In this document: one piece after another, positions 1 through 64,000 of the stretch | Layout: each line of letters opens with the position of its first letter | How positions within the stretch are numbered: the stretch's first letter is position 1 | Assembly (NCBI RefSeq): GCF_032362555.1 | Contig: NC_083516.1 | Span: forward strand, 10,255,001-10,319,000 | Source of the DNA: Amyelois transitella | Taxonomy: Eukaryota; Arthropoda; Insecta; Lepidoptera; Pyralidae | Reading direction: 5' to 3' | Length of the DNA: 64,000 nucleotides | Notes under the pieces: generated by a model | What the model saw: only the letters and a program-made list of their open reading frames with translations | Database searches by the model: none | What the model was told of the DNA's origin: nothing | Position numbers and translations under genes: made by a program

Positions 1-3000
1 TTGGCTCCGTACGTTGTACTGCTGATCTTGCTGGCCAGAGGAGTCACCCTGCCAGGGGCTACTGAAGGCATCCGATATTATCTCACTCCGGAGTGGCACA
101 AACTGTTGAACTCCAAGGTAAGAAGCACCTTTTGTTTTTCAAAATCATTTGTGCGGCTGAGAATCTGCCATGAAATCCTTTTAAATGTATTTTTTATCGA
201 TTTCGGTATTTTAATTGAACGACCACCTCAGCGCAATAAAGATCTTCTGTTATATTCTCTTGCTGTTTAAACACAGAATATTAAATAGCGTTGAGGAGCG
301 GCACATCATAGGTCTAGTCTAGGATAAACTTCCTCGTGAAATACCACAAATCCTTAAAAGGAAATTTATGAAGTTACTACAAGCCAACTAAACTCTAGCA
401 CGGCAGCGTGCATACACGTACCTTTAACTATATTTTCAAAAATTCTTCTTTCAATACCCAAGCACTATTTCTCGACACTCTGTTTTGCTATGTTTTGCAT
501 TCATTCGTGGTTTTTAATGTAGACAATGTGTATTCGTCCATGATTTAGATTTAAGAGATCTATATTTGTGCATTGACGTCCGATGAAAATGCTGCAGTGT
601 AGTTTGTTCCGCCGCTTCTTCTACACATGCGCTTTGGAAGCGGTAGTAGTTATAATTAGATTTAAGTGATGTGACGTCAATAAGTGATACCTATTATCCA
701 ATTTTGAAAATAAATCTATTCTATTCTATTCTATGAAATTACTCTGCTCTCACACCAGGTATGGATCGACGCCGCCTCCCAGATCTTCTTCTCCCTGGGC
801 CCAGGGTTCGGCACCCTCCTGGCGCTCTCCAGCTACAACAAGTTCAACAACAACTGCTACCGGGACGCCCTCATCACGTCTTCCATCAACTGCCTCACAA
901 GCTTCCTCGCTGGATTTGTTATATTTTCTGTTTTAGGGTAAGTTTTCAATTTATGTATATTTATACAGTTTACTGTTTTATGCTTAAGTCACACTCCTAT
1001 AACTAGTTCGCTTCGCCTTTAAGTCTTCTGTTGTAATCAGCCTCGAGCAATGAGCATGTATATTATATTTAATTCTCTGCAGGTTAGTAGTCGCCCAGTA
1101 ATCAATGGCGCCCAACGTGTGACCACTGTAGCAGTTTAAGTTTTTGTCAAATTTGTATCTCTTTCATTGTGTAAAATTAAAGCTAAAGTTATGCCTTAAA
1201 ATGTGAAGAATTCAGATCAAATATGTGATCCGTGTTTGTATAGAATTTCATCAGCTTTTATATATCAGGTACATGGCAAATATGTGATCCGTCTTTTTAT
1301 AGTATTTCATCAGCTTTTATAAATCAGGTACATGGCTCACGTCCAAAACAAGAGCATAGAAGAAGTCGGCTTGGAAGGTCCAGGACTGGTTTTCATCGTG
1401 TACCCTGAAGCCATTGCAACAATGACCGGCTCCGTGTTCTGGGCCATCATCTTCTTCCTCATGCTCATCACCTTGGGTTTGGACAGCACGTTCGGAGGCA
1501 AGATTTTTTTTGTTGATGTATTTTTTATTTGTTGTAGGTTAACATTTTTAACTGTACCTAAAAAAAATCGTTCTTATTGTCATTGATCCGGCTTTTATGG
1601 ACAAAAGACTTTCACATTGTAATGGACTATGATCCGAACTGAACAAATAAATATATACGGGGCAAATTTCACAGATTGAGTTAGCATCGAAGTGAGTTCC
1701 AGACTTGTGTTACGAGATACTAACTCAACGATATTATATTGTATAACAAATTGTTATATAGATAAATTTAGCCATGAAGAACATACATGAATCACTTCGC
1801 GTAATTACTTATTTACTCCTGGGTCGTGGGTAACTTCAGGGTACTCCCCAAAGAGGTAGCAACCTGGAGGACAATTCTTATTGAATCGAGGACAGATACC
1901 AAGATGATGATTCCCGTTGGCAGGTCTAGTGCCGTGTGGTTCCCAGGACCACTCCATCTCTTTCCCATGGATGTCGAATTGGGATTCTTAGTAAGGCGAT
2001 GGGCTAGCAACCTGTCAATATTTGAATCTCAATTCTATCATTAAGCCAAATAGCTGAACGTGGCCATTCAGTCTTTTCAAGCCTGTTTGCTCTCCCAGCA
2101 AGGGATATAGACGTGACCATATGTATGTATGTACGTAGGTCTAGAAGCGGTGACGACGGCGCTGTGTGACGAGTACCCCCGGCTGCTGGGGAGACACCGG
2201 GAGATCTTCGTGGCGGTCCTCTGCCTCTTCATATACATCTGTGCACTACCCACAACTACTTATGTGAGTATACTTAACCAAAAAGAAAATGTTTATTTAT
2301 TTATTTTATTTTCATTTATTTATGTACACAAAATTTTATACAGGAGCATTTATTACAGTAATCCTAGTACAAAGGTGCTACTTATTTCAAAAGAAATCTC
2401 TTCCAGTAGACCCATGAGAGGAGAGATGAATTTTGGAGCGGTATGGCGTGTGTAAATAACGTTTAACATATTTAACTAAACATACATGCTAATACTTACA
2501 TAATTAAACATGGTACAATTAAAAAGACGAACGTATCTTGATCAAATTAAGGACGTCCTGGTAAAGGGTCAGGTCAAAAGTACCCGAAACCGCCGAGCTT
2601 GCATGAAGAGAGTTATGAATGTGGATGAAGCGAAGGAAATATGCAGAGATCGTGGCAAGTGGAAAGAGGTGGTCTCTGCCTACGCCTCCGGGAAAGAGGT
2701 GTGATTTTATGTATGTATGTATGTACAATTAAATAAATGACAGTTGTTGTTAATTAAATAAATGACAATGTTTCTTTGTAATGATCAGAAAAACGTATCC
2801 TCAATGCTTTTTATGTGCGCTGCCTTTTTCATTAAGGATTTATCTTATTATTTTGGTTGACTGGAAGAAATCCCGACATTGCACATATTCTTCATATTCT
2901 AACGACTGTCTTGTAATTTGTATTTGTTTTTTATGTGCAATAAAGAATTTACAAACAAACAATAGATACTTATGTTCATTCAACATTTAAGGCCACTTTT

Positions 3001-6000
3001 AAGGCTAGTAGTTATAATTAGATTTAAGTGATGTGACGTCAATAAGTGATACCTTGTATTCAAATTTGAAAATAAATCTTTTCTATTCTATTCTTCATTT
3101 GCTGGGCTTATAGTTGTCATTGTAAAATGTTTCAAACATCCAAACCATCATAACAATATATAAACACTTTTACATTTTATTTATTACATACATACATACA
3201 TATCATCACGTCTATATCCCTTACGGGGTAGACAGAGCCAACAGTCTTAAAAAGACTGATAGGCCACGTTCAGCTATTTGGCTTAATGATAGAATTGAGA
3301 TTCAAATAGTGACAGGTTGCTAGCCTGTCGCCTAAAAAAGAATCCCAAGTTTGTAAGCCTATCCCTTAGTCGCCTTTTACGACATCCACGGTAAAGAGAT
3401 GGAGTGTTCCTATTCTTTTTTGTATTGGTGCCGGGAACCACACGGCACCTTATTTATTAAATTTAATTATTGCATAAGATACATATTAGTATGTTACAAG
3501 CTTACCTCAAGTCACAATGTTAAACAAACACGCCTTTGACTCATGTAAAATGCTTCGTGTGTATTTTCTCTTACGTCTATTTAAGCTCACTTTTCGTCAG
3601 TATTTGCATAGAAAAAAACTTTAACAGAAAAAGGCTTACATTCCTGTAGAACTGACTCAACAAAACGATCTGAGAAACTTGTAACGCTTCTCAAAGCACA
3701 TTTTCTATTTGAATGTATGAGTTTCGTCTACTGCATTAATATAAGCAACAGATTACATTTTCTTTTCAAAAAGAAAAAGAAATAATTTGTTTATTTAAGT
3801 ATGTTACAATTTATTTTACTTAATAGTGTAATTAACAACGTGCGTTTAGTTATAACATTTGTTCCACGCGGAGCGGAATGAGACTCGGCAACCTTAAACC
3901 AAATTTGAGAAGCATAAAATTAAAATTATTGTTGCCGTGTGGTTCCCGGCACCAAAAGAAAAAGAATAGGACCACTCCATCTCTTTCTCACGGATGTCGC
4001 AAAAGGCGACTAAGGGATAGGCTTACAAACTTGGGATTCTTCTTTTAGGCGATGGGCTAGCAACCTGTCACTATTCGAATCTCAATTCTATCTTAAAGCC
4101 AAATAGCTGAACGTGGCCTACCAGTCTTTTCAACACTGTTGGCTCTGTCTACCCCGCAAGGGATGTAGACGTGTTTAATGTATATATGTTTGTAAACAGA
4201 AAATTGAAGAATTCAGTATAGAGAATAACCGACAGTCATATGTCTTATAAACACCTCAGCAGTCCCCACCCCCCACCAATACTAATAAGAGCGTTCACTC
4301 GTTTAAGGGCGAACCTCCAGCACTCCATAAATAACATGCGCGCTATCTGAATGTATACAGTTGCATTATTCATTGGCGGAGGATGAGTGACGAGAGAGAT
4401 ACGTACCTATACTAAATGAATTCGGGTCGTTACTTTTTGTTTTAGTTATAGTAATGGTATTAGGAATCATGAGTCTTACAATTCGGAAGTTTTAGAAAGA
4501 GTCAGTCATTGTTTTCATTCTTTAGATGAAATTATTCCGAATAATTCATTCATTTAGTTATTTAATCACGTCTTTATCCATTGCGGGATGCACAGAGCCT
4601 AGAGAATGTTTTGAAAAGACTGAAAGGCCACGTTCAGCTGTTCGGTTTAGTGATAGAATTGTGATTCAAATAGCGACAGGTTGCTAGCCCATCGCCTAAA
4701 AGAAGAATTCCAAGTTAATAACCATATCCCTTAGTCACCTTTTACGACATGTAAAAATATCTACGAGATTACTGAGTATATTTTGAGCTTTATAGTGAAG
4801 ATCTATTCATACATTTTTCATTTCCATCAATACCAGTCTGAATCAGAATTTATAATTGTACATACATGCATACATATGGTAACGTCTATATACCTTGCGG
4901 GATAGACAGAGGCAACAGTTTTGAAAAGACTGAATGGCCACGTTCAGCTATTTGGCTTAATGATAGAATTGAGATTCAAATAGTGACAGGTTGCTAGCCC
5001 ATCGCCTAAAAAAGAATCCCAAGTTTGTTTATCCCTTAGTCGCCTTTCACAACATCCATGGAAATGAGATGAAGTGGTCCTATTTTTTTTTTGTATTGGT
5101 GCCGGGAACCACACGGCACTTATAATTGTTTGTCTGCAAAAACGGCCTAATGCCTATTAAATGTTAAATATTCGGTAGCATCCATTCCGTATATTGACAA
5201 AATTTATATAATGGATCCGATACATCTTCTCATCATCACGTCATCCTCATTTTGACGGCATGTGTGGCGCAGTGGTAGTACGCTTGTCTGTGACACCGGT
5301 GATCCCGGGTTCGAATCCCGGCCAGGGCATGATGAGAAAAGAACTATATCTGATTGGCTTGGGTCTTGGATGTTTATCTATATAAGTATTTATTTTAAAA
5401 TATAGTATCGTTGTGTTAGTATCTCGTAACACAAGTCTCGAACTTACTTCGAAGGTAACTCAATCAGTGTAATTTGTTCTGTATATATATTTATCCTTTA
5501 CAAGAGAGTTGAGGTCACATACGAGGGTATTCGCTACCTGTCCATAAACATATTAATGGAAAGGTCCAAGCCATTTAAGAATAGGAAAGGACTTAAATAC
5601 TATTCTGATTACTTATATGGTTATTAAGCATTTAAACTAAGCAAATATTATGCAGACGTTACTTGAATAATATATTAAGGGTGATTTATTAATTTTATTT
5701 AAACTTTATTGTACTGAATACAAATGTATGTATAGCACAATTGGCGGACTTAATGCTAGAAGCATTATGTACCAGTCAACCATTGGGTCTGACAGAGAAC
5801 TTTATGTGGGGTCAAACTGAATAAATACCTACATAAATTATGAAATAATAATAATGATAATAAATAAACTGATTACACAATAAATAAACTGATAACACAA
5901 AAAATAAACTGATTACACAAAAAACTGCTTACTATAAATACAAACCTCAAGTTATTCTGGATTCCCCTGAGTGCAAGCTGTATTGGGACAGGACCATACT

Positions 6001-9000
6001 AACAGACAAGACCGTACATCATAATAGACCAGACATAACACTTTATGATAAAACTAAGAAAATAGTATATTTAATTGATGTAGCAATTCCAAACACACAC
6101 AATCTTTCATCTACTCATACAGAAAAAATAACAAAATATACAGACCTTGCTATAGAACTTAAAAGTCAGTGGCGTGTAGATACAGTAAAAACAGTCCCTA
6201 TCGTCATTTCTTCTACAGGAATCATACCTCAATCTTTACACGCTAGCTTAGAAACACTAGATATACACCCACTCACCTTCATTCTCATGCAAAAAGCAGT
6301 AATACTAAATACGTGCCGCACTGTCCGTAAATTTCTCTCTTCCGAATCTTAAAAAAAAAAAAAAAACTTCTAAACTTGAACTGTTTGCGTTTGGCCACAA
6401 GCCCGCGTTAACAGTAAAATCCCTAAAATTATCTTTAGGAGAAAAACAAATAAAATAAGAAATGATAATAAACATACATAAAATAAAAGGGCGCCGTGTG
6501 GTTCCCGGCACCAATAGAATAAAGAAAAGGACCAGTCCATCTCCCTCCCATCAATGTCGTAAAAGGCGACTAAGGGTTAGGCTCATAACTTGGAATTCTT
6601 CTTTTAGGCGATTGGGCTAGCAACCTGTCACTATTTGAATCTCAATTCCATCTTAAAGCCAAATAGCTAAACGTGGCCTATCAGTCTTTTAAAGACTGTT
6701 GGCTCTGTCTACCCCGCAAGGGATATAGACGTGAATATATGTATGAAGCATATATGTACCTTGATTGTAAGAATTATATCAGCATACAGGTACGATCGCG
6801 TTCATATCTGCAGTCATAGTTTTAAAATTCTTACGGGTTAAAATAGCGTGCACTGTGGTTCCAATAGATACACACACACATGCATATTTAAAAAGAATAA
6901 ATATTTCATCAAATGAATACGGTCTTTAAAACCAATGATTACTAAGAAAAACAGTTTATTATTCTATGACATAATAACATAACAAAACAGAAAGAGACGG
7001 TAATCAACGATGGCCGAACTGGGCCCGATAATTGTCGATCGAGATATCGTCGTCTCTCATTATTTGCATAAGATTTGCCTATAGATGGAAGCCTGCGACT
7101 GCCAGACTTATGACATTTCAATAAGGTTGAAAGTTTATCTGCACACGACCCTAACGTAGGTAGTGGTTCCTTTGAAAGTTATTGGGTAGCAATTTTATTA
7201 CTTGTGTGAGCAAGTGAGATCTAAGATATATTAGATAATCTCGCTTGCTCACACTCGCTTGTTCTAGTTACTAGCGTTACTTGGATTTCGAAGTTATTCA
7301 AGGAATTTTTTTTCCTATTAAAAAAAAAATTGTGTTACTGACAATTTTTAATGTTTCAAGGTGCCATTTGAACTAAGTAACTGACTGACTAACTAACTGA
7401 TATCTAAGAATTACAAACACGGAAAGTTGTCTTCAAACACGGAAATCAACAAGAAATATTAAACAAGAGGGAGAAAATAAAACATTCAATAATTAAAATT
7501 AGTAAATTTTATTGAAACAGTTTACCTATAGTTTTGTTTACATATTGATGATTATATAAAGCTATACATACAACATATTACACTAATTGTATCATCTACT
7601 TATCTCCTGTTATTAAGGTTACAGCTTAATTATTCGTTTACATAAAGAAAAGATATTGAAGCTGTCCTTAAATACTATCTAAGTAATTAGTAGTTTTAAT
7701 ATAAACTGGCAGAACCTTTCACGCACTATATGGACTCGATGCACAGGGCACAAATGATATTGTTGGCATATCATCAATCGGATAAATATACCGCACAGTT
7801 GGTAACATGGTTTCTTCCAGCACTTGCACATAATGAGCAGCTGTAGCGCGTCCTGCTATCCACACCTGTTCCCCAGGTCCAGCAGCACTCATCCAGCCCC
7901 ACATATTTACAGATATGTGTCCAGACTCCATATTTGGCACAATATTTTTTTCTTCATACCGAGTTGCATTTCTTCGCCATAAATGAAGCCTACCGTGTAG
8001 TGATGACATAAACGAACTTTTCGTCCGTAAATACCGCTTCTTTCCAGGCAAAATCCAAATACTGCCCAGCAAATTCTAAACGTCTTTGCTTATTTATTTC
8101 GGATAAATACGGCTTTCTTGCTGGCTGTCTGTGGTGTAGTCCCTCACGATGCAAACTCGACGAACAGTAACCACTAATGTGTCGAACTGTTCCGCAAATA
8201 TTCTGGTCGGTATGAAGCCATTATTTTCGTACTGTTCCACCATGGATCTCCGCTGTGTGGCTGTCGCTGTGTTGATTATTAGCGGACGACGGTCGCTGCG
8301 CGGTCGACTTTTTACACTACCCTCTTCTTGATGGCGCGTTACCCAACGTTTCACCGCTTGTTGTTTATTGTGTTATTTGTGTGAATGTGTGAGTGGTAGC
8401 AGCGGTGCAAGCTATAAAGTTTTGCGAACTATGACTGCAATTATGAACGTGACCGTACATATATGCAACATCTCTTAAATCATGCCTTTTACCGATTGGG
8501 CATGCATTTCATCTCTCCAATCGCCAAGATTCCTGCATGGGCACCTAGTATCCTTCTCAAATCTACATCCATTATTCTCATCACATGAAAGCTGGTCCGT
8601 TCAAGCTTATTATTCAAATGTAAATGCGATTTATTATGGAAAATGTGAAATTACTCGTAATAGACAATATGTTTCATTTCAGGGTGGAGTATACCTCGTA
8701 GACCTTCTGAACGTGTACGGCCCGGGGCTGGCGATCCTGTTCGTGGTGTTCGCGGAGGCGGCTGGCGTCTGCTGGGTGTACGGGGTGGACAAGTTCTCAG
8801 AGGACGTGAGGAGCATGCTGGGACACTCCCCCGGCTGGTTCTGGAGGGCTTGCTGGTCTTACATCAGGTACTTTCGGACGTGGAGTGAATTAAACATACA
8901 TACATATGGTCACGTCTATATCCCTTGCGGGGTAGACAGAGCCAACAGTCTTGAAAAGAATTTGAGTGAATTAAATGCTTAAAAAACGACTAGAAATTTG

Positions 9001-10486
9001 CAACAACGTAATTCTGAAATTAACTGCGGGTGTAAATCTGGAATTATAGAACTGCATACGTACACATAATTACGTCTGTATACCTACATATAATCACGTC
9101 ACACCCTTGCGGGATAGACAGAGCCAAGTCTTGAAAGGACTGATAGACCACTTTATAGATAGGATAGGCATTTAAACTTGGGATTCTTCTTTTAGGCGAT
9201 GGGCTAGCAACCTGACACTATTTGGGTCTCAATTCTATCATCAATCCAAAAAGCTGAACGTGGCCTATCAGTCTTTTTGGGACTGTTGGCTCTGTCTACC
9301 CCGCAAGGGATATAGACTTGACCATATGTATGTATATATGTATTCTTGCTTCGAATTTTGGCGGCCTCTGTGGCGCAGCGGTAGTGCGCTTGTCTGTGAC
9401 ACCGGAGGTCCCCGGTTCGAATCCCGACCAGGGCATGATGAGAAAAGAACTTTCTCTGATTGGCCTGGGTCTTGGATGTTTATCTATATAAGTATTAATT
9501 ATAAGTATCCTTGAGTTAGTAACTCGTAACACAAGTCTTGAACTTACTTCGAGGCTAACTCAATCAGTGTAATTTGTCCCGTATATATTTATTTAAACAT
9601 GTTTCTAAATAATAAAAACTTCTTCGTCCACAGTCCGGTCTTCCTTCTCGTTCTGTTTGTGTTCTCCGTGCTGGCTCACGAGGAGATGCTGGGCGGGGAG
9701 TACACCTACCCCCCGTGGTCCATCACCGTGGGTTGGGTCATGACCGGCACCACTGTCTCGTGCATCCCACTGTACATCGTGTACAAGTTCCTTATTACGC
9801 CCGGCAGCTTTACTACCGTAAGTATTAATAGTATTTATGACTCCTGGTTCATCGTGTTCATTTTGTTTTATTTTAATTGAGATACACAGCTGAAGAATTT
9901 CGCATATTTTTGTCTATATATATAAATATAAATATTTATATATAAATCGTAAAAGGCGACAAGGGATTTCGTGGGTATAATTGTCATTATTATAATTTCT
10001 CTCAATACAATATATTCAAGTTTGACGGCCTCTGTGGCGCAGCGGTAGTACGCTTGTCTGTGACACCGAAGGTCCCGGGTTTGAATCACGGCCAGGGCAT
10101 GATGAGAAAAGAACAGTTTCTGGCCTGGGTCTTGGATAAAATATAGTATCGTTGAGTTAGTATCTCGTAACTCATGTCTCGAACTTACTTCGAGGCTAAC
10201 TCAATCAGTGTAATTTGTCCCGTATATATTTATTTATTATTTAAAAACAAAAACAAAATATGGCCTTCCAAGAAAATTAAGACGAGGACGACATCATTTT
10301 CGTCGTAGAATGTGGACATTGACTGACTGTCATATGAACGCAGAGTCTTATCCAGTCCTAGTGTATTAAATTAATAAAAAGTTAAAAAGAACTTTTAACT
10401 TCTATATTTTCCAGCGTATTAAAATGATCACCCGTCCGGAGATGACGTCCATACCTCCGGCAGACGCCACCATCTGCAACCTGTGA
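1..10486 (+). CDS. SerT: Sodium-dependent serotonin transporter, 3' part (7 exons)
   Basis: SLC6-family plasma-membrane transporter that takes serotonin back up with Na+ and Cl-. Exons: 1-117, 759-937, 1328-1497, 2139-2263, 8683-8867, 9634-9817, 10415-10486 (stop TGA 10484-10486). They join in one frame to give 343 residues, roughly TM5 to the C-terminus; the N-terminal part lies upstream of the window. Visible family motifs are FFSLGPGFG in the unwound TM6 region (substrate pocket), [14 protein letters not shown] in the following loop, and LDSTFGGLEA in TM8, whose Leu-Asp-Ser matches the Na2 sodium site of human [13 protein letters not shown] and YPPWS mark TM10-12. The order of identities ([30 protein letters not shown]) fits insect SERT better than DAT or GAT; this is from memory of the family, not a search. 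The intron after 1497 has a GC donor, and the acceptor of exon 1328 is duplicated upstream. Confidence 0.93.
527..734 (+). mobile_element. Truncated LINE 3' end with TTCTA tail
   Basis: Matches, in the opposite orientation, the 3' end of the near-complete LINE at 24013-27235: the block around TGCTGCAGTGTAGTTTGTTC, GTGACGTCAATAAG, then CTATTCTATTCTAT. It is a 5'-truncated insertion. Its pyrimidine-rich tail stops 24 bases before the acceptor of SerT exon 759-937. Confidence 0.85.
1221..1338 (+). repeat. 59-base tandem duplication spanning a SerT splice acceptor
   Basis: Units 1221-1279 and 1280-1338 differ at a handful of positions. Each ends in an intron-tail AG followed by GTACATGGC, the first bases of the exon. 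The downstream acceptor (AG 1326-1327) leads into the real exon. The upstream one (AG 1267-1268) would read Gly-Tyr-Met-Ala-Asn-Met-stop. Confidence 0.9.
1648..1766 (-). mobile_element. tRNA-derived SINE (S), 3' fragment
   Basis: Antisense copy of the SINE 3' half (TACGGGGCAAATTTCACAGATTG to the TATAGATAAA region). The tRNA-like part is missing. Confidence 0.75.
1928..2134 (+). mobile_element. T element, internally shortened, abutting a SerT exon
   Basis: Begins GTGCCGTGTGGTTCCC and ends GACGTGACCATATGTATGTATGTA. The middle retains GGGATTCTT, GGGCTAGCAACCTGTCA and CAGTCTTTTCAAG. The tail runs straight into the acceptor of SerT exon 2139-2263, so the last bases of this intron are element-derived. 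Confidence 0.85.
2510..2724 (+). mobile_element. LINE (L family) 3' end, C-terminal ORF remnant
   Basis: Open frame ending at 2704 with [19 protein letters not shown] and [15 protein letters not shown], the typical C-terminal tail of RTE-like LINE polyproteins in Lepidoptera. It is followed by GTGATTTTATGTATGTATGTA. 5'-truncated and not a host gene. At least eight more remnants of this family are listed below. Confidence 0.8.
2840..2965 (+). mobile_element. LINE 3' UTR tail
   Basis: GGTTGACTGGAAGAAATCC, then TTTATGTGCAATAAAG and AATTTACAAACAAACAA. The same tail type occurs at 16245-16395. No coding part remains. Confidence 0.6.
3003..3094 (+). mobile_element. Short LINE 3' tail (same family as 24013-27235)
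   Basis: TAGTTATAATTAGATTTAAG, GTGACGTCAATAAGTGATACC and a TTCTATTCTATTC tail; only about 90 bases remain. Confidence 0.8.
3185..3453 (-). mobile_element. T element, near full length
   Basis: Read on the - strand: GTGCCG stem-loop head at the high end, TATG-repeat tail at 3186. All conserved internal blocks are present. Confidence 0.88.
3932..4192 (+). mobile_element. T element, near full length
   Basis: Head TGCCGTGTGGTTCCCGGCAC, tail GTAGACGTGTTTAATGTATATATG. The tail microsatellite is degraded. Confidence 0.87.
4552..4760 (-). mobile_element. T element, head missing
   Basis: Tail side ATCACGTCTTTATCCATTGCG through CCTTTTACGACATG. The stem-loop end is absent. Confidence 0.75.
4861..5122 (-). 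mobile_element. T element, near full length
   Basis: Starts at a CATACATGCATACATATGG tail and finishes at GGTGCCGGGAACCACACGGCAC. Confidence 0.87.
5262..5505 (+). mobile_element. tRNA-derived SINE (S), near full length
   Basis: Carries RNA polymerase III boxes: A box TGGCGCAGTGGTAGTACGC and B box GGTTCGAATCC. A conserved body (GATTGGCTTGGGTCTTGGATG, GTTAGTATCTCGTAACAC) and a CTGTATATATATTTAT tail follow. It is not a functional tRNA: the ends do not form an acceptor stem. Thirteen copies or fragments lie in the window. Confidence 0.9.
5863..5926. repeat. Three short tandem repeats
   Basis: Three units of about 21 bases of the type AATAAACTGATTACACAA, just before the LINE remnant that follows. 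Confidence 0.7.
5915..6366 (+). pseudogene. LINE C-terminal coding remnant with poly(A)
   Basis: An open frame of about 140 codons with almost no Met ends at TAA 6350-6352. It contains [56 protein letters not shown] and [11 protein letters not shown]. This is the C-terminal region common in invertebrate non-LTR retrotransposon polyproteins. A run of A follows the stop at once, as expected for a 3' retrotransposed end. The reverse-transcriptase part is missing, so it is a dead 5'-truncated copy in the SerT intron. The exact clade cannot be assigned by eye. Confidence 0.8.
6490..6746 (+). mobile_element. T element, near full length
   Basis: Head GCCGTGTGGTTCCCGGCACC, tail GACGTGAATATATGTATG. 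Confidence 0.87.
6793..8455 (-). mobile_element. Tc1-like DNA transposon copy 1, internally deleted
   Basis: Flanked by TA on both sides, with terminal inverted repeats of about 30 bases (CGATCGCGTTCATATCTGCAG at the low end; the complement of CTGCAATTATGAACGTGACCG at the high end). On the - strand the transposase is in pieces. An N-terminal helix-turn-helix part lies around 8100-8350. A DDE part at 7719-8072 has [24 protein letters not shown] and [13 protein letters not shown]. The second-Asp segment and the C-terminal third are missing. It lies in the SerT intron and ends 227 bases before exon 8683. Confidence 0.88.
8895..8957 (-). mobile_element. T element, tail fragment
   Basis: ACATACATATGGTCACGTCTATATCC through GCCAACAGTCTTGAAAAG only. 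It begins 28 bases after SerT exon 8683-8867. Confidence 0.85.
9062..9155 (-). mobile_element. T element, tail fragment
   Basis: ATAATCACGTCACACCCTTGCG, GCCAAGTCTTGAAAGGACTG; degraded. Confidence 0.6.
9171..9340 (+). mobile_element. T element, head missing
   Basis: From ACTTGGGATTCTTCTTTTAG to GACTTGACCATATGTATG. It lies against the preceding antisense fragment. Confidence 0.82.
9361..9598 (+). mobile_element. tRNA-derived SINE (S), near full length
   Basis: A box TGGCGCAGCGGTAGTGCGC, B box GGTTCGAATCC, and the GTCCCGTATATATTTATTTA tail. It ends 35 bases before SerT exon 9634. Confidence 0.9.
10023..10236 (+). mobile_element. tRNA-derived SINE (S) with internal deletion
   Basis: A box intact, B box GGTTTGAATCA degraded. 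About 25 bases around TTTATCTATATAAG are missing. Confidence 0.87.
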
Positions 10487-10666
10487 CTGCCACATGACTT
10501 CCACCCAGTTTTGGACTCCAAGCCGCCGGCCGTCGAGTGGCTGGTGTGACCGAATGTATAATATATGTCTTTTTGTTTCCTATAATGTATCTTATTAACA
10601 TATAATATGTCTTATTTTTTTCCTGTGTTTTTTGCCATCACACGTATGTATGATGGCATAACTTCA

Positions 10667-10672
10667 AATAAA
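10667..10672 (+). promoter_or_regulatory. SerT: SerT poly(A) signal
   Basis: AATAAA, 180 bases after the SerT stop, following a TTTTTT-rich stretch. Other AATAAA hexamers occur further down in this AT-rich DNA, so longer 3' UTRs are possible. Confidence 0.6.
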
Positions 10673-10689
10673 GCTTTAATTGTAATCCA

Positions 10690-13600
10690 AATCATATTTA
10701 AGTCTATATCTCTGTTTATATTGTAAGATTCTTTGCCAAAATATCTTTTAATAACACTATCGATGTGCTACAAAAACTTACTAATAATAACAAAAGTATG
10801 TATAATAATTATTATATATTTTGTAATCGTATATAATGCTTGTTTCCGATTGCAAAACAATAAATGTACTTACACTTTTGAAAAATATAGCATTAGAAAT
10901 AGTATGAAGAGGATGTTTTCCTGACTATATTTGTGTGTAATCAGCAATATGTCGTTATGAAGGCAATATAAGTGAGATATAATTCACAACTAAGTGTTCT
11001 ACACATAATAAATAAAATATGTTTAAAAAATATACAAAAACATGTCTGTATTTCGTCGGCGTAGACTTATATGTAGGCGTACTATTCAACTTTATTATAA
11101 AACTCTAGTAAATGTTATCTCTAGTAATTATTATAAAAATATATATTATTAATAGTATATAAAACAACGAAGACATTAAATATATTGAAATGTTTTTTAA
11201 TAGGGTGTACTCATAATTATATCATTGTAAATTATATTGACATTGCTGGACGGACTATAAATATTTCATTTATGGTATTTATTTGCGATATATACCTGAA
11301 AGGCTTTAAGCAAACCCCATGTACATAACTATATGTGTATAATAAATATGAAAAATATTTCATAATTAAATATATAAAATAAAATGAAAATATTTCTGTA
11401 ATCTCGGGCAATGAATACAGAAAATTTTCATAGTAGTCTGTAAATAATATCTACGCTTAACGCATTAATATTTCAGTAAATTGTACTTAAATATTGGGCA
11501 ATCGTCGACGACAAGTCTCTTATATATTAATTAATATTAATAGAGGAACATTCTTATAAATAGATTTAGTAAAACGTATTTATTATAGAATAAAAAAAAT
11601 TGTATTTTCAAAATATTGGAGCCAATGTTGAGACCATTAAAATAATAAGTCACTCATGTTTCTATAATCTCGCGTACTCTACCAGTTTATCAAAATAATC
11701 AGTACCAATAAATTAAGCTGCATGACATATTTTCTTATAGTGTTCTTCAATGCATAAGTAATTAGAGTCTTAATGTTTTGATACCTGTAGTTTGGACCTG
11801 ATATTTAAGAAATTATAGTAAAATTTATAAGTGAATGACCTAAGCTATAAATATCATTTATTTTTAGCTTTAAAGTGGCTGTTGTCTAGATATGAGTAGA
11901 AAATGTAGGTAAAATAGATATAGTCATAATTTATTCACGGAGATAATGAAACTCATTAAGAGTACTTTCAAATATATACTACTACTATGATATCTTACTT
12001 AGTTTTAAAATATGAAGTAATAATGTTTAAGATAAACTTTTCTCTTGATATACGGGTACTTAAATATTGGTAAGCTTTACAGTATAAATATGTAAACCTC
12101 AAGGTTTGGTTATTCTGTAATGATTTTTGAGTACACTATGATGTTACTGATATACATTTAATGAATAATTAATGAAGGTTTACCTGATATTTTTTAACAG
12201 GTGTAACGATAATGGAGTTATTAAAATGTAATTTAATTTCACCATAAATTTTTTTTTCTTTTTTTTTTGATATCGTCAAGTGTAATAAATGATATTATAT
12301 ATATTTGCAATTTAAATGTTAATCAAATAGTGTTGTGGTTTTGGTAGAAAAATTTCTTATACATTATTAATAATCTTATACATTTTAGCGTGTTCAAAAG
12401 GAATATTGTGTAGTGCGTAGAGACGTATTAATTGTAAAATGTGTTTTTATAAAAAAAATTATATAAAATCCTAGTTCATATACCCACAGAGATTATAATA
12501 ATATAATATATATATTTAAATATAAATATTTTTTTCAATATCTTTCTGTTGAATTTAAATTAACTATTTTACAAATGTTATCGTTTTCAAATATATCAGT
12601 AGTTTTGGTGTTGTTCAAATCGACGTGATATCTAGCAATCTCCGTGAACCTCCCTTTTATTTAGGTGTATAGTGGAAAGATCCGGAATGTACACTACCTA
12701 CAGAAGACAGAAGGAGAACAAAGAAATAAGAAAATGAAAAGCACTATATTTTTGGAAATCAAATAAAAAATTTAACTATACCTAATAATCTGATATTTTT
12801 TCTCACTAAACAACTGTTTCTATGGCATACTGTTTGCTACATTAGGAAACAAACAATTCGACCCAAATGCTAATAAAACCTATCATTAAAATATATTTAA
12901 AAAACATGTAACTCAAAACAAAATATTTATTATTCATTTATTTATTTAAATTTCTTAAACTTTATTAGTATATTATTTCTATATTTGTATAAATTCTATT
13001 ATTATTATTTTTAATAAAAACGGAGATTGTGTGATACCACGTCGATAATAAATTGGTGTTTGTACGGAATATAATCGATAGTGTACTTTGTGTTTAGATT
13101 ACAACTTATAGTATTATTATAATTATAATAAACGACAAATGCGTAGATCCGGCCTGCATCAGCCATTGCAGCTCGGCCTAATCATTTGTATACTGTAAGT
13201 ATAGTTTTATTTCTAGTCTACCCTTTCAACCCCACACGCAAACTTTACCGTTCACGGGGGAATTTCCAGAAAAAATTAAAATATGTTTGACCGCAGATAA
13301 AAAAATATATTTTATTAAATAATATTATCAAATTCAATATTTATTTGTAATTATTTCTTACCATACAATAAGAGCGGGTTCTCCAAACACAAAAATGGAG
13401 ATCCCATTCAAAATGAGATTCTGTAAACGAGTTAAACAAATAAACATTTTCATTTTCAACTTTTTCATTTTCATATAATAATAAATATTATATCATAAAT
13501 ATTATCGATATATATTATGATTCGAAACGTCCGAGATAAAATATAGGTACCTACGTTACGTGCGCGTTTAATACCTGTTTTTTTTTTTAATTTATTCTTT

Positions 13601-13930
13601 TAACTTATTCAAAAATATAATAGTATTGATAAAATAAAATATTTTATTCAAAATAATACTGAAAACATCCGCACAAAAGTCTGATCACAAATGTGAACCT
13701 TGTTAATATTACATGACTTCTAAAATCCAATAAAACCTCACTATTGATGTAACATAAAGCCTTCTGCCTTTTTAAAGGCATGTCGTGAACTGTGGAACTG
13801 ACAACTTGAACCATGGCAGACAAAATATCTCTGTCACGTTTCACTCAAAATTTTTGGTTATCTACAAAATATAAGTAATTAATTCTAAATTACAAGTGTA
13901 ATAATAACAGTGTATAAATAAAATGATTAA
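10690..13930. other. AT-rich stretch with no recognisable gene
   Basis: More than 3 kb downstream of SerT with no coding-like frame, no clear element end, and many A/T runs. It may include extended SerT 3' UTR. An ATG at 13139 followed by GTAAGT at 13195 is not enough to call an exon. Confidence 0.6.
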
Positions 13931-13973
13931 AAATGTATAAAGTGGGGGGTAATTTCGTGGGCCCAGTGGTTTT

Positions 13974-14009
13974 ATGGCGGGGAAATCCGTGAGCTTCAGC
14001 TCTGGATGT
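13974..14009 (+). CDS. Possible first coding exon of the two-repeat membrane protein
   Basis: ATG, twelve codons (MAGKSVSFSSGC), then a strong GTGAGT donor in phase 0. The exon at 18406 also starts in phase 0, so the two would join in frame. Nothing else links them, and the upstream boundary is unknown. Confidence 0.3.
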
Positions 14010-14151
14010 GTGAGTAGATAACCAAGCCGTGTATATATTTTTTTCTTTTTTTTAAATGCTGATGTGTTTTGTAGGCAAACATTTTACATGATAAGTTTTC
14101 TACAATAGACCTGTATATTAGTTCACCAGGATACTATATGAAAGTTTTTAT

Positions 14152-14350
14152 AGGTATATCTCCATCTATTTCCCATGGATGTGTCGTAAAGGGTAACTAA
14201 GGAATAGGGTAATGAACTTGGGATTCTTCTGTAGGCGATGGGCTAGCAACCTGTCACTATTTGAATCAGAATTCCATTATAAAAATATCCAGCAGTACGT
14301 GGCCTTTCGGTATTTTCCAGACTGCTGGCTCTGTCGACCCCGCAAGGGTG
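14152..14350 (+). mobile_element. T element, degraded
   Basis: CTCCATCTATTTCCCATGGATG, GGGCTAGCAACCTGTCACTA and CTGTCGACCCCGCAAGGG are recognisable; head and tail are lost. Confidence 0.65.
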
Positions 14351-14524
14351 TATTTATGTTGTATAAGTACAATAGTAGGTCTTGTGTGATAGATATTTCG
14401 GGTTTGACAGCCTCAAAGGGAAGATCTTCCAGGATCTATTCTGTTTCAGGATAACCTTGATGAATCAGTAGGCAAGCTGAGAAGTTTCTAAAATTTTATG
14501 GTAATGTATATAATTGATAACATT

Positions 14525-14748
14525 GACGGCCTCTGTAGTACGCTTGTCTGTGACATTGCAGGTCCCGGGTTCGAATCCCGGTCAGGGCGTGATGAGAAAA
14601 GAACTTTTTCTGATAAAAAGCGGCTATATATCTATATAAGAATTTATATGAAATGCAGTATCGTCGAGTTAGTATCTCGTAACACAAGTCTCGAATTAAC
14701 TTCGAGGCTAACTCAATCAGTGTAATTTGTCCCGGGTATATATTTATT
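14525..14748 (+). mobile_element. tRNA-derived SINE (S)
   Basis: A box shortened (GGCCTCTGTAGTACGC), B box GGTTCGAATCC, and tail GTCCCGGGTATATATTTATT. Confidence 0.85.
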
Positions 14749-14815
14749 ATTCTGATAAAAGACCAGAGAGTAGGTATACACCGAAGAACTTGCTTGTAAC
14801 GATTGATATATACAT

Positions 14816-14909
14816 ACAATCGCACCTGTTCTCCATTGGGGTAGGAAGAGACTATGGATTCCCACTTGCTACAATCCTTACAGAACTCACCCGTTACCTC
14901 TTCACTCAT
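14816..14909 (-). mobile_element. LINE (L family) C-terminal remnant
   Basis: On the - strand it reads EVTGEFCKDCSKWESIVSSY then PNGEQV, matching the KWKxVVSAYPSGKxA tail of the L-family LINE. Confidence 0.7.
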
Positions 14910-15039
14910 TACTCTTTTTACACTTATTCGCCGATTACGGGTACTCCTAACATCTCCCTTTTTAAGTCATTCGAAATTTGGGTCCTTAAAATTTGGACGA
15001 GGTCGGCGCTTCCCACTTTTACAGTCAGCTCTGCCTTAT

Positions 15040-15405
15040 AAATTCAGGCTGTAAGGCTCTGAAATGCTCTTCCTGAAATGATTAGGAGAGCTCCTAGTCG
15101 CTCTGCGTTCAAACATGCTGTGAAGGGGTTCTTTCTTCGGCAGATTAATGATGGGTCATCCTAATTTTATATTTTATGTATGTATATGTATTTATAGTGT
15201 ATATTATGTATCTTGTATGTATTTACGCATTTTTTTTTTGTAATGTATGTATTTTGTCAGTATGCATGTGCACTTTATCGCACCACCAACTTAAAGTTTT
15301 TTCTGTTTGGTCAGCGGGTTGACTGGTAGAGAATGCCAAACGGCATTCAGTCCGCCTTTTGTACATTTTTGTTTTTGTGCAATAAAGTTTAAATAAATAA
15401 ATTCC
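15040..15405 (+). mobile_element. LINE 3' end with C-terminal remnant
   Basis: A frame resembling the end of Jockey/CR1-type polyproteins (ALPEMIRRAPSRSAFKHAVK, GFFLRQIND, stop near 15162) is followed by a 3' UTR ending GTGCAATAAAGTTTAAATAAATAAA. Confidence 0.72.
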
Positions 15406-16244
15406 TTTCGTTAGTCTGTCCTCATTCATTCGCTTTTACAATTAATTTTACAGGAAATCAATTGTAAAAAGCGATTACAACTCGCAACACCAGTTCAAAG
15501 TCTAGTAGGTCGTGCGTCTCACACATACAAATCAAAATTTTCGTATATCCTAACATGAACTTCCGAAGATTATTCAGTTAAGTCACACGCCATGTCATTT
15601 GCCTTATTCGATTTTATGAAAGAAGACAATGTTTCGCTATCAGCAAAACTAGTGTTGGCTTTATGTTCAATTATTGTTATGGTAACCGTCTTCTTAGTGG
15701 CGGAATCTTTTAACAACTTGGACATTGAGACGTAAATTGTACGTTTTGCAAACAATTACTAGATAATCTTCATGGTCGAAGAAGAGTTTATTTGGTGGGT
15801 TAGTATACAATTTTTTCTGGTCTTAAGCTAAAGCTTTAGGTTTTGGCTTTGTCTAGTTTTCTCCATAATATCTCCTTATTCCTGCACTATGTATTTGACC
15901 AGATTCTCAAGCATCTTACTAATCAAGTCCTACTCCATTCGCTAGATAGATGACCTAATTTGTGGCCTTTCACGACCTCAATCCTCCATCAAGTTATTTT
16001 CAGTAATAAAAGTCACCATCACCGAATTTCCGCCATTTTAAATAGTAAACTGTGTCAAATAAATACTATTTTATACCTAGAACGAACGACCGGCAAATTA
16101 TCTTAGTTTATATGTATGTTTCTTCGTGAGCGGGCGTCGACATATATTTAGTGGGTAGGTATATGACTATTATTTTTATTTCTGTTAGTATTGTTATTAA
16201 ATTGTTGCTAAAAACACAATGACTTGCCGCTTTTTACTTAATTA

Positions 16245-16395
16245 TCTAGTTCCTTTATTGTTTGCCGGTTAACTGGAAGAGAACCCTTCATGGGATAAGT
16301 CCGCCATTGCCAGTGATTTGTTTCTTTTATAACTATGTACCTACTATTGTTATTGTGTAAATTTCTATGCAATAAAGATATTACAAACAAACAAA
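16245..16395 (+). mobile_element. LINE 3' UTR tail
   Basis: GCCGGTTAACTGGAAGAGAACC to ATGCAATAAAGATATTACAAACAAAC; the same tail type as 2840-2965. Confidence 0.6.
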
Positions 16396-16478
16396 CTTTT
16401 AGTTCTTCCAATGCATTAACCTTAAAGCTTAACAAAGTTTACCTTTCCTTAAACCATTCCGTCATTTGTTACACTTGT

Positions 16479-16740
16479 TGTGCCGTGTGGTTCCCGGCAC
16501 CAATACAAAAAAGAATAGGACCACTCCATCTCTTTCCCATGGATGTCGTAAAAGGCGACCAAGGGATAGGCTTACAAACTTGGGGTTCTTTTTAGGAGAT
16601 GGGCTAGCAACCTGTCACTATTTGAATCTCAATTCTATCATTAAGCCAAATAGCTGAACGTGGCCATTCAGTCTTTTCAAGTCTGTTGGCTCAGTCTACC
16701 CCGCAAGGGATATAGACGTGGCCATATGTATGTATGTATT
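16479..16740 (+). mobile_element. T element, near full length
   Basis: Head GTGCCGTGTGGTTCCCGGCA, tail GGCCATATGTATGTATGTA. Only about 40 bases separate it from Tc1 copy 2. Confidence 0.9.
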
Positions 16741-16780
16741 TAGGTACCTAACACTTGTTCTGACCATATGTATGTATGTA

Positions 16781-18380
16781 CGGTCGCGTTCATAATTGCA
16801 GTCATAGTTCGCAAATCTTTATAGCTTGCAGTCACCGCTGTCACTCACACATTTACACAAATAACACAATAAACGTTGCTAAGCGTTGGGTAACGCGAGA
16901 TATCATCAAGAAGAGGGTAGCGTAAAAAGTCGACCGCGCAGCGGCCGTCGTCCGCTTATCAACACAGCGGCACGCGACACAGCGGAGATCCATGGTGGAA
17001 TAGTACGACAATAATGGCTTCATTCCGACCAGAATATTTTCGGAACAGTTCGATACTTCAGTTGTTACTGTTCATCGAGTTTTGCACCGTGAATAACTAC
17101 ACCACAGACAGCCATGAAGAAAGCCGTATTTATCCGAAATAAATAAGCAAAAACGTTTAGAATTTGTTCGGGAGTATTTGGATTTTAACTGGAAAAAAGC
17201 GATATTTACGGACGAAAATTCGTTTATGTCTTCGCAACACGGTAGGCGTCATTTATGGCGAAGAAATGCAACTTGGTATGAAGAAAAAAATATTGTGCCA
17301 AATATGGAGTCTGGACGCATATCTGTAAATATGTGGGGCTGGATGAGTGCTGCTGGACCTGGGGAACAGGTGTGGATAGCAGGACGCGCTACAGCTGCTC
17401 ATTGTGTGCAAGTGCTGCAAGAAACCATGTTACCAACTGTGCGGTGTATTTATCCGATTGATGATATGCCAACAATATCATTTGTGCAAGACAACTGCCC
17501 TGTGCATCGAGTCCATATAGTGCGTGAAAGGTTCTGCCAATTTATATTAAAACTACTAATTACTTAGATAGTATTTTAAGGACAGCTTCAATATCTTTTC
17601 TTTATGAAAACGAATAATTAAGCTGTAACCTTAATAACAGGAGATAAGTAAATGAGAAGTAAATTAGTGTAATATGCTGTATTTATACCTTTATATAATC
17701 ATCAATATGTAAACAAAACTATAGGTAAACTGTTTCAATAAAATTTACTAATTTTAATTATTGAATGTTTTATTTTGCTCCCTATATCAGTTAGTAAGTT
17801 AGTCAGTCAGTCACTTAGTTCAAATGGCACCTTGAAAAATTAAAATTTTTTTTTTTTTTAAATAGACAAAAATTCCTTAAATAACTTTGGATCCGCTAGT
17901 AACTGGAACAAGCGAGTGTGAGCAAGCGAGATTATCTAATATACTATCTTAGATCTCACTTGCACACACGAAGTAATAAAATTGCTACCCAATAACTTTC
18001 AAAGGAACCACTACCTATGTTAGGGTCGTGTGCAGACAAACTTTCAACTTTATTGCAATGACATAAGTCTGGCAGTCGCAGGCTTCCCTCTATAGGCAAA
18101 TCTTATGCAAATAATGAGAGACGACGATATCTCGATCGACAATTATCGGGCCCAGTTCGGCCATCGTTGATTACCGTCTCTTTCTGTTTTGTTATGTTAT
18201 ATGTCATAGAATAATAAACTGTTTTACTTAGTAATCATTGGTATTAAAGACCGTATTCATTTGATGGAATATTTATTCTTTTTCAATATGCATGTGTGTG
18301 TGTATCTAGTGGAACCACAGTGCACGCTATTTTAACCCGTAAGAATTTTAAAACTATGACTGCAGATATGAACGCGATCG
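16781..18380 (+). mobile_element. Tc1-like DNA transposon copy 2, internally deleted
   Basis: Flanked by TA (16779-16780 and 18381-18382). Inverted ends are CGGTCGCGTTCATAATTGCAG and the complement of CTGCAGATATGAACGCGATCG. The transposase frame at 17178-17567 has WKKAIFTDEN (first catalytic Asp), [16 protein letters not shown], and SFVQDNCPVHR (second Asp). It then runs into a stop, with the last catalytic segment and C-terminus missing. The N-terminal half has stop codons. Copy 1 has the same 3' junction, so both descend from one deleted parent. The right end lies 25 bases before exon 18406. Confidence 0.9.
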
Positions 18381-18405
18381 TACCTAACACTTGTTCCTGT
18401 TGCAG

Positions 18406-21400
18406 AATCTCTGCGACTCCCACTTGGAGTCGCTGGTGAGATGGCTGAGCTGCAATGGGGAGATCTGGGGGGTTGGGCCGACGGCGGTTTTCGCCAGCGC
18501 CGCCGCCCTGTTCCTGTACCACGAGCTGGAGTCAACCGTCTTCATCCACGGAGACCATGTTCAGGTGTCTTCGATGGAGAAGACGCTGATTGTAAGTAGT
18601 TTATTTCATTTAGATCTTAGATACACACTTTTTTTTTACACTCATTGCACCACCCGTACGTCCATCTCAGTTCGGTCCAAAGGTTCGACTGGCAGAGAAT
18701 GCCTTGTGGCATTAAGTCCACCTGTTGTACATTTTCGTGCATAAAGTTTAAATAAATAAATAAGACATGACACAGCAGATGACAGAAGAGAATAAGAAGT
18801 AGTTCTTTATTTTTAATCTACTGGACACAATATACAATGGCCACGGTGTTCGTTATTGATATTGAAACCATGAAGGTTTAATACTATCAGCAAAAGAGCT
18901 GGAAATTACGGCGACGTACGAGTCTAGAGATATAGCCTGGAAAGAACAAGGCTGTGTCCAAAAACCGGTAAAGATCCAAACATATGAACATCTTTTATAG
19001 CCGCTAGAAATATTTAAAAAAATGTAAATCAAATATAACTTACATACATATAATCACGTCTGTATCCTTTGTGAGTTGTAGTCTTTAAAAAGACTGATAG
19101 GCCGCGTTCAGCTATTTGGCTTAATGAAGAATCCCAAGTTGGTAAGCCTATCCCTTAGTCGCCTTTTAGGACATCCATAGAAAAGTGACGGAGTGGTCCT
19201 ATACCTTTTTTTGCAATTGGTGCCGGTAACCACACGGCACCAATAATCAAATCTTGTTCATCTTGATTCTATTTATTGACCCATTTTTTGACAAAAGTCG
19301 GACGGAAATATCGTTTTTCGTGTAACCTGACCTACCAGATCCAGCATCATGGTCAGGCCGACCCTGAGCTTCTCTCCAAGGTTGAAAGATCGCAACCAGG
19401 ACTAACGCCTGTCTCAGGTTGATGGTGGATTTACATACATATGGTCACGTCTATATCCCCTGCGGGGTAGACAAAGCCAACAGTCTTGCAAAGACTGAAT
19501 GGCCACGTTCAGCTATTTAGCTATTTGCTAATTGATAGAATTGAGATTCAAATAGCGACAGGTTGCTAGCCCATCGCCTAAAAAAGAAGCCCAAGTTGGT
19601 AAGCCTATCCCTTAGTCGCCTTTTACGACATCCATAGGAAAGAGATGGAGAGTGGTCCTATTCTTTTTTGTATTGGTGCCGGGAACCACACGGCACAGCA
19701 ATGGTAGATTTACTTATTTCGATTTGTGTTTCAGTCTACCATGGTGCTTGGCATGCTGGCGCTGATGATCCACCTGTGGGTGTGCTCCATGCGATTCTTC
19801 CAGTACTACCTGGACACACTCATTAGGGACGTGAGTGTTCTTCTGTCACATTTATCTTATCACACAGCTAACATTATCTAATATATTTAAACGAGCAATT
19901 TTTGTATATATATAATCAGGATCTCGGAAATGGCTCCAACGATTTTCATGAGAGTTACAGATTAGGGGCTTTTCGGCTCAAGGAATCGATTTATCAAGGT
20001 CCTAGGTTCGAGAAAAGCTCGGTTCCCAAGATATATAAACATTTTAAAAACAGCGCCATCTCTGGTAGACCTAGCAAAGCTCGGTCAACCGGGTACTCTA
20101 TACTAAAGTTATAAAGCTGAAGAGTTTGTTTGAACGCGCCAATCTCAGGAACTACTGGTTCGAATTGAAAAATTCTTCGCGTTGAATAGACCATTTATCG
20201 AGGAAGGCTTAAGGCTAAATTACATCACGCTGCAACTATAAGGAGCAAAGAAATAATGGAAAATTTGAAAAAAAAAATGGGGAAAATTATTCATCCTTGA
20301 GGGCTTCAATGATGCCCAAAATAACTATTCCACGCGGACGAAGTTGCAGGCACAGCTAGTAAGAAATATAACAGTAAAAAGAATAACTAAGATTACTTTT
20401 TCTAGTTGTTTCTAAGATCAAGAGTTATTTAATGATAGAATATAAGTGAAGGTTTACGTGTTCATTACTATTGTCTTTACTTCTAATGAAAACAGTGCTA
20501 AATTATCCTCGACGGCCTCTGTGGCGCCGCGGTAGTAAGCTTGTTGAATAACACAAGTCTCGAACTTACTTCGAGGCTAACTCAATCTGTGTAATTTGTC
20601 CCGTATATATTTATTATATCTTTTCTAAAACCGACATCAATGCCCAAAACCTACCTGACCTAACCAGGGATATCATTCGCAGAGCCCCAACATCCTCCTG
20701 GAAATGACCACAGCGGGTCTGCTCGGCGGCCAGGAGGTGGTGCCCCTGGGTCCCCTGACCAAGTTCCTCAAGACCCAACAACCCCAGATCCACATCACCG
20801 TCTGCTGGTTCTTGTCGCTGTGCTACGCTGACTACGTGAGGAAACATTACTGCACGAGATTCAATATGCCGTATTTGGAGCAGTGGTTGGTAATACTCAT
20901 TTGTATTTACATAGGTACTTAATTAAAGAGTGTTATAGAGAACAATCTTGCATCGAGAGAGCTGAACGGGCCGAGGGTTTGGAAGGTCGTGTCTGAATAA
21001 AACCACTCTTTTTGGCTGTTCAAGGCGTCGTGTTTTATTGTCGTCTTAGACAAATTTTGATTGTCCTTTTATTCATCAGTCTGTCAGTCAGTTTTGTTCA
21101 TCTAAAATGTCAAGTCAAGGTGTCTGTCTGTCCATGGAGGCTGAACGGCGGCTACAAGAGCTACGAATGTGGATGAAGCGAATGAAGTATGCAGGGATCG
21201 CGGTAAGTGGAGAGGTGTAGTCTCTGCCTACTCCTTCGGGAAAGAGGCGAGATGTCATGTATAGAGGAAAAAATATATATCTATCAATACATAAATACAT
21301 ACATATAACCACGTCTATATTCCCTGCGGGGTAGATGTAGATAGAGCCAACGGTCTTGATCTTTATCTATTAAGTATTTATTATAACATAGGATCGTTGA

Positions 21401-24400
21401 GTTATTATCTCGTAACACAAGTCTCGAACTTACTTTGAGGCTAACTCAATCTGTGTAATTTGACCCCTATATATATATATATAAATAAATATAAATATAT
21501 ATATATATTTATTAACAGACTAGTGTCTGAACTAAACACTAGTCTCACTTATATTACTTAATTATTTTTAATCAGAAATAATCAGAAATTTAATTATTAA
21601 TAATAAGAAAGCTTACAAATACTTAAACACAAACTGCATTTACCGATGAATTTTAAGCTTTGAGAGAGAAAATAAATAAATTTTCAATTGTTATGAGCAG
21701 GCAAGCGGAGTTGCACGAGCGAGCGTCGGTGAGCGTACGCCGCACCATGCGGAGGGTGCACAGCTTCGTCGCATGCGCACAGCAACGGTTGCGAGGTTAC
21801 GCGCAGCCCGCGCCGACGCCGAGTCTAATCAGTGAAATGCAGACGTACGCTAGTTTGCTAGTTTATGTAGTGTAGTGACAACATTATAAGTAGGTATAGG
21901 TTATAGTTAGGTTAGGAAGTACCGCAATTTTTCACTACATAGTATAAAATAAAGTCGCTATTTTAGTCTGTTTGTCTGTATGCTTAAATCTTTAAAATTA
22001 AGCAACGGATTTTGAGGCGGTTTTTTGTAACCGGAAGAGTGATTCAAGAGGAAGGTTTTTATGAATAATAACATTTATAATTTTGCACCCGTGCGAAGCC
22101 GGGGCGGGTTGCTAGTTATGATAAAAGTTATGTAGAGGTAGCCCATTAACTATCCTTTTGCTTTTTACTTCATTGATACGATATGGGCTAGTACATACAT
22201 ACATATCATATACATCACGTCTAAATCCCTTACGAGGTAGACAGATCCAAAAGTATTGAAATGACCGAAAGGCCACGTTCAGATGTATGGCTTTATGATA
22301 GAATTGAGATTCAAATAGTGACATGTTGCTAGCCCATCGCCTACATGGACTAGTACATACATACATACATATGGTCACGTTTATATCTCTTGCGGGGTAG
22401 ACAAAGCCCATCGCCTAAAAAAAGGATAGAAATTTTATAAGCCTATCCTTTTACGACATTCATGGGAAAGAGATGGAGTGGTCCTATTATTTTTTGCATT
22501 CCTAACCTAACTAGGGATTCTTTTTTTTAGGCGATGGGCTAGCAACCTGTCGCTATTTGAATCTCAATTCTATCATTTAGCCAAATAGCTGAACGTGGCC
22601 ATTCAGTCTTTTCAAGACTGTTGGCTCTGTCTACCTCGCGAGGGATATAGACGTGACCATATGTATGTATGTATGTAGAACTTCTAACCAATAACTGAGC
22701 AGTAACTTCAGGCCGAGTTTTTTAACTAGAGTGAGGTCCCGACTCCAAAGAGACCGTCGCTGGAAGTCAGTCGGGCCGGGAGCCACGTGTCCTGGGGAGA
22801 GGTGGGCTGCGGGAACGAGAAGGAACACCTGTGCGAAAGAGACAGCAACATGTGTGCAAGGCTTGTCAGTCAGTCGAGCGAGACAACTGCTGACGCTATT
22901 GAGAAACTTAGAACCTACATCAATGTGAGTGAAGTTCTCTAATCTATACTAGTATTATAAAGCTGAAGAGTTTGTTTGTTTGTTTGAACGCGCTAATCTC
23001 GGTGAATGTGCCGTGTGGTTCCCGGCACCGATAAAAAAAAGAATAGGACCATTCCATATCTTTACCATGGATGTCGTAAAAGTCGACTAAGGGAGATGCT
23101 TATGAACTAGGTTTTCTATAAGGGGACGGGCGAGCAACCTGTCAGTATTTGAATCACAATTCTAACATTAAGCCAAGCAGCTATACGTGGCCTTAGTATC
23201 AGTATTTTCAAGACTGTTGACTCTGTCTACCCCGCAAGGGATATTAAATGTATTTTTGTTGTAACATTGACATCGGCCTTTACCAGCATGGCGTCGCAAG
23301 ACAAGGGTTTTATTTATAATGAGAGAATCTTTTGTATTGGTGCCGTGTGGTTCCCGGCACCACTACAAAAAATAATAATCTCTTTCCCATGGATGTCGTA
23401 AAAGGCGACTAAGGGATAGGCTTACAAACTTGGGATTCTTTTTTAGGCGATGGACTAGCAACCTGTCACTATTTGAATCTCAATTCTATCATTAAGCCAA
23501 ATAGCTGAACGTGGCCATTCAGTCTTTTCTAAACTGTTGGCTCTGTATAACCCGCAAGGGATATAGACGTGACCATATGTATGTATGTATGTAAAATCTA
23601 TAAGATTTTAATTTTTATAGAATTCTCGTGTTACAATGTTCGTTCCCGCACTCTCCGTTCTCCGAAACGGCTTGACCGATTCTCATGAAATTTTGTGAGC
23701 ATATTAAGTAGGTCTGAGAATAGGCCAACATCTATTTTTCATATCCCTTAGTGATAAGTGTTGTCCATACTTAACATTTTTCTTTTAACTACTTAGAAAT
23801 AACTAAAAAATTATTTATATGGCAAAACAACGTTTGCCTTGACAGAGACTAGTAGAGTTAAAAAAATGGCATTTTTATCTCTTGAGGGCCTCTGTGGCGC
23901 AGCGGTAGTGCGCTTGTCTGTGACATCGGAGGTCCCGGGTTCGAATCCTGGCTAGGGCATGATGAGAAACGAACTTGCTCTAATTGACCTGGGTCTTGGA
24001 TGTTTATCTATAGAATAGAATAGAATAGAATAGATTTATTTTCAAAATTGGATACAAGGTACCACTTATTGACGTCACATAACTTAAATCTAATTATAAC
24101 TACTACCGCTTCCAAAGCGCATGTGTAGAAGAAGCGGCGGAACAAACTACACTGCAGCATTTTCATAGGACGTCAATTTACAAATATAGATCTCTTAAAT
24201 CTAAATCGTGGACGAATGCACATTGTCTACATTAAAAAACATGTATGAATGTAGAACTGATTATGTCAATATGAATATTTCGTCAAATAAAATAAATATA
24301 AAATAAAATATGTACATACTGTACAAATTATGTCAAGATCATGTCAAAAATACACAAGCATTTAAGAGGCCATTATGTCCAGCTCGGGCCACACATGTTT

Positions 24401-27400
24401 ATCATTAATATAATCATCCGTGCTGTAATAGGCTTTCCTACAAAGCTCAACTTTAATATACTGTTTGAATTTTCTGTCATTCATTTCAAGAACACTTTTT
24501 GGTAATTTATTATAAAATCTTATACAATTAATCAGAAATGATTTCCCTACCTTAGCCAGCCGATGTGCTGGGATCGACAACTTGTAATTGTTCCGCAGTG
24601 ATCTACTAGTACATTCACCTACTTTTTTGAAAGAGTCTAAGTTTTTCCTAACATGCATGATGTTATCGAATATGTATTGGGAGGGCAAAGTTAAAATATT
24701 TAGCTTTTTGAAAAAATCTCTAAGGGAATCTCTTTGTTTAAGACCGTAGATATATCGAATTGCCCTTTTTTGTAAAATGAAAATAGTTTGTATGTCTGCT
24801 GCTGATCCCCAAAGCAGTAGACCATATGACATTAAACTATGAAAATAACTAAAATATACTAGCTTAGCAGTTGCCACATCCGTCAAATGCCTAATACGAC
24901 GAATAGCGTATGCTGCAGAACTAAGCCTTTTAGAAAGTTTTAAAATGTGAGCATGCCATTTCAAATTTGAATCTAATGTTATTCCTAAGAAAGTAGTACT
25001 ATCAACAAAATCTAATCTTTTACTACTTATACTAATATCCACATTTGCCTGCCGCACATTGGGAAGTGTAAACTTAATGCATTGGGTCTTATTTGCATTT
25101 AACAGTAAGTTGTTGATTGTAAACCAGTTAGAGATGGCGGCTAAAGTGCTATTCACATCATCACAGATTTCGCTACGGCGGTTCATTTTAAAAATTAGTG
25201 ACGTATCATCTGCAAACAACACGATGCCAGTCTGTTTCTCAATCATGCAAGGCAGGTCGTTGATATATATCAGAAAGAGAAAAGGTCCCAAAATGGAACC
25301 TTGCGGTACCCCAATTTTTACCGTCGCTCCTTTCGATTTTGTATTATTTAAATCTACCGTCTGTAATCTATTACTAAGATATGATTTAATTAGTTCAACG
25401 GCAGCAGTATCGAACCCGTAATGAGCGAGCTTGAGCAGAAGAGTTCTATGATCTACGCAATCAAATGCTTTGGTCAGATCGCAAAACACTCCGATGGCAT
25501 CCTGTGAGTCTTCCCATGCATTGAGAATATGAGTGACAAGAGCCACACCTGCATCTGTTGTACATTTCCCCTCAGTAAAGCCGTATTGCTGACTATGAAA
25601 TAATTTATTAGACTTAAAGTAACGCTGCATTTGATTAAGCATGATTCTCTCGAACACCTTGCTCAAAATTGGTAAAATTGAGATTGGTCTATAATTACCA
25701 GGATCTGATTTTTCACCTTTCTTGAATAATGGAATTAGTTTACTATACTTCATTAAATTTGGAAATATCCCTTGGTCAACACAATTATTGAATATATATG
25801 CTAAGTCCCCAGCTATAATATTTATAATATGACATATCACAACAGCCGACATACCCCAATAATCCTCAGACTTTTTCAGATTAAGTTCTTTAAAGGTATT
25901 AATAATGTCAGTAGGGTCAATATTTAAGAATTTAAATTTGGAACTGCAAATGCTGACATTATTTTTAAGTAGTATTTCAGCTTCATTAGGGCATGAGTCA
26001 ATATTAGAAGTTAATTCCAACGGTATATTTGTAAAAAAATGTTCAAATAAATTTACTATTTCTGTTGTAGAGGTAATTTTCCTATCATTAAATTTAATTT
26101 CATTAATATTTTCTTTAAAATTACTTCTACCAGTTTCCTTGTTTATAACACTCCAGGTTTCCTTTGTTTTGTTAGGAGCATTACTTATTTTGTTTTTAAT
26201 GAACAAAGATTTTGCATGTAGACATACTTTTTTGAAAATTTTTGAATAATTCCTAACATGGTCTACGAAGCCGCTTTCAAATCGATACTGTTTTTGGGCA
26301 TATAAATCGTACAAAGTCTTTCTACTTTTGTAGATGCCAACAGTAGCCCATTCATTGAATTTAAAGTTATTATTGCATTTCCGTTTCTTTTGTATAAATG
26401 TTTTAGAGTACGCGTCTGAAATGGTAGTAAATAACTTATTATAATGACCATTAGGATCGCTGCCCGTGTAAGTTACTGCGCAAATTTTATTCTCTAAAGA
26501 ACTTGTAAATTTATTGATTTTATGGGCTGTGATAGGTCTGCACATAATTAATCCATCACATGTACTATGTTTAGTGGAAAAGGTAACTAATTGACCGCAG
26601 TGGTCAGAGGGTAATTTACTAAATACATTTTTATTATTTGGTTTTTGTTCACTAAAAACATTATCAATACATTTAGCAGATGTGGCAGTGAAGCGGGTTG
26701 GTTCCAAGAAGGCATTATCTAAGTTAAAACATTTAAATAGGTTAAGAAACTGTATTGTCACTGTGGAGCTAACTAATATGTCAATGTTAAAATCACCGCA
26801 AACAATTACTTTCTTATTACTTTTTGTAGCTACTATTAGAACTTCCTCCATTACATTCAGGAAATCCATAATACTACTGTTGGGTGGACTATAAATACAA
26901 ATAACAATGTGTTCCTCAAGCTCGGCACAAGATACCTCAACACAGCGCTCAAGAGAAAGTCTGACTATGTCATGGCGCTCCTTACAGCGATGACCATTTT
27001 TAACATATATTACAGAACCGCCTCTGATTGCAGACCCTCTCCTGAAGCAGCTCACCGCATTAAAATTGTTAAGACTGGGCATCAGCTCACCCTCCAAGAT
27101 CCAATGCTCAGTCAAACACACCATATTAACATCCATTTTTTCATTAAATAGATCAATAATAAGTTCTTTGCCAGGAAGGCCCTGTATATTTTGGTGTACA
27201 ATTTTTAATTCATTTGTCCTTCCTTTTGTCCTGTAGGTATATATTATAAAATATAGTATCGTTGAGTTAGTATCTCGTAACACAAGTTTCGAACTTACTT
27301 CGAGGCTAACTCAATCTGTGTAATTTGTCCCGTATATATTTATTTATTTATTTATCTGTTTCGTAGGCAACACGTTGTACCTGTTCGAGTGTGGAAATCC

Positions 27401-30400
27401 CCGGCCTGTGTGGAGCTGAGAATAAGTGCACAAAAAACAAGCAGTCACAGAATGTTGACGCCCATATCTAGCAGAGAAAGATGACTATCTGTCTATCTTA
27501 TTAATTAAATATTTCTATCTGAAAGCTGTGTTTTATTTAATTACATGCATATAAACACGTCTCCAACCCTTACGGGCTTAAGATTTAAATAGTGATAGGT
27601 GGCTAGTCCGTCGTCTAAGAATACCAAGTTTGTTAACCTATCCCTTAGCCGCCCTTTACGATATCCATGAGAAATGGAGTGTATGGTCCTATTCTAAAAG
27701 TTATACTTTTAATTATTATAATGAACAATATCTTATCCTAGCCAATTGTATAATTAAGCCATCGTGACAAGTGGAAAGATGTAGTCTCTGCCTAACCCTA
27801 TGGGATAGAGGCGTGATTTATGTATGTTTGTGTACCAATTATCCTGACAGCCGATTGGATTCAAAGGCGAACCCCAGGCTCCTCCCTAAAGAGTTAAAGA
27901 TGTAAACTGGAGTCGTACCAGGTGGAAGAAAAGATGATTGGATCAATTTGGAATTTCAGTATACAAATTGGTACAGTATTTATGTGGGTTCTAAGTTTAT
28001 CCTTGTTGTTCAAAGCAACGTACAAACTTAGGGAAATACATGGCTACTATATAAATGAATTAGGCTCTCAGAGAATTCGTTGGTCAAGCAGCTCTTTCTG
28101 ATCCAATGTAATACACCATAGGATGTATATCAGGAGACTAAGGGACAATATTATTACAGCTACAGCGTCACTTAGGTACACGTTTTTTAAACTACGGAAC
28201 TTTTAACATCTACAAGCAAGACAATGTAAAACTCTACTTTGCAAGGCGATTAATCAATGATCTATAATTCACATCGATTCCTGAAGCACAACATTTAAAA
28301 AAAAATAACACGAACCAACATTACTGACTTAAAAATGTCAAACCTATCATGGTGACATGCCTAGTAAAGTTCACAGCAAAGTAATCAATTAAAAAACAAT
28401 GTTTCGGTTAAAAGGTTAGAAGATAAATTGTATTCAGTGCAGAGGCAGCTGCTGCTGGAGTTTGTGATGCTGGAGTCTCTGTGGGGGTACGCGCGGAAGG
28501 AGACCTTCGAGGTGAGAGTCTAGTCATAACTCTGAAAGAATGCAGAAATATGCTGGAACTTGGTCACAGGCGAATTCCGAGCTCCTAACTTTGGGGAACG
28601 TAATCGGATTGGAGCAAAGAAATAATGGAATATGTGAAAAAAAAACGGGAAAAATTATTCATCCTTGAGGGCTTCAATGATGTCCAAAATAACTATTCCA
28701 CGCGGACGAAGTCGCAGGCACAGTTTATCATAAATATGATCCTCCGTGCTGTAATAGGCCTACCAAATGATGTCTCATACATACCTACATACATACACAT
28801 GGTCACGTCTATATCCCTTGCGGGGTAGACAGAGCCAACAGTCTTGAAAAGACTGAATGGCCACGTTCAGCTACTTGGCTTAATGATAGAATTGAGATTC
28901 AAATAGTGACAGGTTGCTAGCTCATCGCCTAAAAGAGGAATCCCAAGTTTATAAGCCTATCCCTTAGTCGCCTTTTACGACATCCATGGGAAAGAGATGG
29001 AGTGGTCCCATTCTTTTTTGTAATGGTGCCGGGAACCACACGGCACTGATGTCTCATCGCTTCCAATAAACATTAACTCCTCTATCTAACAGCTGGTCGA
29101 GTGGACAAAATGCGGCGAGAGTCTCTTGTCAGTGGTACCCACAGTGCTGTGGGCGGCTGGCTCGGCCGCCCTGGCCCACCGCTTACTGTCAGCGCTGTTC
29201 CGAAGATTCGTGTTCAGACGTGTGCCGTTGTGGGAGGTCATGCTTCAGGTGAAATTAATATAGGCTTCTCCGTAGAATCTTAGCTGGCCAGTTCGACCTA
29301 CTTCAGACTTTGCAAGGTCTTGCTGATTTATTTTGATTTTGTATACGGGACAAATTACACAGATTGAATTAGCCTCGAAGTAAGTTCCAGACTTGTGTTA
29401 CGAGATACTAACTCAACGATACTATATTTTATAATAAATACTTATATAAATAAACGTCCAAATATGAAAATTCAGACCCAGATTCAAGACCCAGGTCAAT
29501 CAGAGAAAGTTCGTTTCTCATCATGCCCTGGCCGGGATTCGAACCCGGGACCTCCGGTGACACAGGCAAACGCACTACCGCTGCGCCATAGAGGCCGTTG
29601 AAAATTAAAAGCCAACTACGGGATAACTAACTTTACATCGGTAAATTATAAATACAAACTCGCTCGCTTACAAGAAGTACATATCGCACCGGCTCGCGCG
29701 TTGTTTAGAGACTGACTTGTTCAATGAGGCGCGCGGGCGGTCCTCGGCGCGGGCGCTGGGAACGGCGGGGTATGGTCGCGGGGGGCGGAGAGTGACGCGA
29801 TGTTTCCCCGGAAGAGCCTATCTAAAATGTTGCCCGCTATAATTTTCATATTTGGACGGTTACTATACCAATTTGGAAGGTACCTTAGCACAAGTGTCAC
29901 CACGTTTCCTCAGAGCGAAAAGCTATTAATATTCTGTTTGATATTAGTCTATACATTTATTAGCATTCATCTCAAGATCTAATAAACGACTTCCTATCAG
30001 TCTTTTTAAGACTCTTGGCTCTGTCTACCCCGCAAGGGATATAGACGTGATTATATGTATGTATGTACTATAAATACATTTCAGAACCTGTTGTTCGTGT
30101 GGATGATAATATACAGCGTTCACTTCTGGTTTGTTCTGGTGAGAATCCTGAAAATGATGGTGGATTACTGGTACCAAGAGGTCAGTATACTTCATTATAT
30201 ATCACCATCAAAAGACAAGGACATTACGAACGTACAGGGTCTAGAGAACAATGGACAATCAAGTGACGGCCTCTGTGGCGCAGCGGTAATACGCTTGTCT
30301 GTGACACCGGAGGTCCCGGGTTCGAATCCCGGTCAGGGCATGATGTGAAACGAACTTTCTCTAATTGGTCTGGGTCTTGGATATTTATCTATATAAGTAT

Positions 30401-32429
30401 TTATTATAAAATATAGTATCGTTGAGTTAGTATCTCGTAACACAAGTTACGAACTTACTTCGAGGCTAACTCAATCTGTGTAATTTGTCCTGTATATAAA
30501 AAAAACCTACTATCATTGGAGAGCCTTGCCTTTACAAACGAGATTTAAGGACACACGAGTGTCTAAAACGTCTTTATTCCTACAGATTACATACCTACAT
30601 ATATTCACGTCTATATCCCTTGCGGGGTATACAATTATAAAAAAACTGAAAGGCCACGCCCAGCTGTCCGGCTCAATGATAGTATTGAGATTCAAATACA
30701 GAAACAATAATTAAGAACGTCCTGGCAAAGGGTCAGGTCAAGAGTACACGAAACCGCCAAACTTTCACGAAGAGACTTATGAATGTGGATGAAGCGAAGG
30801 AAGTATGCAGAGATCATGGCAAGTGGAAAGATGTAGTCTTTGCCTACCCCTCCGGGAAGAAGGCGTGATTTTATGTATGTTTGTATAAATAAATAAATAT
30901 ATACGGGACAAATTACACATATTGAGTTAGCCTCGAAGTAAGTTCGAGACTCGTGTTACGAGAAAGATACTATATTTTATAATACATACTTATATAGACA
31001 AACATCCAAGACCCAGGCCAATCAGAAAAAGTTCTTTTCTCATCGTGCCCTGGCCGGGATTCGAACCCAGGACCTCCGGTGTCACAAACAAGCGTACTAC
31101 CGCTGCGCCACAGAAACCGTCAAAATTGTATGTATGTACACAATAATATATAGAACGGCTTGTTGTCCAGGGTAAAGTGGAAGGCTCTCGACCGCGCTCA
31201 GGTCACCCATGCGATGGACCGACCAAATAAAGTCTGTGATTGGCGGTTCACTTAACGAGTGCAGCAGGATGACTTCCAGCAGGGAGAAATGGCGGGACAT
31301 CGTAAGGCGCACATTGGCGCCCGCCTCCAACACTACATGATGACCACGACCGCTCTGTCAAGAGTGACACTACTAAGAATAACACAATAATAATAATGAT
31401 GTAATATTGATCCTCCAGACTGACGACAGCGTGCCGACACAAGACGAAGCTCGCAAGATGATGCAGCAGTGGTTGATATGGATGTGCGGCGTGGCTCCCC
31501 TGGCCGGGTACCTGCAGTCGAGGCCCCGGGCTGAGACACCGCCGCTCATGATATGGTCAGAGATCGTATGCTATGAACCATTTTGGGTGCCGTGTGGTTC
31601 CCGGCACCAAAACCAAAAAAGAATAGGCCCACTCCATCTCTTCCCCCATGGATGTCGTAAAAGGCGACTAAGGGAGTGGCTTACAAACTTGGGATTCTTT
31701 TTTAGGCGATGGGCTAGCTGTCACTATTTGAATCTCAACTCTATCATTAAGCCAAATAGCTGAGCGTGGCCATTCAGTCTTTTCAAGACTGTTGGCTTTG
31801 TCTACCCCGCAAGGGATATAGACGTGACCATATGTATGTATGTACGTAGCCAAAATCGCTACAAACAGGGTCCACCCTTGATATAAGAAATTACTTTCTG
31901 TCTTCAATAATCGCTTATCAATCGCTCCCATGCTCCGTTTTTCTGGTAAACCGCCCTTTTTTCGTTATCGAGGGAGAAAACCTCGTAACGGACAACCCCG
32001 CGGGTCTTCACCCGGCAGAGTGTGGGACTCCTGGCACCTAATGTACCAGCCTACCCACTAAAACCCCACCGTGTGCCTTTCTTGCCATTTTAAAGGGCAT
32101 CATGGGATCGCAGGCATTTCACCACCACCAAACAAACAGCCTTTTAGATGTAAAATCCCTTTTTATTCACCCTTCTTCTAGCCTTTAGAAGATCCTAACA
32201 TCCCACAGGAGCTCAAAACTCTAAACTTTCCAGGATAACCACCAGTCCCTGGCAGAGAAGGGAGATGGGACCGTATGGGTACTACCTGAACAGACCCCTG
32301 GTCTCCCTGCAGTCCTCCACCGAGGTCCCGGTCAGACAGCACGTCATGGCCCTGCGCAGAGCATTCAGCGACTCCAAGATCGTGATCAAAGAACCAACAA
32401 AGAAGAAGCGGTACTCCAAATCTGTATAG
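18406..32429 (+). CDS. Unrecognised multi-pass membrane protein with two similar halves
   Basis: Exons: 18406-18591, 19735-19830, 20683-20889, 22730-22924, 28443-28511, 29093-29248, 30085-30180, 31419-31555, 32234-32429 (stop TAG 32427-32429). All junctions but the last are phase 0, and the whole reads as one frame of about 445 residues plus a start (possibly 13974-14009). Hydrophobic segments include PTAVFASAAALFLY, LGMLALMIHLWV, ITVCWFLSLCYA, PTVLWAAGSAALA, LLFVWMIIYSVHFWFVL and WLIWMCGVAPLAGYL; the tail is basic (PTKKKRYSKSV). First half: LVRWLSC, V.PT; second half: LVEWTKC, V.PT. In each half the next exon is exactly 32 codons with H.W....R......D. I do not recognise the family. It could be two tandem genes, with an alternative end at 27367-27471. 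Confidence 0.65.
18650..18766 (+). mobile_element. LINE 3' UTR tail
   Basis: GGTTCGACTGGCAGAGAATGCC, TTGTACATTTTCGTGC and ATAAAGTTTAAATAAATAAA; same family as 15040-15405. Confidence 0.7.
19038..19245 (-). mobile_element. T element with internal deletion
   Basis: Tail CATACATATAATCACGTC at the low end, head GGTGCCGGTAACCACACGGCAC at the high end. The region between the Lys-like AATGAAG and the GATTCAAATAGTGACAGG block is lost. Confidence 0.82.
19432..19696 (-). mobile_element. T element, near full length
   Basis: ACATACATATGGTCACGTC to GGTGCCGGGAACCACACGGCAC. The stem-loop head ends 38 bases before exon 19735. Confidence 0.9.
20097..20362 (+). mobile_element. Short dispersed repeat (Z family), full length
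   Basis: CTATACTAAAGTTATAAAGC, GAAGAGTTTGTTTGAACGCG, GGAACTACTGGTTCGAATTG, GGGCTTCAATGATGCCC, ending CCACGCGGACGAAGTTGCAGG. A very common lepidopteran interspersed repeat type; its mobilising partner is unknown to me. Confidence 0.8.
20511..20618 (+). mobile_element. tRNA-derived SINE (S), internally deleted
   Basis: The A-box part (GGCGCCGCGGTAGTAAGCTTG) is fused directly to the 3' part (AATAACACAAGTCTCGAAC). The B box is gone. Confidence 0.8.
21130..21265 (+). mobile_element. LINE (L family) C-terminal remnant
   Basis: TGAATGTGGATGAAGCGAAT-type block then GTCTCTGCCTACTCCTTCGG and GAAAGAGGCGAGATGTCATG; frame broken. Confidence 0.65.
21294..21475 (+). mobile_element. T tail fragment followed by truncated SINE (S)
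   Basis: 21294-21350 is an antisense T tail (ACATACATATAACCACGTC to GCCAACGGTCTTG). From 21359 the SINE 3' half follows (TTTATCTATTAAGTATTTAT, ATTATCTCGTAACACAAG) with a long TATA tail. Confidence 0.75.
21690..21860. other. GC-rich island of unknown role
   Basis: CpG-dense stretch (GAGCGAGCGTCGGTGAGCG, TACGCGCAGCCCGCGCCGACG) in an intron of the membrane-protein gene. A short frame runs through it, but no in-frame acceptor/donor pair makes it an exon. Confidence 0.4.
22193..22500 (-). mobile_element. Two antisense T element fragments in a row
   Basis: Each starts with a CATACATACATAT tail (22198 and 22358) and keeps part of the body. The second ends without its stem-loop head. Confidence 0.75.
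22508..22676 (+). mobile_element. T element, head missing
   Basis: From AGGGATTCTTTTTTTTAGGCG to GACGTGACCATATGTATGTATG. It ends 53 bases before exon 22730. Confidence 0.85.
22942..23007 (+). mobile_element. Z repeat, 5' part only
   Basis: ATCTATACTAGTATTATAAAGC to GAACGCGCTAATCTCGGTG, then directly the head of a T element, which truncates it. Confidence 0.75.
23008..23252 (+). mobile_element. T element
   Basis: Head GTGCCGTGTGGTTCCCGGCA, end CCCCGCAAGGGATATTAAATG. The tail is lost. Confidence 0.85.
23339..23594 (+). mobile_element. T element, near full length
   Basis: Head GTGCCGTGTGGTTCCCGGCA, tail GACGTGACCATATGTATGTATG. Confidence 0.9.
23885..27352 (+). mobile_element. tRNA-derived SINE (S) split by a LINE
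   Basis: The 5' part (23885-24012) ends at GATGTTTATCTATA and the 3' part resumes at about 27236 (ATATTATAAAATATAGTATC). In intact copies these are adjacent. The intervening 3.2 kb is the LINE described next. Confidence 0.85.
24013..27235 (-). mobile_element. Near-intact LINE (CR1/Jockey-like), 5'-truncated
   Basis: On the - strand an uninterrupted 973-codon frame runs 27283 to 24362; roughly its first 16 codons come from the SINE it sits in. Domains in order: endonuclease (LKIVHQNIQGL, LTEHW, VCGDFNID, PSDHCGQ), then reverse transcriptase with NYRPISILPILSKVFER, QYGFTEGKCTTD, FCDLTKAFDCVDH, GVPQGSILGPFLFLIYIND and the catalytic FADD, then a C-terminal tail ending in Ser-stop. The 3' UTR (24013-24361) ends in TTCTA repeats, seen here as GAATAGAATAG. 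ORF1 is absent. The frame is intact, so the insertion looks young. CR1/Jockey placement is by motif impression. Confidence 0.9.
27367..27471 (+). CDS. Possible alternative terminal exon of the membrane-protein gene
   Basis: Acceptor CTGTTTCGTAG followed in phase 0 by 34 codons rich in Cys (ATRCTCSSVE, GLCGAENKC) and TAG. It would follow exon 22730-22924. ATTAAA lies at 27504-27509. If real, the gene splits in two here. A join to 28443 gives a smoother protein, so this is the weaker choice. Confidence 0.3.
   Translation, partial: ATRCTCSSVEIPGLCGAENKCTKNKQSQNVDAHI
27545..27700 (-). mobile_element. T element, degraded
   Basis: AAACACGTCTCCAACCCTTACGG, AGTGATAGGTGGCTAG and CCCTTAGCCGCCCTTTACGA remain. 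Confidence 0.6.
27758..27835 (+). mobile_element. LINE (L family) 3' end
   Basis: GTGACAAGTGGAAAGATGTAG, TCTGCCTAACCC and GGCGTGATTTATGTATG. Confidence 0.65.
28612..28735 (+). mobile_element. Z repeat, 3' part
   Basis: GAGCAAAGAAATAATGGAATATG to CACGCGGACGAAGTCGCAGG. Confidence 0.78.
28777..29046 (-). mobile_element. T element, near full length
   Basis: CATACATACACATGGTCACG tail to GGTGCCGGGAACCACACGGCAC head, 46 bases before exon 29093. Confidence 0.9.
29340..29597 (-). mobile_element. tRNA-derived SINE (S), near full length
   Basis: Antisense; B box seen as GGATTCGAACC at 29535-29545, A box complement CACTACCGCTGCGCCATAGAGG near 29572-29594. Confidence 0.9.
29680..29830. other. GC-rich island of unknown role
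   Basis: About 150 bases dense in CpG (GCGCGCGGGCGGTCC, GGCGCGGGCGCTGGG, GTCGCGGGGGGCGG) inside an intron of an AT-rich region. No exon with sensible splice sites was found. It could be an element promoter or a CpG-rich regulatory region. Confidence 0.45.
29993..30068 (+). mobile_element. T element, 3' end only
   Basis: CTATCAGTCTTTTTAAGACTC to GACGTGATTATATGTATGTATG. It stops 16 bases before exon 30085. Confidence 0.88.
30263..30497 (+). mobile_element. tRNA-derived SINE (S), near full length
   Basis: A box TGGCGCAGCGGTAATACGC, B box GGTTCGAATCC, GTCCTGTATATAAAAAAAA tail. Confidence 0.9.
30590..30704 (-). mobile_element. T element, tail half
   Basis: ACATACCTACATATATTCACG to GATAGTATTGAGATTCAAATA. 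Confidence 0.78.
30715..30885 (+). mobile_element. LINE (L family) C-terminal remnant
   Basis: GACGTCCTGGC..AAGGGTCAGG equivalent of 2543-2572, then ATGAATGTGGATGAAGCGAAGG and AAGGCGTGATTTTATGTATG. The frame is kept over most of its length. Confidence 0.78.
30893..31121 (-). mobile_element. tRNA-derived SINE (S), near full length
   Basis: Antisense; B box GGATTCGAACC near 31055, CTACCGCTGCGCCACAG near 31096. Confidence 0.88.
31588..31847 (+). mobile_element. T element, near full length
   Basis: Head GTGCCGTGTGGTTCCCGGCA begins 32 bases after exon 31419-31555. Tail GACCATATGTATGTATGTACG. Confidence 0.9.
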
Positions 32430-32434
32430 AGCTT

Positions 32435-32440
32435 ATTAAA
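32435..32440 (+). promoter_or_regulatory. Poly(A) signal of the membrane-protein gene
   Basis: ATTAAA 5 bases after the stop codon, followed by GT/T-rich DNA (GTGTTGGCTTTGTTTTATTT). Confidence 0.5.
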
Positions 32441-32514
32441 TTGCAAATTGTGTTGGCTTTGTTTTATTTCACGTATGTAAAAAGTGAGTTTGAGTATGCT
32501 TTAACGACGAGGTT

Positions 32515-32630
32515 GCATGAAGTTATGAATGTGAATGAAGCGGAAAGAAGTACCTATTGAACTGTTTGTGACAAGAGGAGAGTGTAGTCGCTGCCTACTA
32601 CTTCGCTTATGAGGCGTGATATTTATATAC
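32515..32630 (+). mobile_element. LINE (L family) 3' end, degraded
   Basis: AAGTTATGAATGTGAATGAAGC, GAGAGTGTAGTCGCTGCCTAC and GAGGCGTGATATTTATATAC. Confidence 0.65.
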
Positions 32631-32638
32631 CTTGTTAT

Positions 32639-32878
32639 TGTCGTGTGGTTTCCGGCACTTTAGAATATGACTACATCTTTTTCCAATTGATATCTTAAAG
32701 GCAACTAAGGGAATGGGTAAGAACTTGGGATTCTTCTTATGGGGCAGTGGGCTAGCAACCGGTCACTATTTGAATTTCAATTCCATCATGCCATACAGCT
32801 GAACGTGGTCTTTCAGTATTTTGGAGACTGTTTCCTGTGTCTACCTCGCAAGGGATATATAAGTGATTATATGTATGT
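32639..32878 (+). mobile_element. T element, diverged
   Basis: GTCGTGTGGTTTCCGGCACT head, GTGATTATATGTATG tail; many substitutions between. Confidence 0.75.
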
Positions 32879-32899
32879 TAAAAAAGCGCCCATTTGTCA

Positions 32900-33680
32900 A
32901 TGCGTTGCAAAAAAATCAACATTGCGTGAAATGAAATGTCGATTACAGAATCTCTACAAACCACATTATTAAAATATGGAACGTAAGTTTTTTTACATAT
33001 CGAATTTAAAAAAAAAAGTTTTGACTATTTTTCAAAGCATAAATTGCCGAATTCAAAAAACGAACCGCCGAAATTGTCTCCTAGCAACCCGGCAATAAAT
33101 AAATATCGAATGTCGTCAATAGATGTCACTGATCAAATTCCTAATTCGCGCTATGGAGATTCGTTCGTTCGCGTACATAAACCCCGCCGTACATGGCAGC
33201 AGTCATACTAACCTTGCGTAGGGTGTACAGTGATCAGGAAGGCGGTTGCCCCGGGCTGGTCCCGGCCATTGCACTGAGGGTTGGAAGTGGCCAGTCTGTG
33301 ACTATTCCTAATTGGAATACGTCGTGCGCACAATTTTTGGTAGTTGGACTAGCGTTCTGCGCGGTCCATTTAATTACTTAAATAGTTTTGTATGCCGTCA
33401 ATGTGTTTTATCAAAATAGCTATAAATAAATCGTTTATCGCAAATCTCACGGGAACGGAAACAGTGTTGGTTTACTTGTATATTTCACGACTTTTTCACT
33501 TACAGAGTAGAAAAAGGCAAATATCACAAAAATCAAATGATGGACTTATAAAAGAACTAAAGAAAAGATATATTATTCTTGAAATTTCGCTCAACGAGAA
33601 CCAAACATACTTTTATCCCAGAAAAAGTAGTTTCCGTGAAATTAACGTTAAACGGCTGACAAAATAAATATACAAGGTCG
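32900..33680. other. Intergenic stretch with no recognisable feature
   Basis: Frames at 33193-33381 and 33392-33667 are open but resemble nothing I know, lack splice or promoter context and look like chance. The 33050-33200 part is somewhat CpG-rich. Confidence 0.4.
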
Positions 33681-33780
33681 CTTTCGCATAACTGCTAATG
33701 TTTGGAAGTATTTTATTGACGTTACCAGTTTCGAATCTTTATTCTCAAACTTAAGAAATTATTTTATTGCTCTATCAATA

Positions 33781-33895
33781 CGAAGAGAGTTATGAATGTG
33801 GATGAAGCGACGGAAGTATGCAGAGATCGTGGCAAGTGGAAAGATGTAGTCTCTGCCTACCCCTCCGGGAAAAAGGCGTGATTTTATGTAATTTG
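33781..33895 (+). mobile_element. LINE (L family) C-terminal remnant
   Basis: GAGTTATGAATGTGGATGAAGC, GTGGCAAGTGGAAAGATGTAG, CCCCTCCGGG and AAGGCGTGATTTTATG. Confidence 0.78.
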
Positions 33896-33962
33896 TATCA
33901 ATACGATACTCCTTAACAGGCTTTTATAACGTGCAAACAAGTGACCCATATTACACGAATTA

Positions 33963-34090
33963 TTACATACATATAATCACGTCTATATCCCGTGCGGGGT
34001 AGGCAGAGCCAACAGTCTCGAAAAGACTGATACGCCACGTTCAGCTGTTTGGCTTGATGATAGAGTCGAGATTCAAATAGTGACAGTCAT
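33963..34090 (-). mobile_element. T element, tail half
   Basis: TACATACATATAATCACGTC to GATTCAAATAGTGACAG. Confidence 0.82.
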
Positions 34091-34574
34091 ATCCCTATTT
34101 CAGTTTTTCAACCTACCATAATAACTTTACCAAATCATGTTATACTTAAAACATTTACACATTATGATAAATAAATAACTTTAAAAAAGACATCCCATAG
34201 CCCAAAAGAAAATAACCAGTATAAAATAAAAACGTTTATTTACAAGTACTAACCGACGACGCGAAGAGCTGCGCGCGCGCACTGTGTGAGAGAGAAAGAC
34301 ATGAGACACTTTATTTTCTAGAAAAACATAGCTTTTTGATAAAAAAAAATAACACAAATAACCATAATTATTACTCTCTAATGCGTTAGCGTTGACATTA
34401 AAGTTCATTTGCAATGTCTAGACTTAAAACTCCAGCCATATTGAAATGTGAATTTCAATCATCACGCGATGACTTTCTGGCCTGCATTTGGTGATACCTA
34501 ACATAAGACATAGACAACCGCAAATAATATGAATGCCTAACGTTAAAAAAAACATACAATAACTTTTGTAAAAA

Positions 34575-34850
34575 GAGAACCACCTCGAATCGATATCCTC
34601 TTTTTTTGAAGTCGGTTACATTTCTTAAACCTTCTCCTACTTAAGAGACCTTACTTGGAGGTTTGGTGTATGTTTGTTTAACTTGTTCTAAACACTTTCC
34701 TGAAAACCGCATCAAAATCGGTTCAGCGAAATGTGAGATAAGCGATCAAGGAATAAATGATTATGATTATGATAATCGCGGACAAACATACATACAAACA
34801 GGTCAAACTGAGAATCATCTTGCCTTTTTTGAAGGTGGTTTTAAAAATGA
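34575..34850. repeat. Dispersed repeat with AAAACCGCATCAAAATCGG motif
   Basis: CTCTTTTTTTGAAGTCGGTTAC, AACCGCATCAAAATCGGTTC, ACATACATACAAACAGGTCA, CCTTTTTTGAAGGTGGTTTT. A recurrent intergenic repeat type; a relative lies around 61810-62010. Confidence 0.55.
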
Positions 34851-34982
34851 CACACAACGCATATCTTTTGTATGGAATGTTGCTTAGTTATTGCATACAA
34901 GATTCGGAGGCGGAGCGTAAGACATTTCGTAACATTTGAATTTGTATGAAACACTACACATACAATCTGCAACAACATATAT

Positions 34983-35236
34983 ACATACATACATATGGTC
35001 ACGTCTATATCCCGTGCGAGGTAGACAGAGCCAACAGTCTTTAAAAGACTGAATGGCCACGTTCAGCTGTTTGGCTTAATGATAGAATTGAGATTCAAAT
35101 AGTGACAGGTTGCTAGCCCATTCTATCTTAAAGCCAAATAGCTCTGAACGTGGCCTATCAGTCTTTACAAGACTGTTGGCTCTGTCTAACCCGCAAGGGA
35201 TATAGACGTGATTATATGTATGTGTGTGTGTATGTA
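34983..35236. mobile_element. Antisense T tail half joined to sense T 3' half
   Basis: 34983-35118 is antisense (CATACATACATATGGTCACG to GGTTGCTAGCCCAT); 35119-35236 is sense (TCTATCTTAAAGCCAAATAG to GTGATTATATGTATG). Together they form a near-palindrome with both tails outward. Confidence 0.8.
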
Positions 35237-35303
35237 TAAAAACAAATTTTGATAAATCAATTTCAAACGGCCACTCTTCCACTCTTCAGATACTAACAGG
35301 ATG

Positions 35304-38300
35304 CTACGTGGTGCCGGCGGTGCTGGCGGTGGAACTCTTCGTCTTCAGCTCCAGACTCCGCAGCGGATTACTCTGGCGCGCCTGTTGACAAATTAACAGG
35401 TTAATAAAAAGTTTAAAGACACTTTTACACATTACAAAATTTTCTCTTTGGATGTGTGATATATATTTTTGTAATTAGTATAAAAAATGGCGTGTAACCA
35501 CACGCACCTTTAAAAAAAAAGAATGGGACTACTCCATCTCGTTCCCGTGGATGTAGTAAAAGGCGACCAAGTGATAGGCTTATATACTTGGGATTCCTCT
35601 TTAAAGCGACGGACCAGCAACTTGTCACTATTTTAATTCTATCATTCATCAAACATCTGTTCTATTGGTCTATTCGAGATTCAAGTCAAGCTTAATTGGA
35701 CCGGAACCGATTTTGTCGAATTGATTATGCCGTGTGGTTCTCGGCACCAATACAAAAAAGAATAGGACCACTCCATCTCTTTAAGTCCTAAAAGGCGAGA
35801 AAGGGATAGGCTTACAAACTTGGGATTCTTCTTTAGGCGATGGGCTAGCAACCTGTCACTATTTGAATCTCAATTCTATCACTAATCAAAATAGCTGAAC
35901 GTGGCCATTCAGTCTTTTCAAGACTGTTGGCTCTGTCTACCCCGCAAGGGATATAGACGTGACCATATGTATGTATGTCAAACCAGTTAAAAATAAAAAC
36001 TCACCAGTCGTTTCAACGTCCTGACGTTCTGGTAATTCTTCTTGGTCTTCTTCTTAACCGGGGCCTCGGTGATCTCCTGATCGGCTTCCGGCTCCTCGTG
36101 CCTCAGCGCGGCCGGCAGCAGGTACTCCGGTATGTGGGCCAGGTGTTCTTGGAGTTTGACCGTGTGCAGTGCCTTGTCCCGCCTGAGAGCCGCTAAGTCA
36201 GTGGGGTTCTCTTCGAAGTAACCCTGGGGGGAAGATGATGGGTTAGATTGGGCGAGTGAGAGATGGTGGGAGGGTGAATTTTCATTTCATGATTTATTTT
36301 AACTGTTTTAGTGTTATCATTATTTTTATTGTATAACCAAGAATTTGATTACTAAAAATTGATTATCTTTTGTTTTTTAGGTAGTTAATACATTTAAACT
36401 GTTAAATATTTGACTAATTTATGAGAAAATTAAAATAAAAAAAATATTATGTTGAAGTGAATGATGCTCTGTAGAAATAAATGACAAACATCGTTGAGGT
36501 AAATGATAAGGTGTTACAGGTAATGACGAAAAATCAGGTATATTTATTTAAAAAAGTCAAAACTTCTCTTGTTAATTCAAAAAACTTAATGAAATGAAAA
36601 ATCCTCTTAACTATCGATTATTATAATAGCTTAACTTTGATAATCTGTGATAAATTTTAGGGCATCAGTCGACATCAGTTATCAACGCTAAGTTGACTGA
36701 TTCAGGTCAACTTAACATAAATCGACCTCATTTATTTCTCATAAAATAGCTTTACAGACTTATAAATCTTAGGACACCAATCAACATAATAAGTCAGGTC
36801 AACTTAACGTAATTCAGTCTCATTAATTTCTAATTAAATAGCTTAACAAACTTATAAATCTCAAGACACCAATCGGCATAATAAGTCAGGTCAACTTAGC
36901 TTAAATCAGTCCCATTAATTTCTAATTAAATAGCTTAACAAACTTATAAATCTCAAGACATCAATCGGCATAATAAGTCAGGTCAACTTAACGTAAATCA
37001 CTCTCTTTAATTTCTAATTAAATAACTTTTTTAACAAAGTTATAAATCTTAGGACACCAATCGACATAATAAGTCAGGTCAACTTGGCGTAAAACAGTCT
37101 CATTCATTTCTAATTAAAAAGTTAAAAAAAATTATAAATCTCAAGACACCAATCGGCATAATAAGTCAGGTCAACTTAGCTTAAATCAGTCTCATTAATT
37201 TCTAATTAAATAGATTAACAAACTTATAAATCTCAAGACACCAATCGACATAACAAGTCAGGTCAACTTAGTGTAAATCAGTCTCAATAATTTATATTTA
37301 AATAGATTAACAAACTTTATAATGTAATCTTTGATAAATCTTAGGACACCAATCGTCATAATAAGTCAGGTCAACTTAGCTTAAATCAGTCTCATTAATT
37401 TCTTATTAAATAGTTAAACAAACTTATAAATCTCAAGACACCAATCGGCATAATAAGTCAGGTCAACTAAGCTGAAATCAGTCTCATTAATTTCTAATTA
37501 AATAGATTAACAAACTTATAAATCTCAAGACACCAATCGACATAATAAGTCAGGTCAACTTAGTGTAAATTAGTCTCATTAATTTCTATTTAAATAGATT
37601 AACAAACTTTGTTATGTAATCTTTAATAAATCTTAGTACACCAAACGACATAATTTTCGACATTTTGCTAATATATATTTTAGAAATAAATCAATCTATA
37701 TGTAATAACAAATATCGTAAATCTTATTAAGCAACACTAAAAAACGGGAATCACTGATCTATTCATCAAAAATATCCTTAGAAATCATTCACCGCAACAA
37801 CTATTGTTCAGTAAATGATGTTACGATAAATGACGAAACAAAACAAAACCTTTCGTGACATGTACTAACTAATAAAAACACGTGATGTGATTTCGTTCAT
37901 TTTTAATTGAAAACTAAAAAGCGTCTAGCAGATAAATCCTTCTAATAAAAAAAATACTTATCACAAATTAACGGAGAGTTGTTTAATGACGTGGTTTTGT
38001 GACAAAATTGCAGAAAACTTTCTTGATCCGCTCTTTTATACAAACGCGTGTGCACTTTCTGATGTCTCGGCCGCTAATAAGGGGTCGAGCGGCGAGGTCC
38101 GGGAATTCACTATGAATATGTTTGTAACTAGTATTTTTGTTCAATATTTTTGCAAAACTCAAACCCGGAAGTCAATGACGAATATGTTGTAACAAAATTT
38201 CAAATAGTCAAATAATGCTCAATGAGCAATATAGAGATGGAAAATAAATAAAAATTACTTAATTTAGACAGTAACCAAAATGTATATGGTATAAACAAGG

Positions 38301-39389
38301 AAAATTTAGGAACCAATTTTAAGTAAACTACAAGTATAGTAAATATTCTGTAAAATAACGTGGCGGTGAATGACTTTTCGTAGCTGATTTTACGAAATTT
38401 AATATATAAATTGTAAAAATTTCTATTCTCATCTTAAACATGTTATAGATCATTTAATAAAGTTTATTTTTGAGCATCATTCAATTAAATAAATATTTAT
38501 TTTGACTTTGTTTAATTAAGGAACACAAATAATTTACTATTTTGAAAATCTACCCGGGAGATTGAGTGGGAGTCACATCAGGGAGAAGATTAGTCGTTCA
38601 TCAATGTTTTATGTGTGGTTGTTGTCATCATTTTTAGTAGAATCTTTAGTAAAAAAACAATATTGTATTACACCATTTCGGCCTCTATGGTGCAGTGGTT
38701 GTACGCTTTTGCCCTGACACAGGAGATCCCGGGTTCGAAGCCAGGGCAGGACATGATGAGAAACGAACTTCCTCTGATTGGCCTGAGTCTTGGATGTTTA
38801 TCTATATAATTAGTCGTATTTGTCATAAAATATAGCATCGTTGGGTTAGTATCTCGTAACACAAGTCTCGGACTTACTTCGATGCTTACTCAATCTGTTT
38901 AATCTGTCCCGTATATATTTATTTATTTACTATGCAATATAAACAAAGAAGAAGTATTGACAAATAGTATTATGCAGCGCGAAAGTCTAAAATCAGTTAT
39001 TTCTTGATTGTATAATAACTTCCACTTGTTCTAGAACATTCCTCCTCTAGAGAGAGAGAGAGAGAGCGAGACGCCACCAACCTGCAGCTTCTTGCAGTTG
39101 ATGAGCTCCTGCTTGATCTCCTTCAGCCTGGCCTCCCTCACCGCGATCCTGGTCACGGCGCGCCAGGCGTCCCGACTCCTGTACCTGAACCCCTCCACTT
39201 GTTCTAGAACATTCCTCCTCTAGAGAGAGAGTGAGAGGGACGCCACCAACCTGCAGCTTCTTGCAGTTGATGAGCTCCTGCTTGATCTCCTTCAGCCTGG
39301 CCTCCCTCACCGCGATCCTGGTCACGGCGCGCCAGGCGTCCCGAATCCTGTACCTGAACCCTTCCACTTGTTCTAGAACATTCCTCCTC

Positions 39390-39424
<35 letters not shown>

Positions 39425-39568
39425 CCAACCTGCAGCTTCTTGCAGTTGATGAGCTCCTGCTTGATCTCCTTCAGCCTGGCCTCCCTCACCGCGATCCTGG
39501 TCACGGCGCGCCAGGCGTCCCGAATCCTGTACCTGAACCCTTCCACTTGTTCTAGAACATTCCTCCTC

Positions 39569-39607
<39 letters not shown>

Positions 39608-42600
39608 CCAACCTGCAGCTTCTTGCAGTTGATGAGCTCCTGCTTGATCTCCTTCAGCCTGGCCTCCCTCACCGCGATCCTGGTCACGGCGCGCCAGGCG
39701 TCCCGAATCCTGTACCTGAACCCTTCCACTTGTTCTAGAACATTCCTCCTCTAGAGAGAGAGAGAGAGAGAGAGAGAGACGCCACCAACCTGCAGCTTCT
39801 TGCAGTTGATGAGCTCCTGCTTGATCTCCTTCAGCCTGGCCTCCCTCACCGCGATCCTGGTCACGGCGCGCCAGGCGTCCCGACTCCTGTACCTGAACCC
39901 CTCCACTTGTTCTAGAACATTCCTCCTAGAGAGAGAGAGAGAGAGAGAGCGAGACGCCACCAACCTGCAGCTTCTTGCAGTTGATGAGCTCCTGCTTGAT
40001 CTCCTTCAGCCTGGCCTCCCTCACCGCGATCCTGGTCACGGCGCGCCAGGCGTCCCGACTCCTGTACCTGAACCCCTCCACTTCTTCCAGTGCGAATTCG
40101 TACTTCCTGTGGGAATTCTGGTCATTATTATAGAGTATAAGATGGGTGATAGTAGAGAAATTGTGGTTCAATGTCAGTGAGAAGATTAGTCGTTCATCAA
40201 TGTATTATGTGCTATGTTTGTCATCATATAGAAACTTAAAAGATATATATATAAATATATAGATATATAAAGATGGTGCCATGTGGTTCCCGGCACTAAT
40301 GAAAAAAAGAATAGGACTCCATCTCTTTCCCATGGATGTCGTAAAAGCCGACTAAGGGATAGGCTCATAAACCTGGGATTTTTTTTTTTTAGGTGATGGG
40401 CTAGCAACCTGTCACTATTTGAATCTCAATTCTATCATTTAGCCAAAATAGCTGAATGTGGCCATTCAGACTTTTCTAGACTGGTGGCACTATCTACCCC
40501 GCAAGGGAAATAGACGTGACCATATGTATGTATTTTAATAGTATTAGTTTGTATTAGAATTACAACTTACTGTAAAACCTTTTGACTGTTGAAACCTTTC
40601 GCCAAATGTGACTCCACAGCGTCCATCAGTGGCTTCTCACGGATTGAGACAAAAGACAACACTGATCCCTGTGAACAATGTAAAAGTTATTGGAAAATGT
40701 TCTAGAATAGTTTAAAATATGGTACGCCGTGTGGTTTATGGATTTCGTAAAAGGCGACTAAGGGATAGGCTTATAACCTTGGGTTACCTCTTGTAGGCGA
40801 TGGACTAGCAACCTATCACTATTTGAATCTCAATTACCTACAGCCGAACGTGGCCTTTCAGTTTTTTCAAGACTGTTACCTATGTCTTGCCTGCAAGAGA
40901 TACATATAGACGTGACTTTATGTATGTATAAAATGGCGGATAAAATTTCGGACGTTTTTCTTTATTTGGCTCTTATCTGTGAAAAATGTAAGTATATTAG
41001 TTGATCCCGTGCCAATTGCCGTGCGGATCCCGGCACAAAAAAATAATAGGACACTATCTCGTTCCCACGGATGTCGTTAAAGGCAACTAAGAGATAAGCT
41101 TATAAACCTGGGTTTCTTATAGGCAAGCCAAACAGCTGAACGTGGATTAATCTTTTGAAATTACAAAACTGCTGGCTCTGTCTACCCCGCGAGGGATAGA
41201 GACGTGATCATACAAGTGTCCAACACACCTGGTTGTTCCCCCTAGCCGTCCTGCCAGCTCTGTGCACGTAAGAGTTGACGTCGAGAGGGAAGTCGAAGTT
41301 GATAACGTTGGCGATGTGCTGAAAGTCTATACCCTGGCTCGTTAGTCTTCTGAAATGACAAGACTGCTGGCTCTGTCTACCTCGCGAGGGATAGAGACGT
41401 GATCATACAAGTGTCAAACACACCTGGTTGTTCCCCCGGGCCGTCCTGCCAGCTCTGTGCACGTAAGAGTTGACGTCAAGAGGGAAGTCGAAGTTGATAA
41501 CGTTGGCGACGTACTGAAAGTCTATACCCTGGCTCGTTAGTCTTCTGAAATGACAAGACTGCTGGCTCTGTCTGCCTCGCGAGGAATAGAGACGTGATCA
41601 TATAAGTGTCCAACACACCTGGTTGTTCTCCCGAGCCGTCCTGCCAGCTCTGTGCACGTAAGAGTTTACGTCGAGAGGGAAGTCGAAGTTGATAACGTTG
41701 GCGACGTACTGAAAGTCTATACCGCGGCTCGTTAGTCTTCTGAAATGACAAGACTGCTGGCTCTGTCTGCCCCGCGAGGGATAGAGACGTGATCATACAA
41801 GTGTCGCACACACCTGGTTGTTCCCCCTAGCCGTCCTGCCAGCTCTGTGCACGTAAGAGTTGACGTCATGAGGGAAGTCGAAGTTGATAACGTTGGAGAC
41901 GTACTGAAAGTCTATACCGTGGCTCGTTAGTCTTCTGAAATTACAAGACTTTTGGCTCTGTCTACCCCGCGAAGGATTGAGACGTGATCATATAAGTGTC
42001 CAACACACCTGGTTGTTCCCCCGGGCCGTCCTGCCAGCTCTGTGCACGTAAGAGTTGACGTCGAGAGGGAAGTCGAAGTTGATAACGTTGGCGACGTACT
42101 GAAAGTCTATACCCTGGCTCGTTAGTCTTCTGAAATGACAAGACTGCTGGCTCTGTCTACCCCGCGAGGGTTATAGACGTGATGATATATAGTTAGTTGA
42201 AGTGTCCAACACACCTGGTTGTTCTCTGGAGGGATATAGACGTGATGATATATAGTTAGTTGAAGTGTCCAACACACCTATACCCTGGCTCGTTAGTCTT
42301 CTGAAATGACAAGACTACTGGCTCTGTCTACCCCGCGAGGGATAGAGATGTCATCATATAAGTGTCGCACACACCTGGTTGTTCCCCCGGGCCGTCCTGC
42401 CAGCTCTGTGCACGTAAGAGTTGACGTCGAGAGGGAAGTCGAAGTTGATAACGTTGGCGACGTGCTGAAAGTCTATACCCTGGCTCGTTAGTCTTCTGAA
42501 ATGACAAGACTGCTGGCACTGTCTACCCCGCGAGGGATAGAGACGTGATCATATAAGTGTCCAACACACCTTGTTGTTCCCCCGGGCCGTCCTGCCAGCT

Positions 42601-45600
42601 CTGTGCACGTAAGAGTTGACGTCGAGAGGGAAGTCGAAGTTGATAACGTTGGCGATGTGCTGAAAGTCTATACCCTGGCTCGTTAGTCTTCTGAAATGAC
42701 AAGACTACTGGCTCTGTCTACCCCGCGAGGGATAGAGATGTCATCATATAAGTGTCGCACACACCTGGTTGTTCCCCCGGGCCGTCCTGCCAGCTCTGTG
42801 CACGTAAGAGTTGACGTCGAGAGGGAAGTCGAAGTTGATAACGTTGGAGACGTGCTGAAAGTCTATACCGCGCGAGACGCCGGATTCTTTGTCTCTCTTG
42901 CGCTTCGACGCTTGCTGTGAACAAAGTAATGGTATTTTATAGTACCTATGCTTGTCTGTTGTCTCTCTTACGCTTTGACGCTTGCTGTGAACAAAGTAAT
43001 GGTATTTAATAGTACCTATGTTTGTCTGTGACACCGGAGGTCCCGGGTTCGAATCGAGGCCAGGGCATGATGGGGAAAGAACTTTTTCTGATTGGCCTGG
43101 GTCTTGGATGTTTATCGATATATAATGTATTTAGTATAAATTATAGTATCATTGAGTTAGTATCTCGTAACACAAGTCTCGAACTTACTTCGAGTAGCCT
43201 TGTCACTCAATCTGTGTAATTTGTCCCTTATATATTTTTTTATTTATTAAATACGCTTTTTGTTTTTTATAAGACTGCACCGTCCTGTTAAGCTAAGACT
43301 TTACATATTATTCGCCATTGAGCGGTATCAGAGTGAACATACATACCTACATACATACATCATATAATCACGTCTATATCCCTAACAGGGTAGACAGAGC
43401 CACCAGTTTTGAAAAGACTGATAGGCCACATTCAGCTATTTGACTTTAAGATAGAATTGAGATTCAAATAGTAACAGGTTGCTAGCCCATCGCCTAAAAT
43501 AGGAATCCCAAATTTATAAGCCTTTCCCTTAGTCGCCTTTTACGACATCCATGGAAAATGAGATGGAGTGGTCCCATTCTTTTCTATATTGATGCCGGGA
43601 ACCACACGGCAAAATAAAACCAGACCGGCCAATATCTACCTTTTTCTTCTTGGCTCTCTCTTCAATAGGCAGAATGCCTCCGTCGGGTTTCTCCAAGGCC
43701 TTCTCGTCCGATGCTATGATGATCTGGTACCGTCCCCGGTTGAATTGGTCCACGGAGAGGCAGCGCACGGCGGCGGGCAATTCAGAATTCAGCACGCATG
43801 AGCCGATTTTGAACTGTTCCAGGTATAATTTTAATCTGAGGAAAAGCAAAATATAATGTATTGTTAATGGAGTTGCTTTTAGCAAGATTTTTTCATGACA
43901 GAGCTGGTGGACCGGGTGAAAATAGCTACATATTGAACACTAGCTGTGCCCGCGACTTCGTCCGCGTCGAATAGTTATTTTGGGCATCATTGGATTTTTT
44001 TTCACACTTTCCATTATTTCTTCGCTCCTAATAGTTGCAGCGTGATGTAGCCTTCCTCAATTCTTCCTCGCAAAAATAATTTTTCAATTCGAACCAGTAG
44101 TTCCTGAGACTAGCGCGTTCAAACAAACAAACAAACTCTTCAGCATTATAATATTAGTATAAATGAATCATCCCTGCTCTCACTGTAGCATATTAATTGT
44201 GTAACCTCATCATACACATGCATATGCCGAGTGGAAACCTTTTGGTCGCATCATGTAATTTTTTTATTTCTATGTTTGTGAACCATGTAATGTTACCTTT
44301 TGCGCCAAATAAAGATTTTTCTTTCTTTCTTATTATTGATAGCATTTAGAAACATGCATAATAGTCATGTCTATATACCTTGCAGAGTAGACAAAGCCAA
44401 TGGCATCGAAAAAAAATGAAAGGCAACATTCAGCTATATGGCTTTTAATGAAATTGAGATTCAAATAATGACAAGTTGACAGCCCATCACAAGAGGAATC
44501 CCAAGTTTATTAGCCTTTCCCATGCCATTTTACGACTTTCATGGTGGATATAACGTCTGTAAACTGTCATTTACATACTCTACTTCTGTTTTCCAATAAG
44601 ATACTTACTTATAGCACCTATCCACAGTCCTCACAAATATGATACTCTTTCCTCTGACCAGGTTCAACTTGAGCAGAGCATACAAGATGGCCGCCTTATC
44701 ATCTTCTTCCGCAAACAAGTGGTAATGCTGGAGTTGTGAAGATGGCGCGAGTTCAGGCTCTTCCAGTTTCAGCGTGACAGGGTTACGGAGAACAATCTTC
44801 TTTAGACTTAACACATCATCGGATAATGTGGCTGATGCAAGCACTGCTTGGTATATCTTTGGTAAATGGCTGAAATCAAAAATATATTTGATATCCTGAC
44901 TGTATTTGAGATAGTAAAAGTCTGTCCAAGGAGCAGCGAGAAAGACGAGGTACAGGGGCCGCAGCCTCCTGATCGATGCATCAGTGCTTAGCCAAACACT
45001 CCTTCAACTGACTAGCTAGGCACAGTGCGTTCCAAAGACATTAAAACCTACTTGTAATCTTGTTTTCAAACTAGTATTCCACATTACATAACAGTCTTAA
45101 TTTTTTACCTCCTTGCCTTTATCGTAATTCTTTAATTCATTGCCTCCTAAAGAGCATTCCGGATACCTGGATAGTAATAGTGGGCTGAATCAGAAAACTA
45201 TACCATATAAATAGTGATCATGAGTAGATCCAAGACAGACTAGGAAGGTCACAATTGCGATAAAAATTATTAAAAAAAAGCTCACCTTAACAACTCTTTA
45301 ATTTCAGCTTCATATCCAAACGAGAATATCAAGTCTGCCTCATCCACAACCAACATAGCCAGATCTTCCTTCAGCCTCATGTTGTTAGCCTTTAGATGCG
45401 CAAGTGCCCGTGATGGAGTCGACACAACTATATCCGGCTTGTCCATTAATAGGGACTTTTGTATTTGCATGTCCCCACTTGATGATATATCGACAAATCT
45501 TACTTCCCTGGCACATTTGAGGGTTAAATCACGAATCACAGAAGCAATCTGAAAGTTTAGAATCATAAAGTCTTCTGTACCTAATTTTTTAAAATATCAT

Positions 45601-46074
45601 AGTTTGTTAACAATGTTTTTAAGGATTAGAGAAGAACTATATATACTTATATAAATACAAATATTAGGTACTAGTTTAATAGTGCATGATAAAACACTTA
45701 AAAATATTCTAACCTGCCCACATAACTCCTTGCTAGGCGACAACACCAAAGCTCTGATGCTTTGATGGCGGCTGGTATTCTTCAAGTTCAGAATCTTCTG
45801 GATAACCGGGATGGTAAACGCTGCGGTCTTTCCTGACCCAGTGCGAGCACGCATGAGAACATCTTTACCCTCCAACAACAGAGGAATAGCTGTAGCTTGA
45901 ATCAACGTGGGTTCACTCCACGATAACTGGGATATAGCCTAAATGAAAGAAACCAAATGATAAAAGACCAGTTTAATGTATAGTTAGAATCATCATGACT
46001 GAATTATGGTTTACCTTTAGAAGCCGATCATCTAACTCCATTTCATGAAACATAACCTTCTTTTCTTCATCCAT
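35304..46074 (-). CDS. Ddx56: DEAD-box RNA helicase DDX56 (complete, 10 exons)
   Basis: Nucleolar ATP-dependent RNA helicase acting in 60S ribosome assembly (known of the family). Exons on the - strand: 46074-46015, 45938-45714, 45548-45286, 44869-44609, 43835-43640, 42914-42765, 40668-40571, 40106-39965, 36223-36005, 35381-35304. They join in one frame to 563 residues; human DDX56 has 547. Motifs: I ARTGSGKT (51-58), Ia-like LVLSPSKEL, Ib TPSR (139-142), II VDEAD (163-167), III SAT (195-197), IV IIFV, V SRGIDF (349-354), [11 protein letters not shown] (374-382). The C-terminal [23 protein letters not shown] and the last-exon NPLRS match human DDX56 ([27 protein letters not shown]). ATG 46072-46074 gives the expected short N-terminus. 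Two internal exons are tandemly amplified (see below); normal mRNA must skip the copies. Confidence 0.95.
35484..35660 (+). mobile_element. T element, diverged
   Basis: GGCGTGTAACCACACGCACC, CTCCATCTCGTTCCCGTGGATG and GCAACTTGTCACTATTT; no tail. Confidence 0.65.
35728..35979 (+). mobile_element. T element, near full length
   Basis: Head TGCCGTGTGGTTCTCGGCACC, tail GACCATATGTATGTATG. It stops 25 bases from DDX56 exon 36005-36223, on the donor side of that - strand exon. Confidence 0.9.
36655..37660. repeat. 92-base satellite with three-unit higher-order pattern
   Basis: About ten units with AAGTCAGGTCAACTTA at 36791, 36883, 36975, 37071, 37163, 37255, 37363, 37455 and 37547, plus degraded ends. 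Units fall in a repeating order: CTTAGGACACC type, then TCAAGACACCAATCGGCATA, then a second TCAAGAC type. Two of the CTTAGG-type boundaries carry an extra 16 bases with ATGTAATCTTT. It lies inside the DDX56 intron between 39964 and 36224. Confidence 0.85.
38681..38926 (+). mobile_element. tRNA-derived SINE (S), near full length
   Basis: GCCTCTATGGTGCAGTGGTTG A box, GGTTCGAAGCC B box, GTCCCGTATATATTTATTTA tail. Somewhat diverged. Confidence 0.87.
39082..40106 (-). repeat. Ddx56: Tandem array of the DDX56 C-terminal-domain exon
   Basis: Original exon 39965-40106 (142 bases). Five copies follow in gene order: 39790-39925 (136 bases), 39613-39750, 39430-39567, 39251-39388, 39082-39219 (138 bases each). 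Each copy lacks the first 27 bases of the exon and starts with RRNVLEQ in place of KYEFALEE, then VEGFRYR.RDAW... to KKLQ. The 138-base copies are phase 0 at both ends (46 codons). The first copy lacks one CT and would shift frame. Gaps between copies are 39, 39, 45, 41 and 31 bases: GTTGGTGG, a CT run, then CTAG. Copies 2-4 share a Ser-to-Ile change (RIRDA). The unit boundary falls at AAGTGGA, present both in the exon and in the flanking intron. Confidence 0.93.
40273..40533 (+). mobile_element. T element, near full length
   Basis: Head GTGCCATGTGGTTCCCGGCAC, tail GACGTGACCATATGTATG. Confidence 0.88.
40724..40928 (+). mobile_element. T element, internally deleted
   Basis: GCCGTGTGGTTTATGGATTTCG shows loss of the segment after the head. 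End GACGTGACTTTATGTATG. Confidence 0.75.
41018..41215 (+). mobile_element. T element, diverged, at the edge of the exon array
   Basis: GCCGTGCGGATCCCGGCACA head, GGCAAGCCAAACAGCTGAACGTGG, CTGGCTCTGTCTACCCCGCG and GACGTGATCATA. Its last 60 bases are the same sequence found in every spacer of the 195-base exon array, so the amplified unit captured the end of this element. Confidence 0.78.
41229..42914 (-). repeat. Ddx56: Tandem array of the DDX56 motif V/VI exon
   Basis: The full exon is 42765-42914 (150 bases). Downstream in gene order lie copies of its last 105 bases: 42570-42674, 42375-42479, a gutted one (42214-42225 plus 42281-42284), 42009-42113, 41814-41918, 41619-41723, 41424-41528, 41229-41333. 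Period is exactly 195 (105 exon + 90 spacer) on both sides of the gutted unit. Each full copy encodes 35 residues (GIDFQHV... [12 protein letters not shown]) and is phase 0 at both ends, with a GTGTG donor. The acceptor is GAGCCAG|GGT in most copies. It is lost in 41619-41723 (GCCGC) and 41814-41918 (GCCAC). Spacers carry the 3' end of a T element. Copies are nearly identical, spacers included, so the array is recent, homogenised, or an assembly artefact. Confidence 0.93.
42891..43030 (-). repeat. Ddx56: 70-base tandem duplication spanning a DDX56 acceptor
   Basis: Units 42891-42960 and 42961-43030. Both contain TTTGTTCACAG|CAAGCGTC on the - strand. The real acceptor is just after 42915. The upstream copy (exon would start at 42984) reads [12 protein letters not shown] and then stops. 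The high-coordinate unit merges into a truncated SINE at TTGTCTGT. Confidence 0.88.
43020..43235 (+). mobile_element. tRNA-derived SINE (S), 5' truncated
   Basis: Starts within the tRNA-like part (TTGTCTGTGACACCGG), B box GGTTCGAATCG, tail GTCCCTTATATATTTTTTTA. Confidence 0.87.
43339..43612 (-). mobile_element. T element, near full length
   Basis: CATACATACATCATATAATCACG tail, GATGCCGGGAACCACACGGCA head 28 bases from DDX56 exon 43640-43835. Confidence 0.9.
43938..44162 (-). mobile_element. Z repeat
   Basis: Antisense; CTAGCTGTGCCCGCGACTTCG at the low end to CAAACTCTTCAGCATTATAATA at the high end; internal deletion near 44075. Confidence 0.8.
44205..44335 (+). mobile_element. LINE 3' tail
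   Basis: ATGCCGAGTGGAAACCTTTTGG to GCGCCAAATAAAGATTTTTC and a TTTCTTTCTT tail. Confidence 0.5.
44340..44560 (-). mobile_element. T element, diverged
   Basis: CATAATAGTCATGTCTATATACC, TTGAGATTCAAATAATGACAAG and CCATTTTACGACTTTCATGG; head lost. Confidence 0.7.
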
Positions 46075-48379
46075 ATCTTGTGTTTTATTCACTTGCAAAC
46101 TAGGGATCTGTACCTTAACACCGGTACTACACCTAATAGTGGTACTATTTAAAAATAATGAAAAGTGTAGGAAAATATTTCATTTGACTGTGAGTTTTAC
46201 TACGGGTTTTGAGAAACCAAACCAACACTTAAAATAATATCTGCAAAACCAACCAAACTAAATTAAACCAGCTGCACGACAAGACCACGCGAATTCACAT
46301 GTCAACTTCAATGTGACAACGACAATAATTTTAGAATCCATGGAAAAGAAAGGGGAGGTAGATTTCATTTCGTAATCGATTTGTTTAGTCAATTAATTAA
46401 TATAATCTCAGCTTCAATCGGCATTATTTCTCACAGAAGTAGGCAGAGACTACATTTTTCCTCTTTCCACGATCTATGCATACCTACTTTTGTGTTTTTT
46501 ATGAAAGAGTACACATTGCCCTTGATCAACTTTTATAAATATGCATGGGAAGAGAACCAGCTGGCACACACCATGATTTTTTTCGCTACCAGAGCACTTG
46601 CTACTATGTGTGATTAATGTGTATCTTCTTATTCCTTTAGTTGCCTTTTATCACGATTTAAGAAGAGAAGACATCCATGGGTAAGCAATGGAGTGGTCCT
46701 ATTCTAATAAAGTGGTAAAAACCACACGATATACAAAATAAAATTGAAAATAAAACAATTAAAAAGATACTTAAAACAAAAAGATAAGAAATGATCACAA
46801 AATATAAATTTTAAATCTGTGTAAATAATAAAACAAATATGGAAAAAAAACTGAACCCATATTCTTCGACGTGAGTGAAATCGATGGCTCTAACCACTGC
46901 GCTTCTAGTAACATTGACGAGGCGCCGATATTATCCATCTCTAACGAAAATATTAGAAAATTTATCGGATAAAATAATAGTGCCGTGTGGTTCCCGGCAC
47001 CAATACGAGTGCCGTGTGGTTCCCGGCACCAATACGAAAAAGAATAGGACCACTCCATCTCTTTCACATGGATGTCGTAAAAGGCGACTAAGGGATAGGC
47101 TTATAAAATTGCGATCCTTTTTTTTAGGCGATGGGCTTGCAACCTGTCACTATTTGGATCTCAATTCCATCATTAAGCAGAGCAGCTGAATGTGGCCATT
47201 CAGTCTTTTCGGGACTATTGGCTCTGTCTACCCCGCAAGGGATATAGACGTGACTATATGTATGTATGTATGTATGTAAAATAATATGTAGTACCCAGCC
47301 AAATCGAATTTTTACCTCCATATACACCTATATTTCCGATTTCAACGAAATCGTTGGGGCCATTTTACGAGTAACACGAGTACAAACACGTCATATTAAA
47401 CGAGCCATATTTAATTCAATTGTCACATTAATCTTTTTAAATCATACATATTTTTGTGGTCAATTATCGATAGTAAAACAATCGATTCTTCGTCACCAAT
47501 TCAGCACACGATCAGTTTATGAATGTTGCCATTATCAAAATTTATGTTTAAAATGTGAAAATGAAAGGAAATTTTTGTTTTCCCTGATTTGTTTATTTTA
47601 AACCTGATTACTTTATCATGTTTTTTTCAAATTTGTTTATCTTGGTCAAGTAAGAAACATCACAAGAAATTTTACATTTAGGAGTGTTTTTCGTTAATAC
47701 ATTTTGAATATAAATAAAAAAATTGAGAACTGTATTATTTCGGAAAGTTTTAAGTGAGAAACATCTTTTAAAATAGTTTAAAATATATACATAATATGTC
47801 GTCGTCCAATCGATACTGGAAACGACGGCACTTTGTTATTTGGCCGACCATATCGAGATGTTCTTAATCTTAAGTTGGGCAGATATAAAATATTAAATTT
47901 TGTCGATATTCCGATGCATTAAATTATACTTACTAATTTTCTTGCCATAAATAATACTTTAATCAAATTCTACTCTGTTACTTGAAACAAAATTGTATAC
48001 ATATGAAAAATTTTTGGGGTAATTTATATTTTAATTGTGTAAACACCAAACAAATGGCCGTCAATGGACGTCATTGGCCGTGTTGTTTTCTGCATTGGAT
48101 TATTTCAACTTGAGTGTGATAGAATCAAGAAGCAATCTATTACGTCTATTTTTGTTTATATTATGTTTTTGTATCCCACATATCTAAAATGTCCTGAAAC
48201 TATCAAGTGTTAGCATATGTGGAAGATGTTGCGCTACGAAGGCGTACGACGGGCCACAGTTCATTGCCTTATGTAAAACTCGAAATGGTGTTTCTTCCGT
48301 GAGTGACCGAAATAATACAGTGACTTATGTGTATAGTGTGGTGAATTTTGGTGTCAGCGCTTATTGAGAAAGTGACAAA
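46075..48379. promoter_or_regulatory. Divergent intergenic region between DDX56 and Ubr3
   Basis: Should hold both promoters and both 5' UTRs. Seen in it: one T element (46980-47279) and AT-rich DNA. Near the Ubr3 side is CAATGGACGTCATTGG at 48063-48077, an inverted repeat with an ACGTCA half-site and an antisense CCAAT. No TATA box can be assigned with confidence. Confidence 0.5.
46980..47279 (+). mobile_element. T element with duplicated head
   Basis: The 29-base head GTGCCG...CGGCACCAATACGA occurs twice in a row (46980 and 47009), followed by one complete body and a GTGACTATATGTATGTATG tail. Confidence 0.9.
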
Positions 48380-51300
48380 ATGTCTACTTCTTCGGCGCAA
48401 GTGTTAATGAAAAAGGGCAAACGGGGTGCAGCTGGATATATACACGCGGAGTGCGTCAACGGTTCTTCGCAACACCTCGGGCCCTTGCTGGATGTTCTAC
48501 TTAATCCTAGTAAAGCAATTGACGAGTGGGAGACGGTGGATTGGTGTCGCTGGCTCATTGCGGGAGGTCGAACGCCTGATGAATTTGCAGCTATTGGTAA
48601 GTGCCAGTATAACTGTACTCCTGCCTCTCGGTTGGCTTTTTCTAGGTTATGAGCAGAGTAACACTTATTAATGCGAACAAAGAGTCATTCTTGTCTCATC
48701 TTGTGCAAATACACACAGGTTGGCACAATGACCTTCACTTATTTGACATTTTGCACCATTGTATTTGTTGTCATTGTACTCACTGTAACAGCAACAACTT
48801 AGTTCTATTTGTTCTTATCTAGTAAACTATATGTTTTACTGATAAAAAGCAATTATTAACTCATTACTTTGTACTGTATTTTCCTCATTCTGGGAGGCAA
48901 CATCTGTCTACAGTATATAGTTGTAAAGCAAGATTCTTGTCCTCGCCATATTTGTGCCCTCAATGTCATATCATAATACTGTGCTATGAGCATGATCACT
49001 GCAATTAAATATTGAATTGAGTATGACAATTGTGTTCTTTTAAAACTGACATATAATAATATATCTTTGAGGCAGATGTCCATATCTCACTCCATAGCCC
49101 AGAGTTTCTATTAACATCCTATTGGAATGAACTGAACCTTTTAATAACCTTGGAATAGTATGGCAGCTGTGGAGGAACACTGTTGAATTCAAATGGTATA
49201 CATGACACAGATCTCCATAGGTGCAGCCATCTCACTTTAGAACATCTCCAAATGACCTATTTATATGAATCAACATAATAAAAATAAAGCTGTAGGAATG
49301 TGAGTTTCCATCACCTTCTGTGGAAGTGTTTCCTTCCCAATGCATTCAGTTTCCAAGGGGTGGCTTTTAGTGGCGTAGCACTGTGAGTGGCCATGTCATA
49401 GACCCTACCTCCTTAGGAATATACAGACATGCGCTATACATAAACACCACACACACTTGGCTTGCCTTGCTGGCTGACAAGAGTGGAGACGCAACGGAAG
49501 ATTCTATGCTCCATGTTATGGTGCAATAGTGGGGGAAAAGCATGAAGTCTTACTTCATGCTCATGAAACCAGGGCTGCACCTCCTGGCACTCTATAGCTG
49601 CTTCTAACGTGTTGTGCCCTGCCTGTCGCAGGGTGGCTTATGTCGATTGCTCACAGGCTGTTGAGGGTTAATACCAATGAGCAGCAAGTAATCCTCCATT
49701 CATCATCCTAGTACAAAATTTGAGATAGGTTTTGTGGTTGATGCCTATATCTCACTCCATAGCCCAGCAATCTAGTCCACTAGCATCCACATGACTCGGA
49801 CTAAGTAAATCCCTGCCAGGCAATAGTTTGGCAGCTGTAGAGGGCGTAGAGGGACAGCTCTCCATAGCTGCAGCCATCTTCTTTTAGAACAAAAGGTAAC
49901 AAATGACTCCTTCATGTTGGCTTCAGCCCCATGCCATCATAATATGCAATTTAATCTGAACTGAACTAATCTATACAATCTTATACAATAGGTTGTTGTT
50001 ACATCATGTCATGCAATTCAGCATGCCTTGTGGCACGGACCACCCTCTAAACTCAACAGGATTGTGACATTCTCTAGCTGTGAGCTTCTCCATGAGCCTT
50101 AAGTCGTCTTCCCACTTTGATGATGTCCTTGGCTGCATTTTCCTTGGGATACCACTCTGTGACTATTTTGCTCCATTTCACTATGGGGTTCTGATATCCA
50201 CATAGCCAATCCATTTCTAGTGGTTATAGACCAGTATCAATTTGTAAGACCAGATTATACTACAACTTTGGTCTTTTTAACCGTCTTAAAAAAATAGGTA
50301 ATTCTCAGTTGGATCTGTATGTGTAACAACACGTATTTTGTTTGATATTCGTCGTATTTTATTCATCAATACACCTTGCTCATCAATGAAGCAATAACTG
50401 CATCTCAAACTTCAGTGACGTCTGACAACGAAACAGACAATACCCAACCTTACCGCCGTCATACGAAGGGTCACGCACTGTCAAAAATGCGCACTTAGAC
50501 GGGATTTTAGGCCAGAGCACACACAAAGTAGATAGGAAGCAACGCAGTTTGAAAGCGGTCCCGCACCAAGTTGTAATACAAGGAACTCTTTTAAGTTGTC
50601 ACATTGCGGCACGTTCGAATTTTAAATTTAATGTGATGGGTTCTTGTATTACAACTTGGTACGCGCTTTCAAACTGCGTTCCTTATGACTTTTGTGTGCT
50701 CTGGCCTTTAGGGTCAGCGACCTCTCTCTTTCCGTATGGTATTCATAATAGGAAACTAGGATAACGAGATGGTGATCGCGTGTCTATTATTAGTTAGTGG
50801 CTCGTTCGTGCGCGTGCGCAGGAGAAGGCTTTTTTTGCCACCTGCCTCTCGGGAGCGTTGGCGCACCCTGACAGACAATGCGTTCGGTGTTCTTGATATC
50901 ACATTACTCGGACTAGTGTCCCGCCCTGGCTTACAGATGCTTTTAACACCCGTTTTTTTAAACATAACTTAATACAAATTCAGTTCGGAAACATTGGTGG
51001 GATGCCTAAAGGAAATCTTTACTTCTATACTAATATTATAAAGCTGAAGAGTTTGTTTGTTTGAACGCGCTAATCTCAGGAACTACTGGTTTAAATTGTA
51101 AAATTCTTTTTGCGTTGAATAGACCATTTATCGAGGAAGGCTTTAGGCTATACAGTATCACGCTGCAACTATAAGGAGCAAAGAAATAATGGAAAATGTG
51201 AAAAAAAAAACGGGGAATATTATTGTATACATCCTTGAGGGCTTCAATGATGCCCAAAATAACTATTCCACGCGGACGAATTTGCGGGCACAGCTTGTCC

Positions 51301-54300
51301 TAAATAGTTTTTTTAAACATGTTTTCCTATCAGAAATGTATTTTTCCTCTAAGAATAGGACCACGCTAAGTCAAAAAAAAAATACAATTATTTAATACCG
51401 TGGTGGGCGTCAAAAGAGGCGATTAACCACGAGGTACTTTCTTAATAAGGGTAAAAACATTCAGCCCTTAGCTGGTTGATTGTACAAAAATTACTTTCTT
51501 ACACGTGTTTAACGATCACCTGCCATTGTTTATAGTCGGAACAATGATGCCTCTGGCTGTTCAAAATGGCAATTTTGAATTCACACTCGTTAGATAATGT
51601 AGCAAATGTATAGTGAACTAAACCCTGTTTAAAACGATGTAAAAGGCCGTTAGGGAGAAGGTTCTAAGATATATTTTTGGTCATAATAAACTAGAACACG
51701 CCTGCGGCTGTGCTACCGCGGGAATGGTGGGAAAACTTCTCTTTGCACCCCTAGACCAGGAACCTGCATGCTAAATTCCAGATCTCAGCCGACTTAGTAA
51801 TATGACCTGTTTTTTGTGATGTGTCAATCGGCCAGGTATTCAATCAATTAGTCAGTGAGTCAACCTTAAGATAAATTTAAGGAATACAGCAGATATACAA
51901 CGAGTCTGGATTGGAGTGAGTGAATTCTTCAATAAAGATAACATACATATGGTCACGTCTATCTCCCTTGCGGGGTAGACAGAGCCAACAGTATTGAAAA
52001 GACTGAATGGCCACGTTCAGCTATTTGGCTTAACGATAGAATTGAGATTCAACTAGTGACAGGTTGCTAGCCCATCGCCTAAAAAAGAATCCCAAGTTTG
52101 TAAGCCTAGTCCTAGCCCTTAGTCTTATTATAAAGATAACGTTGATGAAAATTATATGAAGAAAAACTGTTTGATTTCACTGGGTCACTCAAGTTGGCGA
52201 TGATGTCAGCTGTTGACATAAATTCTAGTGTAATGATTACAACGTTACATTTCAATCGTTATGCATACGGCGTATCAATGTCAATGGCGCATACCTTGCC
52301 AGTAGTACGGCATAAACTCTAAATTTGTTCTAATACTTTAAAAAACGGCTTCATCTCTTCCATATGGATTTGATGGAAGAGTTAGATAAATGGAAGAAGC
52401 ACTTTTACCCAGTGAACCAGTTAAGATAACAAAACCATGTTCTAAGCTGGGTTTGGTTCTTTGAAAGGCTCACTTATGTCAGACGGGTGTCGCTCTGTGT
52501 AGTGGTGACCTGACTTCGACCACGTCATAATGAAAAAGCGAAACGGCGATAGTTTTTCGAGCGATAAAAACGACGTCGCGCGTGTTACGGGGTTGGTCCA
52601 ATCTAAAGTGGTCTCCGGTCTCAGACGTTAACGCCAGGAAGACGAATGAAATAGTTTATAAGCCGTTAGCCATATTTATTTATAGGGCGCTTATCCACCA
52701 GCAATGTGCTATATAAAGTGATCAATATTGCCTAGCATGTTTGGTGGGAAATTACCTTTAGAGCACATAAAACATTTGTTAACTGAGAACCTTGATGGTT
52801 GCCCTTCATGCGAGTTATGAATTATGGCAATATATCGCCATTAAATTGATTTAGTAGTTCACTATTTACATTTAGTTGTTCGCGTAAAAAATAAATTAAG
52901 TATGACAGGATAATTGGATGCATTTCAATATTTTTTGTCAAACAAGTCTTTTTGAGAATGTGCTATTTATTTATTTAAGTGCCGTGTGGTTCCCGGAACC
53001 ATTACAAAAAAGAATTGGACCACTCCATCTCTTTCCCATGGATGTCGTAAAAGGCGACTAAGGGATAGGCTTACAAACTTGGGATTCTCTTTTAGGCGAT
53101 GGGCTAGCAACCTGTCACTATTTGAATCTCAATTCTATCATTAAGCCAAATAGCTGAACGTGGCCATTCAGTCTTTTCAAGACTGTTGGCTCTGTCTACC
53201 CCGCAAGGGATATAGACGTGACCATATTTATGTATGTATTACAAGAAAGAGAGCGCAACGCATATTTGTCATGTAAGTACATACATATTACGAGTCGAAT
53301 AAAAAAATCGATAAGTACATACGAGTACATATTATAAAAATCGATATTTCATTACAAGGCATGCATCGGGCACATCTCAAGTTGCCTCAGTTGCTGTGGG
53401 GGACGTTGACTTGGCCCGTTTCGCGGTTGGTCTTAGTCACCTACATCGGACGTTGACCCCGAACAGCTGATCCGCGAGGCTCGGTTACACTTGTCGGGTG
53501 CCACTCGTGTTTATCGGGGTTTAATGACATTTTATAGACAGACAGTGATGATGGCTGAAAAGGTTTTTTTTAAATATACGTTTATACATATAATCACGTC
53601 TATATCCCTTGCGGGGTAGACAAAGCCAACAGTCTTGAAAAGATTGATAGCCCACGTTCAGCTTAGCTTAATGATAGAATTGGGATTCAAATAGTGACAG
53701 GTTGCAAGCCCATCGCCTAAAAGAATCACAAGTTTGTAACCCTATCCCTTAGTCGCCTTTTACTACATCCATGGGAAAGAATTGGAGTGGTCCTATTCTT
53801 TTTTGTATTTGTGCCGGAAACCACACGGCACTTTTAAATAACTTTGGATCCTTCTTTTATGATATGGGCTTATAACCTGTCACAATTTTAATCTCAATTT
53901 GATCATTTGGCCATGAACGTGCCCTTTCAGTCTTTTCAGAATAACTTTGCCCTGTCTACCCCACAATGTATACAGACGTGACTGTATATGGATGTATGTA
54001 CGGATACATAGGAATGGAAAGAGACCCAGGTTTGATGAGACCCAGTTCTGAGCTCGTTGCAAATTTTAAGAAAAATTAAGCAAAATATATTTTTATTTAA
54101 TTTTACGAAGTTTATCAGAATATAGGTTTACTGCAGCAACAATTTCACCATAATCGTTATAGTACTTTATTAGCTAATTGCACAAAGAAAATAGGGGAGA
54201 TAACAGAACAACAGCCTGTACTGGCGTGCCTCATTAACTTGCCTATTTATTGGTTAGTTTTTATCGATTTCACTCTGGTATTTACAAAGCCACTTAAGTG

Positions 54301-57300
54301 CCTAGAGTACGTGTTACAGTGATAACATTTAAGGAAAAGAAAGTGAAGTCATAATTTTATCACCACCTTGCGACTGTGATGAAAAAAATTGTATTTTAAA
54401 TTCGGTTCATTGTGTTCACTTAAGGGTGTGTTCACAACACAACACAAAGTTTCTTATGCATGCATATAATCACGTATCTTATATATATTATAAAGCTGAA
54501 GAGTTTGTTTGTTTGAACGCGCTAATCTCAGAAACTACTGGTTCGACTACCGAACCTACCCTACCCGAAACCGATCAGCTTGTTTCACTCGAATAGACTT
54601 ATGAATGTAAGTGAAGCGAAAGATGTATACGGGAATCGTGTGGAAAGATATAGTCTGTTTCTTGGAATCAGACTTGTTTTTTAAGTAAATGTACGTACAG
54701 TATCCGGCATAAAAGTTGACCCTAGAATTGGACATTCCCGGGATGAGCAGTAGCAATGTTTCATGTTAAAAATTTAAAGTCCATACGTAAGAATTTTGTT
54801 TCAACTTAAGTGCCGGTCCCTGTGTGTTAGTACGTTCAGTACCCGACGTTTACAGCCTGCCAGCCAGTATTGAAGCAATAGGCTCATGAACCATAGAGTA
54901 AAATCCGCAATGTTTTCCAACGCGACAGCGCAGGGCATTAACCACGCTGCACTCGCGCGCACCTAGTAATTATAGATGCATCGGTCTATTGCAGTCTGCT
55001 GGACTGTGAAAAAGTGACGTAGAATGTTACCACGGCGTATAGTGCCGCGGTAATGATCTAAGTGTACGTCACCATTTCTGACGTGTCGTACTGGAATTTG
55101 ACGTCATAAGTGAAAGGTTAAAGAAATAGGGGAAGACCGAAAAAGAGATGGATAGACGGCGTAGTCGACGACTAGTGAGATGGCAATTGACAGAAGTAAT
55201 TGGAAACAAAACTAATATACTGTGCTAAACCCACGTAGAAAGTGGGAAATGTTAAGGACGAAAAAAAAACCTTGTTGACGTGCGGTAGAGAAAAATGGGA
55301 TCACTCTAATTTTTTTTATTTAAAAAAAAAACATGCATTTAAAGCACGTTAATATTTATAGAAGCATCGTCAGTTGCGGTGCAGTCGGGTGGAGTAAGTT
55401 ATTATGCTGTAGTAGTTTTCAGTGCTGTGTGGTTCCCGGCACCAATAAAAAAACAATAGGACCAGTCCATCTCGTTCTCATGGATGTCGTAAAAGGTAAC
55501 TAAGGGATAGGCTAATAAATTAATATTCTTCTTTTAGGCGACGGGCTAGCAACCTGTCACTATTTCTATCATTATGCCAAACAGCTTAACGTGGCCTTCA
55601 AGACTGTTAGCTCTGTCTACCCCGCAAGATAAATAGATGTGATTATATGTTAGTATCTAAGTTTAGTTTTAACAACTTTACTATAACACAATGAAGCATG
55701 CTACATTTTTATTTTTGTAAAGGAACTAAATATGTTATTATTATCTCATCCTACCTACATTTTCTATAATGCTATGTTAATTTCCAACAATGCTAACTAC
55801 ATATCTGCGTGACTTAAAAAAATACCACGTGTTTACCGTGTGTCAGACGGGAGATTCTAGACAGTCTTTTTGATCCCAAGCCAAATATAATGTCTACATC
55901 ATACAAATAAATATACTTATCGGCCGCTTCTCTCTCATTTTATTCCACTGATAGTTTTTTTTTTAGTTTCGTCAGTTCGTAAAGTTTTTTTATCCCGTCA
56001 TATTTCTTGTACATAATAACTTTTTTTTATTTATGGGCACCGTCAGCTTCGTTACATGACTATTGGCTCTTATGTTATCTCATTGTGATCAGGCGGCGAT
56101 AATCTTTGATTCATTATAAATAGTTGTTTTTTTATGATCGGAAATTGGGAACTTCCCCAAGGGTTTTTCCTCAGTCTTTTGGAACAACAAAAATCTTAAA
56201 ATTTAACATACATACATATATTTCTTGCGGAGTAGACAGAGCCAACAGTCCTGAAAAGACTGATAGGCCACGTTCAGCCGTTTGGCTTAGTGATAGAATT
56301 GAGATTAAAATACCGCCAGGTTACTAGCCCATCGCTTGAATGAAGAATCCAAAGTTAATAAATCCTTTAAAAATTTAATCTATACTAATATTATAAAGCT
56401 GAAGAATTTGTTTGTTTGTTTGTTTGAACGCGCTAATCTCAGGAACTACTGGTTCGAATTGAAAAATTCTTTTTGTGTTGAATAGACCATTTATCTAGGA
56501 AGGCTCTAGGCTATATTACATTACGCTGCAACTATTAGAAGCGAAGAAATAATGGAGAATGTGAAAAAAAACGGGGTAAATTATTCATCATTGAGGGATT
56601 CAAATAAGGCCCAAAATAACTATTCCACGCGGACGAAGTCGCGGGCACAGCTCGTATGTGATACACAACTTCTTTTTGTTACACGTGTGACTCAGCAGTG
56701 ATCTATATTTTTGTATGAATAATTTTGAGTACTAATCATTTACTTTAGACCTACCATTGCCGCAGATATCCTTCGGATGTCGTACTTTTGTCAAAATATT
56801 TCCTAGTTGCATCGGTCTACGATCTGACTTACATCAATCCTTGTCTTGTCTGTCTTGGGAGTTTTTAATACATTTTCCGATTGTTAGTTCCATTCTCTTT
56901 TTGTCGCCTCTAAGATGTCTACATAAATAGGACCTATTCTACTGTGGCGGTATTCGCAAGGCTACATTCTGTAAAAAAATGACTATCCAATTAAACAACA
57001 TGAGAACATATAATACTGAATTCTTACTCAAATAAATTAATGATGTTATAATACATACAGAAGCAAAAAATAAATAGTAACATCTCATTCCGTCTCGCTC
57101 CAATTAAGCTATCTTTCAGCGATACTAATGACGATTTTAATGTTTTTTTTTTTAATTGAGCTTGTATCAGAATATGGCTAAACAGTAATTCTAAGGCATG
57201 ATTCAGCGATGACTTGACTTGATTTTTTTATGTGGTTATGTCTTGTGATGTTAAGATATCGATTTGTGGTGACATGACGATGATGATTTAATGATCCTAA

Positions 57301-60300
57301 TTATATTTTTGTATATTTTCAAGAACCACTTGTTAACATTGGGATCATATTAATATACCAATTAAGGAGACTCTGACGTCAACGGCCTATCAACATTAGT
57401 AACAATAGTTAGTGACTATATAGTTAACATTTCTTAAAAAAGGTTACACACAGTAAGGATCACATTCGAAACAAGCAGATAACCCGTTTAAGCTGTTGAT
57501 CAGATTGAAAATAACTTACTACTCGACGAATAAAGTACTAAAATGCATCGCTTTAAGCAGGGCGTTGTCGAAATTAAATTTTTAACCATTTCAAGGAAAG
57601 TTACTCACACGTTGGTTTCATCAATAAAAGATACACTTCCATTAATCTTTATTGTGCTTGCGATAATAATTTTGACCATTTGTAAATGACGAAAAACGTT
57701 TTTTTTTTCTCTTTTTTTAAACACAATCCTAATCTCGCTTCGTGAGCGTCGGTTGTCGAATCGATAAGGTACCCGAAGTGCCATTACCAATGAATATTTT
57801 CGAAATTATTTAGTACATTACACACGTACATTAGTTTGAATACAAACAGATGCTCTTACTATGAGGGAAAACATCGTGGGGAAACCTTCACATTCCGGCA
57901 ACTAGATGTGCAACCATACGACCCATAACGGGCTAGGTTCCCCTGCAAAGGTTGTGGAGGTCAGACGGGAGTCGTTTCATGTTAAAAGCTGACTCAGCCA
58001 ATCCAGGATCCAAAGTCAAAGGCATACCCCGGGCTCCTGTCCAGAATGGTGAGCAACCGGTACTAAAGCCAGGAGGGAGAAACACATTCCTAATTTCGCT
58101 ATACTTTTTGTCGTTATTGAAGAAAATGCTGCAGTGCAGTTTGTTACCTCTTCTTCTGCACTGACGCCTTGGAAGCGGCAGTAAACTTAGTTTTTAAGTA
58201 ATTTATTTGACGTCAACCAATGTTGTTAAACCATACTTTTTGACAATTATTAAGCGATACATAGTATCCTATAGTAATGAATAAAAATTTTGAATTTGAA
58301 TTTTGAACTTGTCCCCAGTCCGGAGCTACGACAAGCACGACAAATGCGGCCTCGTGTGGATACCGAGGGTGGTCGCGTACAGGTGTCGCACTTGTGGCAT
58401 ATCGCCATGCATGTCGATATGTCGCGAGTGCTTCCACCGCGGCGACCACAGCACGCACGACTTCAACATGTTCCTGTCGCAGGCTGGCGGCGCATGCGAC
58501 TGCGGTGACAAGTCCGTCATGAAGGAAGACGGGTGAGTGCTTGTGTAGACCTCTCTTTTTGTCTTTAAGCCGGAGTGAGACAAATTTAGTCACGTGTAGT
58601 AAATCGGAGATGTTCTAGCAAAAGGTCTGGTCAAGAGTATCCGAAACCGACGAGCTTGCATGAAGAGGGTTATGATTGTGGATGGAGCGAAAGAAGTATG
58701 CAGTGATCGTGGCAAGTGGAATGATGTGGTATCTGAGAGACCACGTATTTATGTATATTTATGTATGTATGTAGATCACATAAGTGGTCTGTCATGGAAG
58801 AAGTCTGATGAGTAGACCGCTTTGTACCGGGTCTGTAGCTATCTAAATGTGATCTCCTTGGATACCGGGTGGGTCTGTCTTGAAGGTAGACGGGTGAGTA
58901 GACCACTCTTTGTGGTGGAGTTGATATGTCACAAGGTAATTAAAAGACCTTGTAGGAAGTCCAGGGAGACTTGTAGGTGAGAAGACCACTCTTTTGAATT
59001 TAGAATGTTGTACTTACATACATACCTACATACATATAATCACATATCCCCTGCCGGGTAGACAGAGCTAACAGTCTTAAAAGACTGACAGACCACGCTC
59101 AGCTATTCGGCTTAATTATAGAATTGTGATACAAATAGTGGCAGGTTGCTAGCCCATCGCCTAAAAGGAATATCAAGTTTATGAGTCAATCCCTTAGTCG
59201 CCTATTACGATATCCATGGAAAAAACATGCAGTGGTCCTATTCTTGTTCCTACTGGTGCCGGGAACCACACGGCTCATGTTGTACTTAATCGGGTCACAC
59301 ACCAAGAGGATGAGTTTGTCTCGAATGTCTCCATCAAAGAGCCTTTGTGACATAGACAATGCTAATTCTAAACTAGGTTATGATAATGGCGATGATATTA
59401 GACAAGGCGATGGAAAATTTCTATATAAATAATTGAAGTCTGAGCCTTGAGATGAAGAACAATTTATTTGCAAAACAAATGAGTAAGTAATGTCTATTGA
59501 TGATGATACGAGTTGTGGGGACAAAAATTTGCAATATCCATCCTATTTAAAGATCAGGTATAAATTACTAATGAACCAAGAAAATTACTGATATATCGTG
59601 TAGGTACGTACGCGTTTTTGTAACACTGCCAAATGTTTTTCGTGATGGATGCAATTAAAGTCCGTGTAATAGTCATAACACCAAAAAAAAAAGTTTAAAA
59701 ACCCAATAAGTCCTCATCAGAAAAAATAGGAGTAAGTACTTTTGGTCTTAATATTCCCACGGTAGCTAAAGTCAAAGCTGGTATATAGATAATAAGATAT
59801 AAAGAATAAGTTCTGTCACTGCCTGTGCACACGTAAAAATGAGGTTGATAAAGGCTCGGCTCCTATACGTTGCTTACATAAGTGGCCTTACCTCACTCAA
59901 CTGTAAATAGTTCATAGTTATAAATAGCCTAAAAAGGTGCGTTTACACATTGAAATGCCCGTCGGTGGTGGAGTTGTACTAAGGAGACGGCTTAAGGAAC
60001 CGGTTCCTCGGGAACCGATGACGTCATCGCACCCGCAGAACAGGATGCGAAGTCGCGGTAATAGTCTAGTATTTGTAGTTATTGGCGATGCATGACGTCA
60101 TTCGCAGCTCATCGGTTCAAAGACAAAGTATTAAGTGTCTTGTTAGTGTAATGAAGTCTTCCTTCATCTTGGTAATTATTTTTGTATGTATTGGCAATCT
60201 ATAGAACGAGTCCTGAATCCTGAAAATCTTCTGTCTCTCTCTTCTGGTTACTCGTTTTCTTGTTTAAAAAGAACCAAAATACGTTAAAAAAGAACTACAT

Positions 60301-63300
60301 TTTCACTTTTAACCTAATTTAGTGATAAATAATAATTGTTGATGATATTTTATTACCACAGATCTAAATGATAAAAACTTATAGTAAAATTTGCAAGATT
60401 GTCTGCTTAGAAACCGTATATATACTGGTCCAACCAAAAATGTTGGTCATAGATGAATAATATGAATGAATAACTAAGTTGCTTTAAATGCGGTAAAAAT
60501 TGGCATGCAAGTTGGCAACATTATGCTACGCGTACAATCGAATCCATATATCAGCATAATTTAATTTCTATATTAAATTTTATTTCCGAGGTATATAACT
60601 ATTTTATGTGGTTTACGAAGCATTAGAATGCGATAAATCCGTCTAATTCTCGTGGTACCCGAACCCCTCCCCTGGGCTCAACCTGGACCAACACCAGGAG
60701 GAAGATGACCTGATTTATTACAGTAAAAGATAGCTTAAAAACTCTATTACATAAGTTCCAGAATTGTAGGATTTGAAGTAAAGGCTACATTTTCGAAATA
60801 ACTAACTCATGGCGATTTTGTACGTATGTTAAACTTACTCGTTGATAAAAGATCGTTGTACTCCATTGTACCATGCGGCCTACTGTCATTGCAGACAATG
60901 CTCCGTCAGGGGCCTAACTTGACCCATGATTACCTTGGACACGCCTCGTGTCACAGGAAGCGACCTGCCGACTGACATTTAAGACATAGTAAACTGTGTC
61001 TGGCTAACAATGATCATGTAGATTTAGTGAAGTCCACATGTTAAAATTTAAAGTTGAAAATGGACCGTTGCACTCGATTGTACAACTGCAAACAATGCTC
61101 CGCCAGCGGCTCGAACTTGACCCGTGCTGACCTTGGATACAGCGTGTGTCACTCGAGGCGACTTGGCGACAGATATTATAATAATGAATCAGTCACCATT
61201 TCACACGGCGATAGATTTTTATTGACTGTTTCTTATCGTTCTCTTAACGTTAGTCCTGGTTGTGTCCTTACCTCTTTGGAGAGGAGCTTGGGTTAGTAAC
61301 GTTTTTACACGAAGCAACAGCCAGATGTGTAGAATAACGCCGAGGTATATGTAATTTTGCGGGTGAATTAGAATTACACATTAAGTTGCCTGAATGTGCA
61401 TTCAACTTAGCGTTACCGTAAGAGCACCGTTAAACATTAAACTTCTCAGAAAAATGTAGTCGCAGGATTTAAACATCACGATTTTGAGTCGGGTGCCTTA
61501 GTCTTAGGTTGGCTACGGATTTCTTTATATTTATTTTCCAGTCTGCCGGGAACCACACGGCACAACACCTTCCTACATCATGTCTCGTGAGCATAATTCT
61601 TGCACAATTAAATTTTATGTTTAACACCTGCTCTTAATAAATGTTTTGACATTTGTATGAAAAAATGTTGCAAACATGGTGCAGGACAGATCGATTTTTA
61701 TGCTTTTAAATTAATGGCAATCTGTGAGCGGTTAAATGAAAATGCGAGAACGGGTTTATTTAGAGGATAACTGTTGCCCGCGACTACGTCCGCCGTAAAA
61801 CGAAGTTTGACAAACTTAAATAAAAAAAGCTGACCTCTTTAAGGGGGGAATAATATAGGTGAGGGGAGAATATTTTGTATACAAACTTTTAAGTTGAACC
61901 CGAACTCATCTGCGTAAACCGCATACAAATCGGAGCAAAAGGTTTTGGCGCGATGCCAGTACATACAAACAGACTGACAGAAATTCAACAAATCTGATTT
62001 TCGGCTTCTTTTATTCATATAAAGATTGATATTCCTGCATTCATTTCATACATCTATATACATATAATAAAATGGTATGAGACCGGTGTCTGTACGTACC
62101 TGAAAGTTACCTGAATCTTTCAGGTAAGTAGAGACATTCAATCATTCATTCATTCATATAGTCAGCTCAGTTCAGCGGTTTGGCTTTATGATATGAATTG
62201 AAATTCAAATAGTGACAGGTTGCTAGTCCATCGACCAGAATTAGAATCCCAAGTTTATAAGCCTACCTATCCCTTAGTCGCCACTTAAATAATCCATGGG
62301 AAATGTGATGAATTGGTCCTATCCTTTTTATATTGGTGCCGGGAACCACACGGCAAAGTAAGTAGATACACCGGCAATTAGCAAAGAACACAAACACATA
62401 CACCGGTCTCATACAATTTTATGATATGTATGGATAGATTGGATTAGAAAGAGACAGCAAACCTGCCTTCCGTCCTTTGCTTATGTCCTTTAACTTCGCC
62501 TGAACTCGATTGTCCTGTCGTTTTGCCATGACCTTGGCAGTGTGACGTCATTCCTGTTAGGTTGAAAGGTGAAGACGTGTGATTTACCGATTTAGCTTGA
62601 AACTTGGCTCAAACTACATACGTACATATGTAATCACGTCTATATCCGTTGCGGGGTGGACAGAGACAACAGTCTTGAAGAAACTGTAAGGCCACGTTCA
62701 GCTGTTGGGTTGAATGACAGAATTTAAATTCAAATAGTAATAGGTTAAAATTTAAATTCAAATAGTATATAGGTGCTAGCTCATTGCCTGAAAGATGAAT
62801 CCCTAGTTTATGAGCTATCCCTTAGACGCCTTTTACGACATCCATGGGAAAGAGATGATTTTTTACTCTTGGCTTTTTAGTCCCGGTTGCATCCTGGATT
62901 GGGCGAGTCAGGTTTTTTTTTATGTAGTGACTCGCCATCCGGATCTAAAGCCAGGAGGAACAAGACATATCGTTACAAACAATATGTATTCATACGAAAT
63001 GACATACATATGGTCACGTCTATATCCCTTGCGGGGTAGACAGAGCCAACAGTCTTGAAAAGACTGAATGTCCACGTTCAGCTATTTGGCTTTATGATAG
63101 AATTGAGATTCAAATAGTGACAGGTTGCTAGCCCATCGCCTAAAAAAGAATCCCAAGTTTGTAATATTATCCCTTAGTCGCCTTTTACGACATCCATGTG
63201 AAAGAGATGGAGTGGTCCTATTCTTTTTTTGTATTGGTGCCGGGAACCACACGGCAGAAATGACAGCTGGCTCATTTCTCCAACTCCTAGCTTCTCTCAC

Positions 63301-63483
63301 CACCACCAGGACTTTCCATTTTATACAGCATTATAACACCAGCGTGTTCATTTCCAGGTTCTGTAGCAACCACGGCAACAAGTGCCCAAGGCCGGGCACC
63401 GTCCCCGCCGACCTGATGTGCGTGGCTGAGGCCATGATGCCCAGGCTCATACTGCGGCTTTTACAGCATTTCAGGGAGAACAG
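48380..63483 (+). CDS. Ubr3: E3 ubiquitin ligase UBR3, first three coding exons
   Basis: Large UBR-family RING E3 ligase; only the N-terminus lies here. Exons 48380-48596, 58319-58532 and 63358-63483 join in frame to 185 residues plus two bases; the gene continues past the window. Start ATG 48380 begins [20 protein letters not shown]. Exon 1 ends [17 protein letters not shown]. Exon 2 holds the UBR box: [48 protein letters not shown], with the Cys/His set for zinc binding. Exon 3 opens [13 protein letters not shown] and has a hydrophobic [14 protein letters not shown]. This order and wording match vertebrate UBR3 ([25 protein letters not shown]) rather than UBR1/2. Intron 1 is 9.7 kb and intron 2 is 4.8 kb. 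Confidence 0.95.
48597..50500. other. Ubr3 intron 1, first part: diverged low-copy repeats
   Basis: 49075-49240 and 49735-49890 are diverged copies sharing ATCTCACTCCATAGCCCAG, TGGCAGCTGT and CTCCATAG.TGCAGCCATCT. The region between also looks repeat-derived. No exon is seen. Confidence 0.5.
50511..50706. mobile_element. Foldback (MITE-like) element
   Basis: Left arm GCCAGAGCACACACAAAG, ACGCAGTTTGAAAGCG, ACCAAGTTGTAATACAAG; the right arm is its complement ending CTTTTGTGTGCTCTGGC. Arms are about 70 bases with about 50 bases between. Flanks TTTAG/TTTAG suggest a short target duplication. No coding capacity. Confidence 0.82.
51027..51300 (+). mobile_element. Z repeat, full length
   Basis: CTATACTAATATTATAAAGC to CACGCGGACGAATTTGCGGG. 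Confidence 0.85.
51940..52125 (-). mobile_element. T element, head missing
   Basis: ACATACATATGGTCACGTC to TTTGTAAGCCTAGTCC. Confidence 0.85.
52978..53240 (+). mobile_element. T element, near full length
   Basis: GTGCCGTGTGGTTCCCGGAAC (stem base changed), tail GACCATATTTATGTATG. Very close to consensus otherwise. Confidence 0.9.
53583..53832 (-). mobile_element. T element, near full length
   Basis: TACATATAATCACGTCTATATC to GTGCCGGAAACCACACGGCAC. Confidence 0.88.
53833..53998 (+). mobile_element. T element 3' part, diverged
   Basis: AACTTTGGATCCTTCTTTTATG to GACGTGACTGTATATGGATG, directly after the previous antisense copy. Confidence 0.65.
54481..54670 (+). mobile_element. Z repeat 5' part, then L-family LINE remnant
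   Basis: 54481-54545: TATATATTATAAAGCTGAAG to GAAACTACTGGTTCGA. From 54590: AATAGACTTATGAATGTAAGTG and GAAAGATATAGTC, a degraded L end. Confidence 0.6.
55120..55190 (+). mobile_element. LINE polyprotein fragment
   Basis: In one frame [16 protein letters not shown]-stop, a signature near the C-terminus of RTE-type LINE proteins. Isolated fragment. Confidence 0.6.
55421..55650 (+). mobile_element. T element
   Basis: GTGCTGTGTGGTTCCCGGCAC head, GATGTGATTATATGTTAG tail; internal loss near 55595. Confidence 0.83.
56205..56360 (-). mobile_element. T element, head missing
   Basis: ACATACATACATATATTTCTTGC to GCTTGAATGAAGAATCC. Confidence 0.75.
56381..56655 (+). mobile_element. Z repeat, full length
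   Basis: CTATACTAATATTATAAAGC to GCGGACGAAGTCGCGGGCAC. Confidence 0.87.
58116..58310 (+). mobile_element. LINE 3' tail abutting Ubr3 exon 2
   Basis: AAATGCTGCAGTGCAGTTTG, CTTGGAAGCGGCAGTA, GACGTCAACCAATG and AATGAATAAAAATTTTGAAT: a diverged relative of the 3' end of the LINE at 24013. It ends 8 bases before the acceptor of exon 58319-58532. Confidence 0.75.
58601..58760 (+). mobile_element. LINE (L family) C-terminal remnant
   Basis: AAAAGGTCTGGTCAAGAGTATCC, GGTTATGATTGTGGATGGAGCG and a TTTATGTATATTTATGTATG tail. Confidence 0.75.
59013..59274 (-). mobile_element. T element, near full length
   Basis: ACATACCTACATACATATAATC to GGTGCCGGGAACCACACGGC. Confidence 0.88.
60019..60100. promoter_or_regulatory. 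Two CRE-type palindromes in Ubr3 intron 2
   Basis: TGACGTCA at 60019-60026 and at 60093-60100, in a locally GC-richer stretch with GAACCGGTTCC at 59997-60007. TGACGTCA is the consensus full CREB/ATF site. Function here is only a possibility. Confidence 0.35.
60845..61175. repeat. Diverged direct repeat in Ubr3 intron 2
   Basis: 60850-60985 and 61055-61175 share GATCGTTG/GACCGTTG, ACAATGCTCCG.CAG.GGC, AACTTGACCC.TG and ACCTTGGA.AC. The second copy carries an 80-codon open frame (61054-61296) of unknown meaning. Confidence 0.55.
61542..61563 (-). mobile_element. Isolated T element head
   Basis: CTGCCGGGAACCACACGGCAC with no recognisable body beside it. Confidence 0.6.
62155..62355 (-). mobile_element. 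T element, tail missing
   Basis: From CAGCGGTTTGGCTTTATGATA to GGTGCCGGGAACCACACGGCA. Confidence 0.83.
62616..62860 (-). mobile_element. T element, head missing
   Basis: ACATACGTACATATGTAATC to CATCCATGGGAAAGAGATG. AATTTAAATTCAAATAGTA is duplicated inside it (62721-62770). Confidence 0.78.
62998..63256 (-). mobile_element. T element, near full length
   Basis: ATGACATACATATGGTCACG to GGTGCCGGGAACCACACGGCA, about 100 bases before Ubr3 exon 3. Confidence 0.9.
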
Positions 63484-63507
63484 GTATGAATACATTTATT
63501 TTATATT

Positions 63508-63838
63508 AGATGTGCCCGCGACTTCGTCCGCGTGGAGTAGTGATTTATTTTAATTATTTTATTTTAAACTAGCTGTGCCCGCGACTTTGTCCGCGTGGAA
63601 TAATTATTCTTGGCATCATTGAAGCCCTTAAGAATGAATAATTTAACCAGGTTTTTTTTACATATTCCATTATTTCTTTGCTCCTAATAGTTGCAGCGTG
63701 ATGTTATATAGCCTAAAGCCTTCCTCGATAAATGGTCTATTCAACGCAAAAAGAATTTTTCAATTCGAACCAGTAGTTCCTGAGATTAGCGCGTTCAAAC
63801 AAACAAACAAAGTCTTCAGCTTTATAATATTAGTATAG
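63508..63838 (-). mobile_element. Z repeats: a 38-base end fragment and a full copy
   Basis: 63508-63545 repeats the GTGCCCGCGACTTCGTCCGCG end; 63566-63838 is a complete antisense copy ending CTTTATAATATTAGTATAG. Confidence 0.83.
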
Positions 63839-64000
63839 TTATATTAACGCATCGTCAAAAGTCGATTGCACCGCCTGGCCAGCCTTGTGCCCCTTTCTGA
63901 TGCCATACAAGTGTAATAAGGTTTCTACAAGTGACTTGTAGCTATATGATAATAACTTGTGTACTTATATAAATTTTACATTTTTGTAAACTTGTTTCCG

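Follow-up and report, generated by a model that had tools for sequence, protein, structure and literature searches.

We asked what the repeated exon ends in a DEAD-box helicase gene, probably from a moth, represent, and whether they would be used in splicing or leave with the introns in which they lie. The gene is on the minus strand of the window (the whole 64,000-nucleotide stretch of DNA analysed) and has an open frame across nine exons; each of its eight introns is GT-AG and keeps the frame. The translation matches the Pfam domains DEAD (8.2e-38) and Helicase_C (1.9e-17) and carries the helicase motifs, which identifies the gene as a DEAD-box helicase; we take it to belong to the DDX56/Dbp9 subfamily and name it DDX56 on that assumption. 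Searched against solved structures, the C-terminal piece matched no helicase up to E 1. When the protein was searched against the entire genome, with 80 of 86 candidates scored, close matches (79-99%) were confined to this locus and all others were at most 51% identical, so a second locus or retrocopy was rejected. Reading on past the exon 6 donor meets a stop after 6 codons, and past the exon 8 donor after 12. The main features of the gene are:

36005..46074, minus strand, DDX56/Dbp9-like DEAD-box helicase gene (538 codons over the nine placed exons; the last exon is outside this set)
42765..42914, minus strand, exon 6, intact parent with motifs V and VI (exon placement and translation)
39965..40106, minus strand, exon 8, intact parent (exon placement and translation)
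42889..43028, minus strand, 70-base duplication covering the acceptor of exon 6 and the first bases of that exon (repeat comparison)
36702..37654, no strand assigned, 92-base tandem array within intron 8, overlapping no exon (tandem-repeat analysis)

The end of exon 6 is amplified in a first array, whose unit consists of the last 105 bases of the exon, the donor, and 90 bases of the tail of a SINE. The segment coordinates bear out the composition given in an earlier note on this DNA, namely the intact exon followed by eight copies, of which seven are full and one is gutted. Its exact 195-base period holds between full copies and gives way to 366 bases across the gutted one.

41147..42869, minus strand, array 1, 195-base period (parent and eight further copies, seven full and one gutted)
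42570..42674, minus strand, copy 1, donor AAG|GT (CAG|GT in the other copies)
42375..42479, minus strand, copy 2
42166..42279, minus strand, gutted copy, exon part gone, internal direct repeat at 63 bases
42009..42113, minus strand, copy 3
41814..41918, minus strand, copy 4, junction CCACGG, without AG, probably the ancestral state
41619..41723, minus strand, copy 5, junction CCGCGG, without AG
41424..41528, minus strand, copy 6
41229..41333, minus strand, copy 7, array edge
41012..41228, no strand assigned, SINE in intron 6, its tail the source of the 90-base spacer (dispersed relatives across the 64-kb window)

The eight full 105-base segments start, on the minus strand, at 42869, 42674, 42479, 42113, 41918, 41723, 41528 and 41333, and all eight translate without a stop. 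Since 105 and 90 are both multiples of three, the full copies are phase 0 at both ends, as had been noted before. The repetition exceeds chance, and the unit was found only here: its seven exact 21-base matches all fall within array 1. The letters of the SINE were not found in literature text. A viral link of the SINE was rejected (a 17-base pattern occurred in two viral-contig records, which gave no blastn match to the window).

The in-frame AG is absent from two of the seven full copies, at 41918 (CAC) and 41723 (CGC), and had earlier been described as lost there. The absence is real, and the polarity is probably the reverse. The CCACGG junction at 41918 is SINE GGCCACG joined to exon GGTATAG, and GGCCACG stands at the corresponding place in 11 of 17 non-array SINE tails retrieved by pattern. 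Because of this, the AG was probably gained by a C to G change in the other copies. In agreement with the earlier note, this in-frame acceptor is poor (pyrimidine content 0.29, with a second AG 2 bases upstream) and the better one, an upstream TTTCAG (0.57-0.71), shifts the frame, yielding 121 bases.

The earlier note had overlooked the 70-base duplication listed above and a second array in this gene, at exon 8. Two neighbouring genes also hold exon-edge arrays.

39019..40087, minus strand, array 2, six copies including the exon

The array 2 unit comprises the last 123 bases of exon 8, the donor and 46-60 bases of (CT)n intron. Extra copies begin at 39912, 39735, 39552, 39373 and 39204; their exon parts differ pairwise at 0-3 of 123 bases, and the copies vary in (CT)n length. 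Pyrimidine content at the acceptors (0.93-1.00) lies above that of every real acceptor of the gene (0.50-0.86). The first extra copy, with a leader of 13 bases, is out of frame; the other four (copies 2-5) are in frame and would add 46 residues each, the insertion having been translated for one. The gap from donor to AG measures 31-45 bases and holds no A before the AG in five of six cases and one A in the sixth. Gaps so short and so poor in A would make neighbouring copies hardly joinable by splicing.

In the flanking DNA, the donor end of a UBR-like exon is present 38 times including the exon, with 30 of the 38 matches at 100%, and the acceptor of an SLC6-like exon seven times. One UBR-like exon gave no match in the solved-structure search. 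Five boundary-spanning arrays or duplications thus lie within a contiguous 104 kb and in three genes, with the copies always on the intron side. Arrays with a TRF score of at least 400 occurred in 4/4 flanking 10-kb pieces versus 3/20 distant pieces, one array spanning two of the four flanking pieces.

Eight real acceptors were compared with 20 array acceptors (14 of them from array 1) that represent only three site types. Strict yTnAy branch motifs were in reach at 4/8 real and 0/20 array sites. The looser TNA motif, adopted after that result, was in reach at 8/8 real acceptors and 0/20 array acceptors. As evidence for skipping the TNA result is weak, because 137 of 213 ordinary intronic AGs (64%) also pass, and some A lies within reach at all 20 array sites. 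The AG-free zone of the real exon 8 acceptor is only 9 bases, so a short zone by itself is no bar to use. Together, the splice signals point modestly toward skipping of the copies and lean against a new intron spliced between them. The earlier note had left a choice between silent decoys and isoforms with repeated RecA2 segments; with a poor in-frame acceptor and a better one that shifts the frame, the sequence leans to the former.

These are probably minisatellites at exon edges, arisen in a region prone to arrays and tolerated beside intact exons, with the copies mostly skipped. The units are tandem, head-to-tail, highly alike and tens to hundreds of bases long, as in minisatellites/VNTRs. 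An initial duplication would have run from within an exon into the following intron (or the reverse at an acceptor), arising where homology was short or partial, and would then have been expanded by unequal exchange or slippage. Homology at the array 1 junction amounts to ~2 bases (CG in the exon, CG in the SINE tail), and at the array 2 junction to AAGTGGA (exon GAAGAAGTGGA, intron GAACAAGTGGA). With every array placed to the intron side of an exon that is itself intact, splicing would still use this exon; the copies would be removed along with the intron and the array tolerated. Selection may retain an array only where the real exon stays whole; the intron-side placement of the copies in all five events is as such a filter would predict. 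An array-prone chromosome stretch would account for several arrays in one gene and more in its neighbours, and because two neighbouring genes hold similar arrays, the copies are most likely spliced-out by-products of that stretch.

A regulatory role, in which extra donors and frame-shifting pseudo-exons reduce expression, by way of NMD or by delaying intron removal, to a degree set by array length, appears unlikely. Intron 6 does hold seven extra donors resembling the real one; if a single 121-base copy from array 1 were included, a stop would follow near residue 435, with two, three or seven such copies near 427, and with array 2 copy 1 near 518. However, the array 1 acceptors are weak, there is no sign of selection keeping the arrays, and unrelated neighbouring genes carry similar ones. 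In-frame use, whose products would be isoforms with additional C-terminal helices (array 2) or further motif V-VI segments (array 1), is quite unlikely, even though every full exon copy lacks stops and frameshifts and the in-frame copies of array 2 stand behind a nearly pure pyrimidine tract. The phase of the array 1 copies fits such use, as do their dN/dS of ~0.38 and the lower variability of exon sites (10/105) than of spacer sites (15/70; Fisher p 0.045). Against it stand the acceptor choice in array 1, the short gaps and out-of-frame first copy of array 2 and, weakly, the missing TNA motif; a second motif V-VI segment is also expected to disturb the RecA2 fold.

An assembly error in the arrays or their copy numbers is very unlikely. 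The many identical units of the UBR-like array would suit an error, but the array 1 copies differ by variants, some private to a copy and others shared, and include a gutted one, (CT)n length differs between array 2 copies, and the 327 Mb assembly comes in 33 contigs. Least likely of all would be that exon-intron boundaries here are amplification hot spots, through splice-site- or transcription-linked instability, with array 2 copies spliced in as in-frame 46-residue modules.

Minisatellites/VNTRs in genes have short tandem units, near-identical copies and variants shared between copies. The helicase arrays resemble them in all of this. They differ in that the repeated unit includes a coding exon end and splice donor, which is so at two exons of this gene and also in a neighbouring gene. 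Dscam and other mutually exclusive exon clusters likewise repeat exon sequence within one gene; in such clusters every copy is a whole exon, flanked by an acceptor and a donor of its own, whereas the copies here are 3' parts of exons without the parent acceptor. In the potato RdRp gene, one tandem duplication that crossed an intron-exon boundary led to a new, detected intron (PMC4974935). That segment too carries splice signals along, but the present arrays have 6 to 8 repeats (38 in the UBR-like gene) and lie within introns that already existed, and their copies would mostly be skipped. Earthworm metallothionein genes have fourth-exon duplications and intronic minisatellites; the portion of that report considered describes no fixed-period units of exon end and donor, and no involvement of several exons or neighbouring genes (PMC12783039).

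The locus offers a natural experiment on how far a gene tolerates tandem amplification at its splice sites. It also illustrates a route to pseudo-exons, in which ready-made donors are joined by AG acceptors through later mutation and from which new exons or introns could evolve; splicing-in of the copies, were it to occur, would be a fast path to repeated protein modules. Automatic gene predictors run on such genomes may wrongly annotate repeated exons.

Across the genome, domain matches were inspected by eye for other short-period sets; such searches are blind to pieces as short as that in the UBR-like array (48 bases). Among 90 Helicase_C matches (104/104 candidates scored), eight are array 1 and the other 82 contained no other tandem set. 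No other short-period set appeared among at least 145 kinase matches (130/534 candidates scored), and an overlapping kinase pair was dismissed as a further array for lack of a repeat inside. Neither at least 21 ABC matches (19/189 scored) nor at least 132 mitochondrial carrier matches (150/170 scored) contained a short-period set, the carrier test being weak because carriers have natural internal repeats. A coding sense was sought for one additional array (L019), with nothing convincing. Two more arrays (L016 and L017) look AT-rich.

The window occupies 10255001-10319000 of contig C12 in an assembly of 327 Mb and 33 contigs, plausibly from a moth, as the earlier note has it. Its minus strand carries a DEAD-box helicase gene, for which nine exons and eight GT-AG introns were placed, with a stop-free frame of 538 codons over the placed exons (the final exon lies outside the model). 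The protein has the Pfam domains DEAD and Helicase_C, and the name DDX56/Dbp9 is provisional, based on C-terminal similarity. With 80 of 86 candidates scored, this locus was the sole close match to the helicase in the genome. One SINE family is dispersed across the window. The duplications considered in the window and in the flanking 10-kb pieces L036-L039 are:

41147..42869, minus strand: array 1, the copied end of exon 6
42889-43028: 70-base duplication spanning the exon 6 acceptor
39019-40087, minus strand: array 2, six copies including exon 8 itself
part of intron 8: 92-base tandem array, touching no exon
L038 7306-10000 and L039 1-478 (C12:10326282-10329478): 84-base array of a UBR-like E3 ligase exon end and donor, 38 donors including that of the exon
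L036 8136-8360: 33-base array of an SLC6-like transporter exon 3' splice site, seven copies

Exon 6 (42914-42765) is intact beside array 1. The seven full copies and one gutted copy of its last 105 bases with the donor stand as the earlier note described them, but the 195-base period is not exact throughout, since the step over the gutted copy is 366. A SINE of the dispersed family supplied its tail as the 90-base spacer. The in-frame junction reads CCAGGG in five of the seven full copies and in the gutted copy. Because the junction of copy 4, CCACGG, is SINE GGCCACG joined to exon GGTATAG, and GGCCACG stands at the corresponding place in 11 of 17 non-array SINE tails (collected by pattern search), the junction AG probably arose by a C-to-G change. 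The AG of the upstream TTTCAG is probably likewise derived, since none of these 17 tails has TTTCAG at the corresponding place and the array ends distally in TTTCAA. The earlier note had two copies losing the acceptor; by the SINE-tail comparison this polarity is probably reversed, and the AG was more likely gained. Variable sites number 10/105 in the exon part versus 15/70 in the spacer (Fisher p 0.045), six of the ten exon sites alter the amino acid, and pooled dN/dS is ~0.38. This variation does not show use of the copies, because the numbers are small and the copies derive from a constrained exon.

Array 2, overlooked by the earlier note, repeats a unit made up of the final 123 bases of exon 8, the donor, and a (CT)n-rich intron stretch of 46-60 bases; between any two copies the exon part shows 0-3 differences in 123 bases. 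The unit is limited by GAAGAAGTGGA in the exon and GAACAAGTGGA in the intron, which have AAGTGGA in common. AGACAAA is common to the exon and intron edges of the 70-base duplication; use of this homology is not clean, because the junction holds extra bases.

Most likely, splicing removes the copies. The in-frame acceptor of array 1, with a second AG 2 bases upstream, has a pyrimidine content of 0.29 versus 0.50-0.86 at the real acceptors of the gene, in keeping with the poor tract first noticed. The better upstream AG was also borne out: at 0.71 (six copies) or 0.57 (one copy), TTTCAG is richer in pyrimidine, and it shifts the frame. Its AG-free zone of 12 is not decisive for skipping, because real exon 8 has 9. 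Use of the copies as protein modules, unlikely overall, would chiefly concern array 2, where acceptor pyrimidine content is 0.93-1.00 and a 15-base leader in four of the five extra copies keeps the frame and adds 46 residues; in the first extra copy the leader is 13 bases and the frame shifts. The insertions translated were those of copies 1 and 2. Adjacent array 2 copies could hardly be joined to each other, because the donor-to-AG distance is 31-45 bases and almost without A (of the six gaps, five have none ahead of the AG and the sixth has one); a longer jump across a copy is possible by length. The strict branch motif yTnAy occurs at 4/8 real and 0/20 array acceptors, and the relaxed TNA, adopted after the strict result, at 8/8 and 0/20. 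These 20 are copies of three site types, two lacking AG and one being the array edge, and all 20 have at least some A within reach. As a control, 137/213 ordinary intronic AGs of the gene (arrays left out) pass TNA, and the chance of all three site types failing is ~0.36 cubed, near 0.05 by hand estimate. Together, the splice signals lean towards skipping and fall short of proof. The copies may act as decoys that affect expression.

Among 82 other Helicase_C matches (90 in the genome, eight being array 1), no further tandem sets were seen by eye. The flanks carry two arrays of the same exon-edge class. UBR-like spacing is 84 bases, 93 once; the copies contain 48 bases of the 57-base exon end, identity is 100% in 30/38 matches, and the exon frame is open across the entire array. 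Nearby exons of the UBR-like gene have weak UBR1/UBR2 similarity (E 0.024, 0.046), and the SLC6-like exon matches Pfam SNF at 1.5e-44. The contiguous 104 kb thus holds five boundary-spanning events (exon 6 donor, exon 6 acceptor, exon 8 donor, UBR-like, SLC6-like), all with copies on the exon's intron side, the last two on provisional exon models. No exon-edge overlap was visible for the other arrays there (intron 8 92-base; 1218-1336; L037 328-base; L038 99-base, lying just past a donor; 46979-47037, a tandem pair of 29 bases at a SINE start). TRF scores of 400 or more occurred in 4/4 flanking pieces (40 kb) versus 3/20 distant pieces, one at 3.00-3.01 Mb on each of contigs C1-C20; the hypergeometric value, ~0.003 by hand, is post hoc and overstated, because the array in the fourth flanking piece continues that in the third and the distant pieces are unmatched for gene content.

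Tandem duplication at short homology within an array-prone region, then expansion of the duplicated unit, with selection eliminating arrangements that damage the exon, would explain why the arrays exist, where they lie and why the gene frame is open. PMC4974935 describes a single duplication across an intron-exon boundary that created a new intron in the potato RdRp gene. Multi-copy arrays that join exon ends to their donors did not turn up in narrow searches of the open-licence PMC literature.

A 328-base duplication at L037 7728-8387 has coding sense similar to the end of a LINE reverse-transcriptase frame in L036, and L019 4521-5556 is a GC-rich 171-base array of six copies. A second dispersed element (38715-38882 and 43029-43193, 86-88% alike) carries a tRNA B-box-like GGTTCGAA, and one copy lies near each exon array.
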